Assembly (NCBI GenBank): GCA_017612805.1
Contig: JAGAFD010000009.1
Coordinates: 1 to 64,000 of the forward strand
Length of the DNA stretch: 64,000 nucleotides
Direction of reading: 5' to 3'
From: Bacilli bacterium
GTDB lineage: Bacteria > Bacillota_I > Bacilli_A > RF39 > UBA660
The notes beneath the pieces were generated by a model. The model ran no database searches, was not told the origin of the DNA, and worked only from the letters and a program-made list of their open reading frames with translations. Position numbers and translations under genes: made by a program. This document shows positions 1 to 64,000 of this stretch, piece by piece. The stretch's first letter is position 1; every line of letters starts with the position of its first letter.

Positions 1-87
1 ATATCTTCGATACAAGAATATCAAGCACTTGTTGAAGATTGGATATTATTTTACAACACTTCTAGAATAAAATCAAAAAAGACTTAG
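1..87 (+). pseudogene. C-terminal fragment, IS3-like transposase (edge)
   Basis: An open frame enters from the left edge and stops with TAG at 85-87. The last residues include EDWILFYNTSRIKSK. A tryptophan/tyrosine-rich 'WIxFYNxxRI' stretch is typical of the C-terminus of IS3-family OrfB integrase-type transposases, which usually continue with a KLG..SP..Y block that is absent here. I infer a truncated transposase end or a diverged family member. The rest lies outside the window, so intactness cannot be judged. Confidence 0.4.
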
Positions 88-118
88 AATATTTTCTAAA
101 TCTTCTTTTTATTATTGT
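86..118. terminator. Bidirectional terminator
   Basis: An 11-bp stem (AAGACTTAGAA / TTCTAAATCTT, one G-U pair) has a short loop and A- and T-rich flanks on both sides. It lies between the left-edge ORF on the plus strand and rny on the minus strand, so it can end both. Confidence 0.65.
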
Positions 119-140
119 GAACTATTTGGGGTTCACTTCA

Positions 141-1694
141 TTATTTTGCTTCTTCTTGTGCTCTTGTTTCACGAACAACGGTAATTTTAATTGTTCCAGG
201 ATATTGCATTTCTTTTTCAATACGTTCTTTCATTTCACGAGCAATACGATAACTATTTTGATCATCTACTTCTTCTGGTTTAACAATAACTCTTACTTCT
301 CTACCAGCTTGCATTGCATAAGTCTTATCAACACCATCAAAATCATTTCCTATTGCTTCAAGTTGTTCTAAACGTTTAATATAGTTTTCTAAACTATCAT
401 TTCTTGCACCAGGTCTTGCAGCAGATAAAGTATCAGCAATTTGTACTAATACCGCAATAACTGATTCTTGTTTTTCATCACCATGATGTGATGCGATAGA
501 ATTAATAACCACTTCATCTTCATGATATTTCTTCGCAATATCTTTACCAATTTCAACATGTGAACCTTCTACTTCAAAATCAATTGCTTTACCAATATCA
601 TGTAATAAACCAGCACGTTTAGCTAAGGTTTCATTTTCACCTAATTCAGCAGCCATTAAGCCAGCTAAATGTCCAACTTCAATAGAATGTTGTAACGCAT
701 TTTGACCATAACTAGTTCTAAATTTTAATTTACCAATAATATTAACTAATTCATGATCAACATGAGATAATCCTAATTCGTAAATAGCATTATTACCAAA
801 TTCTGTAATTTTAGCCATCATATCATTAGTAACTTTATCGTATACTTCTTCAATACGGGTTGGATGAATTCTTCCATCTTTAATTAACGTTTCAATAGTA
901 ATACGAGCAAGTTCTCTACGATAAGGATCAAATGATGAAATAACAATTGCTTCTGGAGTATCATCAATAATTAAATCAACCCCAGTAACCGCTTCAATCG
1001 TACGAATATTTCTACCCTCACGACCAATTAAACGGCCTTTCATTTCATCATTAGGAAGTGCAATCGTCGTAACAGTTTGTTCATTGGTAACATCATTACT
1101 ATAACGTTGCATTGCTCCAACAATAATTTGTTGAGCAGTTTCTTTTGCTTTTAATTTAGCATTAGATTCTTCTTCTTTTAAGTAATCTTCAATTTCTCTT
1201 TGCATTGATTCTTCAACGCGTTTCATTATTAAATCATGGGCTTTTTCTTTAGAAAATTTTGCAACTTTTTCAAGTTGTTGCATTTCTTCATTTAATAATT
1301 CCGCCATTTTAGCATCTTTTTCTTGCAACTCTTTTTGTTGTTTTAACAATTGATCGTTTTTTAAATCTAGAGCTTGATCTCTTTTTTGTAATAAATCTTC
1401 TCTCTTATCTAAGTTGCTTTCACGTTTATCTAAACGTTCTTCTAATTCTTTAATTTCTTGTTTCTTTTCTTTAATTTCACGATCAGTTTCTTGTTTTAAT
1501 TTATATGATTCTTCTTTTAATTCTAAAATGCCATCACGTTTAGCCTTATCCGCTTCACGGCGTGCATTTTCAATCATTTTTTTAGCTTTATTTTCTTTTC
1601 CTTTATTAACTAATAAAGTTATTACAAAAGTAATAGCACCACCAACAAATAGCCCAATTAAAAGACATAAAATGACTAATACTGTCTTTGTCAT
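141..1694 (-). CDS. rny: Ribonuclease Y
   Basis: Membrane-anchored endoribonuclease that starts turnover of many mRNAs in Bacillota. The 517-residue protein has the family order: an N-terminal membrane helix (VLVILCLLIGLFVGG), a long charged coiled coil (about 30-200), a KH domain with GRLIGREGRNIR, and an HD domain with the LLHDIGKA motif followed by SHVEIG. An in-frame ATG lies 15 bases upstream, but that ATG is part of the GGAGAGG ribosome site that precedes ATGACAAAG by 6 bases, so I place the start at 1694. The gene lies near recA and pgsA as in B. subtilis, although cinA is not found here. Length and motifs are normal. Confidence 0.97.
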   Translation of the reverse strand: MTKTVLVILCLLIGLFVGGAITFVITLLVNKGKENKAKKMIENARREADKAKRDGILELKEESYKLKQETDREIKEKKQEIKELEERLDKRESNLDKREDLLQKRDQALDLKNDQLLKQQKELQEKDAKMAELLNEEMQQLEKVAKFSKEKAHDLIMKRVEESMQREIEDYLKEEESNAKLKAKETAQQIIVGAMQRYSNDVTNEQTVTTIALPNDEMKGRLIGREGRNIRTIEAVTGVDLIIDDTPEAIVISSFDPYRRELARITIETLIKDGRIHPTRIEEVYDKVTNDMMAKITEFGNNAIYELGLSHVDHELVNIIGKLKFRTSYGQNALQHSIEVGHLAGLMAAELGENETLAKRAGLLHDIGKAIDFEVEGSHVEIGKDIAKKYHEDEVVINSIASHHGDEKQESVIAVLVQIADTLSAARPGARNDSLENYIKRLEQLEAIGNDFDGVDKTYAMQAGREVRVIVKPEEVDDQNSYRIAREMKERIEKEMQYPGTIKITVVRETRAQEEAK

Positions 1695-1783
1695 ATATAT
1701 CCTCTCCATAAAAGTTTAATTAAACTTTTATATGTTTATTATAAAAGCTTTTTTATATTAGTGCAATATTTTTTAAAACAAAA

Positions 1784-1807
1784 AAGTGATGAGCATTGCT
1801 CATCACT
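1784..1807 (-). terminator. Terminator of the ABC exporter gene
   Basis: A near-perfect inverted repeat (AGTGATGAGCA / TGCTCATCACT) lies just after the transporter stop codon. On the minus strand it is followed by six Ts. Confidence 0.85.
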
Positions 1808-1809
1808 AA

Positions 1810-3540
1810 TTAATTTGAAGATTCATTCAAATATAGTTTTTGATATACTTTTGAATTCTTAAGTAATTCTTTGTGGGTTCCGGATGCTTCAAGTTTACCT
1901 TTATTAATAATATTAATTACATCAGCATCTAAAATAGTTGATAAACGGTGTGCAACAATAACGATGGTGTGATCTTTAACTAATGAATCAATGGTCTTTT
2001 TAATATAATCTTGTGATTCATTATCTAAAGCAGAAGTTGCTTCGTCAAATAAAATTATCTTCGTATCAAGAAGGAGTGTTCTGGCAATAGCAATACGTTG
2101 TTTTTGACCACCAGATAAATTTACTCCACCCTCACCAATAATAGTTTCATAGCCATTTGGAAGTGACATAATATAATCATCAATATAAGCTTTTTTACAA
2201 ACAGCTCGAACTTCATCTAAAGTTACATTCTTTTTAATATATCGAAAATTATCCATAATTGATAAATTAAATAAGAATGGTGCTTGACGAATAATTGAAA
2301 TATTTTTTCTTAAACTTTTCTCCGATAAATCTTTAATATTAATCCCATCAATTAAGATTTCGCCTTCTGTAGCATCAAAATATCTTAATAATAGGTTAAA
2401 TAATGTAGATTTACCATTTCCCGAACGACCAACAATAGCATTCTTTTTATTTGGTTCTAAAACTAAATCTAAGCCTTTTAATGTAAAATCTTCATCTTCA
2501 CGATATTTAAATTTAACATTCTTAAATTCAATTAAACCCTTTGGATTCTTAATGGTCTTTTTACCATAAGCTTCATCAGGATATAGCTTATTATTAACAA
2601 TTTCATCAATTCTTTTTAACGAAACCGAAACTTTATTAAAATTAACCCCAAAATCGGATAATGATTCCACAATTTCATCAATACGCCAGATATAAGAATT
2701 TAAAGTAACAAAAATTGCATAAGTAATCATTCCATTCATAACATAACGCCCAGCAACATAAATTATTGCAAAATTAAGCGCAAAGTATAAGAAATTGTTA
2801 ATACAGTAATATAAGGTTTCATAACCACGAATACGTTTTTCATTAGCAAATAAGGTTTCTAAAGTTCCTGATACATTATCTTCAATAACATCTGAAATAC
2901 CTAAGGCTTTTATTTCTCTTATTCCGGTAATATTCTCCGTTGCTTTCTTAACATATAAATCTGATTGTTCTTTAATTTTTTCTTGAGTTTTCTTAATTTT
3001 TGGAAAGAAGAAATTAGAAACAAATCCCATAATTAAAGCAAATAATAAGATCGTACATCCCATTAAAGTAGATATCTTAAATGCTAATACTAAAATAACT
3101 AATACAACAATAGATTTGCAAATTAATCTAATCATGTCCTTTAAAAGTGACATAACACGGTCAGTATCAGAATGTAAGCGATTGATAAATTCGCCAACCC
3201 CAATATCTTCAAAGGCGATTGCTGGTAGTTTATCAATCTTTTTATACATATCCATTGATACACGACGAACAAATTTCATTTCTAAATAGTTGTATAATCG
3301 ATCTCTAAAATAAGCTAAAAACGAAAAACAGAAAATATAGATTCCTTCCCATAAAAGTAAGTAAAATAAGAATAAAGATAACTCTTTACTCAACATATGT
3401 TCAATTGCTTTACCCCAGAAAAATGCGGCTGTTAAGGCTGGAACATATGATATTAAAACTAAGAAAATATACAATAATACTTTAAACCAATCTTCTTTTA
3501 AATAATTAATTAAGATTTTAAAGTTTTTTAACTTTTTCAT
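1810..3540 (-). CDS. ABC exporter, fused permease and ATPase
   Basis: A 576-residue half-transporter: about six membrane helices (residues 20-310), then one nucleotide-binding domain with Walker A GRSGNGKST, signature LSGGQKQRIAI, Walker B IILFDEATSALD and the H-loop AHRLST. This is the exporter type that moves lipids, drugs or peptides, probably as a homodimer. An upstream in-frame start exists at 3576, but AGGTGG lies just before ATGAAAAAG at 3540. There is no N-terminal C39 peptidase domain. A 31-codon peptide gene sits directly upstream in the same direction, separated by a terminator-like hairpin. That layout suggests the peptide as a possible cargo, which is inference only. Confidence 0.9.
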   Translation of the reverse strand: MKKLKNFKILINYLKEDWFKVLLYIFLVLISYVPALTAAFFWGKAIEHMLSKELSLFLFYLLLWEGIYIFCFSFLAYFRDRLYNYLEMKFVRRVSMDMYKKIDKLPAIAFEDIGVGEFINRLHSDTDRVMSLLKDMIRLICKSIVVLVILVLAFKISTLMGCTILLFALIMGFVSNFFFPKIKKTQEKIKEQSDLYVKKATENITGIREIKALGISDVIEDNVSGTLETLFANEKRIRGYETLYYCINNFLYFALNFAIIYVAGRYVMNGMITYAIFVTLNSYIWRIDEIVESLSDFGVNFNKVSVSLKRIDEIVNNKLYPDEAYGKKTIKNPKGLIEFKNVKFKYREDEDFTLKGLDLVLEPNKKNAIVGRSGNGKSTLFNLLLRYFDATEGEILIDGINIKDLSEKSLRKNISIIRQAPFLFNLSIMDNFRYIKKNVTLDEVRAVCKKAYIDDYIMSLPNGYETIIGEGGVNLSGGQKQRIAIARTLLLDTKIILFDEATSALDNESQDYIKKTIDSLVKDHTIVIVAHRLSTILDADVINIINKGKLEASGTHKELLKNSKVYQKLYLNESSN

Positions 3541-3562
3541 ATGACCACCTATCTTTCTATTA

Positions 3563-3591
3563 AAAACAAGAGCCATATTAATGGCTCTTGT
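3563..3591 (-). terminator. Hairpin between peptide gene and ABC exporter
   Basis: A perfect 12-bp inverted repeat (AACAAGAGCCAT / ATGGCTCTTGTT) with a 4-base loop is followed on the minus strand by TTTTT. It looks like an intrinsic terminator placed 13 bases after the peptide stop and before the exporter ribosome site. It would let the peptide mRNA be more abundant than the exporter mRNA. Confidence 0.8.
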
Positions 3592-3603
3592 TAAACGTTT
3601 TTA

Positions 3604-3699
3604 TTAAAAGTTAAAACATGGTAAGAATATGATCTCGCCCGCCATTTTTAGCAAATTAAAAGATAAATTTTGTGAATTCAAAATTATACTAAAACTCAT
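3604..3699 (-). CDS. 31-residue peptide upstream of ABC exporter
   Basis: This frame starts ATGAGTTTT and encodes 31 residues, beginning MSFSIIL and ending FLPCFNF. The single Cys is fourth from the C-terminus. The start is preceded by AAAGGATGG at good spacing, and a consensus promoter lies about 30 bases further up, so translation looks real. The peptide has an amphipathic middle (NLSFNLLKMAGEIIFLPCF) but no basic signal-peptide N-terminus and no double-glycine site. Its place ahead of a terminator hairpin and an exporter resembles precursor genes for secreted or modified peptides. I do not recognise the family. It could instead be a leader peptide that controls the exporter. Confidence 0.6.
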   Translation of the reverse strand: MSFSIILNSQNLSFNLLKMAGEIIFLPCFNF

Positions 3700-3734
3700 A
3701 TTCTCACCATCCTTTCTTCTTCAAATTCGATATC

Positions 3735-3763
3735 AATATAACATACTATCAAGTAAGTGTCAA
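3735..3763 (-). promoter_or_regulatory. Sigma-A promoter of peptide-exporter unit
   Basis: On the minus strand TTGACA (3763-3758) is separated by exactly 17 bases from TATATT (3740-3735). The predicted start, about 3728, gives a short leader to the peptide gene. Confidence 0.8.
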
Positions 3764-3776
3764 TAAAATATCAAGA

Positions 3777-3801
3777 AAAAAAGATAGCCTTAAACTATCT
3801 T
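3777..3801 (-). terminator. Terminator after helical-repeat gene
   Basis: The AAGATAG / CTATCTT stem with a 7-base loop is followed on the minus strand by a run of Ts, just after the stop at 3803. Confidence 0.75.
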
Positions 3802-3802
3802 A

Positions 3803-4969
3803 TTAACTATTAGCAACCTTATTAGCTGTTTTTTTCTTATTATTAGCAAGTTTTAAAGCTTGCTTTTCTGAAAGATTCTTACGAATTATATCAGCATAAC
3901 CATGTTGTGCACCATTATTATATGTTTCAATAAACCCAATAATTTTATCAACGTTAGCTAATTCGCATTTACTAGCTAATTCGATAAGATTTTTAAAATC
4001 TTTTCTTTCAATGAACATGTCTTCAATAATTGCAACATCAGCACCTTCGATATTGTTGGCAAACTCAATTAGTACATCTTCCCATCCAACACACTTCATT
4101 AACTTTTTTTGATGTGCTAAAATATCAGCGCCTTCTACATCACGCGCAAACCAGTAATTTACAGAACCGTTACATTTTTGTAATACAACTGATGCTAATT
4201 TACTTACATCAGCACCTTTAACTTCATTTGCAAAATCATAACACAAACTTGCATTATCATTCCATTTATTAACATATTTAATAAGTGCTGTTTGTAATTT
4301 TTCTACATTAGCTAAATCATTAAAATCACGGGCAAATCGAAGTATATAATGAGCTGCTCCCATTTTGATAATTGCATTCTCATGGCGTTCATAATTAGCT
4401 GATGGTACCTCATTAACAAAATCATATTGTAAACTCGCCGTTCCAACCTTAACCGCTAACATACTAAGCTTATCGATATCTGCACCTTTTACATCACGCG
4501 CAAATAAAACAATCACTTTATTAGCATCTTCCGTATAATGATTATTATAATCAGCATTTAAAATGATATTTTGTAAAGCTTCAATATCAGCGCCTTCTAC
4601 ATCGCGCGCAAATTTATATACAATCTCAAGCTTTTCCGTAGGTTTTCTCTTTTGACATCCATCTTTATGAAAATATGAATGATTACACTCTTCTGTATAA
4701 TCACCTTTTAAGATTTTATCTTGGAATGGTGTAATATCAATTCCTTTTACATTTGCTGCAAATAAATAAATTGCTTCCAAATCATTACTATCTAAAATAA
4801 TTTGTTGTAATCTTTCAATGTTAGCGCCCTCAATTTCATAAGCAAACATTGCTATTAAAATATAGTTATTAGTAAGTATTGTTGAATCTTCAAGTGCTTT
4901 AACAGCTTTTTCATTATTTACATCAGCAATTACTTTTTTAAACATTGCTATCATTTGTTCATTATTCAT
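3803..4969 (-). CDS. Helical-repeat protein, paralogue A
   Basis: A 388-residue protein built almost wholly from about ten degenerate repeats of 33-45 residues. The core of each is close to 'FARDVEGADIEALQNIIL'. Clear copies begin FAYEIEGANI, FAANVKGIDI, FARDVEGADI, FARDVKGADI, FANEVKGADV and FANNIEGADV. Each repeat reads as two short helices, so I expect an alpha-solenoid binding scaffold. No signal peptide or membrane segment is seen, only a Lys/Asn-rich tail. The start is supported by GAGGAG. It sits 18 bases after a paralogue with the same MNNEQ opening, so the pair arose by tandem duplication and is probably co-transcribed. I do not recognise a named family. Confidence 0.85.
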   Translation of the reverse strand: MNNEQMIAMFKKVIADVNNEKAVKALEDSTILTNNYILIAMFAYEIEGANIERLQQIILDSNDLEAIYLFAANVKGIDITPFQDKILKGDYTEECNHSYFHKDGCQKRKPTEKLEIVYKFARDVEGADIEALQNIILNADYNNHYTEDANKVIVLFARDVKGADIDKLSMLAVKVGTASLQYDFVNEVPSANYERHENAIIKMGAAHYILRFARDFNDLANVEKLQTALIKYVNKWNDNASLCYDFANEVKGADVSKLASVVLQKCNGSVNYWFARDVEGADILAHQKKLMKCVGWEDVLIEFANNIEGADVAIIEDMFIERKDFKNLIELASKCELANVDKIIGFIETYNNGAQHGYADIIRKNLSEKQALKLANNKKKTANKVANS

Positions 4970-4987
4970 TTTGTTGTTTCTCCTCTA

Positions 4988-6025
4988 TTAATCTCCAGTA
5001 GCATCAATTAAGCCACATTTACGCATTTCAAGTCTACGTTTATATGCATCTTCTGCTTTATCAATTTCTTCAAAATATTTTTTTTCATATGTATTAGCAC
5101 CAGCAGCAAATCTTTTATACATTACATCACGAATTTTAGTTATATTAACATTTGGCACGTCACATGCAAAACCATAAAAATCAAAAGCACTAGCATATTG
5201 GTTAGATATTAATGCATCAGTAAGAGCATCAATATCAGCACCTTGAATATATTTAGCATATTGAGCCATACACGCAGCGTTTTTATATTCTAATACCACT
5301 TTTTCATGTGCTTTATTTTTTTCAATATCCCTAACAATATCCCTAGCAAAATAATAATTAGCCCAATCATTACAATTCTTAATTACATAATCAGCTAAAG
5401 GTTGAATATCAGCATTTTTAACTGTTAAGGCAAATTCATAAACATAGTTTTTATATTGTTTATAAACGTTTAAATACTCAAGTAAAGCTTGTTCTAAAAC
5501 AATAACATCAGCGCCCTTTACATCACGAGCAAAATATGTAATCCACTCTGCTTCCGGATACTTTAACACTATTTTTTGATGAGCTTCTATATTAGCGCCT
5601 TCAATATTTTTTGCAAACAACCAACTTAATTTTGGAATTTCTAACTTAATTGCAAGTTCATCAAATTCTTGAGTACCTAAATCTTTAAAATCTTTTGCAA
5701 ACTCATAAAGATAAGTGTATTTAAGATAACCACGAGCACCTTTATTTACATAATCTACCTTTAACATAGCTTCCTTTAACTCTTCTTTGTTAGCTTTCTT
5801 AACATTCTTAGCAAAATTATAAATTGCTTCTGGATCACGACTATAAGCAATTATTCTTTCTAATCGCTTTATATCAGCACCATTTACTTTTGCAGCAAAA
5901 TCAGCAATTAGTAAAAAGTCATTTTCTTCTACAATAGCATCTTCCATGATTTTTACGATTTCTTTATCGGCTTTTACTTTTTTTGCCACATTTTTGGACA
6001 TATTAATTATTTGTTCATTATTCAT
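4988..6025 (-). CDS. Helical-repeat protein, paralogue B
   Basis: A 345-residue relative of the downstream gene, with about nine copies of the same FAxxVxGADIxxL repeat, for example FAAKVNGADI, FAKNIEGANI and FARDVKGADV. Some copies have decayed, such as FAKDFKDLGT. GGAGGG lies before ATGAATAATG at 6025; the TTG three bases further up is less likely. The protein looks cytoplasmic and all-helical. The shared opening MNNEQ and repeat register show that the two genes are tandem duplicates that diverged by repeat loss and substitution. The role is unknown; a protein-interaction scaffold is the reasonable guess. Confidence 0.85.
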   Translation of the reverse strand: MNNEQIINMSKNVAKKVKADKEIVKIMEDAIVEENDFLLIADFAAKVNGADIKRLERIIAYSRDPEAIYNFAKNVKKANKEELKEAMLKVDYVNKGARGYLKYTYLYEFAKDFKDLGTQEFDELAIKLEIPKLSWLFAKNIEGANIEAHQKIVLKYPEAEWITYFARDVKGADVIVLEQALLEYLNVYKQYKNYVYEFALTVKNADIQPLADYVIKNCNDWANYYFARDIVRDIEKNKAHEKVVLEYKNAACMAQYAKYIQGADIDALTDALISNQYASAFDFYGFACDVPNVNITKIRDVMYKRFAAGANTYEKKYFEEIDKAEDAYKRRLEMRKCGLIDATGD

Positions 6026-6085
6026 CAAAAACCCTCCAAAACAAATTAATATTTATTATAAGAGATAATGTTTTTAATAGCAATA

Positions 6086-6117
6086 AAAAACTGAATAAAT
6101 TATTCAGTTTTTTTCGT
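6086..6117. terminator. Terminator overlapping the recA stop
   Basis: The stem AAAAACTGAATAA / TTATTCAGTTTTT is nearly perfect and has T-runs on both strands. It overlaps the last codons of recA. Confidence 0.8.
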
Positions 6118-7125
6118 TTTTTCACCCTTTTTGTTAATTTCAAAATGATCACGAATCTTATCTTCAAGTTCTTCTTTTAATTTTGGATTTTCTTTTAGAT
6201 AAATCTTAACGTTTTCTTTTCCTTGGCCAATCTTTTCACCATTATATGAATACCAAGCACCACTCTTTTCTAAGATACCAATTTCACTTGCTAAATCAAC
6301 GATTTCGCCTTCTCTTGAAATTCCTTCGCCATACATAATATCCACACTAGCGGTTTTAAATGGTGGTGCTACTTTATTCTTAACTACTTTAATAGTTGTT
6401 TTATTACCAATAATGGCATCGCCTTGTTTAATTGCTTCACTTCTTCTAATATCAAGTCTTACTGATGAATAGAATTTTAAAGCACGACCACCAGTTGTCG
6501 TTTCTGGATTACCAAACATAACACCAACTTTTTCTCTTAATTGGTTAATAAAAATGGCGGTTGTTTTGGTTTTATTAATTGTACCAGCTAATTTACGTAG
6601 AGCTTGACTCATTAATCTTGCTTGTAATCCGACATGAGAATCACCCATCTCACCATCAATTTCCGCTTGTGGAACTAATGCGGCAACCGAGTCAATTACA
6701 ATAATGGAAACAGCTTCACTTCTAACTAATGCTTCACAAATTTCTAAAGCTTGTTCCCCTGTATCAGGTTGACTTAATAATAATTCATTTAAGTTAACTC
6801 CTAAGTTTTTCGCATATACTGGATCAAGTGCATGTTCTGCATCAATAAATGCTGCTCTTCCACCAAGTTTTTGCGCCTCAGCAATTGCTTGCAATGCAAA
6901 TGTTGTTTTACCAGATGATTCTGGTCCAAAGATTTCGATAATTCTTCCTTTTGGATATCCTCCAACACCTAACGCAACATCAAGCGTTAATGATCCAGAT
7001 GATGTAACTTCAACATCATGATGATGATCATCGCCTAAACACATTACGGCACCTTTACCAAATTGTTTTTCTAAATCTTGTAGCACTTCTTCTAGTACTT
7101 TATCTTTTTTGTTTGTCTCTTTCAT
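6100..7125 (-). CDS. recA: Recombinase RecA
   Basis: The ATP-dependent strand-exchange protein of homologous recombination and co-protease for LexA. It has 341 residues, with Walker A GPESSGKT at about 67-74, IDAEHALDP, Walker [11 protein letters not shown] and the [19 protein letters not shown] loop region. A run of four histidines (GDDHHHDVE) follows the N-terminal helix, a small oddity compared with the usual RecA. The tail is Lys/Glu-rich. AGAGGAAAG precedes the ATG. A LexA-type operator lies about 65 bases upstream, matching one at lexA in this window, so SOS control is likely. Confidence 0.98.
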
Positions 7126-7185
7126 TTTTCTTTCCTCTTCTATAATTTCATTTTAAAATACTTTTTTTTACTTGTCAACAAAAAA

Positions 7186-7202
7186 TTGAACAAATGTTTG
7201 TA
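7186..7202. promoter_or_regulatory. LexA (SOS) box of recA
   Basis: TTGAACAAATGTTTG contains the core AACAAATGTT, a relaxed form of the Bacillus-type GAAC-N4-GTTC operator. The same 10-mer, as its reverse complement AACATTTGTT, overlaps the -35 of lexA at 55778. Finding the same core at both genes is the main support. Confidence 0.7.
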
Positions 7203-7328
7203 ATCTTTTCTCCCACCCCTTTTATACCGCATAAAATGGGCAAAGTCAAATCACTCATTTGTTCAATTTTGTTTCAAATTTTAATTATTTTTAATAAAAT
7301 TATTAAAGATTTGCTATCAATAATTCAA

Positions 7329-7931
7329 TTATTTATCACTAAATAAATAATCTTTACAATTTAAATAATATTGAATTCCTGATATTACTGATAATACCGT
7401 TGCAATTAATACAATTGCTTCATCTACTCGGATACTACTACTAATAAGTTCAAATGGTAAATTATAAAACATTACTAAAGTAATACCAATCATCATTACC
7501 ATCGTTTTTGTTTTACCAGCAAATGATGCACCAATAACTTTTCCTTTTTTAGAAGATGCTGCTTTCAAAGCATCGGTAAAAGTATCTCTTGTAATAATTA
7601 CTACCGGAACTAACATACTAATAAATCCATTACAAGCTAAAATAATTAATAAACCATTAACTAAAATCTTATCCGCAATTGCGTCCATTACTTTACCAAA
7701 ATCAGTAACTAATTTATATTTACGCGCAATATAACCATCAAAGAAATCAGATAATGATGCAATTACAAATAATACCCCACAAATAATATATTTAAGATCA
7801 ACAATAACACGACCTTTAATAACAAATTCTGGAAATGCAATTCCTACTTGATACCATGGAAATAATAATATTACTAATATCAATATTGATATAACCATTC
7901 TTCCCATAGTAATTTTGTTTGGTAAATTCAT
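7329..7931 (-). CDS. pgsA: Phosphatidylglycerophosphate synthase
   Basis: Transfers the phosphatidyl group from CDP-diacylglycerol to glycerol-3-phosphate, the committed step to phosphatidylglycerol. The 200-residue integral membrane protein has the CDP-alcohol phosphotransferase signature DG-x2-AR-x8-G-x3-D-x3-D, seen as DGYIARKYKLVTDFGKVMDA from about residue 63, and several hydrophobic helices. GGAAGGG precedes the start. It lies 8 bases after the rodZ-like gene and upstream of recA, the B. subtilis ymfM-pgsA-(cinA)-recA order. Confidence 0.95.
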   Translation of the reverse strand: MNLPNKITMGRMVISILILVILLFPWYQVGIAFPEFVIKGRVIVDLKYIICGVLFVIASLSDFFDGYIARKYKLVTDFGKVMDAIADKILVNGLLIILACNGFISMLVPVVIITRDTFTDALKAASSKKGKVIGASFAGKTKTMVMMIGITLVMFYNLPFELISSSIRVDEAIVLIATVLSVISGIQYYLNCKDYLFSDK

Positions 7932-7939
7932 AACCCTTC

Positions 7940-8416
7940 CTACCTTTCAAATGCAATTATTTGCGTTTCATTACGATGGAAAGCTAACTTCTTAACACTC
8001 CATATAATAATAAATGATAATAAAATAAATACCCAAATATAAATCACAATTAATAAACGATTCGATGTTTTATTGGATTTTTCTCTAGTATATGGTGAAA
8101 CAATTTTAATTTCTTTTGTTTCTTCAATCTTTTTATCAATTACTTGTTTTTCAATTTCTTTAACTGGTATTTTAGAAGTCCATTCAAACATATAAGCATT
8201 GAACTTTTCTTCAATCATTTTGGTATCAATGCCTAAATATTTAGCATAACTTAAAATATATTCTTTTAATTCAAAAATATCTTTAAAAGAACCAATATTA
8301 CCTTCTTCAATATTTTCTAAGATAACCGTTTTTATTTTTAAGTCATTACTAGCTTCTGTAATACTAACCCCTGATTCTTCACGAGTCTCTTTAAATAAGA
8401 GTCCTATCTGATCCAA
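7940..8416 (-). CDS. RodZ/YmfM-like HTH membrane protein
   Basis: An N-terminal helix-turn-helix of the HTH_25 type (residues about 5-70, LFKETREESGVSITEASNDL) is followed by a linker and a single membrane helix (LLIVIYIWVFILLSFIIIW) near the C-terminus. RodZ proteins link MreB to the membrane and help keep cell shape. At 158 residues it is short: only a few residues remain outside the membrane, so the periplasmic domain of long RodZ is missing. AAAGGAG lies 8 bases before TTG at 8416; the GTG at 8425 is too close to that site. The ymfM-pgsA-recA neighbourhood supports the call. Confidence 0.8.
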   Translation of the reverse strand: MDQIGLLFKETREESGVSITEASNDLKIKTVILENIEEGNIGSFKDIFELKEYILSYAKYLGIDTKMIEEKFNAYMFEWTSKIPVKEIEKQVIDKKIEETKEIKIVSPYTREKSNKTSNRLLIVIYIWVFILLSFIIIWSVKKLAFHRNETQIIAFER

Positions 8417-8442
8417 GAGCGTCACTCCTTTACTAAATAGTC

Positions 8443-8799
8443 AAAAAAAAATAAATCAAATAAGCCATGTTCTGTACCTTAAAAAGGTGGCAAACATTTA
8501 TCTACTATTACTAGTTTAACTATTTCATTTTTAATTCTTACTTTAGTTAATTCCCCTACCATATTTTGGGTTTCTCACTCACGGGGTTTACCACGTTCCA
8601 CTACTTCCGTTTCCAGAAGTACTCGTCTCTTTGGCACTTTTATACCTAATTTAACCATTTGAGGTTATTTCGGAGCCGTTAGATAAAATCTACCTTAGGT
8701 TATTTTTTCCCTAAGCGTGAACACTACAAGCATTACAGCTTGTGTGAGCATGGACTTTCCTCTACAAATCAAGTTTGCAGCGTTTGCCTATGATTTATT
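8443..8799 (-). ncRNA. rnpB: RNase P RNA (bacterial type B)
   Basis: The minus strand contains hallmark RNase P RNA segments in order: GAGGAAAGTCCATGCTC, GTAGTGTTCACGC, AAAGTGCCA, GTGGAACGTGGTAAACCCC, GTGAGAAACCCAAA, TGGTAGGGGAA and ACAGAACATGGCTTA. The ends AATAAATCA and TGATTTATT pair as helix P1, and a T-run then terminates transcription, which sets both boundaries. It matures tRNA 5' ends. The 5' end overlaps the stop codon of gpsB, and gpsB-rnpB adjacency is also found in B. subtilis. This explains the 370-base gap between coding genes. Confidence 0.95.
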
Positions 8800-9124
8800 C
8801 ATTTTTTCCAAATACGACTTTTTCTAAATTACTTAAACGACGTAATAAATCAACATTATTAATTGCATCACCTTTAGCCGCATTTTCAGATGCAGTATCA
8901 AGTAATGTTTTTAATCTTCTTACTTCTTGTTTATATTGATTTAATTCTTCGTTTAAAGCCTTTATTTCTTCATTATTCTTTTTAAGAATGCTGTTATAGA
9001 CTTGATAATCATGCATTATAATATCTAAATACTTATCAACTTCTTGTGGTCGATAACCTCTAGCATCAATTTTAAACTCTTTTTCATAAATATCTTCGAT
9101 GGTTAAATTAACATCATTATTCAT
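8795..9124 (-). CDS. gpsB: Cell division protein GpsB
   Basis: A DivIVA-family coiled-coil adaptor that shuttles with the division and elongation machinery and binds class A penicillin-binding proteins. The 109 residues match GpsB: LTIEDIYEKEFKIDARGYRPQ is cut here to its core EKEFKIDARGYRPQEVD, followed by a coiled coil (about 45-80) and a short C-terminal helix RRLSNLEKVVFG. GGGTGAT precedes the start. A promoter, TTGACA-18-TATAAT, lies directly upstream at 9151-9180. Its partner PBP1 (ponA) is encoded divergently 850 bases away. Confidence 0.93.
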   Translation of the reverse strand: MNNDVNLTIEDIYEKEFKIDARGYRPQEVDKYLDIIMHDYQVYNSILKKNNEEIKALNEELNQYKQEVRRLKTLLDTASENAAKGDAINNVDLLRRLSNLEKVVFGKNE

Positions 9125-9150
9125 CCATAATCACCCTTCTTACAGATACA

Positions 9151-9180
9151 ATTATACTCTTTTTTGCTTTTGTTTGTCAA
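9151..9180 (-). promoter_or_regulatory. Promoter of gpsB-rnpB
   Basis: On the minus strand TTGACA (9180-9175) and TATAAT (9156-9151) are 18 bases apart, about 20 bases before the gpsB ribosome site. Confidence 0.75.
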
Positions 9181-9271
9181 GATAACTAACGATATCTAAA
9201 TAATTATATTTTATTGAAAAATCCCTAACTTCACTAATCATTTCATTAAAAAAATAGTTAATATTCACTTT
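9152..9271 (-). CDS. Possible 39-residue peptide upstream of gpsB
   Basis: A GTG-started frame follows GGTGATTTAAA and runs 39 codons, starting MNINYFFNEMMISEV and ending DKQKQKRV, a plausible soluble peptide. The gpsB promoter lies inside its 3' end. I do not recognise it. It may be chance in AT-rich DNA, as only the ribosome site and codon content support it. Confidence 0.28.
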   Translation of the reverse strand, partial: KVNINYFFNEMISEVRDFSIKYNYLDIVSYLDKQKQKRV

Positions 9272-9417
9272 AAATCACCATGATTATTTAAACATAATTA
9301 TTTTATAAATAAAACCAATCTCCCTTAATATGCCAAAATATGTCAATGAAGATTATTATCATATAAATAACTATAACTTTTTTTAAAAATATAGTATAAT
9401 TATTAAAGGTGATTATC

Positions 9418-9966
9418 TTGATAAACATAAATAATCTAAATAACCTAGTAAATGATCATTCTCACAAAAATCGTGGGATGGATTTAGAAAGTTTAATTAA
9501 TGAAACTAATGAGTATTATTTAAATAAAGATATTGCCTTAATTTATAAAAAACCAACCCCAATCGGTATTGGTAAAGTTAAATATGAAAATAACAAAAAA
9601 ATTATTAAAGAAGGATACTTCAAAGAAAAATCAACCCTTGATTATAATGGCTTATATGATGGAAAGTACCTAGATTTTGAAGCTAAAGAAAGTTTAAGTA
9701 AAACGGCTTTTCCACTATCTAATATCAAAGTTCATCAAACTAACCATATTAGAAAAGTTATTAAACATCATGGTATTACTTTTTTAATAATTAAAATAGC
9801 TAATAAATATTACTATCTTGATGGTAAAGATTATTTAGCATTTATCGATGAATCTGATCGTAAATCAATTCCGATCGATTACATTAAAGATAAAGGTTAT
9901 GAATTAAACCTAAGTTATAATCCTAGCCTTGATTATTTAAGTATTGTTGATAAATTATATAAGTAA
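9418..9966 (+). CDS. recU: Holliday junction resolvase RecU
   Basis: Endonuclease that cuts Holliday junctions in recombination and chromosome segregation. The 182-residue protein shows the RecU core: NRGMDLESLINETNEYYL near the N-terminus, the acidic site YDGKYLDFEAKES, then FPLSNIKVHQ and HGITFLII. AAAGGTGA precedes TTGATAAAC by 6 bases, so I choose TTG at 9418 rather than the GTG at 9409, which has no ribosome site. A TATAAT lies just upstream. The stop is 10 bases before the ponA start, so the two are co-transcribed as in B. subtilis (recU-ponA). Confidence 0.95.
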   Translation: MININNLNNLVNDHSHKNRGMDLESLINETNEYYLNKDIALIYKKPTPIGIGKVKYENNKKIIKEGYFKEKSTLDYNGLYDGKYLDFEAKESLSKTAFPLSNIKVHQTNHIRKVIKHHGITFLIIKIANKYYYLDGKDYLAFIDESDRKSIPIDYIKDKGYELNLSYNPSLDYLSIVDKLYK

Positions 9967-9976
9967 GGAGATTATT

Positions 9977-12790
9977 ATGAAGAAAGTATTTAGTAAAATT
10001 AAAAGTATTTTTAAAAAAGATAAAAATTTAGATGAAACATCCGCTTTTTATACTAGAAATAATATTAATAAAGTTAATTTAAAAGATAAAAAGAAATTTG
10101 TTTTATTATTAAATATTGGTTTAAGTGCTATCATGATTGCCGGTATTGGATCACTTATTTGTATTATTGGTTTCATGTTATACATTATTTTAAGAGCTCC
10201 TGATTTTAATACTAAGTTATTATATGATAAAGAAGCTACCGTATTATATGATGTTAACGGTAAAGAGTTTGCTCGTATTGGTGTTGAAAATCGTGAATTA
10301 GTTGAATATGAAGATTTGCCACAAGTTTTAGTAGATGCGATTGTTGCAACTGAAGACTCTCGATTCTTCCAACATGATGGATTTGATATCGCACGTTTTA
10401 CTAAAGCTGCGGTTGGTCAAGTCTTAGGGCATCGTGATGCTGGTGGTGCATCAACACTAACCATGCAAATTATTAAAAATACCTTTACTTCAAGAGATGC
10501 TTCTATCGTTCGTAAGTTTACCGATATTTATATGGCCATCTTTAAACTAGAAAGAAAATATACTAAAGAAGATATCTTAACCTTCTATGTTAACCAACCT
10601 TGGTTAGGTGAAGGAACTTGGGGAGTTGAACAAGCTTGTCAAACCTACTTTGGTAAATCAGTTAGAGATTTATCATTAACAGAAGCTGCATTACTTGCCG
10701 GAATGTTCCAAGCCCCTGCTTCTTATGATCCATTTGTATATCCAAAGAATGCCGAAGGAAGACGTAATACCGTATTAAACTTAATGTATCGTCATGGATA
10801 TATAACTGAAGAAGAAAGAGATATTGCTAAAGCTATTCCTGTTCAATCATTATTAACTGAACGTAAAGATACTAAAAATAAATATCAAGATTTTATCGAT
10901 ACCGTTGTTGAAGATGTTATTGCTAAAACCGGTAATGATCCATATAACATTCCAATGGAAATTTACACGACAATGAATCCTGATGTTCAAGATGTCGTAT
11001 TAAAAGTTCAAGCTGGTGAAGGTGGATATAGTTATGTTAATAACGTTGTTCAAGTAGGTATTGCTGTAACCGATACAAAAAATGGTGCCGTTGTAGCAAT
11101 TGGTGCCGGAAGAAACCGTGTTGGTGAACGTCAATTAAACCGTGCGACCATGATTGAAAGACATCCTGGATCAACAGCTAAACCAATCTTCGATTACGGA
11201 CCATACATTGAATATAATAATGGTTCTACTTATTCATCATTCTTAGATGAACCAATGAAATACTCTAATGGTACATCACTTAAAAATGCTGATGGTAGTT
11301 ACCTAGGTTTAATAACTATGCGTGTTGCCTTAGTTAAATCAAGAAATATTCCCGCTGTTACGGCTTTCCAACAAGTTGATAAAGATAAAATTGCTGACTT
11401 TGCTCATAGTTTAGGAATGCATTATGGTGCTGAATTATATGAATCATGTGCCATTGGTGGTTTTGATGGAACTAACCCACTAGAAATGTCCGCTGCCTAT
11501 GCTGCATTTGGTCGTGGCGGTTATTATATTGAACCATATACTTATACTAAAATTCATTTCTTAGAAAATGATGAAACTATTGAATATAAATATAAATCAA
11601 CCCAAGTAATGTCTGATTCAACAGCATACTTAGTAACTAACATGTTAACTACCGCAGGTAGTCAAGGTGTTGGTGGTAATATTAAAGTTTCTGGAACTGA
11701 TGTTGCAGCTAAAACTGGTACCTCAACAATGGATGCATCTGCAAGAGCACAAATTGGTGTTCCTGGTGATACATCAATGGATAACTGGGTAAATGTTTAT
11801 TCCCCTGACTTATCCATCTCATTATGGTATGGTTATGATGTTATTACTAAAGATTATTATACAACTAGTTTAGGAGCTGCTGCTGCTCGTAAAAAGATAA
11901 TGGCAGCCATTGCAAATAAGATCTTACCAAAGAATTCCAGATTTAAAAAACCAAGCAGTGTTGTAAGTGCTACCGTAGAACTTGAAACCTTCCCTGCTCA
12001 ACTTGCATCCGAACATACTCCAAGCGAATTAAAGAGTACAGAATACTTCAAAAAAGGTACCGAACCAGCTGAAGTATCATCAAGATTTGATACCTTAAAA
12101 AATCCAAAAAATGGTAAAGCAACTGCTACTGGAAACCAAATCATTATTACTTGGGATCCAATCGATGTGCCAGATGCTTATAATACTGAATACTTAAATA
12201 CCTTATTTACCGAAAACTATGGTGAATACGCCGATAAATATTATCAAAAACGCATTGAATATAATAATGCTAATATGGGTAATCTAGGATACCAAGTATA
12301 CTTAGATAATGGTAATGGTAATATTACTCCACTTGGCTTTACAACTAATAATAGCTTTACTTATACCGTTGTTAATTATGATATTAATTATACTTTCATT
12401 GTCAAATCATCATTCTCTATTTTCAAAAACAATCAAAGTTCTGGTTTATCAATTAAAGTTAGTGATGGAGCCGTTACTCCAGTAACTCCACAACCAGTTA
12501 CTCCTTCAAATAATGAATGTAATGATACCTTAAGCATTAATAAAAGTACTATTCCAAAAACTACAACTAGTACAATTTATACTGATTCAATAAAAGTATT
12601 AGATGGTAATAATAATGATATTAGTTCTAAAGTATATGCATCTCCTACTAAAACTCAAAAATGGGAAAATAATAAATACGTAACTATCGATAAAATTGAT
12701 CGTAAAGATGAAGGCACATATCAAATTGAGTATAAAATAACATATAACGATTGCGATTATAATGTTAACCATCAAATAATTATTCAATAA
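9977..12790 (+). CDS. ponA: Class A penicillin-binding protein PBP1
   Basis: Bifunctional peptidoglycan synthase of 937 residues. A cytoplasmic tail and one membrane helix (about 45-75) are followed by a GT51 glycosyltransferase domain (EDSRFFQHDGFD, GGASTLTMQ) and a transpeptidase domain with the motifs STAK (HPGSTAKPI), SRN (VKSRNIPAV) and KTGT (AAKTGTSTM). The C-terminus adds a fibronectin-like segment and a Pro/Thr linker (PVTPQPVTPSN) before a final domain with Cys pairs. AAGGAG supports the start at 9977. It is coupled to recU upstream and is the likely partner of GpsB. Confidence 0.95.
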   Translation: MKKVFSKIKSIFKKDKNLDETSAFYTRNNINKVNLKDKKKFVLLLNIGLSAIMIAGIGSLICIIGFMLYIILRAPDFNTKLLYDKEATVLYDVNGKEFARIGVENRELVEYEDLPQVLVDAIVATEDSRFFQHDGFDIARFTKAAVGQVLGHRDAGGASTLTMQIIKNTFTSRDASIVRKFTDIYMAIFKLERKYTKEDILTFYVNQPWLGEGTWGVEQACQTYFGKSVRDLSLTEAALLAGMFQAPASYDPFVYPKNAEGRRNTVLNLMYRHGYITEEERDIAKAIPVQSLLTERKDTKNKYQDFIDTVVEDVIAKTGNDPYNIPMEIYTTMNPDVQDVVLKVQAGEGGYSYVNNVVQVGIAVTDTKNGAVVAIGAGRNRVGERQLNRATMIERHPGSTAKPIFDYGPYIEYNNGSTYSSFLDEPMKYSNGTSLKNADGSYLGLITMRVALVKSRNIPAVTAFQQVDKDKIADFAHSLGMHYGAELYESCAIGGFDGTNPLEMSAAYAAFGRGGYYIEPYTYTKIHFLENDETIEYKYKSTQVMSDSTAYLVTNMLTTAGSQGVGGNIKVSGTDVAAKTGTSTMDASARAQIGVPGDTSMDNWVNVYSPDLSISLWYGYDVITKDYYTTSLGAAAARKKIMAAIANKILPKNSRFKKPSSVVSATVELETFPAQLASEHTPSELKSTEYFKKGTEPAEVSSRFDTLKNPKNGKATATGNQIIITWDPIDVPDAYNTEYLNTLFTENYGEYADKYYQKRIEYNNANMGNLGYQVYLDNGNGNITPLGFTTNNSFTYTVVNYDINYTFIVKSSFSIFKNNQSSGLSIKVSDGAVTPVTPQPVTPSNNECNDTLSINKSTIPKTTTSTIYTDSIKVLDGNNNDISSKVYASPTKTQKWENNKYVTIDKIDRKDEGTYQIEYKITYNDCDYNVNHQIIIQ

Positions 12791-12816
12791 GAGTGATTCC
12801 ATCACTCTTTTTTAAT
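12791..12816 (+). terminator. Terminator of recU-ponA
   Basis: GAGTGAT / ATCACTC with a 3-base loop is followed by TTTTTT directly after the ponA stop. Confidence 0.85.
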
Positions 12817-12825
12817 GCATTAAAA

Positions 12826-12848
12826 AAAGAAGATTATTCATCTTCTTC
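12826..12848 (-). terminator. Terminator overlapping the dnaD-like stop
   Basis: AGAAGAT / ATCTTCT with a 5-base loop is followed on the minus strand by seven Ts. It covers the last codons of the dnaD-like gene. Confidence 0.7.
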
Positions 12849-13469
12849 TAACCAATTATAATCAAATATTTCCCCTTTTTTATCTTCTTTATTATTCTTT
12901 AGTCCTTTATTAACATCAGCCATCGTTTTATAGCCCTTTTTAGACCATTCTAGAAGGATTTTATCAATATACCTGAAATTCTTCACACCATTAAAGATTG
13001 CTTCTTTTAAAGCCCCTAAAATAAGTTCTTCAGGATAACCATTATCTAACCAACCATTAATAATTTCATATTCCATACCCGTAAGTTTACGATCAAACTC
13101 TGAGGCATATGTATCATAAATATTTTCTTTATCATTAGATTTAGTAATATTATTATAAGTATCTAAAACAATATTATAAAAATTATCTAAATTAATAACT
13201 TCAACACTCTTATTATAACTATCTTTAGCTAAATCTAGTGAAATAAGTTTTTTCTTAACTAAGCTATCTAAAGTTTCCATAACTTCAACTTCTGATAAAC
13301 CTAATTTATCATTTAATAGTGATGGATTAAATTCTTTATTACATGAATTATCAAAGAAAATTATAAATAATATTTCATTAACCGATAAATCTAATGTTTT
13401 AAGCATCTTTAAACTAGTTGCATTAATAACAAACTTATTATCATTTAAAATCATATATAAAGTTTCCAT
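12834..13469 (-). CDS. dnaD: DnaD-like replication initiation protein
   Basis: Primosomal protein that helps load the replicative helicase at origins and restart sites. The 211-residue sequence has a winged-helix-like N-terminal domain (about 1-95) and a C-terminal DnaD domain containing NGWLDNGYPEELILGALKEA and the FRYIDKILLEWSKKGYKT motif (the YxxxILxxW signature). An acidic tail follows. The frame is open 16 codons further up, but AAAGGTGAT precedes ATGGAAACT at 13469. Nearness to ponA and recU agrees with the B. subtilis dnaD-ponA-recU cluster. Confidence 0.88.
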   Translation of the reverse strand: METLYMILNDNKFVINATSLKMLKTLDLSVNEILFIIFFDNSCNKEFNPSLLNDKLGLSEVEVMETLDSLVKKKLISLDLAKDSYNKSVEVINLDNFYNIVLDTYNNITKSNDKENIYDTYASEFDRKLTGMEYEIINGWLDNGYPEELILGALKEAIFNGVKNFRYIDKILLEWSKKGYKTMADVNKGLKNNKEDKKGEIFDYNWLEEDE

Positions 13470-13497
13470 ACTATCACCTTTATAAATTATCTTATTA

Positions 13498-14148
13498 TTA
13501 ATACTTTGATAAATCAAGCCCTAAATTAATTAAATAATCATTATATTTTAAATAATCTAAATGCTTAATCTTATCAATTTCTTTTAATAGTTTATGTTCT
13601 TTAATATTATTAATTAAATTAATATTATTTTTAATATAATTCTCTAAGTTATCACTTAACTTAAAATCATAAGTAATCATAAAACGAATTGCTCTTAGAA
13701 TTCTTATTGGATCATCACTAATAATATTAATATCCCCAATTACATCAATAATCTTATTATCAAAATCATTAAGACCACTTACATAATCAATGAACTCTAA
13801 ATCTTTATTTAAATAAATGGCATTAATTGTAAAATCTCTTCTTAAACTATCTAATTTTATATCATTAGTAAGTTCATATTTAGGATATCCTTTATCGATA
13901 GATAAATCGCTTCTTAAATGCGTTATATCAATATGATAACCAAGATATTCTACTTTTAAACTTCCAAAATCGCCAATAATAGCATCCGGAAATAATTTTA
14001 TTAAAACCTCATTATTTAAAGTTGTAGCAAAATCTAAATCATTAGTTTCTCGATTTAATAAATAATGAATAACTGATCCTCCTACTAAATAAGTAGCTCC
14101 ATCTTCATTATTTAACTTATTTAATAATTCAATAATAATTTCTTTCAT
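13498..14148 (-). CDS. Short CCA-adding/poly(A) polymerase-like protein
   Basis: A class II nucleotidyltransferase head domain: YLVGGSVIHYLL, the catalytic NDLDFAT, RRDFTINAI and DDPIRILRAIRF, followed by a short helical neck. CCA-adding enzymes of this class are about 400 residues; this one has 216 and lacks the body and tail that bind the tRNA elbow. In the first motif the usual Arg-Asp after GG is replaced by Ile-His. The gene has a clean stop and no remnant follows. It may be a reduced CCA enzyme, a relative with another substrate, or half of a split enzyme. The tRNA at 14976 already encodes CCA, so repair would be its likely use. It overlaps the ribosome region of the gene before it and is probably coupled. 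Confidence 0.7.
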   Translation of the reverse strand: MKEIIIELLNKLNNEDGATYLVGGSVIHYLLNRETNDLDFATTLNNEVLIKLFPDAIIGDFGSLKVEYLGYHIDITHLRSDLSIDKGYPKYELTNDIKLDSLRRDFTINAIYLNKDLEFIDYVSGLNDFDNKIIDVIGDINIISDDPIRILRAIRFMITYDFKLSDNLENYIKNNINLINNIKEHKLLKEIDKIKHLDYLKYNDYLINLGLDLSKY

Positions 14149-14149
14149 T

Positions 14150-14869
14150 TTATTTACTTTCTAAATATGCTTTCATAATATTTGAATAAGTAGTAACTAA
14201 TTCTTGTTTTTCACTAGAAGAAAGCATTTCATAGGGATTATTTAATAACATATGAGTAGACACACTACCTTCATGGATCCCAATAATATTACCTTTATTA
14301 AATGCAATTAAAACCGGAATATTAATCCTTTTTTCTAAAGTATCTATTTCCTTATCACCATCATATAAAATATATGGTTTTAAATACTCATCTAATTTTT
14401 TTAATAATTCATAATAACTATCGGTACCTTTTTTAATCGTTTTAATCTTATTTTTTTTACCTAATGCTAATTCACTTTGAATAGTTGTAATATCTAAATA
14501 ATAAATTGTTTTTAAACCAACTTCATGACGAGCAGTCATTAAGGAATCAATCACCACTCTTGATAATTCATCATTATTATTACCAATAAATACAACCCCA
14601 CTTTGATCATTAATCATTCTTAATAAATCCGTATCACTAATATAAGTAATACCATTATTTTTATTTACAACAATCTTATTATGTTTAAAATTGTTTTCTT
14701 CTTTATCATTTAAAAATTCATATTCCGTTTTAAATTTAATTTCATCACTAGTTACATCTTTAGTAGTGCCATTATTTTTCTTATAACTTTTAATTGCGTA
14801 AATACCCGCAATAATTGATGCAAAAGTAAGAATTATTACGGCAACTATGATGACCTTTTTATTATTCAT
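14150..14869 (-). CDS. Membrane-anchored thioredoxin-like protein
   Basis: The 239 residues start with an N-terminal signal anchor (VIIVAVIILTFASIIAGIYA) and a polar linker. The rest looks like a thioredoxin fold facing outside: a strand before VVFIGNNNDELSRVVIDSL, then IPVLIAFNKGNIIGIHEGS. The usual CxxC active site is replaced by GNNNDE, so disulfide exchange is unlikely. It resembles the thioredoxin-like 'bacteriocin transport accessory' group, a family-level guess. GAGGTG precedes the start. It is followed immediately by the cca-like and dnaD genes, which may share its transcript. Confidence 0.6.
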   Translation of the reverse strand: MNNKKVIIVAVIILTFASIIAGIYAIKSYKKNNGTTKDVTSDEIKFKTEYEFLNDKEENNFKHNKIVVNKNNGITYISDTDLLRMINDQSGVVFIGNNNDELSRVVIDSLMTARHEVGLKTIYYLDITTIQSELALGKKNKIKTIKKGTDSYYELLKKLDEYLKPYILYDGDKEIDTLEKRINIPVLIAFNKGNIIGIHEGSVSTHMLLNNPYEMLSSSEKQELVTTYSNIMKAYLESK

Positions 14870-14927
14870 GTATTAAAACACCTCGTAAAAAAATTATATC
14901 ATAATTTTGATTTTTTTTAAAAAATTG

Positions 14928-14956
14928 TTGTATTTATTGTAAAGTTTTGCTATAAT
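14928..14956 (+). promoter_or_regulatory. Promoter of tRNA-Met
   Basis: TTGTAT is separated by 17 bases from TATAAT, which is preceded by TGC (an extended -10). It lies 20 bases before the tRNA. Confidence 0.75.
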
Positions 14957-14975
14957 CAAAATGCATTTAAGAAAT

Positions 14976-15052
14976 GGCGATGTAGCTCAGCTGGCTAGAG
15001 CATCCGGTTCATACCCGGCAGGTCGAGAGTTCGAATCTCCCCGTCGCTACCA
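14976..15052 (+). tRNA. tRNA-Met (CAT), elongator type
   Basis: A 77-base cloverleaf: acceptor GGCGATG pairs with CGTCGCT (two G-U pairs), the D arm contains AGCTCAGCTGGCTAGAGC, the anticodon loop is TTCATAC, and the T loop is TTCGAAT. CCA is encoded. The acceptor starts with a G-U pair and the anticodon stem lacks the three G-C pairs of initiator tRNA, and the sequence resembles Bacillus elongator tRNA-Met. A tRNA-Ile read by lysidine is less likely. Confidence 0.93.
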
Positions 15053-15061
15053 ATTGTTTAT

Positions 15062-15087
15062 TAATACTCGCCTGCCGAGTATTTTTT
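15062..15087 (+). terminator. Terminator of tRNA-Met
   Basis: AATACTCG / CGAGTATT with a short loop is followed by TTTTT, 15 bases after the tRNA. Confidence 0.8.
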
Positions 15088-15091
15088 TATT

Positions 15092-15121
15092 AAAAAAGCC
15101 TCTTAATTTAAGAGGCTTTTA
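15092..15121. terminator. Bidirectional terminator
   Basis: AAAAGCCTCTTAA / TTAAGAGGCTTTT is nearly perfect, with A- and T-runs on both sides. It ends the minus-strand operon at 15152 and backs up the tRNA terminator. Confidence 0.8.
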
Positions 15122-15151
15122 ATAATTCTACTGTTTAAATCTACCCTATTA

Positions 15152-16102
15152 TTATCGTGTTCTAAGTTTAAGCGAAATACCTTCAAATTTTTCTATTTCG
15201 GATAAAGAACAATTAATAAATATTGCTTGTTCATCTCGAGATGTAGTCTCATATAAGCAACGATCTTTTGCATATATAAATGTTGAAAATTTCATTAAAG
15301 CTGCATCTTTATCTTTAGCATTTGCTAAACCATCACGTACTATTTTACCAATTGACTTGATTTGTTCCTTAGCTTCATCAGTATAAGCTATTTTTTCATT
15401 AACTTTCCCATATGGATATAAATCAGCAACAAGACGTGCCAAGTCAATATTATAAGGTACTTTTTTGTTTTCTTTAGTTAAAATAAAATCATATGTTTCA
15501 CCTAAACCAAAATATTGTAAAAGATACACCATTGCTTGAATACGGTAATTAATATTAGGCTTTATAAAATTTGGTTCTTCGCCAAAAAAATAAGTATATT
15601 GTGTAACTAGATGACGAGCAAGATCATTTAAGATAAATTCATTAGTACTAGCATAATCATTAATCTCGTTTAATACGGCAATGATTTGATCGCGTGGTTG
15701 TTCAATATTAAATCTATTGAAATATCGTAAAGGCTCCCCATTATATTTAAAATCAATTTTACCTTGGTAATACTTATAGTCTATTTGTGCACCTTTAGCT
15801 TTCTTTTCATTCCTATAATAAGATATAACAGTATGATCTTCAAATATAATGCATTCATACACATCATCAGATTGAATTTCAATTACTAATTTTGATTCAT
15901 CTACATCTCTAAATAAAGTTCTAATAACCCTTATATATTTTTTTAAATCCCATTTAAATGAATAACCCATACAATTATTTAAAAAGAATTCAATATCCTT
16001 CATACTATAATCATCGGCGGCATCACCATCATAAATGATTGTTACCTTTTTATTATTACTGCCACATGATTTATAAGTTTTTTCAATGTTAATGTTTTTC
16101 AT
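15152..16102 (-). CDS. Unknown 316-residue protein
   Basis: I do not recognise a family. The protein appears soluble and mixed alpha/beta, without a signal peptide or membrane helix. The first third is strand-rich (NKKVTIIYDGDAADDYSMKD, then SKLVIEIQSDDVYECIIF); the rest is mainly helical. An upstream in-frame ATG exists, but TAGGAGG lies before ATGAAAAAC at 16102. It follows a 62-residue gene by 33 bases and both probably form one unit. The terminator at 15092 ends it. Acidic residues such as YDGDAADD are a possible metal site, but this is a guess. Confidence 0.75.
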   Translation of the reverse strand: MKNINIEKTYKSCGSNNKKVTIIYDGDAADDYSMKDIEFFLNNCMGYSFKWDLKKYIRVIRTLFRDVDESKLVIEIQSDDVYECIIFEDHTVISYYRNEKKAKGAQIDYKYYQGKIDFKYNGEPLRYFNRFNIEQPRDQIIAVLNEINDYASTNEFILNDLARHLVTQYTYFFGEEPNFIKPNINYRIQAMVYLLQYFGLGETYDFILTKENKKVPYNIDLARLVADLYPYGKVNEKIAYTDEAKEQIKSIGKIVRDGLANAKDKDAALMKFSTFIYAKDRCLYETTSRDEQAIFINCSLSEIEKFEGISLKLRTR

Positions 16103-16135
16103 AACAAAACCTCCTATATGATTATTATACAATAA

Positions 16136-16324
16136 CTATTTATTTTTAGTATTAATGAATTTTTGCATACGTGCTTTATTAGCATTAGTTCTAATTTCCG
16201 CTTGTTTTCGATGCAATTGTTTAGTATAAACACCATTATTAATATTATTTGGATTATTGTTATTAACAATATTAATCGTAGCTAATTTCTTTTGTAAATC
16301 TAAATACATTGCTTTTAAAACCAT
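16136..16324 (-). CDS. Small basic protein, unknown
   Basis: 62 residues, Lys/Arg/Asn-rich, with a central NNNNPNNINNG linker between an N-terminal helix and a basic C-terminal helix (RKQAEIRTNANKARMQKFI). The start has a strong AAGGAGG. Its charge would suit nucleic-acid or ribosome binding, but there is no recognised domain. It is the first gene of a two-gene unit with the unknown 316-residue protein downstream. Confidence 0.6.
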   Translation of the reverse strand: MVLKAMYLDLQKKLATINIVNNNNPNNINNGVYTKQLHRKQAEIRTNANKARMQKFINTKNK

Positions 16325-16548
16325 TTTTAATCCTCCTTGCCAACATTTCCTAAGATTTAATCAGATGTTCTAAACCATCCAAATTGTTAATTAGATACAG
16401 TTTTTTATTATAAATTATTATGAACTACTACGCAATAAAAAGTTAGCTTTTTTAAGAAAATATTGTATGTAAACTAAATGTAGTATTAAATAGATTATTA
16501 TTATATATCAAAAACTTTTTAATATATAATTAATATAGGTGATTATAT

Positions 16549-17916
16549 ATGAATATTGATCAAAGCATTTTCCGTGAATATGATATTAGAGGAATATATC
16601 CTACTCAAGTTAATGAAGATGTAGCTTATACCATTGGTAGAAGTTATGGTTCTTATATTCAAGAAAAATTAAATCGTAATGTATGTGTGGTTGGAAGAGA
16701 CATCAGATTTTCATCAGATAGTTTAACTGAAAGTTTAATTAAAGGAATTACTTCTACCGGATGTAATGTTGTTAACTTAGGACGTGTAACTACGCCAATG
16801 TATTATTACGGATGTATCAAAACTAACTTTATTATTGGTATTATGGTAACAGCTAGTCATAATCCAAAAGATGATAATGGTTTTAAATTCTCGTTTGATA
16901 ATTTAGGTAATGCCCGTGGTGAAATGGTCTATAACTTTAGAGATTATACCCTTGCTGGTAATTTCCTTGATGGCGTTGGTAAAGTTAAAGAATATGATAT
17001 TAAAGATGCTTATATTAAATTAATGAAAGATAATATTAATATGGGCACTCGTAAATTAAAAGTAGTATTTGATCCTGGAAATGCGACTACCGGTTTAATA
17101 ATAAAAGATATTATTAAAGAATTCCCAAATATTGAACCAATCTATATCTTTGATGATATTGATCCATCATTCCCTAATCATCACCCTGATCCAGCAGTTA
17201 TTGAAAACACCCTTCTTTTACAAAGTAAAGTAGTTTCCGAAAATGCTGATTTAGGAATTGGTTATGATGGTGATGGTGATCGCTTAGGAGTAATTGATAA
17301 TAATGGTAATTATGTAATGACCGATAAAGTTATGGCTTTAATTGCTAAAGATATTATTAATAACAATGATAAAAAAGATATTTTATATGATATTAAGTGT
17401 TCAAGAGTAATTGAAGATGTTGTAAAAGAAAATAATGGTATTCCTCATCTTTATCGTACTGGTGCTTCTTATACTAGATATAAAACGGTATTAGAAGGTT
17501 ATCCATTTGGTGGTGAATATTCTGGACACCTAACATTTAATGATCACTTCCCTGGTTTTGATTCCGGTATCTATGCATCACTTCGTGTAATAGAATTATT
17601 ATCTAAAGAATATCAAAGTATGGCTGAATTAATTGATACATTACCAAAATACTTTAATACGCCAGAAATAAAAATACCAGTACCAGATGATAAGAAATTC
17701 AAAATCATTGATGAAGTTAAAGAATACTGTAAAAAGAATGACTTAAATGTTAATGACATTGATGGTGTTAGAGTTGAATATGATGATGGTTGGGCATTAC
17801 TCCGAGCTAGTAATACTGGCCCTAACCTAACTTTAAGATTTGAAGCAACCACTGAAGATAGATTACAAGCAATAAAAAATGAATATCAAAACTTAATCGA
17901 TGAATTAATGAAATAA
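16549..17916 (+). CDS. Phosphomannomutase/phosphoglucomutase
   Basis: An alpha-D-phosphohexomutase of 455 residues that interconverts hexose-6- and hexose-1-phosphates, feeding nucleotide-sugar synthesis. Motifs appear in order: FREYDIRGIYP at the N-terminus, phosphoserine loop TASHNPKDDNG, metal loop YDGDGDRLG, sugar-binding GGEYSGHLTF and the phosphate-binding RASNTGPNLTLRFEA. AGGTGAT precedes the start. It heads toward the glycan locus on the other strand and may supply its sugar-1-phosphate. ManB/AlgC-type dual activity is typical of this subfamily, so the exact sugar is not assigned. Confidence 0.93.
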   Translation: MNIDQSIFREYDIRGIYPTQVNEDVAYTIGRSYGSYIQEKLNRNVCVVGRDIRFSSDSLTESLIKGITSTGCNVVNLGRVTTPMYYYGCIKTNFIIGIMVTASHNPKDDNGFKFSFDNLGNARGEMVYNFRDYTLAGNFLDGVGKVKEYDIKDAYIKLMKDNINMGTRKLKVVFDPGNATTGLIIKDIIKEFPNIEPIYIFDDIDPSFPNHHPDPAVIENTLLLQSKVVSENADLGIGYDGDGDRLGVIDNNGNYVMTDKVMALIAKDIINNNDKKDILYDIKCSRVIEDVVKENNGIPHLYRTGASYTRYKTVLEGYPFGGEYSGHLTFNDHFPGFDSGIYASLRVIELLSKEYQSMAELIDTLPKYFNTPEIKIPVPDDKKFKIIDEVKEYCKKNDLNVNDIDGVRVEYDDGWALLRASNTGPNLTLRFEATTEDRLQAIKNEYQNLIDELMK

Positions 17917-17943
17917 AAAAATGAACAGCAATGTTCATTTTTT
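17917..17943. terminator. Bidirectional terminator
   Basis: AAATGAACA / TGTTCATTT with a GCAA-type loop and T-runs on both strands lies between the convergent mutase and nuclease genes. Confidence 0.8.
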
Positions 17944-18832
17944 ATTTTATTTCATATCTTCTAGCAATAATTCTTTCATCAGAGCAATATTTAATTACAT
18001 ATCCATTATCTTGTTTACAAATTATTAGCCCTACAGTAGCATTTTCTTCAATAGTTTTAATATTCTGATCAACATAATTCATGTATGTCATAATCTGACC
18101 TGTATGTTCTTTTTTAAGCTCGGTTACCTTTAATTCAACTATTACATAACATTTATGCATAATATTATATAAAAATATATCAATATAATTATATGTATTA
18201 CCAACTCTAATCCTATATTCATTACCAACATAAGTAAAGCCAATACCCAATTGATTTAAAAAATCATCAATATTATTTAATATAGATTGTTTTAATGCAT
18301 ACTCGGATAGTTCTTCTTTTAATGTATTAGTTTTTATAATTATAGGATTAGGTACTAAATCATTAACTCTTAATTGTTCTTTAGCAATTAGCTTGCCTTT
18401 AACTTCACTACTTAATCTATCATATTCCTTACTTTTTATTCTATCTTGCAATTGCCTCCTAGTTAAATTATTTCTTTCACAAATATCAACATAATACATG
18501 ATTGCATCCGTATTTTTAACTATTAATAATTCTCTAAAATGACTCCAGCTTAATTTGGAACCCAGTGGGTTCCATTTTATACTTGAGAAGACTTCATAAA
18601 ACTGTCTCATATATCTAAGATTTCTTTCATTATACTTTTTGCCAACTTCAATCATTAAGTTTTCAGAGTATTGTTTAATTATGTTTTTGCCATATTCTTT
18701 TCCAGCCTTGCTTAGTAGTTTCCCTGTTTCAAAATATACACTAACTTTATGTTTATCTTTTAAATAATCTTTAGCTCGATCATATATTTCACTTTTTATT
18801 AAATTTTCTTTTATCTCGTTATAGTAGTTCAT
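17942..18832 (-). CDS. YhcG-type PDDEXK nuclease (DUF1016)
   Basis: 296 residues. The N-terminal half matches the DUF1016 helical domain (VYFETGKLLS, YNERNLRYMRQFYEVF, LSWSHFRELL, TRRQLQDRI). The C-terminal half is the PDDEXK-like domain, with IDIFLYNIMHKCYVIVELK carrying D, E and K at the expected places. Some members are linked to restriction-modification or phage defence, others to Holliday-junction cutting; most are horizontally mobile. Here it stands alone between a mutase and the glycan genes with its own GGAGG site and no methylase nearby. It has the family's usual core but a short C-terminus. Confidence 0.85.
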   Translation of the reverse strand: MNYYNEIKENLIKSEIYDRAKDYLKDKHKVSVYFETGKLLSKAGKEYGKNIIKQYSENLMIEVGKKYNERNLRYMRQFYEVFSSIKWNPLGSKLSWSHFRELLIVKNTDAIMYYVDICERNNLTRRQLQDRIKSKEYDRLSSEVKGKLIAKEQLRVNDLVPNPIIIKTNTLKEELSEYALKQSILNNIDDFLNQLGIGFTYVGNEYRIRVGNTYNYIDIFLYNIMHKCYVIVELKVTELKKEHTGQIMTYMNYVDQNIKTIEENATVGLIICKQDNGYVIKYCSDERIIARRYEIK

Positions 18833-18914
18833 AAATAAGCCTCCTACTATTATATTATCGGTTGACCACCCTATTTCCTTTTTTTAAATAAAAAAAGTAA
18901 AACTTTTTTAAGTT

Positions 18915-20390
18915 TTACTTTTTATCTAATTTTAATTCTAAACTAAATCTTTCTACCGCATCTTCAACTTCAGGTAATAATTCAAATCCAGAAGTTACCA
19001 ACTTTGATTTATCCATACGGGAATTAAGTGGTCTTTCTGCATGTGCTTTTTCTTTATAAAATTCTTCAGTAGATACTTTATTAACTACTACATCAATATT
19101 ATTTACTTTAAATGCTAATGCTGCTAAATCAGCCCAGCTCATATAACCACTATTAGTAACATGATAAATACCATATTTATTAGTATTAACCATATCAACG
19201 ATTGTTTTAGCTAAATCTGGTGTGTAAGTAGGGCTTCCTACTTGATCATCAATAACATTTAATTCATTATATTTTTTAGATAAATCAATCATCTTTTTAA
19301 TAAAATTAGAACCACTACCATTAATACCAAATACCCATGAAGTACGTGCTATAAAGCATTTAGGATTATTTAGTGCTTCTCTTTCTCCAGCTAATTTAGT
19401 ATAACCATACATATTTAATGGATTAGTTTTATCAGTTGTAACATATACACCATCTTTTTTACCGTCATATACATAATCCGTAGAGATATATACTAACTTA
19501 GCATCACACATAATAGATGCATTAGTAATATTTCTAGTTCCATCGATATTTACCTTAGCACAATCAATTGGTTTAGTTTCTGCCAAATCAACATTAGTCC
19601 ATGCTGCACAATGGAATATTACATCAGGATTAAATCCGGTAACTACTTTAATTACACTTTCTTCAGAAGTAATATCCATTTCGTCTTTATCAATAGCTAA
19701 AATATTTTCTTCAGAAACTCCACGTTTTAATAATTCTCTTTTTACATCATATCCAAGTTGACCTTTATAACCAGTAATTAAATACTTCTTTTTATCAACT
19801 GGTTTTTCAATATAAAATTCATATGGACACTCTTTAATTGTTGGATGAACCATGTCCTTTTCAGAAAATATTAATTTCTCAATATCATATTCTTTTTTAA
19901 TAGCATCCCAGTCAATATTAATATCTGGATCATTATAAATAATTCCACCTTCATGACCAGGAGCATATACATCATCACACATATATTGGAAGATAGTATT
20001 ATCTTCAAGTGCGATAAAGCCATGAGCATAACCATGAGGTACCACTAATTGATTATTCTTTTCAGGTGATAACTCAACAACAATATATTTACCATAAGAC
20101 TCAGAATCTTTACGAAGATCAATAATAATATCTAGTACTCGTCCTTGTACTACCTCAACAATCTTAGCCTGATTATGTTCGGTTTGAAAATGAAAACCTC
20201 TAAATACTCCCTTTTGACTATAGCTACGATTTAATTGACGTACCTTATTAAAGTCAAATCCTTCATAAGTTAAATCTTTATAATACTCTTCAAAAGCTCC
20301 TCTATTATCATTAAACTTTCTAATAAATAATTCATAACTATCTTTTAACTCAGTATCAACAATAGTTATGTTTCCTTTTTTCTTTTCCAT
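18915..20390 (-). CDS. RmlC-RmlD fusion (dTDP-rhamnose synthesis)
   Basis: A 491-residue two-domain enzyme. Residues about 1-185 are dTDP-4-dehydrorhamnose 3,5-epimerase (SQKGVFRGFHFQ, VVQGRVLDIIIDLR, VPHGYAHGF). Residues about 198-490 are dTDP-4-dehydrorhamnose reductase (YLITGYKGQLGYDV Rossmann loop, AAWTNVD, STDYVYDG, YGYTKLAGE with the Tyr-x3-Lys pair, RTSWVFG). Together they perform the last two steps from dTDP-4-keto-6-deoxyglucose to dTDP-L-rhamnose. RmlA and RmlB are not in the window. GGAGGG precedes the start. It lies at the end of the glycan gene cluster, implying a rhamnose-containing surface polymer. Confidence 0.92.
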   Translation of the reverse strand: MEKKKGNITIVDTELKDSYELFIRKFNDNRGAFEEYYKDLTYEGFDFNKVRQLNRSYSQKGVFRGFHFQTEHNQAKIVEVVQGRVLDIIIDLRKDSESYGKYIVVELSPEKNNQLVVPHGYAHGFIALEDNTIFQYMCDDVYAPGHEGGIIYNDPDINIDWDAIKKEYDIEKLIFSEKDMVHPTIKECPYEFYIEKPVDKKKYLITGYKGQLGYDVKRELLKRGVSEENILAIDKDEMDITSEESVIKVVTGFNPDVIFHCAAWTNVDLAETKPIDCAKVNIDGTRNITNASIMCDAKLVYISTDYVYDGKKDGVYVTTDKTNPLNMYGYTKLAGEREALNNPKCFIARTSWVFGINGSGSNFIKKMIDLSKKYNELNVIDDQVGSPTYTPDLAKTIVDMVNTNKYGIYHVTNSGYMSWADLAALAFKVNNIDVVVNKVSTEEFYKEKAHAERPLNSRMDKSKLVTSGFELLPEVEDAVERFSLELKLDKK

Positions 20391-20414
20391 TTTAACCCTC
20401 CACTTATATTATAC

Positions 20415-20445
20415 AATAAAAAAAATGCTATTTACTAGCATTTTT
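20415..20445 (-). terminator. Terminator before the rml fusion
   Basis: AAAATGCTA / TAGCATTTTT with a 5-base loop and a minus-strand T-run lies between the decayed glycosyltransferase and the rml fusion gene. Confidence 0.7.
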
Positions 20446-20877
20446 ATTATTAATTATTTCACATATAATAATTTCTATTAGCATCTTAGCTGATTTAATA
20501 AATGTAATTAAACTGGTAAAAAGAATGTTATTATGTTTTAGAACTGTTTTTGAATCTTTAAAAATATTTAAATATCATTTAAACCAGCGCTACTTACACC
20601 ACCCATAGGCATTAAAACATAGTGAGTATCTTTCAAATGAAGATTATTATAATTACCATTTGATAGTCTTAAAAAAATCATAATAAGCTAATATTCTAAA
20701 GCCTTGATTATAGCACTTAGACTTTCTTTATATTTTAGAAAAATCCTCTTTGCAATATAAAACATCAGAATATAATTGTTTTACATCACTAGCAAAGTTA
20801 TCTATCATAGTTTGATAAACATTTTCATAAGCTAAAATATCATCAGAATTAGTAATTCCAATAATATCACCCTTTTA
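20440..20877 (-). pseudogene. Decayed family 2 glycosyltransferase
   Basis: This 440-base stretch without an intact gene reads on the minus strand as pieces of a WcaA-type family 2 glycosyltransferase. The first piece is DIIGITNSDDILAYENVY, matching the 'DIIGxLNSDDxYxxxxVxxxV' block that carries the metal-binding acidic pair, then LYSDVLYCKEDFSKI and a stop. After frameshifts come SLSAIIKALEY and the telling YVLMPMGGVSSAGLNDI, the GGVS block found near the end of these enzymes. The N-terminal quarter is missing and the middle is deleted. It abuts the neighbouring glycosyltransferase stop, so it is a relic of locus remodelling. Confidence 0.75.
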
Positions 20878-22875
20878 TTAATTATGATTAAAGCATCCGT
20901 ATAATAATACTACTATTTTTTTAATAGGTTTCTTAATGAATTTTGGCATTAAACGAGCAAGATAATAAATCTTACGCTTCTTTTGAATGGTAACTTCATT
21001 TGTTTGTAACATTGAATTAATTATCTCTTTATCATATTCATCTAAAGCGTTATTATTTTTACTTTTATTAGCTTCGTTAAAAAATTTAATATAATCATCT
21101 ACACGATCGTCATAATCAAAATCTTTAAGAGTTTTCTTGGTTTCTTTTAACATCTTACTAAACAATTTAGAATCATTAATTATTTGCATTACTGCATTAA
21201 CATATTCATCAGAGTTATTAACGTCATTAATTACAAAGCCATTAATACCATCTACCATATATTCACTATTACCAAATGAATTAGATACAACGCAGACATT
21301 ACCAGCAGCCATTGCTTCAATTGGATTTAATCCAAATCCTTCATTTAATGAAGCATCAATATATATATCTGAAGATTGTAATAATTTATTTACATCTGCA
21401 CGACTTAATGGACCTAAATACTTAACTAATTGGTTGTTAACAATTCTAGGAAATTCAATATGTTCATCCATATATAAAACATTAAAATTAAGATTTTTAC
21501 ATTTTTTATCAAGTTTTCTTATAATTTCTAATAATAACCAATCACCTTTCATGGCATTATTACGCATTACAATTGTAATGCTTTTAACTTTAGTATTGTT
21601 ATTATCTTTTTTTAATAAATCAACATTAATACCATTAGTAATCAAAGTCGAATCAACATTATAAGTATCTTTCAAATTCTTCTTTAAATAATTGGAAATA
21701 GTTAATATTGAATCTGGTAATTTATAACTAGTTTCAACTTTGCCATAATTACTTCCATTTTCAAAATAAACTTCATTACCTTGTACAAATGATAATAATT
21801 TGCATTTATTACTATCAGTAATCTTTTTAGCACTAAATACAGAGGACCAAACAGTTGACATTATTTTTGCTATTTTAACATTATCCAAAGCATTTGATTC
21901 AATTGGATTAAATAACATTATTTCTTTATAAGTACTCATAATGTCATAAACTATATTAACATTTTGATTATTAATTGCTAAGTAGTTAACCATATCAACA
22001 ACAACATGGACGCCACCAGCATTTTGGACAATACCATTTAAATAAATAGCAGTATCTAAAACTGGTTTTTTGTCCTCATTAGTCAAATGATCATTTATAT
22101 ATTTGATTGGATCATTTTTTTCATATTTTTTTAGCAGGTCATTATATTCTTCACCCCAACGAGAAAAGAATAATTCACGATTTTTATTAAGTCTTTCTTG
22201 TTTTTCTTTAGATGTACCAAAAGATACTTCTGATTTATGGAATACATAAGTATCAATGCAAACCTTAGCTTTAAAGCCTTTTGACATTGCTTTAAACTGA
22301 TAATCAGTTTCTTCACCGTAACCCATGCCATAGGCTTCATCTAAATAACCAGCTTTATCTAAACAATCACGAGTGATTAATAAGCAATTACCAACAACAG
22401 TACATGCATCAAACATCATACCCTTGAATTTAGATTCAAATAGATTATTCATCATTGAATAATTAAAACCTTCAAACATATCAAATGTTAAATTTGCTGC
22501 ATTTGAACTGATTGGACAAATTAAACCAATTGATGGATCATCCTTAATATTATTAATCATCTTTTCAATTGCATCTTTAGAAACTAAGCAATCTGTATTT
22601 AAAAGAAGTGCATAATCAGCTTTAGATTCTTTTAACCCACGATTAGTAGTTTTGATAAATCCCAAATTTTGTTTATTTTGTAATAATTCTATTTTATTAT
22701 CATATTTTTCTTTTAAATTTTTTAAGCAGTTTGTAGTATAGGGATCATCACAATCATTTATTAAATACACTTTATTTAAAACACTTTCAGCAGTATTTTT
22801 AAATAAAGCATAAACACATAATTTTACCCATTCTGGTGATTTATAAACTGGTATAATAACATCACATTTTTTCAT
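20878..22875 (-). CDS. Two-domain glycosyltransferase (GT2 + GT4)
   Basis: 665 residues. Residues about 1-240 form a GT-A family 2 domain: CDVIIPVYKSPEWVKLCVYA, NLGFIKTTNRGL, the DxD-like LLNTDCLV and the acceptor-site YGMGYGEETDYQFKA. Residues about 270-600 form a GT-B family 4 domain ending in SLNEGFGLNPIEAMAAGNVC, the E-x7-E region for nucleotide-sugar binding. A basic C-terminal helix (KFIKKPIKKIVVLLYG) probably holds it at the membrane. Two domains suggest two sugar additions by one polypeptide. GGGAGGTG precedes the start. It acts in the locus that also encodes a Wzm/Wzt-type exporter. Confidence 0.88.
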   Translation of the reverse strand: MKKCDVIIPVYKSPEWVKLCVYALFKNTAESVLNKVYLINDCDDPYTTNCLKNLKEKYDNKIELLQNKQNLGFIKTTNRGLKESKADYALLLNTDCLVSKDAIEKMINNIKDDPSIGLICPISSNAANLTFDMFEGFNYSMMNNLFESKFKGMMFDACTVVGNCLLITRDCLDKAGYLDEAYGMGYGEETDYQFKAMSKGFKAKVCIDTYVFHKSEVSFGTSKEKQERLNKNRELFFSRWGEEYNDLLKKYEKNDPIKYINDHLTNEDKKPVLDTAIYLNGIVQNAGGVHVVVDMVNYLAINNQNVNIVYDIMSTYKEIMLFNPIESNALDNVKIAKIMSTVWSSVFSAKKITDSNKCKLLSFVQGNEVYFENGSNYGKVETSYKLPDSILTISNYLKKNLKDTYNVDSTLITNGINVDLLKKDNNNTKVKSITIVMRNNAMKGDWLLLEIIRKLDKKCKNLNFNVLYMDEHIEFPRIVNNQLVKYLGPLSRADVNKLLQSSDIYIDASLNEGFGLNPIEAMAAGNVCVVSNSFGNSEYMVDGINGFVINDVNNSDEYVNAVMQIINDSKLFSKMLKETKKTLKDFDYDDRVDDYIKFFNEANKSKNNNALDEYDKEIINSMLQTNEVTIQKKRKIYYLARLMPKFIKKPIKKIVVLLYGCFNHN

Positions 22876-22910
22876 ATTTTCACCTCCCTTTTATATTAAC
22901 AAAAAAAGAA

Positions 22911-22936
22911 AAAAAAGTCCACAATCGGACTTATAA
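22911..22936 (-). terminator. Terminator between glycosyltransferase genes
   Basis: AAGTCC / GGACTT with a 7-base loop is followed on the minus strand by eight Ts, just after the 759-residue glycosyltransferase gene. Confidence 0.75.
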
Positions 22937-22941
22937 TTATT

Positions 22942-25221
22942 TTATTTTATAGCTCTTATCAACTCATCAATTAATTCAGATTTGAAATATAAATAATTAC
23001 TATCAAAGAAATCGTCTAATAATAAAGGAGTATATTTTTTAAATACTCTTTTTACTTTTAAGTAGTTAGTATCTATTATCAACAATTCTCGCTCCGAATC
23101 ATTCAAATCAAAATAATTAGGTAATGATAAATTTTGCTTAATTTTTTTATCAAACCATTTATCGCTATTAAATACATTATATGCAGTATTATCCCCATGC
23201 TGTCTATATTGTATAGTTTGCTCATCAACATAAACTATTCCATTTCCATTTTTTATTGCATTTAACACAAACCACCAATCATGGTAAATAAAATCAGTTG
23301 GAATATCAAGATATTTTTTTACAAAGCTTGACCTCATTAAAGTTGTGCACCCTAATACAGCATTTTCTTTAACATAATCATTAAAATGAAATTTAAACAC
23401 TTTGGAATTTTCATAAGCATCATGCATAGCCGTTGAGTCAAAGTAATTATCGTCTTTGTCAACTACACATACATTACTAAAAGCAATATCAAAAGAATCA
23501 ATATGGTTTAATAAAATATCAATCTTATCCTTTTCCCATATATCGTCTTGATCACATAAAGCAATAAATTCTCCGTGGCAATTATTCACCGCATTAATAA
23601 AATTTGAGTTTAATCCACGTTCAGAATTTGTTATAAGATTTATCTTTTTGCCAAACTTTTTTAAGATTTTAATTGTACCATCAGTTGAATGATCATCACT
23701 TACAACTATTTCAATATTAGGGTAATTTATGTTTAATAAACTATCTATTTGCTTTTCTATATATTTTTCACCATTATATGTGGCAACTGCTATAGATACC
23801 AAAGGGTTTCTCTTTCTAAGAGCATCTCTTTCGCCTTGAATATCTTTAATTGGATAAGTATAATCTTTATTATAATATTTTTTTATGTTTTCTAAGTATT
23901 CCTTATCATTATACTCTATTTTATCAATATCTATACATTTATTAACCATATTATTATATATCTTTGAATTATCATACTTTCTTATATCTTCTATAATATT
24001 ATCATACATAGCATTATAACTTTTATAAATGTTTTTTACATCAGAATAGTTATTATTAAAAAATGTTGTGTTAAAAACTGAAAACGCCATAGTTCCACTT
24101 CTTATACTTTCAACAAAATAACCATCTAATCCCTCACCAAAAGTAATCATCCATTTAGCATTAGAAATATTCTTTAAATATTGCTTATATGTCATATTCT
24201 TTATTTCAATCATTTTTAAATCTGGAAAATTTGCTTTTATCTTATTTAATATTAGGCTTTTCATTGGATGAAAATCAGGAGAATATAACAACACATTTTC
24301 CTTTTTTGAATAATTCTTGTGTTCATATTTAACCATATTACTAGTAGATAGCCAATGAACTGAGCAATCATAAGAAGTTCGTAATTGCGGAGTTGTATAA
24401 CTTTTATGAGCGCAAGTAATAGTTAATTCTTTACAAATATTTTTTAAATAATTAACAATTCTTGGTCTAGGCATAAAATCCATATTTTGATTTAAAATAT
24501 TAATGTTTAAATTACTAATCTTCTTTAATTTTTCCCAGTGAACAGGTGAACAAAAATATAATAAGTGATATACATATATTTCAGGAATATGAATTGTAAC
24601 ATTTTCTAAATCTTTAAAATAATCAAATAATTGTTCAAATCTATATATATTAAAATTACATTTAAACTTAGAGTAATTAAAGAATGTCCTCTTGCTTGGA
24701 ACTGTACATAATATTATATCTTTATTAGTCATTTTTTTCATATTAGTAGCAATAGAATTAATTGACATTACTCCTCCACCAATAATATCAACATCTGGAA
24801 CTAAAAATACAATTAAATCTTTAGTATTTTTATTATAATCTAATTCTATATTCTTATTTTGCTTAAGTATAGCATCATTAATTTTTTTTGAATCATCATC
24901 CGAAATAAACTCCTCACTTAAAAATGTAGGTTCATATTTTCCATACTTTTCAAAATGAATCACAGGATTGGCATTAACATACCTTACATCTTCATATATT
25001 AATTTATATTTAATAGCAGAAAAAGATGGAGATGGATTATAATCTAATTTATGCCCAATATTAAGATAATGAAGATACGGATTTCCTTTAACATTATAAG
25101 TTTTTTTATACCATATTGGATCAAAGTATTTTGATTTTTTTAAAGTTATATAATCCTTCTTAAATCTTTTCTTTATAACATTTTTTATCCTATTTATATT
25201 ACTTCTAAACACAACATTCAC
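22942..25221 (-). CDS. Multidomain glycosyltransferase (GT-B-like + GT2)
   Basis: 759 residues in three parts. An N-terminal module (about 25-95) has the 'NPYLHYLNIGHKLDYNPSPS' and 'NPVIHFEKYG' repeats seen in rhamnan-synthesis and related glycan enzymes. A GT-B-like middle domain (about 125-430) contains FLVPDVDIIGGGVMS and FGEGLDGYFVES. A C-terminal family 2 domain (about 475-700) has SIAVATYNGEKYIEKQIDSL, SDDHSTDGT and the catalytic CDQDDIWEKDK, typical of RfbF/RgpB-like rhamnosyltransferases. The start is a GTG overlapping the preceding stop as GTGA, so translation is coupled to the ATP-grasp gene. With the RmlC-RmlD fusion, a rhamnosyl transfer is plausible but unproven. Confidence 0.85.
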   Translation of the reverse strand: MNVVFRSNINRIKNVIKKRFKKDYITLKKSKYFDPIWYKKTYNVKGNPYLHYLNIGHKLDYNPSPSFSAIKYKLIYEDVRYVNANPVIHFEKYGKYEPTFLSEEFISDDDSKKINDAILKQNKNIELDYNKNTKDLIVFLVPDVDIIGGGVMSINSIATNMKKMTNKDIILCTVPSKRTFFNYSKFKCNFNIYRFEQLFDYFKDLENVTIHIPEIYVYHLLYFCSPVHWEKLKKISNLNINILNQNMDFMPRPRIVNYLKNICKELTITCAHKSYTTPQLRTSYDCSVHWLSTSNMVKYEHKNYSKKENVLLYSPDFHPMKSLILNKIKANFPDLKMIEIKNMTYKQYLKNISNAKWMITFGEGLDGYFVESIRSGTMAFSVFNTTFFNNNYSDVKNIYKSYNAMYDNIIEDIRKYDNSKIYNNMVNKCIDIDKIEYNDKEYLENIKKYYNKDYTYPIKDIQGERDALRKRNPLVSIAVATYNGEKYIEKQIDSLLNINYPNIEIVVSDDHSTDGTIKILKKFGKKINLITNSERGLNSNFINAVNNCHGEFIALCDQDDIWEKDKIDILLNHIDSFDIAFSNVCVVDKDDNYFDSTAMHDAYENSKVFKFHFNDYVKENAVLGCTTLMRSSFVKKYLDIPTDFIYHDWWFVLNAIKNGNGIVYVDEQTIQYRQHGDNTAYNVFNSDKWFDKKIKQNLSLPNYFDLNDSERELLIIDTNYLKVKRVFKKYTPLLLDDFFDSNYLYFKSELIDELIRAIK

Positions 25222-26507
25222 ACCCCAATTGTTTTAATCAAGCATTCGGCAGCATCAACATCAAATACAGGAATATTTTTTTCTTCAAAGACAGCCATTC
25301 TTTCTGGAAAATAATTATCTATAAATATTGAATCATTATTATTTATATATTTATATTTTGATTCAGCATCTGGAATAACAATTATTTCATCAAACAATTG
25401 GATATCAATTCTATATTCTCTTAAATCATCATAAATATTTGTGCTATGCTTTGTTAATAAATAAATCGATTTATTTTGCTCTTTCCATTGATACAATAAT
25501 TGAATTATTGTTAAATTTACTTTACCATTTACTATTAATGTATCATCAAAATCTAAGTAAATGTTTTGATACTCTATATCAACTTTATAACATGATTTAT
25601 AAAATCTATCTAATTTAATATTAAAATCATTTTTAATAATCTTTAAATCAAAACCCATAAAATCAAACAAACTCAATGCAGCAAAATTAATACCAAGTTG
25701 TCTATATAATGCCATTGTTCCCGCACATCGAATTGAAAATTCTAATAACTTATATTCTCCTTTTTTATCCTTTTTTAATTGAAAGAACCATAAACCTCTG
25801 AAATTAAAAACACTATTTAAATCTCTAGCAATTTTTAATATATCATCTGAAACAGGTAAATTACTTGATCTAAATGCTATCCCATTAGTTATTCTTTCTC
25901 TGGTTCTTGGCCCAACAAATAGTAGATTCCTATCTTTATTTGTAAAACAATCAACGGTAATTTCTTCACCAGGAAGTAATTCGGCAATTAAATAATTATT
26001 AGTATCGCAATAATTTTTTAATTCATTTTCATTATTGACAACGTGAGTGTTTTTTGCTCCAGCACCAACATCAGGCTTAATAAAAACCGGGTAATCAATT
26101 TCATCATTAACATTATAGATTTTTGGATAATACCATTTATTTTTTAATATTTCAGCTGTTTTAAGCTTGCTTAAAGCAACTTCACATGTTTCATAAGGAG
26201 AACATACTACTACAGCATTAATTTTATTTTGATATTTAATTAAAAACGTAGATATCTCATCATGAGTTGGAAAAATATAATCGATTTTAAATTTATCAAT
26301 TAAACTATTTATATTCTCAAAAAAATCATCATCATGAATATTATAATCTCCATATGATAAATGATCATCATCATAGATATAGTCAGAATGATCCATTTTT
26401 GATGATGCACCAAATAACTCAAAATGTAAATTATATTTCAAGGAATCATATATATTAATTGCATTTTCAGCACCACTAGGGAAAATCAAAACATTAGTTT
26501 TTTTCAT
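25218..26507 (-). CDS. ATP-grasp ligase fused to HAD hydrolase
   Basis: 429 residues. An ATP-grasp domain (about 1-290) shows NVLIFPSGAENAINIYDSL, a carbamoyl-phosphate-synthase-like DYIFPTHDEISTF, the nucleotide lysine block YPVFIKPDVGAGAKNT, and metal ligands in LLEFSIRCAGTM. It is followed by a HAD-type domain (about 300-425) with motif I IYLDFDDTL, the lysine in IYLLTKHS and IFIDN. ATP-grasp enzymes join a carboxylate to an amine; the HAD part could be a sugar or acyl phosphatase. ATG at 26507 follows AGAAG. The stop overlaps the next GTG and the start overlaps the preceding gene, so it is tightly coupled with aminotransferase and WbqC genes. I infer it decorates an aminosugar. The product is unknown. 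Confidence 0.8.
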   Translation of the reverse strand: MKKTNVLIFPSGAENAINIYDSLKYNLHFELFGASSKMDHSDYIYDDDHLSYGDYNIHDDDFFENINSLIDKFKIDYIFPTHDEISTFLIKYQNKINAVVVCSPYETCEVALSKLKTAEILKNKWYYPKIYNVNDEIDYPVFIKPDVGAGAKNTHVVNNENELKNYCDTNNYLIAELLPGEEITVDCFTNKDRNLLFVGPRTRERITNGIAFRSSNLPVSDDILKIARDLNSVFNFRGLWFFQLKKDKKGEYKLLEFSIRCAGTMALYRQLGINFAALSLFDFMGFDLKIIKNDFNIKLDRFYKSCYKVDIEYQNIYLDFDDTLIVNGKVNLTIIQLLYQWKEQNKSIYLLTKHSTNIYDDLREYRIDIQLFDEIIVIPDAESKYKYINNNDSIFIDNYFPERMAVFEEKNIPVFDVDAAECLIKTIGV

Positions 26508-27456
26508 TATTATCACTTCTTACTATTAAATTAATAATATAGTCCATTTCATCATCACCATATCTATGATCAATAGGCAACGGCAACAGATTTGAAAATA
26601 ACTCTTTTTCAAAATCATTTAAAGGATGTTTATCTAATCCAGGCCATAAAATTGGAACATATACTCTATGATCAATCAACATCTTTCTGATAACATTACC
26701 ATCCTTAATTAAAAGAGGATACATAAAAGTACAATTATCCTTACACTTTATTTTATTAATAAACGACAATTTTGAATTAACATAATTATAATTATGTAAT
26801 CGCTTTTCTTTTATAGTATCATAATTTAATGCGCCCAAAATATTCTTAGTTATTTTTGACATAAACTGGATATCAAAATTATTATATTTTTCTTCATTTT
26901 CAACATATTTTGAATAAAAATCAGACGCTGTTGCTTCATATCTTCCAAGAAGATGGATCATCCTATCATATGATAAGGCTTGAGGATACTCTTCCTTAAT
27001 CTCTTCTGGAGTATATAAATACGCCCCATCAGGAACCCCAAAATATTTTCGACAATTGTAAATTGTAAAAGAATCTAATAAAGGTTCTTGAAAAAAAGCT
27101 TGAGAATTGTCAACAATAATATTGTTATACCCATCTTTAATTTTTCTTAAATAACTATTGGACAAAAATCCAAAATAATTAATTATATAAATATATTCAT
27201 TTTTCTCTAATTTGCCAACATTATCTAAAATTGGTTGAAATTGTTCATTTATGTGGTAATAAACAATATCAACTTTAGTTTTTTTACATACAAATTCCAA
27301 ACAATCGCAGCAATAATATGGCAAATAGATTCTTTTTATTTCTTTTACTCGAATTATATATTCAAGACAGTTTCTAGAGAGATTAAAAGATGAAAAATCA
27401 TAATATTCTTTACCATTAAAATTTTCTAATTCAAAAAATCCGCCTAATTCTCGCAT
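26494..27456 (-). CDS. DegT-like aminotransferase, short
   Basis: 320 residues with the DegT/DnrJ/EryC1 fold pattern: IYLPYYCCDCLEFVCKK early on, the pyridoxal-phosphate region IIVDNSQAFFQEP, and YNCRKYFGVPDGAYLY, where Lys is placed like the Schiff-base lysine of the family. Then comes a C-terminal domain with RVYVPILWPGLDKHPL. It is shorter than a usual 370-residue member and diverged, so it may act on a carboxylate or an amino acid rather than a nucleotide sugar. The gene overlaps the genes on both sides by about 13 bases, which indicates translational coupling in one operon. Confidence 0.7.
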   Translation of the reverse strand: MRELGGFFELENFNGKEYYDFSSFNLSRNCLEYIIRVKEIKRIYLPYYCCDCLEFVCKKTKVDIVYYHINEQFQPILDNVGKLEKNEYIYIINYFGFLSNSYLRKIKDGYNNIIVDNSQAFFQEPLLDSFTIYNCRKYFGVPDGAYLYTPEEIKEEYPQALSYDRMIHLLGRYEATASDFYSKYVENEEKYNNFDIQFMSKITKNILGALNYDTIKEKRLHNYNYVNSKLSFINKIKCKDNCTFMYPLLIKDGNVIRKMLIDHRVYVPILWPGLDKHPLNDFEKELFSNLLPLPIDHRYGDDEMDYIINLIVRSDNNEKN

Positions 27457-28205
27457 AAACTTTTACTCAACTTTACAGCTTCATCATTTTCTTCTATTAA
27501 GGTATATTGTTTTAACATTTTTCTTACATCTTCTTTAGAATTAAACATCAATACATCTATTATAGATAAATTCGCAACAAAATCATTAGAATATTGAGAA
27601 TAAACTATACTATCAGTCTTCACAAACTTTAATTCAATTCCTGCTTTTTTAAAATCATCATAAGAATACAATTCTTGACCACCAATAGCGTTATAATATT
27701 CGTTAGCATTCAATAGTTTACATATAGCTATAACCTTATCTTGAGCTCTTAAACTACAATCTTTATCTAGTGAAGACGAAATAATCAATTCAGTATCTAT
27801 CCCTAAATAATTATTGATTAATCGAAACGAATTTGCCAAATATTCTGCTAAATTGGTATAATCAGCAGTAATAATTGATTCAACAATAGGATAAACATCT
27901 TTAAAATATGGTGCTTTACCATATACATTTACCAATGTTCTTAAATTTTTACTTTTTAAAACAGGATTATTATCAACATTCACTTGATTGATCAACTTAT
28001 TTGGACTAGCACCAATTAATGGAACATTAAAAAATTTTGGCTCGCCATTTATCAAAATCCTGTTACGATTAATCCATCCACCTTTAATAAAGTTAACATC
28101 ATCATAAATAACGTATTTATCTACAGCGTTCATTAATTGCCAATATCCAATATAAGGAAAAAAATATGGTTGCATTATGCCTACCTTGATTCTCTTTGCC
28201 TCCAT
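27444..28205 (-). CDS. WbqC family protein
   Basis: 253 residues matching the WbqC family found in O-antigen and other glycan loci: VGIMQPYFFPYIGYWQLMNA, DKYVIYDDVNFIKGGWINRN, FNVPLIGASPNKLINQV and YFKDVYPIVE. The family is thought to act in modifying aminosugars, but its reaction is not firmly known to me. AGGGAGG precedes ATGGAGGCA. It lies directly after a DegT aminotransferase and overlaps a second one, a common pairing for acylated or amino-acid-substituted 4-amino-4,6-dideoxy sugars. Confidence 0.85.
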   Translation of the reverse strand: MEAKRIKVGIMQPYFFPYIGYWQLMNAVDKYVIYDDVNFIKGGWINRNRILINGEPKFFNVPLIGASPNKLINQVNVDNNPVLKSKNLRTLVNVYGKAPYFKDVYPIVESIITADYTNLAEYLANSFRLINNYLGIDTELIISSSLDKDCSLRAQDKVIAICKLLNANEYYNAIGGQELYSYDDFKKAGIELKFVKTDSIVYSQYSNDFVANLSIIDVLMFNSKEDVRKMLKQYTLIEENDEAVKLSKSLCEN

Positions 28206-28206
28206 T

Positions 28207-29307
28207 TTATTTTTGACCTCCCTTTATTATTTTACATATTTTGATAACATTCTCGTTATCCAAATCAGGATATAATGGAAGAGTTAAAACCCTTTCTGAA
28301 ATGCCCTTTGCAATAGGCGTTTCTCCAACGCAATCACTATAAATAGGAAATTGATTGCTAATTGGGTAAAAATATTTTCTTGCAAAAATATTATATGTAG
28401 TAAGTAAATCATATAATTCGTCTCTTGTTAATCCGTAATTACTTTCAATAACAATTGGAAAATATGAATAATTAGAAATAACATTCTCTTGTTCCATGCA
28501 CATTTTTATGCCCTTAATAGATGACAATAAATTTCTATATAATTCAACAATCTTCTTTCTTCTTTCGATATTTTTATCTAATTCTTGAATATTTAGTATT
28601 CCCATGGCTGCTTGGAATTCATTCATTTTTGCGTTTCCGCCGGTTGTAACACTACCTTCATAATCATATATCCCAAAATTTTTCTGAGCGTCAAGTTTTT
28701 CTTTTAAGCTTGGATTAGCATAAACTAATCCGCCACCTTCAATAGTGTTAAATACTTTTGTTGCATGAAATGAAAACATTGAAATATCTCCATATGAAGC
28801 AATTGATCTATCTTTATATTTAACTCCAAACGCATGTGCAGCATCATATACAACCTTAAGATTATATTTTTTTGCAATTTTTTCAATTGCTTCAACATCA
28901 CAAACATTTCCATATACATGAATTGGCAATATAGCAACTGTTTTATCAGTTATTAACGATTCAATCTTACTTACATCCATTGTGTAATCATCAGGATTAA
29001 TATCACAAAAAACAGGTACATTATTAGTTCTAGAAATAGCATTTGTTGTTGAAATAAATGTAAAAGGAGATGTTATAATTTCACCATGTAAATCTAGTGC
29101 ATTTATTGCATTTTCTAATGCTAAATGTCCGTTCACAAAAAGAGTAAAATTATCAACACCTAAATACTCTATAATTCTTTTAGATAATTCCTCATGCAAC
29201 GGTCCATTATTTGTTAAATAATGACTATCCCATATTGATTTAATTAACTTGCAATATTCATCATAATCCGGCATTGATGTTCTTGTTACTAATATTTTTT
29301 CTCCCAT
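28207..29307 (-). CDS. DegT/DnrJ/EryC1 sugar aminotransferase
   Basis: A 366-residue pyridoxal-phosphate enzyme of the nucleotide-sugar aminotransferase family. Visible are LTNNGPLHEELSKRIIEYLG, SPFTFISTTNAI, VYDAAHAFGV, and the Schiff-base lysine in FSFHATKVFNTIEGGG. The 'HATKxFNTxEGG' form is common in enzymes making dTDP-4-amino-4,6-dideoxyglucose (VioA-like), so that product is my first guess. GGAGGAAG before ATGGGAGAA at 29307 decides the start, and the longer frame is rejected. It overlaps neither neighbour but lies two bases from the ABC permease stop, in the same operon. Confidence 0.9.
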   Translation of the reverse strand: MGEKILVTRTSMPDYDEYCKLIKSIWDSHYLTNNGPLHEELSKRIIEYLGVDNFTLFVNGHLALENAINALDLHGEIITSPFTFISTTNAISRTNNVPVFCDINPDDYTMDVSKIESLITDKTVAILPIHVYGNVCDVEAIEKIAKKYNLKVVYDAAHAFGVKYKDRSIASYGDISMFSFHATKVFNTIEGGGLVYANPSLKEKLDAQKNFGIYDYEGSVTTGGNAKMNEFQAAMGILNIQELDKNIERRKKIVELYRNLLSSIKGIKMCMEQENVISNYSYFPIVIESNYGLTRDELYDLLTTYNIFARKYFYPISNQFPIYSDCVGETPIAKGISERVLTLPLYPDLDNENVIKICKIIKGGQK

Positions 29308-29308
29308 A

Positions 29309-30091
29309 CTATACTTCCTCCGCAAAACCCCTTGATAATCTTCTAAAAATAATCAAACCAATAATACAAACAATTATACTGGCACCAAATACAACAGCAA
29401 GTGATATAAATCTTGGATTATTACCCCAATACATAATATCACGATATGAATCAATTATTGTTGCCATCGGATTTAGTCTTAATATCTTATATATTTTTGT
29501 CCCTGCAAATATTTCCATCGAATATAAAATTGGTGTTCCATAAAATAACATTTGAATAATAAAATTTACTATATATTCAAAATCTCTAACATAAACATTA
29601 ATAGCACTAGTAATAAAAACAATCCCCAAGGTAAACATATATTGTATAATCATAATTAATGGTAAATATATAATGTGCCAATTAAAACCAATTCTACTAC
29701 ATATTAAAAAAATTGCAATAACTAAACAAGAAATCATATAATTTATCATACTACTTGTAACAACGGATATTGGCAATATCTCTCTTGGAAAATAAACTTT
29801 TTTAATAATGCCTGCATTACCTAAAACAGTATATGTACCTTGTGAAATAGCAACTGTAAACCAAGTCCAAGGCAAAATGCCAATTACCAGGAAAGTTGTA
29901 TAATGATCATATGCTGCTCCGCGCATTAAATGGGGAAAAACTATTGCATATACTAAGGTCATTAATAACGGGTTTACGAATGACCAAAGAATACCTAAAA
30001 ATGACCCTTTATATTTACCGCGAATATCTTTTTTTACATTTGTCTTAAGAAGTTCACGATACTGATATAAATCTTTACATAATTTAATCAT
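29309..30091 (-). CDS. Polysaccharide ABC exporter, permease
   Basis: A 260-residue ABC-2 type permease of the Wzm/TagG/RfbA kind. The N-terminal amphipathic stretch LLKTNVKKDIRGKYKGSFLG is followed by six membrane helices. The motif ILWSFVNPLLMTLVYAI and the C-terminal RLNPMATIIDSYRDIMYWG are typical. It pairs with the ATPase encoded 14 bases upstream to move lipid-linked glycan or teichoic-acid-like polymer across the membrane. TAGGAG precedes ATG. Confidence 0.93.
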   Translation of the reverse strand: MIKLCKDLYQYRELLKTNVKKDIRGKYKGSFLGILWSFVNPLLMTLVYAIVFPHLMRGAAYDHYTTFLVIGILPWTWFTVAISQGTYTVLGNAGIIKKVYFPREILPISVVTSSMINYMISCLVIAIFLICSRIGFNWHIIYLPLIMIIQYMFTLGIVFITSAINVYVRDFEYIVNFIIQMLFYGTPILYSMEIFAGTKIYKILRLNPMATIIDSYRDIMYWGNNPRFISLAVVFGASIIVCIIGLIIFRRLSRGFAEEV

Positions 30092-30105
30092 TATTATAAA
30101 ATCTC

Positions 30106-30840
30106 CTAACTACAAGCCGCAGTATATTCATCTGCAACATTTACAATATCACCATCAGCGGCAATTCTACCTTCACTAATCCAAATGCCTCTAGTGCATA
30201 TTTTCTTTAACGTTGAAATAGCATGACTAACAATTACAATAGTTTTGTCACTATCCCTCAATTCTTCCAATTTTTTAAAACATTTATCTTGAAAATGCTG
30301 ATCACCTACAGCTAAAATTTCATCAATTAAAAGAATTTCTGCATCAACATTAATTGCAATACTAAAAGCTAAGCGCATATATTGTCCTGAAGAATAAGTT
30401 CTTACAGGATTATCAATAAATTCTCCAAGCTCGCTAAATTCAATAATATCATTTAATCTAGCATCAATTTCCTTTTTAGTTAAACCAAAAATGGATGCAT
30501 TAAAATAAATATTTTCGCGCCCAGTAAAATCCGGATGAAACCCAGCACCTAATTCTAAAAGTGAAGTCAACTTGCCATAAGTTTCAATTTTACCTTTATT
30601 AGGATAAATGATTTTAGTCATTAATTTTAAAAGCGTAGATTTACCACTACCGTTAACGCCTATTAACGCTACAGTTTCACCTTTTTTTATTTCTATATTT
30701 ATATCATTCAAAACAACATGTTCTTCAGCTTTTTTATGATTCCAAAAAACTAGTCTTTCTTTTAGAGTGCTAGGTTTATCATAGTATAATTTAAATTTTT
30801 TCGTTACATTTTTTACAATAATAGCATTATTATTAGCCAC
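30106..30840 (-). CDS. Polysaccharide ABC exporter, ATPase
   Basis: A 244-residue Wzt/TagH-like ATPase. It has FKLYYDKPSTLKERLVFW before the core, Walker A GVNGSGKST, the family's LELGAGFHPDFTGRENIYFN, signature YSSGQYMRLAFS and Walker B ILLIDEILAVGD. It ends soon after the ATPase core, so there is no C-terminal carbohydrate-binding domain of the type that reads a chain-end cap. Starts with GTG after GGATGTGAT. It works with the permease encoded downstream. Confidence 0.93.
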   Translation of the reverse strand: MANNNAIIVKNVTKKFKLYYDKPSTLKERLVFWNHKKAEEHVVLNDINIEIKKGETVALIGVNGSGKSTLLKLMTKIIYPNKGKIETYGKLTSLLELGAGFHPDFTGRENIYFNASIFGLTKKEIDARLNDIIEFSELGEFIDNPVRTYSSGQYMRLAFSIAINVDAEILLIDEILAVGDQHFQDKCFKKLEELRDSDKTIVIVSHAISTLKKICTRGIWISEGRIAADGDIVNVADEYTAACS

Positions 30841-30899
30841 AATATCACATCCATTTAATATTATAACAAAAAAGACATAGATTTACTATGTTTTTTATA

Positions 30900-31997
30900 T
30901 TATTTTTTAACAATTGATTTCAAATTTCTTAATGGTTTAGTTATTTTCCATGATTTGCTATTCTCAATACTCGCTATATACATATTTAATTGATTATTAT
31001 CTCTTTTTAATAATTCAATTTCATTCATTAATTCTTTTGAATCTTCTTCCAATTTATTAATTTTGGTACGCATACGGTTAATAATTGTTTCTGATAATTT
31101 AACTGTATTAGCAAGTAATAATTCATTATTAACATTTTTAGTATACTTTAATTTAATGTTTTTACAAAATTCAACACTTAATGGACTATGGATACATCTT
31201 TTGATTTTATCCTCTGTTTTAATACCATATCTTTTAGAAATATCGATTATTTCCGAAGAATCAATTTTACCATTCTTTAAATAATAATCTAGTACATCAT
31301 ATTGATGAAATCCTAAGTTTTCTTTGCGATCATGTAAACTGCTATTACTTAGTCTACCCACTATAACTTTATTAATTATCTGAATATTACTTCTAACCGG
31401 AAAATGAGCTAAAAACAATTCATTATTTAATACTGAAGAAATTAACTCATGATTATTATTCTTTTCAAGATTATGTGCCCCCATTAATAGTATAACACCC
31501 TTATCATAAATTGCTTTTGGAATAATAGTTTTTAAGACATAGCTGTTATTATTCACTAATATTCGTCTTGTTTTCATTCTTTTAGGAATAAACAATTCTT
31601 TTTCATTATCACTCTTAGAAATTACATAATTCTCAAAACGATATTTATGCAATTGATTTAAATCTAATGTTTCGATTATTTTTCTTGGATTAACATTATC
31701 ATAAGCTGCAATAAATTCATCCGCATCAAGCGGAAAAACAATATCAGGATTAAATTCTTTAAATGTATAATCCATCAAATACTGACGCTTTTCTGTTTGA
31801 TCAAAATAAGCATCTTCATCTTTTAAAAGATATATATTTAATCCTTCTTCCTTAAGTTTTAATAAAATATCGTAAGTATTATCATTACTACAATTATCAG
31901 AAATAACCATACCATCTAATATATTTAGATTATATCTAACAAAGCTTTCAATAATATCAGCTTCATCCTTAACGGTTGTAAAAGAAAATAATTTCAT
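30900..31997 (-). CDS. Family 2-like glycosyltransferase
   Basis: 365 residues. The N-terminal domain (about 1-260) looks like the Glyco_tranf_2_4 group: FSFTTVKDEADIIESFVRYN, MVISDNCSNDNTYDIL, and the acidic site VFPLDADEFI, with HFPVRSNIQ later. A coiled coil (about 310-350) and the C-terminal SKSWKITKPLRNLKSIVKK follow, a tail motif shared by many surface-glycan transferases and probably membrane-proximal. GGTGAT precedes ATG. It lies directly upstream of the exporter ATPase gene in the same direction. Confidence 0.88.
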   Translation of the reverse strand: MKLFSFTTVKDEADIIESFVRYNLNILDGMVISDNCSNDNTYDILLKLKEEGLNIYLLKDEDAYFDQTEKRQYLMDYTFKEFNPDIVFPLDADEFIAAYDNVNPRKIIETLDLNQLHKYRFENYVISKSDNEKELFIPKRMKTRRILVNNNSYVLKTIIPKAIYDKGVILLMGAHNLEKNNNHELISSVLNNELFLAHFPVRSNIQIINKVIVGRLSNSSLHDRKENLGFHQYDVLDYYLKNGKIDSSEIIDISKRYGIKTEDKIKRCIHSPLSVEFCKNIKLKYTKNVNNELLLANTVKLSETIINRMRTKINKLEEDSKELMNEIELLKRDNNQLNMYIASIENSKSWKITKPLRNLKSIVKK

Positions 31998-32055
31998 TCT
32001 ATCACCAATTTCTATACAAAATTATACCAAAAAAACATGGCACTTACCATGTTTT

Positions 32056-33693
32056 TTATAATATATTAGCATTATCTTTATAAGTTTCTTCTTGTTTATC
32101 TAAATATTCTATTAATACCCGACAATTATTCATTAATAATTCACGGAAATCAGCAAAAGAAATAGTTGCAGAAAAAGTTACTTCGCCTTCATAAATATCT
32201 TGAAATTTAATCAAACAAGATTCTAAACTATTACCGGATATAACTTCATAATTACCATGGGCTATTGAATTTCTTATACCCTCAACAATTGTTTTGTTAT
32301 ATTCATGTTTTTGAAATTTTGCATCTTCTAATTCTTGAATACGATCACTAACGGTTTTTCTTAAACAATTCTCATTATAAATATATATCAAACAATTATT
32401 AAGATTATTATTAATACATGTTAATCCCTTAACATTATCTTTATTAATCTTATCTCGTTGTTTACAACCCTCAACATATTTAGCACATAAATCTACTAAA
32501 CGATTATTAATGGCATCAAGTTGCACTTGCAAAGATTGCTTTTCCCCACCAACATTAATAACCGTTGGTTTTATTAAATCAAAATTATAACTACTATAAT
32601 CCATATCTTTCAAAAAATTATCTTTACTATAAGCAAACATTGCTTGAAATACACCAAGTAATGATGCTACAAATACATTTTCATTAACTAGAAGTGGTTT
32701 AGCATATTTTTCACTAATAAAATTATTAATGACATCAGTACTAACACTTTGTGTTTTCTTAATTACATCCAATAATTCTAATGCCACTACTGCCCCATTT
32801 AAAGCATTATAAGTCATTTTTTCTTGATTAATATAATTATGTAATTCTAGCATAATTACATTAACTTTAGTTTCATTATCACTTAAAATATCCGGACTAA
32901 TTAAATGAAGCATGTTATCAGCAAACGTCTTTTTTTGTTCTTTAGTTAAACTTAACTTCTTAATAGTATAACTAAATTCATATTCTGGATAATTCTTAGT
33001 GATAATTTCTTGGCATCTTTTAAGAATTCTAATATCTTTAGTTGTATTAATAAGTTTAATGGCACTATTAACATATTCATAAACTATTGAAGATATTTTA
33101 TTACCATTTCTTTCTTTTAAACTAATGACTATTTCATCAACATTTTCCAATAGTTTAATAATGTCATATTCAGTTTCAATTCTTTCTGTTTTATATAAAT
33201 TAACATTAAAAACCGTTTTATTATAAGCATCATTATTAATACATCTTAAATAAGCTTTAGCTAATAATGCTGAAAAAATTGCTAAAGCATTAATATTAAT
33301 TATTAATGCTTCACCATTAACCATAATACTTACTTTATTACCTTTAAAATCAATAACAAATTCCCCATGAGCTAATTTATTTCTAATTAAACTAATAATT
33401 TCAGCATCACTATTCAAGGTGGTATTTTTTAATAAAGCTGTTTTATTACGGATTTGATCAACAGCATCTTTAAGATCATGATCAAGAACTAAAGTATCAA
33501 AATTATCTGTAATTAAATCTTCTTTAATAGAAAGCAATAATAAACTGATCATATTAACTTTAGCAGCTTTTAATAATTCCGGATAAACTACTAAATCATT
33601 AGTTTTAAATGATTGATGACTCTCCGCCATAAAAAACTCTAAAGACTCAATGCTACCAGATATATAATAATATAATTTCTCAGCATCCTTCAT
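32056..33693 (-). CDS. Tandem HEPN-like protein
   Basis: A 545-residue, all-helical, soluble protein with an internal duplication. Each half carries an R-x4-H motif in the same context: IRNKLAHGEF (Arg104-His109) and IRNSIAHGNY (Arg474-His479). Each motif is followed by a strand pair and a helix (NALAIFSALLAKAY; FADFRELLMNNCRVL). RNxxAH is the hallmark of HEPN domains, many of which are RNases in toxin-antitoxin, abortive infection and CRISPR systems. The middle (about 200-440) is helical and unrecognised. No antitoxin or partner is adjacent. It has its own GAGGGA site and sits inside the glycan locus. Nuclease activity is inference from the motif. Confidence 0.65.
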   Translation of the reverse strand: MKDAEKLYYYISGSIESLEFFMAESHQSFKTNDLVVYPELLKAAKVNMISLLLLSIKEDLITDNFDTLVLDHDLKDAVDQIRNKTALLKNTTLNSDAEIISLIRNKLAHGEFVIDFKGNKVSIMVNGEALIININALAIFSALLAKAYLRCINNDAYNKTVFNVNLYKTERIETEYDIIKLLENVDEIVISLKERNGNKISSIVYEYVNSAIKLINTTKDIRILKRCQEIITKNYPEYEFSYTIKKLSLTKEQKKTFADNMLHLISPDILSDNETKVNVIMLELHNYINQEKMTYNALNGAVVALELLDVIKKTQSVSTDVINNFISEKYAKPLLVNENVFVASLLGVFQAMFAYSKDNFLKDMDYSSYNFDLIKPTVINVGGEKQSLQVQLDAINNRLVDLCAKYVEGCKQRDKINKDNVKGLTCINNNLNNCLIYIYNENCLRKTVSDRIQELEDAKFQKHEYNKTIVEGIRNSIAHGNYEVISGNSLESCLIKFQDIYEGEVTFSATISFADFRELLMNNCRVLIEYLDKQEETYKDNANIL

Positions 33694-33752
33694 ATTAATC
33701 CCTCATTATTTAATTATAACAAAAAAAGTAGTCATATGCTATAACTACTTTT

Positions 33753-34595
33753 TTATTTATCCCTAAATTTATTATCCCAAGTTAATTTAAAAATATATTC
33801 ATCCATGGCTGTTTGCCAAGGTCTAGTAAACTCTTCATCTATAGTTCCCATACTTAGATTTTCAGGACTATATTGATATTCAACCGTTTCTGCTGAATCA
33901 ACTTCATCAACTACGGCTTTAATATTTAATGCTTTAGTAACGTATTTAGCAAGTTCAGCTTTTGAAGCAGTTCCACTATTATAAACATGATGAATACCAT
34001 AATTTTTATTAATAATTAAATATAATAAATGATACGCTAAATCTTTTAAATAAGTTGGATTAGAAACCGTATTACAATTAGCTCTAATCTTACCCGTTTC
34101 ATTAGCTTTATTAATATATTTATTAATATCATCAGTTGGATAACCAAACATCCAACCTGGTCTTACAATATAAGTTTTATCCATTATTTTTAATTTATTT
34201 TCAGTCATAGACATTGACCTACCATAATTATTAATCGGATTTAAAGTATCATTTTCTTTATAAGTACCATTCTTCTTACCATTAAATACTTGATTTGAAC
34301 TAATAAACATAAATTCAGAGCCAATATTATCACAAGCCGCTTTAATATCAAGAGCATACTTCGTATTATATAATTCACATAATTCTTTATTCTTTTGACC
34401 ACGATTAACACTACGAATTCCACCACGGTAAATAACGCAATCTGGTTTTAATTGTTCAATATAATTTAACCACATATGCATGTGATCATAATCAAAGCCA
34501 TCAGGTGCAATAGAAACATTCGGCATTATCTCATTTAGGGCTTTTTCTAATGAATGCGCAAACGCTTCATTTTTCTCTAAAATCAATATCCTCAT
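33753..34595 (-). CDS. RmlD-like protein lacking SDR catalytic residues
   Basis: 280 residues with the overall RmlD_sub_bind pattern: YIEQLKPDCVIYRGG, EFMFISSNQVFNGKKNG, LNPINNYGRSMSMTENKL, YIVRPGWMFG and SNPTYLKDLAYHLLYL. Two hallmarks are missing. The N-terminal MRILILEKNEAFAHSL has no GxxGxxG nucleotide loop, and the Tyr-x3-Lys catalytic pair is Tyr124-x3-Met128. A normal RmlD domain is present in this window for comparison. It may be a non-catalytic subunit, like the regulatory MAT2B-type relatives, or a diverged enzyme. AAGGTGG before ATG at 34595 sets the start; the frame is open 20 codons further up. Confidence 0.75.
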   Translation of the reverse strand: MRILILEKNEAFAHSLEKALNEIMPNVSIAPDGFDYDHMHMWLNYIEQLKPDCVIYRGGIRSVNRGQKNKELCELYNTKYALDIKAACDNIGSEFMFISSNQVFNGKKNGTYKENDTLNPINNYGRSMSMTENKLKIMDKTYIVRPGWMFGYPTDDINKYINKANETGKIRANCNTVSNPTYLKDLAYHLLYLIINKNYGIHHVYNSGTASKAELAKYVTKALNIKAVVDEVDSAETVEYQYSPENLSMGTIDEEFTRPWQTAMDEYIFKLTWDNKFRDK

Positions 34596-34677
34596 AATAC
34601 CACCTTTTCTTGCTTTATATACTCTCATATTTTTAAAAAAAGTCAAGAAAAACATATCGTTATTATTTGATACTTAT

Positions 34678-34706
34678 TTGACAAATGAGTGTAAAGATGA
34701 TAGCAT
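34678..34706 (+). promoter_or_regulatory. Promoter of the 222-residue unknown gene
   Basis: TTGACA is followed after 17 bases by TAGCAT, about 25 bases before the start codon. The -10 is weak. Confidence 0.5.
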
Positions 34707-34731
34707 TAAACCATGTTGAGGGGGAAAAGTA

Positions 34732-35400
34732 ATGTTACAAACATATAATGTAAATCATCGCGATTATCTTAGAATGATTAATGAAGAACAACAAAAAATA
34801 CCACACTTGGAAATACTTAATAAAATAATTACAACCGGTACCATTAATTCTTTAACTAAAAAAGAATTAAAACAATATATCTTTTATGAACGCTTAGATT
34901 ATGAAAAAAATGTTATTTTATTAGCCAATTTAAAACATGATTATTACATTAATTCTTTAAATTCTTTTTTTAAAGATTTTAAAGACTTCTTTTATAAATA
35001 TTTTAATGATGTTATTAATAATCCATTAGGATATCTTTATATTGAAGACATTCATAATATGTTAATCGATTATCAAAACGATAAAAGATTTAATGATGCA
35101 ACATTCTATGAACAAGTCTTAGCTACCATTGATCCCGAAAACTTTAATAAAAAAGATGAAATTGATAAGCATCGTAAATTCTATAATTATTTATTATTTC
35201 GTAAACGCCTTGATTTTTGTAAGAAATATTGTCAAGATACTTGTTTTAAAGACGAACTTATCAGATATCAAATCTTTGATGTTCCAAAAGTAGAAATCTA
35301 TGCTGATATTTTATTTGAATCAAAAAAATTTAAAATTAATGACTATATTCCATTATTAAATGATGAATTTATTAATACATTAAAAAAATATCCGATGTAA
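34732..35400 (+). CDS. Unknown 222-residue helical protein
   Basis: I do not recognise it. The protein is soluble, rich in Lys, Asp, Asn, Tyr and Phe, and mostly helical (EQQKIPHLEILNKII; INSLNSFFKDFKDFFYKYF). Two cysteines lie close together in KKYCQDTCFKDE. GAGGGGGAAAAG precedes ATG, so translation is well supported. It is a single plus-strand gene between minus-strand units, with its own promoter and a terminator that overlaps its stop codon. Confidence 0.75.
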   Translation: MLQTYNVNHRDYLRMINEEQQKIPHLEILNKIITTGTINSLTKKELKQYIFYERLDYEKNVILLANLKHDYYINSLNSFFKDFKDFFYKYFNDVINNPLGYLYIEDIHNMLIDYQNDKRFNDATFYEQVLATIDPENFNKKDEIDKHRKFYNYLLFRKRLDFCKKYCQDTCFKDELIRYQIFDVPKVEIYADILFESKKFKINDYIPLLNDEFINTLKKYPM

Positions 35401-35413
35401 TCGGATATTTTTT
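35387..35413. terminator. Bidirectional terminator
   Basis: AATATCCGAT / ATCGGATATT overlaps the stop of the plus-strand gene and has a T-run; it also follows the minus-strand MacB-like gene. Confidence 0.8.
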
Positions 35414-35414
35414 A

Positions 35415-37724
35415 TTATTCTGTACGTAGTGCAATTACTGGATCACGTTTAGCAGCTTGCGTTGCTGGAATTAATCCACCTACAAGGGTTAATACAATAT
35501 TTACGGTCATTAAGATAATACCATGTAACCAGTATAATTGGGCACAATTTTTTAAATCCGTAACATGTTCGATAATCATACTAATTGGAATATCTAAAAT
35601 AATCGCAATAACGATACCAATAATTCCGGATGCAAAACCGATAATAAAGGTTTCAGCATTAAATACACGAGAAATATCTTTATTACGCGCACCTAACGCT
35701 TTTAAGATACCAATTTCTTTAGTACGTTCAAGAACACTAATATAAGTAATAATACCAATCATAATTGAAGATACAACAAGTGAAATACCACTGAATGCTA
35801 TTAATACAATTGTAACCCCATTCATAATACCACTAGAAAGTGAAGAAATCATTTTTGCCATATCTAAATATAGTACTTGGTCTTCATCACTTTTACCTTT
35901 ATTATATTTATCTAAGTATTCAATAATCGCATCTTTACTATCAAAATCTTTTGGATAAATTTGAATTGATACTGGTGCTGATTTAGCGCCAATATAACTT
36001 AAAGCTTGTTCATGTGCTTGAATGCCTTGTGGTGTTGATAAATCAAATTTTTCACCAGTTAAAACATTGTAATCAGCTTTAGTTTGAGCTTTAACAATTT
36101 TAGAATTTTTATTGCTTTCCACAAAGTATTTATTTAAACTTTCTTGTGACATAAATCCAGTACCGGAATATTTAGCAAAGACATTATCTTTTTTACCACG
36201 AATAATACCTACTATTTTTAATGTTGTATTATTCTTCTTATCATATAGTGATTCAACATCACTAACTTTACTAAAGATAATCCCATTTTCTTGATAATAA
36301 TCATCATTTGAAACTACTTTAAATTCTTGATTTAACATATCATCAAATTTAACTGCTTTCTTAGGATTAAATCCTAAAACGGTTAACATTGATTCATTAA
36401 TACGATTGTTTAAATCAATTAATACTACAATTTCATTTTCTTTTTCTGGATATCTACCATAAATAACATCAAAGTTATCTGTCATTAATGGAATAGATCC
36501 ATCAACTTTTTCTGGTAAATTAAACATAAACATTGAAGGATCAATCACATCTACTTTTCCAGTTGCCACATTCTTATGTAATAAATTTAAACTAGTAACA
36601 CGATTATACATAACTCCAGCAATTAATTTTTGATCCATCTTTTCAATATAATCAACATAATCTAGCGAAATCTTATTATAGTGAACAATTGATGTTTGAT
36701 CTACTAAAGCATAGATTTCTTTTTTATTAGAATAACTCTTATCATTTTCTTGATATGATTCCATTAATCTTTTTTGGGTATCTTTATCAACAACTGCGGA
36801 AGTTGGTGATATTACTACTGGCATTTGAGCAAGTGAATCACTTTCAAATTGATCAATTTGTAATTGGAAACCATGTGAAAGCGAAAGAATCAAAGCAATT
36901 CCAATTATTCCAATTGAAGAAGCAAAAGCCGTTAGTAAAGTTCTTCCTTTCTTAGTTTTAATATTATTAAATGATAATTTTAATGCTGTGATAAAACTCA
37001 TCTTTGTTTTCTTAATACGAATATTTTTATCACTATCTTCTTCTTTCTTAATCGGATTAGAATCACTAATTAATTGTCCATCGGATAGCTTAATAATACG
37101 GGTTGAATATTTCTTAGCTAATTCTGGATTATGAGTAACCATAATAACTAATTTATCTTCCGCTATTTCTTTAATTAATTCCATAATTTGAACAGAAGTT
37201 TTAGAATCTAATGCTCCGGTTGGTTCATCAGCTAAAATAACTTTAGGATCATTAGCTAGTGCTCTTGCTATTGCTACTCTTTGCATTTGTCCACCTGATA
37301 ATTGATTAGGTTTTTTATGAGCATGAGCTTTTAATCCAACTTTATCTAATAATTTTAAAGCTTTAACTTTAGCTTTTTTCTTATTCATTCCAGAAAGGAT
37401 TAAACCCATCGTAACATTATCTAAAACTGTTAAATGGCCAATTAAATTATAACTTTGAAATATAAAGCCAATACAACTATTACGATAACTATCCCAATCT
37501 CTACTTTTAAATTTCTTCGTGGATTTTTCATTAATAATTAAATCACCTGAATCATAACGATCTAATCCACCAATAATATTTAAAAGTGTTGTTTTACCAG
37601 ATCCTGATGGACCTAGAATTGATACAAATTCGTTTTCACGGAAATCAATAGAAACTCCTTCTAACGCGTGTTGAACAAAGCTTCCGGTTTTATAACTTTT
37701 CTTGATGTTTTTAACTCTTAACAT
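35415..37724 (-). CDS. MacB-like ABC transporter (ATPase-FtsX fusion)
   Basis: 769 residues. An N-terminal LolD-type ATPase (about 1-220) has Walker A GPSGSGKTT, signature LSGGQMQRVAI and Walker B VILADEPTGALDS. An FtsX-type permease follows, with one membrane helix near 275, a large extracellular domain (about 300-620) and three C-terminal helices (TNVLIAFSGISLVVSSIMIG is close to the first). Such type VII ABC proteins move peptides or lipoproteins or act as mechanotransmitters, often in bacitracin or lantibiotic resistance. The extracellular domain is long. GTGGTGATG precedes ATG at 37724. No two-component system is adjacent. The start sits 10 codons inside the open frame. Confidence 0.9.
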   Translation of the reverse strand: MLRVKNIKKSYKTGSFVQHALEGVSIDFRENEFVSILGPSGSGKTTLLNIIGGLDRYDSGDLIINEKSTKKFKSRDWDSYRNSCIGFIFQSYNLIGHLTVLDNVTMGLILSGMNKKKAKVKALKLLDKVGLKAHAHKKPNQLSGGQMQRVAIARALANDPKVILADEPTGALDSKTSVQIMELIKEIAEDKLVIMVTHNPELAKKYSTRIIKLSDGQLISDSNPIKKEEDSDKNIRIKKTKMSFITALKLSFNNIKTKKGRTLLTAFASSIGIIGIALILSLSHGFQLQIDQFESDSLAQMPVVISPTSAVVDKDTQKRLMESYQENDKSYSNKKEIYALVDQTSIVHYNKISLDYVDYIEKMDQKLIAGVMYNRVTSLNLLHKNVATGKVDVIDPSMFMFNLPEKVDGSIPLMTDNFDVIYGRYPEKENEIVVLIDLNNRINESMLTVLGFNPKKAVKFDDMLNQEFKVVSNDDYYQENGIIFSKVSDVESLYDKKNNTTLKIVGIIRGKKDNVFAKYSGTGFMSQESLNKYFVESNKNSKIVKAQTKADYNVLTGEKFDLSTPQGIQAHEQALSYIGAKSAPVSIQIYPKDFDSKDAIIEYLDKYNKGKSDEDQVLYLDMAKMISSLSSGIMNGVTIVLIAFSGISLVVSSIMIGIITYISVLERTKEIGILKALGARNKDISRVFNAETFIIGFASGIIGIVIAIILDIPISMIIEHVTDLKNCAQLYWLHGIILMTVNIVLTLVGGLIPATQAAKRDPVIALRTE

Positions 37725-37847
37725 ATTTTCATCACCACTTCCAAATAATAGCACAATAAAATGCCTAGTTCAATAATAAAAGTAAAAATGTAAACCAATC
37801 TTTACAAAATGACAATTAAAGCTTACAAAAATTATGCTAAACCAAAA

Positions 37848-37876
37848 ATAAAAAATTAGCAATCTGCTAATTTTTT
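37848..37876. terminator. Bidirectional hairpin
   Basis: AAAAATTAGCA / TGCTAATTTTT with a 3-base loop has A- and T-runs on both sides. It lies in the 330-base gap upstream of the MacB-like gene, downstream of the small-RNA region. Confidence 0.6.
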
Positions 37877-37954
37877 ATTAGTATGATAATTTAATTATCG
37901 CTTTATCTTATAATATTACTTTTATTCTTTATTATTATCACCTTAATAATAAGA

Positions 37955-38062
37955 TAAAAATAACATCTGAAATATAAAGTATATTTCAGATGTATTCAAA
38001 ACACATGGTTTACGTCTGATCACAACTTCAAACGTATCCCAATTTATGAAGTTTCCTTCACT
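37955..38062 (-). ncRNA. Candidate small RNA after the coat-protein gene
   Basis: A minus-strand promoter (TTGACT-17-TATGAT, 38097-38069) predicts a start near 38062. The RNA would open with a TGAAG-GAAA-CTTCA tetraloop hairpin and end in a 14-bp terminator stem (ACATCTGAAATATA / TATATTTCAGATGT) followed by TATTTTTA. Its first 18-base element (TGAAGGAAACTTCATAAA) also opens the candidate antitoxin RNA at 43216, at the same distance from the promoter. No toxin frame was found opposite it. It could alternatively be the 3' untranslated end of the coat-protein mRNA. The rest of the 37755-38083 gap holds only AT-rich sequence and the hairpin at 37848. Confidence 0.5.
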
Positions 38063-38068
38063 AACTAA

Positions 38069-38097
38069 ATCATAGCATAAAGCTTACATACAGTCAA
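38069..38097 (-). promoter_or_regulatory. Promoter of the candidate small RNA
   Basis: Minus strand: TTGACT (38097-38092), 17 bases, TATGAT (38074-38069). It overlaps the 3' end of the coat-protein gene. Confidence 0.55.
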
Positions 38098-38512
38098 CAT
38101 AAGTATCAGCTAAACAGCGACATACACATAAGCAATCTAAGTCCATTGTAAATAACGAATTAGTTGTAACGTATGGATTTAAACTAGTCGTATCAGGATT
38201 TGGTGCTAATACTCTAAAAGTACAACAATTACCATCAAGCTTTTCTACTCTAAATACACTTGAAACCTCAGTTGGATCAGTAGTAGTGGTAATATCTTTA
38301 CTAATTGGCATACTCCAAGGAGTTCCATTACCACAACATGTATAAACCATTACTGGTCTAGTGTTACACATTAAACAATTCGTACTATTACCTAATACTG
38401 GTCGATCACATGAATCAATACCACATTCTCCACATGCATTTTGTTGTAACAATAAAATAACTTTTAAAATCTCTTTAACACAACTAGATTGATTAGAATT
38501 ATTATTATTCAA
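38084..38512 (-). CDS. CotY/CotZ-family spore coat protein
   Basis: A Cys-rich protein of about 142 residues that resembles B. subtilis CotY/CotZ, the disulfide-linked outer coat and crust proteins. Key matches are SCVKEILKVILLLQQNACGEC near the start (cut here), SSVFRVEKLDGNCCTFRVLA in the middle, and DLDCLCVCRCLADTYVDCM-like Cys clustering at the end. About fifteen cysteines are present. AAAGGGTGAG lies 4 bases before TTG at 38512, which I prefer to the GTG at 38521 inside that site. A sigma-K-like promoter lies upstream. It is strong evidence that the organism makes, or recently made, endospores. Confidence 0.85.
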   Translation of the reverse strand: MNNNNSNQSSCVKEILKVILLLQQNACGECGIDSCDRPVLGNSTNCLMCNTRPVMVYTCCGNGTPWSMPISKDITTTTDPTEVSSVFRVEKLDGNCCTFRVLAPNPDTTSLNPYVTTNSLFTMDLDCLCVCRCLADTYVDCM

Positions 38513-38540
38513 AAAACTCACCCTTTCATATTATCTACTA

Positions 38541-38567
38541 TAATTTATGAACAAAATTATATAATGT
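38541..38567 (-). promoter_or_regulatory. Sigma-K-like promoter of coat gene
   Basis: Minus strand: AC (38567-38566), 16 bases, then CATAAATTA (38549-38541), an exact fit to AC-N16-CATANNNTA, the late mother-cell sigma-K consensus. CotY/CotZ genes are expressed late in the mother cell in B. subtilis. Confidence 0.6.
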
Positions 38568-38623
38568 ACCAAAAATCTTGCATATTATAAAAAAATTCGT
38601 ATAATATTTAAAAGGTGAAAAAA

Positions 38624-39568
38624 ATGGATACAAATAAAGAAATAAGACGCATTCAAAAAATATTTAAACGTCCATCATTTATCAATAAATATTTGAATAT
38701 CAAAGAAATTGAACGATTAAAACATATTAGTTATTATTGCGGTATGGATTATGCTTCTAATCATTTCTATGATTTTAAGTATTATGTTTCTCGATATGAT
38801 CATTCCCTAAATACCGCTTTAGTTACTTATCAATTAACACATGATAAAGAAAAAACTTTGGCAGCCTTATTACATGACATCGCTTCTCCTTGCTTTTCTC
38901 ATGTTATTGATTACATGAATGAAGATTATGTAACTCAAGAATCAACCGAAGAAATGACTAGAGATATTATTCGTGAGTGTGATGAATTAATAGCTAGCTT
39001 TAAACTAGATAATATTAGTGTAGATAAAATATTTGAATATCTCGAAAATTCAATCGTTAATAATAAACGACCTAAATTATGTGCTGATCGTATCGATGGG
39101 ATAATTATACCTGGCCTTACCTGGTTACAAATTATTAATGCTGATGAAGCCATCAAATTATATAAAAGTATTGATACTTGTATTAATGAAGATGGTGAAG
39201 AAGAAATCTGCATTAATAATGAAGCAAGTATTAAATCATTAATTGCAATTAATGATGCTGTAAATAGTGAAACCCAAAAAGATTATGATATTTATTTAAT
39301 GAATTTACTAGCAATGATTGTTAAAACCCTTTTAGAAGACGAAGTTATTAAATATAATGATTTATATATTTTAAAAGAATATGAACTAATTATGAAAATC
39401 GAGCAACATTGTCGTAAAAAACCTGATTTTAACGCCCTATGGCATGAGTTTAGATATACTAATAGTATTAATAACCCCTACCATATAGAAGTTAAACAAA
39501 GATCAATTAATCCATTATTAAAACTAGATTTTAAAGAAATAAAGAGGTATAATAAATTAGGTGATTAA
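38624..39568 (+). CDS. HD-domain phosphohydrolase
   Basis: 314 residues with an HD domain: the metal-binding set appears as RYDHSLNTALVTYQL and AALLHDIASPCFSHVIDYM, followed by LCADRIDGIIIPGL. This resembles the YdhJ/dGTPase-like HD proteins that cleave phosphate esters of nucleotides; the substrate is not known. AAAGGTG precedes ATGGATACA at 38624, so the GTG nine bases up is rejected. The stop is 3 bases before the next start, so it is co-transcribed with the EIIB-like gene. Confidence 0.85.
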   Translation: MDTNKEIRRIQKIFKRPSFINKYLNIKEIERLKHISYYCGMDYASNHFYDFKYYVSRYDHSLNTALVTYQLTHDKEKTLAALLHDIASPCFSHVIDYMNEDYVTQESTEEMTRDIIRECDELIASFKLDNISVDKIFEYLENSIVNNKRPKLCADRIDGIIIPGLTWLQIINADEAIKLYKSIDTCINEDGEEEICINNEASIKSLIAINDAVNSETQKDYDIYLMNLLAMIVKTLLEDEVIKYNDLYILKEYELIMKIEQHCRKKPDFNALWHEFRYTNSINNPYHIEVKQRSINPLLKLDFKEIKRYNKLGD

Positions 39569-39571
39569 AAA

Positions 39572-39889
39572 ATGGAACAATATATAACATACGCAATTAT
39601 ATTAGTAGTCTTAATTATTATTTCATTAATAATAGTAAGAGTAACCAGAAGAGATTTTAAAATTGAAGCAAATAAATTAATTGGTTATTTAGGTGGTAAA
39701 GATAATATTATTAATGCTGAATGTAATATGTCACGTTTTAAAGTATTATTAAAAGATGTCTCACTAGTTGATAAAGCTGGTATTGAAAGACTTGGTGCTA
39801 AAGGTATTGTTGAAATCGATAATCAATTAAAAATTATCTTTGGTAAAAATGCTAAAGCCTTAAAAAAATACATTGATGATATTATTTAA
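39572..39889 (+). CDS. Membrane-anchored glucose-PTS EIIB-like domain
   Basis: 105 residues: one N-terminal membrane helix (ITYAIILVVLIIISLIIV) followed by a glucose-type EIIB domain. The domain shows YLGGKDNIINAECNMSRFKV, with Cys at the place of the phosphorylated cysteine, then VDKAGIERLGAKGIVE and LKIIFGKNAKALKKYI. A normal EIIB is part of a sugar permease, and no EIIC or EIIA is near. A stand-alone tethered EIIB could sense PTS flux or serve a distant permease. The residues around Cys (ECNMSRF rather than ACITRLR) are diverged. AGGTGAT precedes ATG; the pair with the HD protein suggests a linked role. Confidence 0.75.
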   Translation: MEQYITYAIILVVLIIISLIIVRVTRRDFKIEANKLIGYLGGKDNIINAECNMSRFKVLLKDVSLVDKAGIERLGAKGIVEIDNQLKIIFGKNAKALKKYIDDII

Positions 39890-39892
39890 TAA

Positions 39893-39918
39893 AAACAACA
39901 TATCAATTGATATGTTGT
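39893..39918. terminator. Bidirectional terminator
   Basis: ACAACATATCAA / TTGATATGTTGT is perfect and flanked by A- and T-runs, between convergent genes. Confidence 0.85.
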
Positions 39919-39919
39919 T

Positions 39920-40183
39920 TTATATTGAAATATTTTTAATATCACTAATTAAGATATTACCATGATCTAATGTTATTAAATAATTGCCACTTCTACCAAC
40001 AATTGATACATTTAAATTAGTTCCATTATTTAAAGTTATAACCGCATTCTTTTTATAAACAAAATTATTAGCATTAAAAACTTCTTTTAGCTTTATATTA
40101 ATATCTTCTTTTTCATAACAACGATTAATAACCATATTAGTCATATTAGTAGTATCACTTACTTCACCTTTATATAAACTCAT
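39920..40183 (-). CDS. Unknown 87-residue protein
   Basis: I do not recognise it. The C-terminal half is strand-rich (AVITLNNGTNLNVSIVGRSG then NYLITLDHGNILISDI), like a small beta-barrel. AAGGAG precedes ATG with good spacing. On the minus strand upstream, CATAAAATA lies 15 bases after an AC, close to a sigma-K-type promoter (which needs 16-17), so expression in sporulation is possible but weakly supported. Confidence 0.6.
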   Translation of the reverse strand: MSLYKGEVSDTTNMTNMVINRCYEKEDINIKLKEVFNANNFVYKKNAVITLNNGTNLNVSIVGRSGNYLITLDHGNILISDIKNISI

Positions 40184-40208
40184 AAATATATCTCCTTAAT
40201 AGTATTTT

Positions 40209-41309
40209 ATGAATTATAAAATAAAAGTTTCACATATTATAAATATGAAAAAGATATTTAAACTAAACAATTTATTATTTATTATTCCCCTCATAATTAT
40301 TATTAGTTATAGTTTTATTGATATGTATTATTTATCTAGTTTAAATAAAGTATATCAATACCACTTTATTAAGGAAATAATCTTTGTAATAATTGGTTTT
40401 ACATTAATGATTTTAATTACTTATATTAAACCCAAAACTTTATTAACCTTTAGTCCTTATTTATATTATTTCAGTATTATCTTATTAATCTTAGTATTAT
40501 TTATTGGTAATAATACCAATGGTTCTAAAGCATGGTTTAATTTATTTTTTATTAAAATACAACCAAGTGAAATAACTAAACTAACCTTAATTCTATATTT
40601 AAGTTATCTTAATCATAAACAGCAACTAATATATTTAATAAGAATTATGATAATAACTTTAATTCCGGCGATATTAGTCTTTTTAGAACCAGATACGGGA
40701 GCAGTTATTATTTATTTATTAATTATGTTAAGCTTTATTTATAATAAAAAAGTAAAACTAATATATCGTTTAATTATTAGTTTAATAATTATTTTATTCC
40801 TAATTAGTACCTTCTTCTTATATCGCGCTTATAGTAAAGAAATTAATCATTATTTTAATATTAATTATCGAATTAAAAGAATCACTAATATTAATGAAGG
40901 TTATCAAATAACTAATGCTAAAACCGCCATTGGTTCTAGTAATCCTTTTAGTATTACAATTAATAAACCAATCTTATATATACCAGAAGCTCCAACCGAC
41001 TTTATTTTTGCTTTTACTGCTGCTAACTTTGGGTTTATTAGTGGTTTAATTATTATCATCTGTTATTTTTTAATTACTTTATTTATCATTTATAAAAAAA
41101 GTAATAGTTTATTTACTATCTTTTTCTTTCAAGTTGTTTATAATATTGGTTTTAATTTAGGAATTTTACCTATTATGGGTATTCCCCTACCATTTCTTTC
41201 TTACGGTGGATCAAATATTATTATCTATTTCTTATTATTTGGCATAATAATTAGTATGGACGATAATAATAGTTATAACCATAACTATAAGCATTTGGCA
41301 TCGTATTAA
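40209..41309 (+). CDS. SEDS glycosyltransferase (RodA/FtsW family)
   Basis: A 366-residue polytopic protein that polymerises lipid II in elongation, division or the spore cortex. The family signatures are present: IKIQPSEITKLTLILYLSYL, FLEPDTGAVIIYLL, EAPTDFIFAFTAANFG with the catalytic Asp, and GIPLPFLSYGGSNIIIYFLL. About ten membrane helices. RodA, FtsW and SpoVE cannot be told apart safely. No clear ribosome site precedes 40209 or the internal ATG at 40245, so the start is uncertain. A class B PBP, the natural partner, is encoded 3 kb away on the other strand. Confidence 0.9.
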   Translation: MNYKIKVSHIINMKKIFKLNNLLFIIPLIIIISYSFIDMYYLSSLNKVYQYHFIKEIIFVIIGFTLMILITYIKPKTLLTFSPYLYYFSIILLILVLFIGNNTNGSKAWFNLFFIKIQPSEITKLTLILYLSYLNHKQQLIYLIRIMIITLIPAILVFLEPDTGAVIIYLLIMLSFIYNKKVKLIYRLIISLIIILFLISTFFLYRAYSKEINHYFNINYRIKRITNINEGYQITNAKTAIGSSNPFSITINKPILYIPEAPTDFIFAFTAANFGFISGLIIIICYFLITLFIIYKKSNSLFTIFFFQVVYNIGFNLGILPIMGIPLPFLSYGGSNIIIYFLLFGIIISMDDNNSYNHNYKHLASY

Positions 41310-41430
41310 CCGGATAATAACCAGTTGATACAATCGGACGTGGTCTAGTTAAACCAATAGCTGCTCCACCCGTTACTGCACCCACTAAAAAGGGAATAAT
41401 AAAGCGGTTATCTTCACGATAATAATTCAT
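41251..41430 (-). CDS. 59-residue tyrosine-rich protein, probable spore protein
   Basis: Starts ATGAATTATTAT at 41430 with AAAGGAG at ideal spacing. It encodes MNYYREDNRFIIPFLVGAVT, then a short glycine-rich hydrophobic segment (GGAAIGLTRP), and a tail rich in Tyr (NAYSYGYNYYYRPY). Tyr/Gly-rich small proteins are typical of spore coats. A sigma-K-like promoter (AC-17-CATAAGATA, 41477-41450) lies in the hairpin that ends tyrS. The last 59 bases overlap the end of rodA on the other strand. Too short for routine gene finding. Family not recognised; the spore role is inferred from the promoter and composition. Confidence 0.65.
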   Translation of the reverse strand: MNYYREDNRFIIPFLVGAVTGGAAIGLTRPRPIVSTGYYPVNTMPNAYSYGYNYYYRPY

Positions 41431-41433
41431 ATA

Positions 41434-41472
41434 AAAACTCCTTTCATTTTATCTTATGAAAGGAGTTTTTTA
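41434..41472. terminator. Hairpin ending rodA and tyrS; hides small-gene RBS
   Basis: AAAACTCCTTTCAT / ATGAAAGGAGTTTT is a perfect 14-bp stem with an 8-base loop and T-runs on both strands. On the minus strand the 3' arm contains AAAGGAG, the ribosome site of the 59-residue gene, so read-through mRNA from tyrS would be silent. Confidence 0.8.
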
Positions 41473-41495
41473 ATGGTTGTTTATATACCTATAAA

Positions 41496-42716
41496 TTATT
41501 TAATCCCTAAGTACATGTTCTTCTTACCTTTTTTAAGAACAATAACTTCATTATCAATTAAATAACTATCATCAATTAAAGTTTCTTCATTATTAATTTT
41601 AACATTATTAATAGAAATAGCATTATTATTAATAAATTCACGTGCTTCTCTTCTAGAAGAACAAATATTATTATCTACTAGTAAATCAATAATTTTAGCA
41701 CTACTAAATTTAAATGTCGGAACCCCATTAAATGAAGCTTTAATATCTTTACCAGATAAAGTATTAATCTTATCACTAAATAAAGCTTCTGATACTTCTA
41801 AAGCATGTTTGAATTCAGCTTCACCATGTAAGAAAGTAATCACTTCTTCAGCTAATTTCTTTTGGGCCATTCTAAGTTCTGGGGCATTTTGATGTTCTTT
41901 TTCAATTGCCTCAATTTCTTCTTTAGTTAAGAATGTTAATTTCTTTAAATAATCAATAACACAACTATCACTAGTATTAATTAAATATTGATATAATTCA
42001 TAGCTGGAAGTTTTATTAATATCTAACCATAAAGCATTACCTTCGGTTTTACCAAACTTAACCCCATTACTATCTAAAACTAAAGGCATCGTTAGACCAT
42101 ATAACTCAATATTAGCTTTTTTACGCGCTAGTTCAATACCAGTAGTAATATTACCCCATTGATCAGATCCAGCTACTTCTAACGTAACCCCATGAGTTTT
42201 ATTAAGTTCTAAGAAATCTAGACCTTGTAAAATAGTATAAGCAAATTCACAGAAGGTAATACCACTATCTAATCTTCTGTTAATAATATCTTTATCTAAC
42301 ATATAATTAACATTAATATATTTACCATAATCTCTTAAAAAATCAATCGTGCTTATTTTAGAAATCCAATCATAGTTATTAACTACTTCAAATCCAAAGA
42401 TTTTTTTAGCTTGATTAGTTAAACCTAAAACGTTCTTTTCAACTTCTTCTTTAGTAATCATTTGACGTTCAGCAGTTGGTTTAGGATCCCCAATTAAACC
42501 AGTTGCACCACCAATTAATAAAATTGGCTTATGACCGTATTTTGCTAATCGTGTTGCAATTAAGAATGATGAAAAATGGCCAATATGCATTGAATCAGCA
42601 GTAGGATCAGTCCCAATATAAAAAGTTAAGCTTTCATTATTTAATTTATCTTCTAATTCTGGAGATGAAATATCTTTAATTAAACCTCTCCACTCTAAAT
42701 CTTCAAAACATTTCAT
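41496..42716 (-). CDS. tyrS: Tyrosyl-tRNA synthetase
   Basis: 406-residue class I synthetase. The HIGH motif is MHIGHFSSF, and the KMSKS equivalent is KFGKTEGNA. Tyrosine-binding residues appear in FCEFAYTILQGLDF and the YxxxQ-like GSDQWGNITTG. A C-terminal S4 RNA-binding domain (about 340-400, SSRREAREFINNNAISIN) completes the bacterial TyrRS layout. AAGGAA precedes ATG. A T-box leader controls the gene. Confidence 0.97.
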   Translation of the reverse strand: MKCFEDLEWRGLIKDISSPELEDKLNNESLTFYIGTDPTADSMHIGHFSSFLIATRLAKYGHKPILLIGGATGLIGDPKPTAERQMITKEEVEKNVLGLTNQAKKIFGFEVVNNYDWISKISTIDFLRDYGKYINVNYMLDKDIINRRLDSGITFCEFAYTILQGLDFLELNKTHGVTLEVAGSDQWGNITTGIELARKKANIELYGLTMPLVLDSNGVKFGKTEGNALWLDINKTSSYELYQYLINTSDSCVIDYLKKLTFLTKEEIEAIEKEHQNAPELRMAQKKLAEEVITFLHGEAEFKHALEVSEALFSDKINTLSGKDIKASFNGVPTFKFSSAKIIDLLVDNNICSSRREAREFINNNAISINNVKINNEETLIDDSYLIDNEVIVLKKGKKNMYLGIK

Positions 42717-42742
42717 TAATATTCCTTCTTTCTAAACAAAAA

Positions 42743-42871
42743 AACTCATGTGACTTAAGGACGAAAATAATTCCGTGGTACCACCTTAATTCATGAGTTA
42801 ACATGCACTTTAATTTCGTAACGAGAAATAAACGTTTTAGCTCCCAGGTTGTAAGGCTGTTCATCACTAAC
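42743..42871 (-). promoter_or_regulatory. T-box leader of tyrS
   Basis: The T-box sequence AAGGTGGTACCACGGAATT lies at 42787-42769 on the minus strand. A terminator stem (ACTCATG / CATGAGT plus TTAAGG / CCTTAA) ends in seven Ts before the tyrS ribosome site. Uncharged tRNA-Tyr would favour the antiterminator. The predicted start near 42871 leaves only about 85 bases for stem I and the specifier; two UAC triplets (CTTACAACC, CGTTACGAA) are candidates. The leader is short for this class. Confidence 0.85.
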
Positions 42872-42877
42872 AAATTA

Positions 42878-42906
42878 ACTATAACAAATTATTATAATTA
42901 TGTCAA
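42878..42906 (-). promoter_or_regulatory. Promoter of tyrS T-box leader
   Basis: Minus strand: TTGACA (42906-42901), 17 bases, TATAGT (42883-42878). It is divergent from the toxin promoter at 42936. Confidence 0.75.
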
Positions 42907-42935
42907 AAATTTATTTAAAAACCAACAATATTATA

Positions 42936-42964
42936 TTGATATACAAACATATATTTGCTATAAT
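42936..42964 (+). promoter_or_regulatory. Promoter of candidate type I toxin
   Basis: TTGATA (42936-42941), 17 bases, TATAAT (42959-42964) preceded by TGC. Predicted start about 42971. Confidence 0.75.
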
Positions 42965-43023
42965 TCCATTAGGAACAACTATTGCGTTGGGTGCTACCAC
43001 CAATCATTAAATGAGAGGTGGTG

Positions 43024-43113
43024 ATGCTAATGAGTAAAAAAGATTTTTTAATTCTTATTTTATCTATTATCATCGTTTTACACTTAGCATTACTATTTGT
43101 GATTCTAAGATAA
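43024..43113 (+). CDS. Candidate type I toxin peptide
   Basis: A 27- or 29-residue hydrophobic peptide (starts at ATG 43030 or 43024), with KKDFLILILSIIIVLHLALL as its membrane helix and a C-terminal Arg. AGAGGTGG is the ribosome site; it is paired with ACCACC 18 bases upstream, so translation would be blocked in the folded leader. The size, single helix and short charged end fit the TxpA/Fst/holin-like toxins. The convergent RNA opposite the 3' end of this mRNA is the predicted antitoxin. A 13-bp inverted repeat links the mRNA 5' end (42986-42998) with its 3' part (43155-43167). Confidence 0.65.
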   Translation: MLMSKKDFLILILSIIIVLHLALLFVILR

Positions 43114-43216
43114 AATTAGCACCTAACTATTGTTAGGTGCAACACAACTATATCGGTAGCACCCAACCTGAAAACATTAGGTGTTCCTAATTTATTTTAT
43201 GAAGTTTCCTTCATCT
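43105..43216 (-). ncRNA. Candidate antitoxin RNA
   Basis: A minus-strand promoter TTGATA-17-TATTAT (43251-43223) predicts a start near 43216. The RNA opens with the TGAAG-GAAA-CTTCA hairpin, contains GGTTGGGTGCTACC, and ends at the 9-bp terminator GCACCTAAC / GTTAGGTGC (43119-43140) followed by TAATTTTA on this strand. The toxin mRNA reads through that hairpin and appears to end at ATTAGG / CCTAAT plus TTATTTT (43175-43197), giving about 80 bases of antisense overlap. This matches the txpA/ratA plan. Confidence 0.6.
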
Positions 43217-43222
43217 GTATTC

Positions 43223-43251
43223 ATAATAGCATAAAATAACATTTTTATCAA
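43223..43251 (-). promoter_or_regulatory. Promoter of candidate antitoxin RNA
   Basis: Minus strand: TTGATA (43251-43246), 17 bases, TATTAT (43228-43223). It also lies just downstream of efp. Confidence 0.7.
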
Positions 43252-43269
43252 TAAAAAACATAACTTACG

Positions 43270-43830
43270 TTATGCTCTACTTGAATACTCACCATCTTTT
43301 GTTGAAACAATGATTTGTTCACCGTTTTCAATAAATAATGGAACTTTAACAACTAAACCTGTTTCAATTTTAGCATCTTTTAATGCGTTATTAGTTGTAT
43401 TACCTTTAACAGCTGGTTCACATTCAATAATTGTATAAGTGATTTTTTCTGGTAAATCAATACCAATAATTTCACCTTCATAATATTGAATAGAAATTTC
43501 TAAGTTTTCTTTTAAGAATTTAACATTATCCCCTAATTGAGAAACGGGAATTTCAACTTGTTCATAAGTGTTATTATCCATGAATACGTAATTATCACCA
43601 TTAGCATATAAGAATAACATTGGTTTACGATCAACATGGGCTTTTTCTAATTTAATACCAGAATTAAAACGTTCTTCAGTAATAGATCCAGTTCTTAAAT
43701 TTTTTAATTTAGCATTTACAAATGCTGCACCCTTACCAGGTTTAACATGACCAAATTCTAATACGATATAAATATTACCTTCATATTTAATAGTCATGCC
43801 ATTTTTAATATCATTAACATTAATATACAT
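43270..43830 (-). CDS. efp: Elongation factor P
   Basis: A 186-residue three-barrel protein that enters the ribosomal E site and rescues proline-stretch stalling. It starts MYINVNDIKNGMTIKYEGNI, the modification loop is HVKPGKGAAFVNAKLKN with Lys32 at the tip, and the C-terminal OB fold ends with VPLFIENGEQIIVSTKDGEY. GAGGT precedes ATG. It follows rpmG by 14 bases in the same direction. Confidence 0.97.
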   Translation of the reverse strand: MYINVNDIKNGMTIKYEGNIYIVLEFGHVKPGKGAAFVNAKLKNLRTGSITEERFNSGIKLEKAHVDRKPMLFLYANGDNYVFMDNNTYEQVEIPVSQLGDNVKFLKENLEISIQYYEGEIIGIDLPEKITYTIIECEPAVKGNTTNNALKDAKIETGLVVKVPLFIENGEQIIVSTKDGEYSSRA

Positions 43831-43844
43831 AACTTACCTCTATC

Positions 43845-44012
43845 TTATTTCTTTTCTTTAAAAACTGTATGTTTATTACATCTAGGACAATATTTATTAA
43901 TTTCAATTTTATCAGTAGTATTCTTTTTATTTTTAGAAATAGGTCTTCTTGTCATAACACCACATTCACTACATTTAATTTCTACATAAACTCTGTTTTC
44001 ATTTTTAGCCAT
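43845..44012 (-). CDS. rpmG: Ribosomal protein L33
   Basis: 55 residues, MAKNENRVYVEIKCSECG then RRPISKNKKNTTDKIEIN and KYCPRCNKHTVFKEKK. Two CxxC pairs make the zinc-binding (C+) form, so this copy serves under zinc-replete conditions. GGAGGCG precedes ATGGCT at 44012; the upstream ATG in frame is rejected. It follows a class B PBP gene, as B. subtilis rpmGA follows pbpA. Confidence 0.95.
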   Translation of the reverse strand: MAKNENRVYVEIKCSECGVMTRRPISKNKKNTTDKIEINKYCPRCNKHTVFKEKK

Positions 44013-44057
44013 AATTACGCCTCCTTCAAAAAAGTTCAACAGTATTATATCAAAGAT

Positions 44058-45881
44058 TTAATAATTTTCAAACATATTTTTTGTTAGTTTTTTACTTATT
44101 TTACTATTTATCGGCGCAATGTAGTCGGTTTTACCTAAATAATGACTAGTATTAGGGCTTACAATGACAATTGAATACTTTGGATCATCATACGGAAAAT
44201 ACATTGCGGAAGTTTGCGTAATGGTTTTTAAATCATCAATCAAGTCTCCATCAGAATCCATAAATGTTTCGGAAGTGCCAGTTTTACCGGCTGGTTTATA
44301 AGATAAATTTATATAACCCCATCCCGTACCATGATCTAATACTTCAATAAAACCTTGTTGAATTCTTTTTAAATCATCTTCATTAATTGGTACTCTATTT
44401 AATAAGACATTATTGTTATTTAAAATAGTAACATCACCGTCTTTAACCACTTTTACCATACTTAATTTATTACGTATCCCACCATTTGCAATCGTATTAA
44501 TATATGAAGTTAAACTAATTGGTGTATAAGGATCATACTGACCAATTGCTAAATTAAGTAATAAATCCGGAGCCGTATTACTTCCCGGAGTGGGAACATA
44601 TTCTAAAATATCAATGCCACTACTAACCCCCAAACCATAAGTTTTAAACAAATTACGATACTTTAAAAAATCATCCCTACTTACTTCTAGTTTCATATTA
44701 TATTGATACGTATTACCACTTACTTTAATTGCATTAATAAACTGATAATAATTCGAAGAATACTTTAATGCACTTATATCATTAATAAGTCCTAAATCTT
44801 TAAAACTACACTTCGGATTTAAACTATATAACTTAACACAACTATCTTTTAATAACTGATCTCTTTTAATAACATCATAATAATAAGCAACACTTTGGGA
44901 AGCACCCTTAATAACCGAACCAACCACAAAACTTTTAGTTAAAATATCCACTGTTTTATTATCAAATAACGGATTATTAAAATCATTATTTAATAAAGCT
45001 AAGCCAGCTATTGCTTTTATTCCACCACTTTTAGGATCACTAATAATTACATAACTAGTATTATAATATTCAGTATTCTTTAATTTTTTTAAATTAACAA
45101 TTTCTTCCTTTAAAGTCTTTTCGACATCCATTTGTAAATCAATATCAATATTTAAATATAAATCATTACCCGGTTGCATCTTTTTAATTAAGGTTTTAGA
45201 ATAATCATCATTTATTAAATAAACTGCTTTGGTCCCTTTTAAATAATTTTCATATTCTTTTTCTAAAAAAGAGGTCCCTACTAAGTCATTTAAATCATAA
45301 CCTTTATTTAAATAATCGGTTTTATCTTCACTTCTAATTTTTCCTACTTTACCTAATAACATATTTAAACAAGTATCATAATGATAATAGCGTTCATAAG
45401 AAGGATAACTACTAATACCTGGCAAATTTAAGGATAATATTTCGGTTAAAAAATCATTTGTTACATCTTTAAAAATAATTTTTTCATCAAACTTTGAACC
45501 ATGATTCATTAAATAATATAAATAAGCTTTTTGTAAATCTAATTGATTAAGATTATCAATCTTTCTAGCTTGTTGATAATCACTAATCATCTTACTACTT
45601 ACATTATTAAAATTAGCATAATTAGCTAAAACATCAATTACTTCAAAAATATCACTATCTTTAATGTAATGATAAGAAATATTATTAACCGTTATACTAC
45701 TAACCAATAATTTATTATTAACATCATAAATATTCCCACGTAAAGCATTACCACTAGCTAGTTTACGATTCGTTTTAATTAAATATTGTTTTTGATAATA
45801 ATCATATTTCTTTATAATTTGCGTATAACCAATAATAATAGCGATAAATATAATGGTTGTTAAAATTATTTTTCTCTTCAT
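44058..45881 (-). CDS. Class B penicillin-binding protein
   Basis: 607 residues: an N-terminal membrane helix (IILTTIIFIAIIIGYTQII), a dimerisation or pedestal domain (about 45-260) with RGNIYDVNNKLLVSS, and a transpeptidase domain with SVIK (FVVGSVIKGAS), SSN (LKYSSNYYQF) and KTGT (AGKTGTSETF). There are no PASTA domains, so it is more like PbpA/PBP2-type elongation or spore PBPs than FtsI/SpoVD of Bacillus with PASTA. It lies 3 kb from a SEDS gene. TGGTGG precedes ATG. Confidence 0.92.
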   Translation of the reverse strand: MKRKIILTTIIFIAIIIGYTQIIKKYDYYQKQYLIKTNRKLASGNALRGNIYDVNNKLLVSSITVNNISYHYIKDSDIFEVIDVLANYANFNNVSSKMISDYQQARKIDNLNQLDLQKAYLYYLMNHGSKFDEKIIFKDVTNDFLTEILSLNLPGISSYPSYERYYHYDTCLNMLLGKVGKIRSEDKTDYLNKGYDLNDLVGTSFLEKEYENYLKGTKAVYLINDDYSKTLIKKMQPGNDLYLNIDIDLQMDVEKTLKEEIVNLKKLKNTEYYNTSYVIISDPKSGGIKAIAGLALLNNDFNNPLFDNKTVDILTKSFVVGSVIKGASQSVAYYYDVIKRDQLLKDSCVKLYSLNPKCSFKDLGLINDISALKYSSNYYQFINAIKVSGNTYQYNMKLEVSRDDFLKYRNLFKTYGLGVSSGIDILEYVPTPGSNTAPDLLLNLAIGQYDPYTPISLTSYINTIANGGIRNKLSMVKVVKDGDVTILNNNNVLLNRVPINEDDLKRIQQGFIEVLDHGTGWGYINLSYKPAGKTGTSETFMDSDGDLIDDLKTITQTSAMYFPYDDPKYSIVIVSPNTSHYLGKTDYIAPINSKISKKLTKNMFENY

Positions 45882-45932
45882 TAAACCACCATTATTAGTA
45901 TTAAAGTAATTAATAATTTCATACTATTTAAT

Positions 45933-46196
45933 ATGAAAAATATAATTATAAACTATATAAATAAAATAACTATTGATGATATTAATAGTTATTTAATCAG
46001 TAATGACATTTATTTAGACAATAATGAACTTACCTTTACTTATGAATTTATTAAAACCAAGTTCATTAACTATCTAGATGCTCTAGATACTTTTAATATT
46101 AATGATTATCAATCTTTCTATCAAAAGAGTAACTTTGAAAAAATAAAAAACCTCTATGAAGAGGTTTATCAAAAATATCATTATCTAATTAAATAG
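45933..46196 (+). CDS. DUF2624-like protein (YqfT-like)
   Basis: 87 helical residues, with IINYINKITIDDINSYLISN at the N-terminus matching the DUF2624 opening ('xINKITxxELxxY'). In B. subtilis the family member yqfT sits next to nfo, and here it converges on nfo with an overlapping 3' end, which supports the weak sequence match. No function is known to me. The ribosome site is poor. Confidence 0.55.
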   Translation: MKNIIINYINKITIDDINSYLISNDIYLDNNELTFTYEFIKTKFINYLDALDTFNINDYQSFYQKSNFEKIKNLYEEVYQKYHYLIK

Positions 46197-47057
46197 ATTG
46201 GGATTAAACTTGCCACTTTTTAACATCGCAATTTCTTCTTTATAAGGGGCAACACTTGTTTTATCATCAATCTTTAAATAAGGTGTTTCTAATATTTTAG
46301 GAACATCTTTTAAACGTTCATTATTTAAAACGTTGACTAATGCATCAAACCCAATGGTACCAAAGCCAATATTTTCATGGCGATCTTTTTTCGCACCTAA
46401 TTCATTCTTACTATCATTTAGATGAACGCAACCAATTTTATCAATACCAATCAATTGATCAAAATCATCTAAATACTTATCAAATTCATTAATATTAATT
46501 CCTGAATCATTTAAATGACAAGTATCTAAACATACTTTTAAATATGGTGAATCACAAGTATCAATAATTAATTTTATTTCCTCTAAATTAATCCCACATT
46601 CACTGCCTTTTCCAGCCATTGTTTCAACTAAGATATAAACACCACTAACTTCGTTTAAAGCACGCTTAAAAGCGTTACCAATGGCTTTTAAAGCCGCATT
46701 ACGATCAAGTTTAAGTGAAGAACCAGGATGAACAACTAAATACTTAACCCCTAACGCTTTAATGCGTTTTAATTCTTGAATTAAAAAATTAATGCCAAAT
46801 TGATATTTATCATTAACTCCATAATCAGCTAAATTAATAATATATGGTGCATGACAAATAACCTTATTAATATCAATGTTATTCTCATCCATTAATTTAA
46901 TCGCTTCTTTAGTATAAGCATCATTAATAGGATTCCTTAAAGTATTTTGGGGAGCTCCAGTATAAAACATAAAGGTATTAGCATTATAACTAATTGCTTC
47001 TTTAACACTACCTAATAATTGATCACTTTTAAAACTAACATGACTACCTAATATCAC
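46185..47057 (-). CDS. nfo: Endonuclease IV
   Basis: An AP endonuclease of 290 residues that cuts at abasic sites in base-excision repair. TIM-barrel, three-zinc signature: ILGSHVSFKSD, YLVVHPGSSLK, VYILVETMAGKGSE, VCLDTCHLNDSGIN and CVHLNDSKNELGAKKDRHEN. AGGTGAT lies before GTG at 47057, which gives an N-terminus close to the family's usual opening and is preferred over the GTG at 47066. Confidence 0.95.
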   Translation of the reverse strand: MILGSHVSFKSDQLLGSVKEAISYNANTFMFYTGAPQNTLRNPINDAYTKEAIKLMDENNIDINKVICHAPYIINLADYGVNDKYQFGINFLIQELKRIKALGVKYLVVHPGSSLKLDRNAALKAIGNAFKRALNEVSGVYILVETMAGKGSECGINLEEIKLIIDTCDSPYLKVCLDTCHLNDSGININEFDKYLDDFDQLIGIDKIGCVHLNDSKNELGAKKDRHENIGFGTIGFDALVNVLNNERLKDVPKILETPYLKIDDKTSVAPYKEEIAMLKSGKFNPNLFN

Positions 47058-47107
47058 TATAATCACCTAATAAAATTATATAAAAAAAAATCTTGCTAAG
47101 CAAGATT

Positions 47108-47695
47108 TTATGTTGTTGCGTTAGTTAAACCAGTTCCAGCTTTCCAATAATAACCAGTTCCAGCAGAAGGACAGTTACCAGCTGATGAAGCACTAGCAGT
47201 AACTACATCTTCAAGTCTAGTAGCATTAGCAAGTTGGTTTAATGTTTTACTATTAATTAAGTATTGACCATTACTTAATTTAACAACAAATTCAGTATTA
47301 ATACCATCATTAAAGATTAATACATATCCAGAATAAGTAGTATTATTCTTCTTATCTACAAATCCATCACTAATTAATTTAGTAATTGTAATACACATTA
47401 ATTGACCTTTTGTACCAGATGCTGAGTTTAAAGGTACAGCATACATTGCACCATCTGTTAGTGCAGCAGCAGTACTAGGTAAAGCTTTTGGAGAAGCAGT
47501 CATCATTACGTTAGTAAATGCCATTCCAGCACCATCTCTAGCAATAGTCATTGCTTCTGTTCTAAATGCAGATCTTCTTGAGTTAGCCATAATACCAGTT
47601 ACGTTAGGTAATGCGATTAAAACTAAAATAGCTAAAATTACGATAACTGCAAGCAATTCAACTAATGTAAAACCATTATTATTCAATTTCTTCAT
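47108..47695 (-). CDS. Type IV pilin-like prepilin, copy 2
   Basis: 195 residues. The short positive leader MKKLNNNG is cut before FTLVELLAVIVILAILVLIA, the class III signal with Glu at +5, then a globular domain. Two cysteines (LMCITITKL and GNCPSAGTG) could form a disulfide. The last segment GTGYYWKAGTGL matches the other copy. Acts in a type IV pilus or ComGC-like competence pseudopilus; no assembly genes are in the window. It follows a paralogue by 22 bases. Confidence 0.9.
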   Translation of the reverse strand: MKKLNNNGFTLVELLAVIVILAILVLIALPNVTGIMANSRRSAFRTEAMTIARDGAGMAFTNVMMTASPKALPSTAAALTDGAMYAVPLNSASGTKGQLMCITITKLISDGFVDKKNNTTYSGYVLIFNDGINTEFVVKLSNGQYLINSKTLNQLANATRLEDVVTASASSAGNCPSAGTGYYWKAGTGLTNATT

Positions 47696-47717
47696 ATTAT
47701 CAATCGCTTTCTAATTA

Positions 47718-48299
47718 TTATTTTAATCCTTGGCCGGCTTTCCAATATTTAGCAGCAGTTAAGTTTGGACAACTACCAGCAGAACCAGCATTAGCTGTAA
47801 CTACATCGCTAATATTTGTAGCATTAGCAAGTTGGTCTAAAGATTTATTATTAATTTGATATTGACCATTACCTAATTTAACAAAGAATTCAGTATTAGT
47901 TCCATCATTAAATACTTGAACATATCCAGTATATGTAGAACTATTCTTTTTATCAACAAATCCATCACTAATCAATTTGCTAATTGAAATACACATGTAT
48001 TGACCTTTAGTACCATCAGCTGAGTTTAATGGTAATGCAAAGATTGCACCATCAACTGCATTAGTAGTACCTTCAGCAGCAATTGCATTAGGAGTAGCTG
48101 TTGTCATAACATTTGTAAATGCCATTCCAGCACCATCTCTGGCAATAGTCATTGCTTCTGTTCTAAAAGCAGACTTTCTTGAGTTAGCCATGATACCAGT
48201 AACATTTGGTAATGCTAACAATACTAATATCGCTAAGATTACGATAACTGCAAGTAATTCAACTAAAGTAAAACCATTTTTGTTTTTCATTTTTTTCAT
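47718..48299 (-). CDS. Type IV pilin-like prepilin, copy 1
   Basis: 193 residues with leader MKKMKNKNG and FTLVELLAVIVILAILVLLA. It is nearly identical to copy 2 through residue 60 and well conserved to the end (AKYWKAGQGLK). The globular part varies in the stretch after NVMTTATPNA. A promoter TTGCGT-17-TATAAT (48351-48323, minus strand) drives both. Tandem pilins suggest a major/minor pair or an allelic reservoir. Confidence 0.9.
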   Translation of the reverse strand: MKKMKNKNGFTLVELLAVIVILAILVLLALPNVTGIMANSRKSAFRTEAMTIARDGAGMAFTNVMTTATPNAIAAEGTTNAVDGAIFALPLNSADGTKGQYMCISISKLISDGFVDKKNSSTYTGYVQVFNDGTNTEFFVKLGNGQYQINNKSLDQLANATNISDVVTANAGSAGSCPNLTAAKYWKAGQGLK

Positions 48300-48322
48300 T
48301 CAATCAACCCTATTCTGTCTTC

Positions 48323-48351
48323 ATTATAAATTAAAAAAAACTTAAACGCAA
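48323..48351 (-). promoter_or_regulatory. Promoter of the pilin pair
   Basis: Minus strand: TTGCGT (48351-48346), 17 bases, TATAAT (48328-48323), with a leader of about 20 bases. Confidence 0.7.
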
Positions 48352-48382
48352 CAAAAATAAAAGGTCTTAACACCAGTTTACA

Positions 48383-48604
48383 TTATTTTACACTATCAAT
48401 AATATTTGATAACATATTCATCCCATCAACTACATGATTAATCTTTTGAAAACGCTCTTCGCGCTTTCTTGCTTGATAACGTTTCATAAACATTTTAAAA
48501 CTCGCTGGATCACGATTTAAATATGTTATTAAATAACTGTTATTAAGTAAATATTCATAAAGTTTCGGATCTTCTTTAATACTTTTGATAATTAAACGAT
48601 TCAC
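48383..48604 (-). CDS. YlbE-like protein
   Basis: 73 helical residues, IKEDPKLYEYLLNNSYLITYLNRDPASFK matching the YlbE pattern ('PxLxxFLRxxPxWYRxLxRxP', described here by its spaced residues). It starts at a GTG that overlaps the ylbD stop by one base, after GGAGAAGAG, so the two are translationally coupled. In B. subtilis ylbD and ylbE are also adjacent. Function unknown. Confidence 0.65.
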   Translation of the reverse strand: MNRLIIKSIKEDPKLYEYLLNNSYLITYLNRDPASFKMFMKRYQARKREERFQKINHVVDGMNMLSNIIDSVK

Positions 48605-48954
48605 TACTCTTCTCCAAACACTTTATTAATGTCACTTGCTTTGGAAGGATTAGAAGGATTATTAACCACATTATTTGCTTTTGTTCCCACTAAAGCGGAA
48701 ATAATTTCTAAACTCTTCTTAGCATTATTAATTGATTCTTCTAATTTATTAACATCCATATTCTTAATCGTATCTTTAATCTTGCTAAAATCAACACTAT
48801 TACTTTTCTTATATTTATCCCACACTTTTGAATCTTTTCCATATAAATCATACATCTCATATAATTGTTGCCATGATATATCCCCTTTATTTACATGTTC
48901 ACTAAACTCCGGGTTTTCTCTAACAAAAGTTTTAAATTGTTCTTTTTTATCCAT
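48604..48954 (-). CDS. YlbD-like putative coat protein
   Basis: 116 residues. The N-terminus KEQFKTFVRENPEFSEHV, then GDISWQQLYEMYDLYGKD, matches the YlbD coat family ('FKxFVxxHPxLxxxVRxGxxxWQxxYExWxLxG'), which is deposited on the spore in B. subtilis. An amphipathic helix and polar tail follow. The start ATG directly abuts the T-run of a hairpin whose 3' arm holds the ribosome site AGGTGAT. It lies after parC, so that hairpin should prevent read-through expression. Confidence 0.75.
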   Translation of the reverse strand: MDKKEQFKTFVRENPEFSEHVNKGDISWQQLYEMYDLYGKDSKVWDKYKKSNSVDFSKIKDTIKNMDVNKLEESINNAKKSLEIISALVGTKANNVVNNPSNPSKASDINKVFGEE

Positions 48955-48956
48955 AA

Positions 48957-48989
48957 AAAATCACCTACTAAATTATATTAGTAAGTGAT
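48957..48989 (-). terminator. parC terminator hiding the ylbD ribosome site
   Basis: Minus strand: AATCACTTACTAA pairs with TTTAGTAGGTGATT (2-base bulge) around a TATAA loop and is followed by TTTTT and the ylbD ATG. The ribosome site is inside the 3' arm. The loop region AATATAAT resembles a sigma -10. Confidence 0.7.
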
Positions 48990-48999
48990 TGTTTTAATA

Positions 49000-51513
49000 C
49001 TATAGTTTAAAGTCATCAATAAAATCATCTATTGATAGATTAACTACTTCTTCTTCCTTAACTGGTTCTTCTTCAACTACTTTAACCTCTTCGCTTTTAA
49101 AGATAATTTCATCAGCTTTAACGAACGCTTCATCAATATCATATTTAGAAATTGCTGAACCAGTAGAAGCTAAATCCATAATTGGAATATCACTATTCTT
49201 GATTTCATCTATTTCTGATACACACTTAATACAAATTGTATCATGAGTATTAGTTACAAATGCATTTAAAATGTTATATGGATTTGATTTAACTTTCTTA
49301 ATTAAAGTGCCACCACGTTTCGCACGGTTCATTAAATCTAAGTCGGCTAAGCGAATGCGTTTAGCGGTTTTCTTATCCGTAATGATATCTAAATATTCAT
49401 GAGTATCATCATAACATAAACCAGCTACTACGATATCATCTTTTAAGCTAATACCTTTAACCCCACTAGCCGTCTTACCAACTACCGGTACTTCTTTAGC
49501 ACTATAATGTAAGTAATAACCATTTTGCGTTACTAATAAAACATTGCCTAAATCAAGCGTTGCACTAATAAGTTCATCGCCAGCTTTTAATTTCATACAA
49601 GTAATTGGTTTAGAATTACGTGATACCATAAACTCATTAATATTTGAACGTTTAATCATACCATTTTTCGTAATAAAGATAATATTTTCATTAGACTCTT
49701 TATACATCATTGCCCCAATAATTTTTTCATCCGGTGCAATAGAGATAAGATTAGAAATATGTTTACCTAAATCTTTAAACTTCGATTCAAAAATCGTATG
49801 AACTGGTACAAATAAATAATTACCTAAGTTCGTAAACAATAAAATCTTATCAAGGGTATTACAATTAAATTTACCAATAATATAATCACCTGGTTTTAAA
49901 GTTGTTTCTTCACCTTCACAAGCTTTAACTGATTTAATTGAAACACGTTTTACATAACCTTCATTACTTACAAATACCATCACATTTTCTTTTGGTATCA
50001 TTTCGGTCATATCAAGTTTTATTTCTTCATCAAGTTCACTAATTTCTGTTCTTCTTTCAGATTTATATTCTTTCTTAATTTCATTTAATTCGGATTTCAT
50101 TTGTTTCTTTAAAATTGTCTCATCATTTAAGATTGTTTTTAATAATTCAATTGTACGATTTAAGTTATCAAATTCTTGTTTTAATGCTTCAACATCCGTA
50201 TTACTTAAACGATATAATTTCATATCAACAATTGCAGTTGCTTGACGTTCCGTAAATTCAAATTTATCAATTAAGTTTTTAATTGAATCACTACGATTTA
50301 AACTCTTACGAATAGTTTTAATTATTTCATCTAGAATATCAACCGCTTTTAATAAACCATTAACAATTTCTAAACGTTCTAACGCATGATCTAAATGATA
50401 TCTTGTTTTTCTTAAAACCACATCTTTTTGATGAGCAATAAATGCATCTAAGATTTCAAGTAGTCCTAATTGTTTAGGACGACGATCACAAATCGCTACC
50501 ATATTAAAGTTATAGTTTACTTGTAAATCGGTATTCTTAAGTAAATAATTTAATATTAATTCACTATTTGCTTCTTTCTTTAAATCAATCACAATTCTTG
50601 CTAAATGTTCTTTATCAGATTCATCACGAACATCAGTAATGCCATCAACTTTTTTATCAATTTTGATGTCTTCGATTTTCTTACGTAAACCTTCTTTTAA
50701 AACATCGTATGGTATTTCTTCGATAATAATTTGATTTTTTCCTTTTTCATTAACGATTCTTGTTTTAGCACGAACGGTAATTTTACCACGACCCGTTTCA
50801 TAAGCTTGTCTTAAACCAGCAATTCCTAAAACAACCCCACCAGTTGGAAAGTCTGGTCCTTTAACTATATTTAAGATTGTATCTAATCTTGAATTTGGAT
50901 TATCAATACGATAAATTGTTGCATCAATAACTTCTGCTAAATTATGTGGAGGAATGTTAGTTGCATAACCAGCAGAAATACCTGTTGAACCATTTACTAA
51001 AAGGTTGGGAAAATTAGCTGGAAGAACCGTTGGTTCTAAATCTTCATCCGAATAATTTAGGGTCATTAATACTGCATCATGATCAATATCTTTAAGCATT
51101 ACCCCAGCAAGTTTAGTTAATCTTGTTTCCGTATAACGATAAGCTGCTGGTCCATCACCATCAATTGAACCATTATTACCATGGATATCAATGAATAATT
51201 CACGCATTTTCCAATTTTGCGACATGTTAATCATGGCCCCATAAATTGATGAGTCACCATGTGGATGGTATTTACCCATAACATCCCCAACCGCTTTAGC
51301 ACATTTACGGTAAGGTTTATCAAAGGTATTTTTATTTTCCCACATCGTATATAAAATTCTTCTTTGAACCGGTTTTAAACCATCTCTTACATCTGGTAAG
51401 GCACGATCTTGAATAATACTTTTAGAATATCTTCCAAAACGATCCCCCATAATATCTTCAAGAGTATAATCATATATTTTTTCTATAATTGTTTTTGTTT
51501 CTTTTTTTGCCAT
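49000..51513 (-). CDS. parC: DNA topoisomerase IV subunit A
   Basis: 837 residues. Very like Bacillus ParC in its opening EDIMGDRFGRYSKSIIQDRA and in GNNGSIDGDGPAAYRYTETR, where the Tyr is the DNA-attacking residue, and HPHGDSSIYGAM (quinolone region). The C-terminal propeller has only a degenerate GyrA-box (RAKRGGTLIKK instead of QRRGGKG), which supports ParC over GyrA. An acidic tail follows (VVEEEPVKEEEVVN). AGGAGG precedes ATG. It follows parE by 5 bases and decatenates daughter chromosomes with it. Confidence 0.94.
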   Translation of the reverse strand: MAKKETKTIIEKIYDYTLEDIMGDRFGRYSKSIIQDRALPDVRDGLKPVQRRILYTMWENKNTFDKPYRKCAKAVGDVMGKYHPHGDSSIYGAMINMSQNWKMRELFIDIHGNNGSIDGDGPAAYRYTETRLTKLAGVMLKDIDHDAVLMTLNYSDEDLEPTVLPANFPNLLVNGSTGISAGYATNIPPHNLAEVIDATIYRIDNPNSRLDTILNIVKGPDFPTGGVVLGIAGLRQAYETGRGKITVRAKTRIVNEKGKNQIIIEEIPYDVLKEGLRKKIEDIKIDKKVDGITDVRDESDKEHLARIVIDLKKEANSELILNYLLKNTDLQVNYNFNMVAICDRRPKQLGLLEILDAFIAHQKDVVLRKTRYHLDHALERLEIVNGLLKAVDILDEIIKTIRKSLNRSDSIKNLIDKFEFTERQATAIVDMKLYRLSNTDVEALKQEFDNLNRTIELLKTILNDETILKKQMKSELNEIKKEYKSERRTEISELDEEIKLDMTEMIPKENVMVFVSNEGYVKRVSIKSVKACEGEETTLKPGDYIIGKFNCNTLDKILLFTNLGNYLFVPVHTIFESKFKDLGKHISNLISIAPDEKIIGAMMYKESNENIIFITKNGMIKRSNINEFMVSRNSKPITCMKLKAGDELISATLDLGNVLLVTQNGYYLHYSAKEVPVVGKTASGVKGISLKDDIVVAGLCYDDTHEYLDIITDKKTAKRIRLADLDLMNRAKRGGTLIKKVKSNPYNILNAFVTNTHDTICIKCVSEIDEIKNSDIPIMDLASTGSAISKYDIDEAFVKADEIIFKSEEVKVVEEEPVKEEEVVNLSIDDFIDDFKL

Positions 51514-51518
51514 CTTGA

Positions 51519-53423
51519 TTACCTCCTAAAGTTGTCTACCGTATTAAAGTCAACGTTTTCTTCAATCCACTCTTTACGTGGCTCAACTTTATCACCCATT
51601 AATACAGTTACTCTTTTTTCTGCAAGTGCCGCATCCGTAATTGATACTTTAATTAAACTACGGGTTTCTGGATTCATGGTTGTTTCGTATAATTCATCAG
51701 CATCCATTTCACCTAAACCTTTGAAACGTTGCACTTTATATGAACCTTTAACTTCCGCTTTGCGTTTTTCTAAATCCTCATCAGTTGCTACATACTCTTT
51801 ATATTTACCAAAATCTAAGGCATATAAAGGTGGATTAGCAATATATAACATTCCCTTTTCAATTAAAGGACGCATAAAGCGATAAAAGAATGTTAATAAA
51901 AGGATTTGAATATGGGCACCATCATCATCGGCATCGGTCATAATTATTACTTTTCCATAATTAGAATCTTCTGGATTAAAATCAGCCCCAATACCAGCGC
52001 CAATAGCATAAGTTAACGTATTTAATTCTTCATTCGCATTAATATCATTTGATGAAGCTTTTTCACAGTTTAATACTTTACCTCTTAAAGGTAAGATTGC
52101 TTGGGTTTCACGATTACGACCAGTTTTAGCAGAACCACCGGCAGAATCCCCTTCCACCAAGAATAATTCCATTTTCGAACTATCCCTACCGGTAGCTTTC
52201 GCAAGCTTACCAGATAAAATATGTTCTTTTTTATCTTTACCTTTTCCTTGTCTTGCAGCTTCTCTTGCTTTTCTAGCGGCTTCACGCGCTAGTTTTGATT
52301 TAGAAGCTTTACCAACTACAGATAATGCAATTTCTTTATTTTCTTCTAAGAAGAACTTAATGTTTTCATAAACAATCGATTCCGTAATACTTCTTGCTTC
52401 TGGGGTACCTAACTTACCTTTCGTTTGACCTTCGAATTGTAATAAGTTTTCTGGAATACGTAAATTAATAATTGCCGTCAAGCCTTCTCTTACATCACTA
52501 CCGTCAAACGTACCATCTTTAGCTTTTAATAAACCATTATTTTTGGCATAATCATTAAATGCTTTCGTTAAACCAGTTTTAAAACCAACTTCATGTGAAC
52601 CACCATCGGAAGTTTTAACATTATTAACAAATGAAACAATGTTTTCGTTATAACCTTCTTGATATTGCATCGCAATATCTACTTCAATACCAGATTTTGC
52701 ACCTTTAAAAGATAATACTTGGTGTAATACCTTTTTACCTTCATTAATATATTCAACAAAGTTTACTAAACCATTTTCATAATGGAACGATGCTTCTCTA
52801 CCATCTATTTCATCAATAACATCAACGGTTAAACCGCTAAGTAAGAATGCACTTTCTTGCATTCTTTCACAAATCGTTGTATATGAAAAATTCGTCACTT
52901 TAAAGATTTCTGGATCAGGTAAAAAAGTTACAATTGTCCCAGTCTTATTAGATTTACCAATTGTCTTTAATGGACTTTCTACTTTACCACCGTCGCAAAA
53001 ACGAATATTAGAAATTAATCCATCACGATAAATCGTAACATCCATTTTCTTACTTAAAGCGTTAACTACGGAACCACCAACGCCATGTAGACCACCAGAA
53101 ACTTTATAGTTTCCTTCTTCGAACTTACCACCAGCATGCAATACCGTATAAATTACTTCTGGCGTAGTTTTTCCGGATTCATGCATTCCTATTGGAACCC
53201 CACGACCTGAATCGGCAACAGTTACGCTACCATCTTTATTTAAACTAATTTTAATATAGTTACCATATCCATTAATAACTTCGTCAATTGAATTATCAAC
53301 AATCTCCCATACTAAATGATGTAAGCCTCTTTTATCAGTTGACCCAATATACATACCAGGTCTTTTTCTAACTGCTTCTAAACCTTCTAGTATTTTAATT
53401 GTGGATTCATCATATTTTGCCAT
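51519..53423 (-). CDS. parE: DNA topoisomerase IV subunit B
   Basis: 634-residue GHKL ATPase/TOPRIM subunit. Motifs: VRKRPGMYIGSTDKRGLHHL, DSGRGVPIGMHESGK, GGLHGVGGSVVNALS, the TOPRIM EGDSAGGSA and MTDADDDGAHIQ, and the C-terminal MGDKVEPRKEWIEENV. These fit ParE more than GyrB, and parC follows immediately. The start is MAKYDES at 53423 after GGTGA and a TATAAT; the frame is open 19 codons upstream. Confidence 0.94.
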   Translation of the reverse strand: MAKYDESTIKILEGLEAVRKRPGMYIGSTDKRGLHHLVWEIVDNSIDEVINGYGNYIKISLNKDGSVTVADSGRGVPIGMHESGKTTPEVIYTVLHAGGKFEEGNYKVSGGLHGVGGSVVNALSKKMDVTIYRDGLISNIRFCDGGKVESPLKTIGKSNKTGTIVTFLPDPEIFKVTNFSYTTICERMQESAFLLSGLTVDVIDEIDGREASFHYENGLVNFVEYINEGKKVLHQVLSFKGAKSGIEVDIAMQYQEGYNENIVSFVNNVKTSDGGSHEVGFKTGLTKAFNDYAKNNGLLKAKDGTFDGSDVREGLTAIINLRIPENLLQFEGQTKGKLGTPEARSITESIVYENIKFFLEENKEIALSVVGKASKSKLAREAARKAREAARQGKGKDKKEHILSGKLAKATGRDSSKMELFLVEGDSAGGSAKTGRNRETQAILPLRGKVLNCEKASSNDINANEELNTLTYAIGAGIGADFNPEDSNYGKVIIMTDADDDGAHIQILLLTFFYRFMRPLIEKGMLYIANPPLYALDFGKYKEYVATDEDLEKRKAEVKGSYKVQRFKGLGEMDADELYETTMNPETRSLIKVSITDAALAEKRVTVLMGDKVEPRKEWIEENVDFNTVDNFRR

Positions 53424-53511
53424 ATTTTTCACCATTAAAATTATAGCATAGATTTTTAAAGAAAAACAAACAATTGACACAAGTTTGTCGATAATTCCTA
53501 GAAAAAATAAA

Positions 53512-53530
53512 AAATCGCATTAAAGCGATT
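53512..53530 (-). terminator. Terminator before parE
   Basis: AATCGC / GCGATT with a 6-base loop overlaps the stop of the small membrane protein gene and is followed on the minus strand by a T-rich run. Confidence 0.65.
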
Positions 53531-53813
53531 CATTATCATCATCTTTTTTCTTTGGTAAGATAACATTATCATCATCATTATCAAAGCTTGTTGTTTCTTC
53601 TTTAGCTACATCTAATTTTATCGTATCATCAATTCTTAAAAAAGCATCTTTTTCTTCTTCAAGTTTCTTTTCTTCTTTTTTCTTATCTTTAGCTTTCGTA
53701 TCCGTTAAACCTAAAAACAAAATTAAGAAAAACACTAAGATTAAAAGTGCAATAATACAAAATAAAATTACGCCAAAATATTCATAACCAAATATTTTAT
53801 CAATAAATTTCAT
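53520..53813 (-). CDS. Small membrane protein, unknown
   Basis: 97 residues: one strong membrane helix (GVILFCIIALLILVFFLILF) then a highly charged Lys/Glu/Asp tail (KKKEEKKLEEEKD; DNDDDNVILPKKKDDDN). AGAGGAG precedes ATG at 53813, so the upstream start at 53840 is rejected. It follows yneF closely. A membrane anchor with a flexible cytoplasmic tail; no family recognised. Confidence 0.65.
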   Translation of the reverse strand: MKFIDKIFGYEYFGVILFCIIALLILVFFLILFLGLTDTKAKDKKKEEKKLEEEKDAFLRIDDTIKLDVAKEETTSFDNDDDNVILPKKKDDDNESL

Positions 53814-53840
53814 ATTAACTCCTCTTATTCTTCCACGCAA

Positions 53841-54050
53841 TTACATGTAACGATTCATTTGATTCATAATTTGTTTAACTTGTTTTTGACTAGGTTTTCT
53901 ACCCATACCAGACATCATTACTTCAATCATCTTTTCATTGATTGGTGGATTTTTCTTTAAATAACTTTTAAATACAATTCTTGATACTACAAATCCAATA
54001 ATTAAACCTGGAATTAAACCAATTAATATATATAAAATATCATGTAACAT
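53841..54050 (-). CDS. yneF: YneF family protein (UPF0154)
   Basis: 69 residues: N-terminal membrane helix ([18 protein letters not shown]) followed by the conserved family segment [20 protein letters not shown] and [13 protein letters not shown]. Function unknown. GGAGG precedes ATG. It follows sirA and precedes parE/parC, close to the yneE-yneF arrangement of B. subtilis. Confidence 0.9.
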
Positions 54051-54103
54051 TTATATCAGCCTCCAAAACAATTTTATCATAACTATACTTAAAAAAACAA
54101 CAT

Positions 54104-54505
54104 TTATAACCAAAAATAATTAATATTCTTAAAATCACAAATAAACCAATTACCGGTCTTTTTAAGTTCTTTAAAGAATGTTGGATATTCATAAGAAGAC
54201 GAAACTTTAATATAAAGATTATTTAAAAATAATTCACTATGTTCTTTACTGAAATAATCGTTAATAATATGTTTATTCTTAAATTTAAGGTAATAATCAT
54301 CATTTTTAAAAGAATTAAACAATAATAAGTTTAAATTAACTTTAGGTATTTCATTAACTAAATCATTTAATACTAAATAATTATTATTAATATTTTTGAA
54401 ATCACTTTTATAAATCGTATTTAATGTTGAAAACAAATAACTATTATTATGTTTAAAAAAATCAATTACTTCATTATCGATATTAAATAAATAATATTGA
54501 TACAT
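54104..54505 (-). CDS. sirA: SirA-like sporulation inhibitor of replication
   Basis: 133 residues. The start MYQYYLFNIDNEVIDFF and the end TFFKELKKTGNWFICDF then NINYFWL resemble B. subtilis SirA (YneE; 'FFEVLKKVSPCFLAMDF', 'RYGWL'). SirA binds DnaA and stops new rounds of replication in cells that enter sporulation. The middle is diverged. Position next to yneF is the same as in B. subtilis (yneE-yneF) and supports the call. GGTGAT precedes ATG. Confidence 0.75.
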   Translation of the reverse strand: MYQYYLFNIDNEVIDFFKHNNSYLFSTLNTIYKSDFKNINNNYLVLNDLVNEIPKVNLNLLLFNSFKNDDYYLKFKNKHIINDYFSKEHSELFLNNLYIKVSSSYEYPTFFKELKKTGNWFICDFKNINYFWL

Positions 54506-54552
54506 AGCATCACCATTTATAAAATAACTTATTTAATTTAAAAAAGATGTCA

Positions 54553-55698
54553 TTATTTGACATCTTTAATTATTTCTTCTACTAAACCATATAATTTTTG
54601 CATTGATTCTTTAGCCGTATTTTCATTAATATTGTCTCTTTTACTTAAAATAATTTTTGGTTCACGGCAAATCTTTTTTAAATAACGATTGAAGAAGAAT
54701 ACCGTTTTAAACTTTTTAGCATAATCAAGTTCAACTAAATATTTATAATTAGCATTTTCTTGACCACCACTACTATTTATTAAAATCATTGGTTTACCAA
54801 AATAAATGCATTCCGTTGTTTGAACTCCTCCTGGTTTAGTAATAACAAAGTCTGCCAGTTGTAATAATTCTGGAACATTATTACAGAATCCTAAAACAAT
54901 TACATTATCAGCATTATACTCTTCAACAAGATTGTCCGCTTTCTTCTTACACTTTTCATTCTTACCAGTTATAAAAATAACATTTAAAGGTAGATTACTT
55001 TTAATTAAACGTTTTAAATATTTTAAAGAAGCAAGGGATCCATTTCCCCCACCACCAAAGAAAACACAAGTTAAATTATCGTTATCAATTAAATATTTTT
55101 TCTTGGCTTTAATAACGTTAAAGTTATCAGGAACAACTGGATGAATAGGAATTCCAAATGGCATAATATGATCTGGTTCAATTTTACTTAAACTTAAAAT
55201 TGATTGTTTAACATCATTTGAACCAACTACATAATAATCCTTACTTCTTGGATGATTAATCCAAAATTGATGAGGATCATAATCCGTAATAATATTAACG
55301 ATTGTTGGATCAATCATGCCTTTTTTAATATATCTTTTAACTAATTCAGCACCAAAAAAATGTGTACATAAACAAATATCGGGATTAAAATCACAAATTA
55401 GTTTTTCTAATTGTTTATTCTTAAATAAATTCATCGAAATATCCGCAGATATTTTACCACTTAAATGATAATTACTTGATTGATAAACAATATTCCATAA
55501 GCTTGGGAATTTAAGCATTAATGTTTCATTAGCCCATTTAGAAAATCTTCCTAAATAAGGCATCGCATAATCTAAAACATCAATTAATAAAATCTCATAA
55601 CTATTGTTATGATCATTAAAATAATTATTTATATAATTAGCAATTGCTTTATGTCCACTACCATAAGTGGCATAAAGTAAAACCATTTTCTTTTTCAT
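54553..55698 (-). CDS. UgtP-like diacylglycerol glucosyltransferase
   Basis: 381-residue GT-B enzyme of the MGDG-synthase/UgtP family (GT28). N-terminal LLYATYGSGHKAIANYI, then NIITDYDPHQFW, SKDYYVVGSND, VFFGGGGNGS and the nucleotide-sugar site DFVITKPGGVQTTECIYFGK. It likely adds glucose or another hexose to diacylglycerol to make glycolipid anchors. GAGTGAT precedes ATG. It lies divergently from lexA. Confidence 0.88.
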   Translation of the reverse strand: MKKKMVLLYATYGSGHKAIANYINNYFNDHNNSYEILLIDVLDYAMPYLGRFSKWANETLMLKFPSLWNIVYQSSNYHLSGKISADISMNLFKNKQLEKLICDFNPDICLCTHFFGAELVKRYIKKGMIDPTIVNIITDYDPHQFWINHPRSKDYYVVGSNDVKQSILSLSKIEPDHIMPFGIPIHPVVPDNFNVIKAKKKYLIDNDNLTCVFFGGGGNGSLASLKYLKRLIKSNLPLNVIFITGKNEKCKKKADNLVEEYNADNVIVLGFCNNVPELLQLADFVITKPGGVQTTECIYFGKPMILINSSGGQENANYKYLVELDYAKKFKTVFFFNRYLKKICREPKIILSKRDNINENTAKESMQKLYGLVEEIIKDVK

Positions 55699-55777
55699 AA
55701 AATCACTCTTTATAAATCAATTATATAATAACTAAAAATAAAAGTTAAATAAAAATAACAATTATTTACTGTTTTAA

Positions 55778-55815
55778 AACATTTGTTTGACAAATGAATG
55801 ATTGTTTGTTATCAT
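55778..55815 (+). promoter_or_regulatory. lexA promoter with LexA box
   Basis: TTGACA (55787-55792), 17 bases, TATCAT (55810-55815). AACATTTGTT (55778-55787) overlaps the -35 and is the reverse complement of the recA box core, which fits autoregulation of lexA. Confidence 0.75.
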
Positions 55816-55835
55816 TGGTTTAGAGGAGTGATTAT

Positions 55836-56456
55836 ATGAATAAACCATTAACTGCCCAACAAAAAAAGGTATTAGATTACATTAAAAAATATGTTGCTGA
55901 ACATGGTTTTCCACCATCAACTCGTGAAATTGGTGCTGCCCTAGGATTATCAAGTAGTGCTACGGTTCATGTTCACTTACAAAAATTAATTAATGCCGGA
56001 GCCATCAAAAAAACTGGTTCCAAGTTTAGAACAATTGAATTACTTGTTGATAACGAATATGCTAATGCATCAGAAGATATTATTAAAGTTCCATTACTAG
56101 GAAATATTACTTGTGGTAATCCAATTGAAGCAATTGAAGTACCTAATGAATTCTTTAGTTTACCAGCTTCAATTATTCCTGGTAACAAAAAAATCTTCAC
56201 TTTAAAAGCTGAAGGTGATTCAATGGTTAATAAAGGTATCTATGATGGCGATATCGTAATCGTTGAACAAAAGAACACTTGTAATAATGGTGATATTATT
56301 GTTGCTATGGTTAATGACAATGAAGTCACTTTAAAAACCTTCTATAAAGAAGCAAATCAAATTAGATTACAACCTGAAAACGATACCATGGAACCTATGT
56401 ATTTCGATAATGTTACCGTTTTAGGTAAAGCAATCGGTTTATATCGTAAAATTTAA
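55836..56456 (+). CDS. lexA: SOS repressor LexA
   Basis: 206 residues. The N-terminal winged helix opens LTAQQKKVLDYIKKYVAEHG and has PPSTREIGAALGLSSSATVH. The C-terminal S24 protease domain carries Ser129 (AEGDSM) and Lys167 (EVTLKTFY). The autocleavage site reads Cys93-Gly94 (LGNITCGNPIEA) instead of the usual Ala-Gly; Cys-Gly is what UmuD uses. GAGGAG precedes ATG. Target boxes are visible at lexA and recA. Confidence 0.97.
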   Translation: MNKPLTAQQKKVLDYIKKYVAEHGFPPSTREIGAALGLSSSATVHVHLQKLINAGAIKKTGSKFRTIELLVDNEYANASEDIIKVPLLGNITCGNPIEAIEVPNEFFSLPASIIPGNKKIFTLKAEGDSMVNKGIYDGDIVIVEQKNTCNNGDIIVAMVNDNEVTLKTFYKEANQIRLQPENDTMEPMYFDNVTVLGKAIGLYRKI

Positions 56457-56480
56457 AAAGCAATTTATATTGCTTTTTTT
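56455..56480 (+). terminator. Terminator of lexA, first duplicated unit
   Basis: AAAAAGCAAT / ATTGCTTTTT with a short loop and T-run directly after lexA. It is repeated almost base for base at 57351. Confidence 0.8.
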
Positions 56481-56502
56481 AATGCCCTATTTTATAATAA
56501 GC
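56474..56502 (+). promoter_or_regulatory. Promoter of paralogue 1
   Basis: TTGCTT-17-TATAAT, with the -35 lying in the 3' arm of the terminator. The same promoter is repeated before paralogue 2 at about 57366-57392. Confidence 0.6.
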
Positions 56503-56523
56503 AGCATTAAAGAGGTGTTATAT

Positions 56524-57351
56524 TTGAAATTTTATCGTATTAAACCAATTTCATTATTTAGTTCACTAGGAGAAAATCAAAATCCCAAATTATATGCAGA
56601 AGAAATCTATTTTAATGCTGGTTACATTGTAAAAAGTAATGAACCTGCTAATAAATGGGTTAACCTAAACAATATTGCTAGCAAAGTTAAAAATGATGGA
56701 AAATACTTTTATTTCTTTCCTGAAGACGCAATTAAAATGGGTTGCTATACGCATCATTTTGATTTTATATTTAAATTAATGGAATATGACTTTCCTGAAG
56801 ATATTGCTTTTAAATTAATTGGTAATGGTTACTACATTGAAAATGATGGAAAAAAACTAATTCCCGAAACCCTTATTGAATATCAAGATATGGGTGATAA
56901 AGTAATTAATTCGAGTACCTTTACCAACAAAGAAAAAATGGCAATATTAAAAGAATCAATAAAAGAACCATATAACCGTTTACATCGTAATTTAGACTGG
57001 TATAAAGAGCAAGATTTTGAAACCGTTTATAAAGATTTATGTAAAACCGATCGCAGCTTATTTGGTGCTCATCTAATTAATCAATATTGTAAAAAGCAAG
57101 ATTTTGATTTAATTAGTAATCCCCAAGCAACTACTAATAGTTGGACTATAAATTCTTACTATAATAAAACTGGAACAATTGATGAAACATATGCTAGAAA
57201 TATCGATTATTTAAAAGAATATCATTTACCATTATTCTTAGATGAAGAAGCAATTCATGATCGTGAATTAATAAATAATGAAATAATGAATAATGATGTT
57301 CCATTAGTTAAAAAACTAATTAATGATTATCATCAAAAGTATCATAACTAA
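56524..57351 (+). CDS. Unknown protein, tandem paralogue 1
   Basis: 275 residues, beginning with TTG at 56524 after AGAGGTG; the start at 56470 would lie inside the terminator. Opens KFYRIKPISLF and has YFNAGYIVKSN, DGKYFYFFPEDAIKMG, MEYDFPEDIAFKLIGNGYYI, PETLIEYQDMG and NSWTINSYY. Soluble, mixed alpha/beta, no signal. I do not recognise the family. The conserved Arg in YR near the start, the aromatic 'KYFxFFPExAI' block and the 'ETLIEY' block might be the spaced R-S/Y-E pattern of ADP-ribosyltransferase-like folds, but that is a guess. It is a tandem duplicate of the next gene. Confidence 0.75.
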   Translation: MKFYRIKPISLFSSLGENQNPKLYAEEIYFNAGYIVKSNEPANKWVNLNNIASKVKNDGKYFYFFPEDAIKMGCYTHHFDFIFKLMEYDFPEDIAFKLIGNGYYIENDGKKLIPETLIEYQDMGDKVINSSTFTNKEKMAILKESIKEPYNRLHRNLDWYKEQDFETVYKDLCKTDRSLFGAHLINQYCKKQDFDLISNPQATTNSWTINSYYNKTGTIDETYARNIDYLKEYHLPLFLDEEAIHDRELINNEIMNNDVPLVKKLINDYHQKYHN

Positions 57352-57376
57352 AAAGCAATTTATATTGCTTTTTTTT
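57351..57376 (+). terminator. Terminator, second duplicated unit
   Basis: AAAAAGCAATTTATATTGCT followed by a long T-run, nearly identical to 56455. The following 45 bases, to the ribosome site AGAGGTG, also match. Confidence 0.8.
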
Positions 57377-57418
57377 ATGCCCTATTCTATAATAAGCACC
57401 ATTAAAGAGGTGTTTTGA

Positions 57419-58255
57419 ATGAAGTTATACCGTGCTGTACCGATAGCCTTATTTACAGAATATTCTGATAACCAAATTAAATTCCCTTATGTTGAAGATT
57501 TCTATGCTCATGCTGGGTATATCAAAAGAGGTTCACATCGTGCCGATACATGGGAATCTAATAGTTTAGCAGAACATGTTATAACCGATGGTAAATATTT
57601 TGCCTTCTTCCCTGAACACGCCATCCAAATTGGAAATTTAATATACCCAAATGAATATCTTTTAAAAATTATTGAGTATGATTTTCCTGAAGATATTATC
57701 TTTCAGTTAGTTGGAAACGGTTATTATATTGCTAATGGTAATTCCATAGATTATCCCGAAACCTTAATTGAATATGATAATATTTCTGGTAAAAGACTAT
57801 GGGCCAGTAACCTTACAAAAGCAGAAAAACTAACAATGTTAAAAGCTTCATTACATGAAACCTTTAAACGTATTCAAAGTATTAAAGAATTTGCATTTTA
57901 TCATGGATTAAGTGATGAAGAAATATTTAAAGCTTTAAGTAAAAAAGATTTTATTGATTTTATAACTGGTCATGATCTTTTAAAAGCCACCCTTAAAAAA
58001 GAATCGCGATTAATCCACGCACCAAATAACATTATTAACAGTTGGACTATTACCACTAAACTTCATGGTTCACGCTTAGATAATAATCAATTATTTGAAA
58101 ATAATTACGAATACCTAACTAATAATCATCTTAACCTAGTTTTAAATCATGAAGCCGAAAACTTACGTAATTATTTTAATAATGCTATTAAAAATAAAGA
58201 AATTGATGAAGCTCAAAAACTAATTAATGAATATCACCAAAAATTTCATAATTAA
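57419..58255 (+). CDS. Unknown protein, tandem paralogue 2
   Basis: 278 residues, related along its whole length to paralogue 1. Opens MKLYRAVPIALFTEY and has FYAHAGYIKRGSHRADTW, DGKYFAFFPEHAIQIG, IEYDFPEDIIFQLVGNGYYI, PETLIEYDNI and NSWTITTKL, ending INEYHQKFHN. Shared blocks mark the likely functional core. It has its own ATG after AGAGGTG, own promoter and own terminator, so the two genes are separate transcription units made by duplication of gene plus control region. Function unknown. Confidence 0.75.
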   Translation: MKLYRAVPIALFTEYSDNQIKFPYVEDFYAHAGYIKRGSHRADTWESNSLAEHVITDGKYFAFFPEHAIQIGNLIYPNEYLLKIIEYDFPEDIIFQLVGNGYYIANGNSIDYPETLIEYDNISGKRLWASNLTKAEKLTMLKASLHETFKRIQSIKEFAFYHGLSDEEIFKALSKKDFIDFITGHDLLKATLKKESRLIHAPNNIINSWTITTKLHGSRLDNNQLFENNYEYLTNNHLNLVLNHEAENLRNYFNNAIKNKEIDEAQKLINEYHQKFHN

Positions 58256-58278
58256 AACTACACATAAGTGTAGTTTTT
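58253..58278. terminator. Bidirectional terminator
   Basis: AAACTACAC / GTGTAGTTT with an ATAA loop and T-runs on both strands, between convergent genes. Confidence 0.85.
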
Positions 58279-58629
58279 TTATTTATTAATTTTATTCATT
58301 TTATTGATACTGCATTCCCTACATCTAAACTCTGGATGTTTATCTTCACTACGATCATAGTTACCCCAAGAAACAATACGATATCCCTTACCCTCTTTTT
58401 TACAATCAGCACATACTACTTTATCTTTTATTTCCCATAATGGAACATCAGATTTTTTCTTAAAGATAATTTTATCAATCCAAAAGAAGATTAAACCACC
58501 AATTAGGTTAGCAATAATCGTTGCCCACAACGTATTCATATTAGCTAAAAGTTTAAGTACAATCGCCAAAATTGGCGTACTTAATTGCCATCTAATTAAA
58601 TATAGACTGTATTTTTTTAAAAGTTTCAT
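58279..58629 (-). CDS. Small membrane protein with zinc-ribbon-like tail
   Basis: 116 residues. Two hydrophobic helices (TPILAIVLKLLANMNTLWAT; IANLIGGLIFFWI) resemble a GtrA-like or small integral membrane domain, followed by a Cys tail VVCADCKKEG and FRCRECSINKM: two CxxC pairs, probably zinc-binding. TGGTGAT precedes ATG at 58629. The terminator at 58656 separates it from the rhomboid gene. No named family recognised. Confidence 0.65.
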   Translation of the reverse strand: MKLLKKYSLYLIRWQLSTPILAIVLKLLANMNTLWATIIANLIGGLIFFWIDKIIFKKKSDVPLWEIKDKVVCADCKKEGKGYRIVSWGNYDRSEDKHPEFRCRECSINKMNKINK

Positions 58630-58655
58630 ATTATCACCATTTTCATTATACAACA

Positions 58656-58681
58656 AAAAAACTAACATTAAGTTAGTTTTT
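58656..58681 (-). terminator. Terminator of the rhomboid gene
   Basis: AAAACTAAC / GTTAGTTTT with a 5-base loop and a minus-strand T-run after the stop at 58680. Confidence 0.8.
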
Positions 58682-59825
58682 ATCTAAAAAATAAGAAATA
58701 TATTAAAATACCTAGATATAAGATACATAATATTAAACCATTTACTTGATCGGATACTTTTGTTTTACCTTTTAATCCCACCATCTTCGTTACTAAATAA
58801 CCACCAATTAATCCCCCAATATGACTAGCATTATCAATACCTGGTATCATAAAACCAATAAGTAAGTTAGCAATAATAATGGGAATAACTTGTGTTTTTA
58901 AAACACTATGGAAAAATACACGATAGTGATATCCAAAATAAACAAATGATCCTAGTAAACCAAATATTGCTCCACTAGCACCAACTGATAAGTTATTTGA
59001 AAATATACATGATAATAGTGAACCAAAAATACCACTTAATAAGAAGATTAATAAATAACGCCATTTACCAACATAAGTTTCAATTTGACCACCAATTATT
59101 TTTAATGAATACATGTTTACTAATAAATGAATCAAACCAGCATGTAAGAAAACTGAGGTTAATAAACGATATACCTCCCCATCCTTAACTGCTTCATTAT
59201 AATTAGCACCAAACAAGAAAAAAGTTTGATTATCTAAAGTTCCCTTACTTACAATTAACATTACGATAAAAACTACAATATTAATAGCAATTAATAAGTT
59301 AGTAATAATTTCGGTTTTAGGTTTAAAAACTTCATCATAGAATTTATTTTCTTTTTCATTCTTCTTCGAAATATCATCAGTTGATTTAATAATTAAATCA
59401 ACACCTTTAATATCTTCCATTAAATTATCTTTAATACTTGGAAAAGTTTCTACTAATAACTTTTTCTTTTTAATTGATTTAACACTATCAATATATAAAG
59501 AATTAATATTTTTATCATCTTTTAATACAACATCATCACCAACGTTTAACATAATATTTAAGGTATTCATTTTAAATGATAATGTTTTTTTCTTAATTTG
59601 TTTCATAATATTCTTTATTTTAAATAATTCAAAATCAAATTGATCATTATTATGAACATAATGAGTAGAAATACGAATAATACGATAAGGAGCCTTATCA
59701 TTAGCTAACCATATTTCATCATTAACTCCATTTACTACAATGGGCGTATAATTTTCATGGGTAATAAAATAATGTGATAAACGTAGAAGAATTTCATCAT
59801 ACTTAGTGATGTTTACATCATTCAA
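58680..59825 (-). CDS. Rhomboid intramembrane serine protease (YqgP-like)
   Basis: 381 residues. A cytoplasmic N-terminal domain (about 1-170) is followed by about seven membrane helices. The catalytic dyad is Ser in VGASGAIFGLLGS and His in ASHIGGLIGGY; the HxxxN-type LIHLLVNMYSL block is also seen. Cleaves membrane proteins within the bilayer; B. subtilis YqgP acts in membrane-protein quality control. GGAGG lies 8 bases before TTG at 59825; the TTG at 59840 overlaps the ribosome site. Confidence 0.9.
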   Translation of the reverse strand: MNDVNITKYDEILLRLSHYFITHENYTPIVVNGVNDEIWLANDKAPYRIIRISTHYVHNNDQFDFELFKIKNIMKQIKKKTLSFKMNTLNIMLNVGDDVVLKDDKNINSLYIDSVKSIKKKKLLVETFPSIKDNLMEDIKGVDLIIKSTDDISKKNEKENKFYDEVFKPKTEIITNLLIAINIVVFIVMLIVSKGTLDNQTFFLFGANYNEAVKDGEVYRLLTSVFLHAGLIHLLVNMYSLKIIGGQIETYVGKWRYLLIFLLSGIFGSLLSCIFSNNLSVGASGAIFGLLGSFVYFGYHYRVFFHSVLKTQVIPIIIANLLIGFMIPGIDNASHIGGLIGGYLVTKMVGLKGKTKVSDQVNGLILCILYLGILIYFLFFR

Positions 59826-59843
59826 ATTAATCGCCTCCAATAA

Positions 59844-60746
59844 CTATATTTTTTCATATTCTTCTAAATTGTCAATAAATTTTTGAAATTCATTTGGTAG
59901 TGGTGCATCAAATTCTAAAGCTTCTTTAGTAATGGGATGAACAAATTCTAAATGTGCTGAATGCAAAAATTGTCCAAACTTAGTAGCTTTAGCATTTGTA
60001 TATACTGGATCATTATAAACGGGATAGCCAATATATTTCATATGTACTCTAATTTGATGTGTACGACCAGTTTTTAGACTACATTTAACTAATGTATAAC
60101 CAATATATCTTTTTAATACTTTCATTTCAGTAATAGCATCTTTACTATTCTTATCGGTAACCGTAAACATTTTACGATTATTAGAGTCTCTTCCAATTGG
60201 AGCATTAATCGTTGCAGATGCATGTGGAAATTCCCCAACTAAAAGTGCTATATAATCTCTTTTAATAGTTTTATTTTTAAATCCTTCCGCAAGCAGTGGA
60301 TGTACTTTATTATCTTTACAAACAATCATTAAACCAGAAGTATCTTTATCAATACGATGAACTATTCCTAAACGATTATCCCCAGATACATCGCTTAAAT
60401 CCTTAGTATAATACATTAAGCCATTAACTAAAGTTTGATCATAATTCCCTGCTCCAGGATGGACCGTTAAACCCGATGGTTTATTAATCACCATTAAATA
60501 ACGATCTTCATATAAAATATCTAAATCCATTTTTGTAGGAACTACATCCATTACGGGTTTTTCATAATCTAATAGTTCTATTACATCATCATCTTTAAGT
60601 AATAATGATGCTTTAGCAACCCTACCATTAACTAATACACAATCACTTTTAATTCTTCTAGTAACTTCACTTCGGGATTCCTCTAATATTGTTGTTAAGT
60701 ATTGATCTAATCGTGTTTTTTCATTAACTTTTACTTGGTACTTCAT
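59844..60746 (-). CDS. 23S rRNA pseudouridine synthase RluD-like
   Basis: 300 residues. N-terminal S4 domain (TRLDQYLTTILEESRSEVTR cut at its core) and a pseudouridine synthase domain with the catalytic RLGIVHRIDKDTSGLMI (Asp of HRID), then LKTGRTHQIRVH. Modifies uridines in 23S rRNA. AGAGG lies 7 bases before ATG at 60746, and the gene overlaps the end of lspA. The same lspA-ylyB(rluD) order occurs in B. subtilis. Confidence 0.92.
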   Translation of the reverse strand: MKYQVKVNEKTRLDQYLTTILEESRSEVTRRIKSDCVLVNGRVAKASLLLKDDDVIELLDYEKPVMDVVPTKMDLDILYEDRYLMVINKPSGLTVHPGAGNYDQTLVNGLMYYTKDLSDVSGDNRLGIVHRIDKDTSGLMIVCKDNKVHPLLAEGFKNKTIKRDYIALLVGEFPHASATINAPIGRDSNNRKMFTVTDKNSKDAITEMKVLKRYIGYTLVKCSLKTGRTHQIRVHMKYIGYPVYNDPVYTNAKATKFGQFLHSAHLEFVHPITKEALEFDAPLPNEFQKFIDNLEEYEKI

Positions 60747-61197
60747 TAGAATCCTCTTTCCTAAAAATGGCAATAATTATTAAAATAACCCCAATTACGA
60801 TAAAACTATCAGCAACATTAAATACCGGATAATCAAAATTAATAATTTTAAAATCAATAAAATCACGAACATATCCTAAGATAACACGATCAATTAAATT
60901 ACCAATAATACCACCATAAACAAAACCAAAAGCTAGCAAATTTCTTTTATTATTTTTAAAGCTTTTCATATAACCATAGATTAATGATAATAAAATAATA
61001 CTAATTAAAATAATAATAAATCTTTTGTTATCAAGCATGTTAAAAGCAACCCCATAATTCTTAACATAGGTAAAGTATAAAACTTTTTTTATTAATGTAA
61101 TTCCACTACTACTTATAAAATGACTAGCTAAAAACTTAGTTACTTGATCAATTAATACGATTACTGATGCAATAATAATTAATAACTTCTTGCTCAT
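60724..61197 (-). CDS. lspA: Lipoprotein signal peptidase II
   Basis: 157 residues, four membrane helices. Catalytic aspartates in GGIIGNLIDRVILGYVRDFI and VFNVADSFIVIG. Removes signal peptides from prolipoproteins after lipidation. GGTGAT precedes ATG. It overlaps rluD by 23 bases. Confidence 0.95.
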   Translation of the reverse strand: MSKKLLIIIASVIVLIDQVTKFLASHFISSSGITLIKKVLYFTYVKNYGVAFNMLDNKRFIIILISIILLSLIYGYMKSFKNNKRNLLAFGFVYGGIIGNLIDRVILGYVRDFIDFKIINFDYPVFNVADSFIVIGVILIIIAIFRKEDSNEVPSKS

Positions 61198-61220
61198 TTA
61201 AAATCACCAATATTATTTTA

Positions 61221-61445
61221 TCATATATTTACTAAAATTACATCTTCTCCAATCTTAATAATTTCACTAATTTTTAAAATACTATCATTACTTCCTTTAA
61301 AGATATTCCGAAACATATTTTTTTCTTCAATATAAATGCCGGTTATAAAACCCTCATTATTTATTTCAACATCAATTATTTTTCCTAAACATTTACCACT
61401 TTTAACACTAATAATATCTTTTAGTTGTAATTCCGATAAACGCAT
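61221..61445 (-). CDS. YlmC/YmxH family sporulation-associated protein
   Basis: 74 residues forming a PRC-barrel: MRLSELQLKDIISVKSGKCL, GKIIDVEINNEGFITGIYIE and EIIKIGEDVILVNI. Members lie next to sigG or in dapG/spoVF regions in spore-formers; B. subtilis ylmC is near sigG. Function poorly known. GGTGAT precedes ATG. It follows sigG by 27 bases. Confidence 0.85.
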   Translation of the reverse strand: MRLSELQLKDIISVKSGKCLGKIIDVEINNEGFITGIYIEEKNMFRNIFKGSNDSILKISEIIKIGEDVILVNI

Positions 61446-61472
61446 ATTATCACCTATCTAAATATATTAAAA

Positions 61473-62246
61473 TTATTTTAAAACTTTCTTTAAGGTTTTA
61501 ATCGCACTAGCTTCAATTCTTGATACTTGTGCTTGACTAATTCCTAAACTAGCTGCAATTTCCACTTGCGTTTTACCATATAAATATCTTGATAGAATAA
61601 TATCTTTTTCACGTTTTTTAATGTGCTTTAAAGCTTTCTTTAAACTAATAAGGGAATCTTTATCTTGTAAATAATCTTTATTATCTTTAATTTGATCAGC
61701 TAAATATATGGTATCACCACCATCATCATAAATTGGTTGATAAATCGATACTGGCTTTTGTAAACTATCTAATACTTCTTTAATTTTATATTCCGGTATT
61801 GAAAAATAGTTTGCTATTTCTTCATAAGTGGGATATATCCCATTAAGCGTTAAATACTCTTCTTGAAACTTAATTATTTTATAAGCTAAATCTTTAGTAC
61901 CACGACTTACCCTTAATAAATAATCATCACGGGTATATCGTTTAATCTCTCCAATAATTAACGGTACTGCATAAGTTGATAATTTTAAATTATATGATAA
62001 ATCAAAATTATCAATCGCTTTTAATAAACCAATCATCCCTTGATGAAATAAATCATCCATATTATATTTATCACTATTAAATCTTTTTAAGATCGATAAT
62101 ACTAACCGAATATTCCCATATACTAATCGCTCTCTAGCTTCACTATTTCCTTGGTGCATTGCTTTAAACAATTCAATTACTTCCTTATGGCTTAATTTGG
62201 GTAATTTGTTGGTATCAATTCCCGTTATATTAACTTTATAATTCAT
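61473..62246 (-). CDS. sigG: Forespore sigma factor G
   Basis: 257-residue sigma-70 family factor. The opening VNITGIDTNKLPKLSHKEV is nearly diagnostic for sigma-G (B. subtilis VEICGVDTSKLP). Region 2 DNFDLSYNLKLSTYAVPLII and region 4 YGKTQVEIAASLGISQAQVS are normal; PVSIYQPIYDDGGDTIYLAD is also a sigma-G hallmark. It drives late forespore genes. ATG at 62246 follows GGAAAGGGG through a T-run; that ribosome site is in a hairpin. ylmC follows and sigE lies 1.6 kb upstream. Confidence 0.95.
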   Translation of the reverse strand: MNYKVNITGIDTNKLPKLSHKEVIELFKAMHQGNSEARERLVYGNIRLVLSILKRFNSDKYNMDDLFHQGMIGLLKAIDNFDLSYNLKLSTYAVPLIIGEIKRYTRDDYLLRVSRGTKDLAYKIIKFQEEYLTLNGIYPTYEEIANYFSIPEYKIKEVLDSLQKPVSIYQPIYDDGGDTIYLADQIKDNKDYLQDKDSLISLKKALKHIKKREKDIILSRYLYGKTQVEIAASLGISQAQVSRIEASAIKTLKKVLK

Positions 62247-62252
62247 AAAAAA

Positions 62253-62301
62253 AATACCCCTTTCCACAATTATATTGGGAAAGAAGTATTTATTTTATGC
62301 A
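62253..62301 (-). promoter_or_regulatory. sigG leader: terminator/RBS hairpin with internal promoter
   Basis: Minus strand: AATACTTCTTTCC (62290-62278) pairs with GGAAAGGGGTATT (62265-62253; 2-base mismatch) and is followed by T8 and the ATG. GGAAAGGGG is the ribosome site. TGCATA (62301-62296), 18 bases, CAATATA (62277-62271) fits a sigma-F/G-type promoter whose start near 62264 would exclude the 5' arm. Read-through mRNA is then silent, while mRNA from the internal promoter is translated. Confidence 0.65.
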
Positions 62302-62303
62302 AA

Positions 62304-63137
62304 TTAATTTACTTTAATATCACCAGTAGTTGTTTTAATCGTTAAAGCTGTATCAGAATGACGATTTGATCCATTAATTTTTACATCACCAGTAGTAGCG
62401 TTACCTTCAATATATACATCATTAGTGCGATTGATTTTAATATCACCAGTAGTACAATTAATTGAAGAATCACTATTAATAGCAACATCTTTAATTGAAA
62501 CATCACCAGTAGTTGTTCTTATTTTCATGCTATTAATTACCGTATTAACTTTAATATCACCAGTAGTACAAAAAGCAGTACCATTACTTAATGTATCAGA
62601 AACCGTAATATCACCAGTAGTTGATACTAATATTGAATCATAGGCATCATGTACATAAATATCACCAGTAGTTGCTTTAACATTTAATTTAGATTTATTA
62701 GCATCATTAAATTTGAAATCACCAGATCGAATAGTAGCATCAATAGGAAGCTCATAATTCTTTGGAACCCTAATTGTAATCTTATTACTAACTAGACTAA
62801 AAAGTACAATATTAAATTTTTTCTTATTTTTTACTTCTACATATAAAGTATCATCTTTTTCATAAACATCAACAATATCTTCTTCATTACCATTAATTTC
62901 AACATTAATCTTATCACTATCATGATATTTAAATATTACATCATAGGAATCAGTTTCAATAGATATTGGTAATACATTATGATCTTCATTATATAATTCA
63001 ATCTTTTTTGCATTAAAGATAAAATGGTCAGCTAACCAAGCTTTATTAGTTAATCCAACTACTAAAATAGTTGATAATAAAGCCATTACTAAAACCATTA
63101 ATACTATTAAAATAATGGCACTAATTTTCTTCATCAT
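62304..63137 (-). CDS. DUF4097-type beta-repeat membrane protein
   Basis: 278 residues. One N-terminal membrane helix (AIILIVLMVLVMALLSTILV) is followed by an outside domain with seven TTGD repeats of about 20 residues (KATTGDIYV, VSTTGDITV, FCTTGDIKV, RTTTGDVSI, NCTTGDIKI, NATTGDVKI, KTTTGDIKV) and a degenerate RSGDFKF. This is the DUF4097 (adhesin-like, beta-helix) pattern, often paired with HTH/PspC-like regulators for envelope stress. The start overlaps the end of the HTH gene, so it is coupled. ATG at 63137 follows GTAGGTGA. Confidence 0.85.
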   Translation of the reverse strand: MMKKISAIILIVLMVLVMALLSTILVVGLTNKAWLADHFIFNAKKIELYNEDHNVLPISIETDSYDVIFKYHDSDKINVEINGNEEDIVDVYEKDDTLYVEVKNKKKFNIVLFSLVSNKITIRVPKNYELPIDATIRSGDFKFNDANKSKLNVKATTGDIYVHDAYDSILVSTTGDITVSDTLSNGTAFCTTGDIKVNTVINSMKIRTTTGDVSIKDVAINSDSSINCTTGDIKINRTNDVYIEGNATTGDVKINGSNRHSDTALTIKTTTGDIKVN

Positions 63138-63771
63138 CGTCACCTACTTCTTTATCAAATAACACAAATACTAATCTTACAATTGCAAGACATAAAGCAT
63201 AGATTAACCAAATAATCCAAGTTATATACCAAGCTCCGGTTAAAAAACTAATCCCTAAGAATAAGATTAAAGTAACTGCCCCTAAAACTCCTTCAATTGC
63301 TTTATATACTTTTTTAGCATGTGTATCATTGTTTACTTTTTTAATGATTGTTTTTTCTTTTTCTTCACCATAAACAGCTGCACGATATACAATAAGACAT
63401 GTTGCAACACCAATAATAAAGAAGAATAATGATAAAGCAATAATTTCATTTAAACCTAATTCGGTAAAGAAAAATGGAACTACTGAATTAATATATAAGA
63501 AAATTGATATTATTAATAAAACTGTTTTCTTTCTTTTAATAGCTAAATTATCTTTCTTATCTCTCTTAACTTCATAAGATACGTTTAATAATTCATTAGT
63601 AGATATTTCATATAATTCACATAATGGTTGTATCTTATCAAAATCAGGTGTACTAGCACCAGTTTCCCATTTACTTATTGTTTGTCTTGATACGCTTAAT
63701 GCATCAGCAACTTCTTCTTGACTTAATCCTTTCTTTTTTCTTAGCTCTAATAATTTATTTGCTAAGTCCAT
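63121..63771 (-). CDS. XRE-type HTH membrane regulator
   Basis: 216 residues: N-terminal XRE helix-turn-helix (LRKKKGLSQEEVADALSVSR, QTISKWETGASTPDFDKI), then four membrane helices in two pairs (residues about 80-130 and 155-205) and an acidic tail. Membrane HTH proteins of this sort usually sense envelope state and control their own operon. AGAGGTGAT precedes ATG. The leader contains GGTAGCACGCAACC, nearly complementary to the candidate antitoxin RNA at 43 kb. Confidence 0.85.
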   Translation of the reverse strand: MDLANKLLELRKKKGLSQEEVADALSVSRQTISKWETGASTPDFDKIQPLCELYEISTNELLNVSYEVKRDKKDNLAIKRKKTVLLIISIFLYINSVVPFFFTELGLNEIIALSLFFFIIGVATCLIVYRAAVYGEEKEKTIIKKVNNDTHAKKVYKAIEGVLGAVTLILFLGISFLTGAWYITWIIWLIYALCLAIVRLVFVLFDKEVGDDDEEN

Positions 63772-63870
63772 AAAATCACCTCTTTCATGTCTTTAATATT
63801 ACTAAATGTTATGGTTGCGTGCTACCAACTTTAATTGGAAATTTGTCAACTATCATTAACATTATACCAA

Positions 63871-63897
63871 AAAACTAACCATTTTTGGCTAGTTTAA
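63871..63897 (-). terminator. Terminator of the sigE-like gene
   Basis: Minus strand: AAACTAGCCA pairs with TGGTTAGTTT (one G-U) and is followed by TTT. It overlaps the sigE stop and separates sigE from the HTH-DUF4097-sigG group. Confidence 0.7.
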
Positions 63898-64000
63898 TAA
63901 ACTTTTTAGATTTTTTATAATCTTTTTTTCAATTCTTGATATATATGATTGACTAATTCCTAAAATCTCGGCTACTTCCTTTTGGGTATATTCTTTAGGT
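63889..64000 (-). CDS. sigE: Sigma factor E-like, C-terminal end (partial)
   Basis: The last 36 codons of a sigma-70 factor enter from the right edge. The sequence [20 protein letters not shown] followed by [13 protein letters not shown] is a region 4.2 helix-turn-helix closest to B. subtilis sigma-E ([20 protein letters not shown]). Together with sigG downstream, this matches the spoIIGA-sigE-sigG cluster. The stop is at 63889. Confidence 0.8.

Follow-up and report, generated by a model that had tools for sequence, protein, structure and literature searches.

A short reading frame upstream of an ABC exporter gene in uncultured Bacilli as a probable ribosome-mediated transcription attenuator

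In the window (the whole stretch of 64,000 nucleotides that was analysed), a 31-codon frame and a hairpin lie between a promoter and a gene encoding an ABC exporter. This locus raises the question of whether the short frame encodes a peptide secreted by the exporter or takes part in the control of the exporter gene. A preliminary description favoured an exported signal or antimicrobial peptide and mentioned a regulatory leader as its last option. The present analysis supports it in part: the unit that it recognized and the regulatory leader are right, and its headline reading as a peptide fails. As judged from comparative and folding analyses, the unit is probably (about 80%) a ribosome-mediated transcription attenuator of the exporter gene.

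Organization of the locus and of its orthologs

All the components of the unit are carried by the minus strand, in the order promoter (3763-3735), ribosome site, 31-codon frame with its stop codon (3699-3604), intrinsic terminator (3592-3565) and exporter gene (ATG at 3540). The promoter, TTGACA-17-TATATT, displays 11/12 matches and a TG extended -10. As a scan found promoter-like sites no more often than in shuffles (21 versus 25.5), its support comes from its recurrence at the equivalent place in orthologous leaders. The transcript probably starts near 3728. The frame, preceded by the ribosome site AAAGGATGGTGAGAAT, encodes the peptide MSFSIILNSQNLSFNLLKMAGEIIFLPCFNF. The terminator is a perfect 12-bp stem, and a U-run can be read from the sequence at 3560-3564. 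The consensus promoter and good ribosome site driving the frame, the hairpin with its T-run and the ABC half-transporter gene that follows were all listed in the preliminary description and are all present.

The exporter gene (1810-3540) encodes a half-transporter of the MsbA/Sav1866/P-gp type, which carries ABC_membrane and ABC_tran domains and intact Walker A, signature and Walker B motifs, and which, among proteins of solved structure, is closest in sequence to P-glycoprotein-type exporters, Sav1866 and MsbA. Its start codon at 3540 is preceded by GGTGG; an alternative start at 3576 was rejected, as it falls inside the terminator and the orthologs favour 3540. On the same strand, positions 3803-4969 and 4988-6028 of the window encode two adjacent proteins made of repeated units around 'FARDVxGADI', for neither of which Pfam or NCBIfam gives a match above cut-off.

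Searching 117 genomes of the family and scanning genome contigs once yielded about 40 exporter orthologs, 52-70% identical, plus another group with 42-47% identity. The contigs carrying them are labelled as uncultured Bacilli, Tenericutes or Firmicutes and, in one case, as Candidatus Caccenecus. More than 20 of the approximately 40 exporter orthologs that were fetched (exporter identity 42-70%) share the leader unit, in which a promoter is followed by a conserved AAAGGAGTGAGAATATG-like start region, then by a frame of 19-36 codons and lastly by a terminator located just before the exporter gene. The grouping of promoter, short frame, hairpin and exporter into one unit, as proposed earlier, is therefore borne out. 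Across all loci, 29 leaders were analysed. At least 11 of them (such as L069, L056 and L044), but not the leader of the window, display a GTYAAC-N8-GTTGAC inverted repeat that lies upstream of the -35 box and overlaps with it. This repeat resembles a terminator of the preceding gene in certain cases (L069, L092) and could alternatively be an operator.

Coding properties of the short frame

If the frame encoded a peptide precursor, to be exported as a signal or an antimicrobial, the hairpin would be a leaky terminator and the ABC protein would export the peptide. The order of the parts agrees with this explanation and no other cargo is evident in the window. However, the peptide is not conserved along with the exporter. 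Indeed, the 29 leader peptides are on average 22% identical in pairwise comparisons, a value that is 20% after shuffling. Four close pairs of leaders display 36.5 non-synonymous and 11.5 synonymous changes (pN ~0.13, pS ~0.19), which gives a pN/pS of ~0.7, whereas the exporter, compared in three of these pairs, gives ~0.18 (pN ~0.06, pS ~0.34). A Cys is found within the last seven residues in only eight of the 29 leaders, and about half of the orthologous exporters (~18) are devoid of such a leader. There is no leader-cleavage motif; furthermore, a domain search detected no C39 peptidase in the exporter and no modification enzyme is encoded by the genes read around it, in agreement with the preliminary description. 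The conserved letters correspond to RNA pairs, and the terminal 'FLPCF' is encoded by a stretch of RNA that pairs with the ribosome-binding site of the leader itself. Export of the peptide is therefore the least probable of all the explanations weighed here. The search for the short frame upstream of orthologous exporters, which had been suggested as a check, turned against a secreted peptide by the refuting condition set with it: a frame occupies the same place in many of them, but its amino-acid sequence is unconstrained.

Homology searches gave no family for the leader. The 31-residue peptide has no Pfam or NCBIfam match, a search among 98 relatives returned weak matches only (best E 0.008), none of which was taken as a homolog, and no Rfam family matches at gathering score, the best one being Phe_leader (19.4 bits for a threshold of 55).

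The frame is nevertheless kept open, over 24-36 codons in 28 of the 29 leaders, versus 78 and 126 stops in 801 codons for the other two frames, and all 29 combine it with a good ribosome site, which predicts translation. Such a translated leader could belong to an attenuator that senses amino acids, in which starvation for one amino acid would stall the leader ribosome; the attenuator logic would be alike, and leaders of this kind exist in Firmicutes (PMC2965389). Nevertheless, single-residue runs are absent from 28 of the 29 leaders, the sole exception being one NNN, and the early residues are mixed and driven by A+T content (K, N, L, I). As the regulated gene encodes an exporter, neither a biosynthetic enzyme nor an amino-acid importer, amino-acid sensing is very improbable, although a shade less so than peptide export.

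Alternative pairings and the predicted switch

The first pairing, the anti-antiterminator (A:C), joins the two ends of the leader. Segment A (AGGATGGTGAGAATATG, 3697-3713) includes the Shine-Dalgarno sequence and the leader start codon, and segment C (CAUAUUCUUACCAU, 3618-3631) lies near the 3' end of the frame. In the window, they form 14 bp (3710-3697 with 3631-3618) with a duplex energy of -18.9 kcal/mol, which none of 200 shuffles equalled. The duplex ranks within the best 0.05 of shuffles in 21 of 25 leaders, and segments pair better with their own partner than with swapped ones (z -9.5). Since MAFFT alignment of all the leaders misaligned the 3' segment in some rows, pairs were counted on 13 leaders aligned by means of a model, a procedure that leans towards the structure supplied. 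Pairing then holds for 98.3% of cells, versus 41-72% when the partner is slid by 1-3 columns, and three of the nine pairs have changed on both sides. Variant start regions come with matching partners, such as GUGUGAUU with AAUCGCAC in L095 and GAGUGUUA with UAACACUC in L041. Two leaders, L041 and L046, display strong A:C pairing and no clear terminator. In L041, segment C adjoins the exporter's own ribosome site, and regulation may be translational.

The second pairing, the antiterminator (2:3), involves segment 2 (AAUGGC, 3641-3646), located in mid-frame, and segment 3 (GCCAUU, 3585-3580), which belongs to the 5' arm and loop of the terminator. In the window it comprises only 6 bp and taken alone is not better than shuffles (p 0.36). 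In the orthologs, the duplex between mid-frame and terminator 5' arm ranks within the best 0.05 of shuffles in 19 of 23 leaders, and own-partner duplexes again surpass swapped ones (z -8.5). Inside the antiterminator, a hairpin, B:C (GG.GAGA...UCUU.CC, 3620-3639), found by folding and with equivalents in most orthologs, presents to segment C a mimic of the ribosome site carried by the frame. When A is masked and the transcript ended before the terminator 3' arm, the fold is closed by the 2:3 stem in nearly all leaders, and in most of them this stem encloses the hairpin of C with the mimic of A.

These comparisons also bear on the simplest explanation of the hairpin, according to which it would be an ordinary terminator, devoid of any regulatory role, that separates the exporter gene from a small RNA or an unrelated short gene. 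Intergenic intrinsic terminators are common, and one leader persists without an exporter. Indeed, the orphan leader L092 of genome G322 (G322:C2:43809-43921) retains a promoter, a frame and a hairpin without a clear U-run; a convergent gpmA-like gene occupies the place of the exporter, and the best exporter match of this genome is only 34% identical, which suggests that the exporter was lost recently. However, an ordinary terminator would explain neither the co-variation of its arm with the frame, as measured by the partner swaps, nor the recurrence of the unit at the same place before one gene. This explanation is very unlikely, more so than amino-acid sensing and slightly less so than export of the peptide.

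An attenuator might alternatively be switched by a small molecule or a protein binding the leader RNA, regardless of translation. Alternative structures alone could switch, and the sequence of the start region is conserved. However, every leader keeps a frame open over its whole length and a good ribosome site, and no conserved core left unpaired, such as ligand pockets typically have, is seen in the leaders. A ligand-operated switch is consequently improbable, albeit the least improbable of the four alternatives. By contrast, the conserved RNA pairing and the unconserved peptide support the regulatory leader that the preliminary description had mentioned last.

Control by the ribosome was explored by placing a ribosome footprint codon by codon on the 29 leaders and simulating the fold of each single RNA at equilibrium. 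With the ribosome at codons 1-3, antiterminator pairing averages 0.70; it falls to 0.08-0.15 at codons 13-17, staying at 0.15 or below around codons 13-18, and rises again to ~0.5 near codons 22-26, and mean A:C pairing peaks at 0.72 near codon 14. With shuffled frame bodies, antiterminator pairing at codon 1 is 0.37, the real leader exceeding the shuffled one in 29 out of 29 cases. In the window, the RNA without ribosome has an A:C pairing of 0.94 and an antiterminator pairing of 0.03; with a ribosome on the early codons, antiterminator pairing is 0.44 at codon 1 and reaches 0.44-0.45. In these simulations, a ribosome on codons 1-5 favours the antiterminator and a ribosome located further along favours termination, as does the absence of any ribosome in the window. 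In several relatives, the antiterminator is favoured even without ribosome, and folding energies alone therefore do not prove the off state.

The mechanism that these folds suggest would have three states. A ribosome running through the leader frame would prevent segment 2 from pairing with the terminator 5' arm, the terminator would form and the exporter gene would be off. If no ribosome were present, A would pair with C, which would also keep segment 2 from the terminator 5' arm and leave the gene off. If a ribosome were held at the start codon or on the first few codons, as occurs with many antibiotics targeting the 50S subunit, it would cover A; C would then fold in its local hairpin, segment 2 would pair with the terminator 5' arm and RNA polymerase would read into the exporter gene. 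Most likely, ribosome stalling or inhibited translation is thus what switches this drug-type exporter on, as far as sequence can indicate. That the natural signal is an antibiotic, which the exporter would then remove, is held with less confidence than the kind of mechanism.

Distribution of the leader and comparison with known systems

Leaders matching the covariance model R1 are found mainly in the family of the window. The two matches found elsewhere in the class (L133, L134) look like chance, as do many weak matches (such as L098 and L104-L119), which often correspond to the start regions of ordinary genes. A strict pattern combining the start and the end of the leader was found in seven of 291 genomes of the family, one of its matches (L127) looking like the start of an ordinary gene, and in none of the control genomes listed. 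A second DNA match in the window's own genome (L002) lies inside an unrelated gene.

One relative, G233, carries such a leader (L121, reverse complement of G233:C10:7000-11500), with A and C fully complementary, ahead of an operon that begins with two genes for proteins matching the APH phosphotransferase family. As none of the orthologs of the APH-type protein (L136-L140) carries the leader, this context is a single case. The leaders could constitute an attenuator family specific to this uncultured lineage of Bacilli, in which the start site would serve as the anti-antiterminator strand and the frame would carry its mimic, giving the three states (off without ribosome, off with a moving ribosome, on with a stalled one) whatever the peptide sequence, and which could be transferred to further genes of the resistance type, the APH-type operon of one relative being an example; this generalization is tentative, its chances being somewhat below even. 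The leaders also suggest that uncultured gut Bacilli with small genomes keep inducible exporter systems. More largely, a short frame that looks like a peptide gene can serve purely as a sensor of ribosome position, recognizable by RNA complementarity from start to end and not by conservation of the peptide. Such sensors could be searched for as leaders whose start is complementary to the 3' end of their own frame and whose mid-frame is complementary to a terminator arm.

A literature search found no description of this leader in this lineage, which is not proof of absence. The 'ABC-leaders', which were predicted by terminator analysis, are likewise putative attenuators located before ABC transporter genes, but were read as substrate-specific RNA motifs (PMC2965389). 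Ribosome-mediated attenuation is documented for bmrBCD, vmlR and Rli53, and the same logic supports the attenuator reading proposed here. Indeed, the locus displays a leader frame with a ribosome site, predicted to be translated, a terminator between frame and gene, an antiterminator exclusive with this terminator (2:3 in the orthologs, weak but present in the window) and an A:C pairing that covers the start region and is released in simulation by a ribosome at codons 1-5.

In Bacillus subtilis, the short frame bmrB precedes the multidrug ABC exporter genes bmrCD and is likewise associated with a terminator, an antiterminator and an anti-antiterminator; its translation is needed for induction by lincomycin and loss of its start codon lowers expression (PMC4191407), which agrees with the prediction of the present model. 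However, all three structures of bmrB lie within nucleotides 60-162 of the frame (PMC4191407), whereas the present frames stop ahead of the terminator or right at it, and BmrCD is a heterodimer whereas a single half-transporter gene is found here. The leader of the window thus lacks the features of the bmrB family, i.e. all structures inside the frame and a two-gene exporter. Furthermore, unlike in bmrB, the anti-antiterminator would use the leader's own ribosome site. The model also suggests what the anti-antiterminator of bmrB might do, which the study of that leader did not make clear.

In vmlR from B. subtilis, which requires its upstream frame, stalling of a ribosome at the beginning of a three-codon frame keeps the anti-antiterminator from forming (PMC9226507), and Rli53/lmo0919 from Listeria works similarly (PMC8079631). 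As predicted here, a ribosome that initiates or stalls at the start of these leaders prevents the anti-antiterminator and permits the antiterminator. Their frames have only three codons, whereas the present one spans all the switching strands upstream of the terminator, and they control ABC-family resistance genes (VmlR being an ABCF protein) instead of a membrane exporter of the present type. The Shine-Dalgarno sequence of vmlR precedes the stem and is single-stranded; here, the Shine-Dalgarno sequence and start codon themselves form a strand of the predicted stem. What distinguishes the leader from its precedents is therefore that its own start site is the predicted anti-antiterminator strand.
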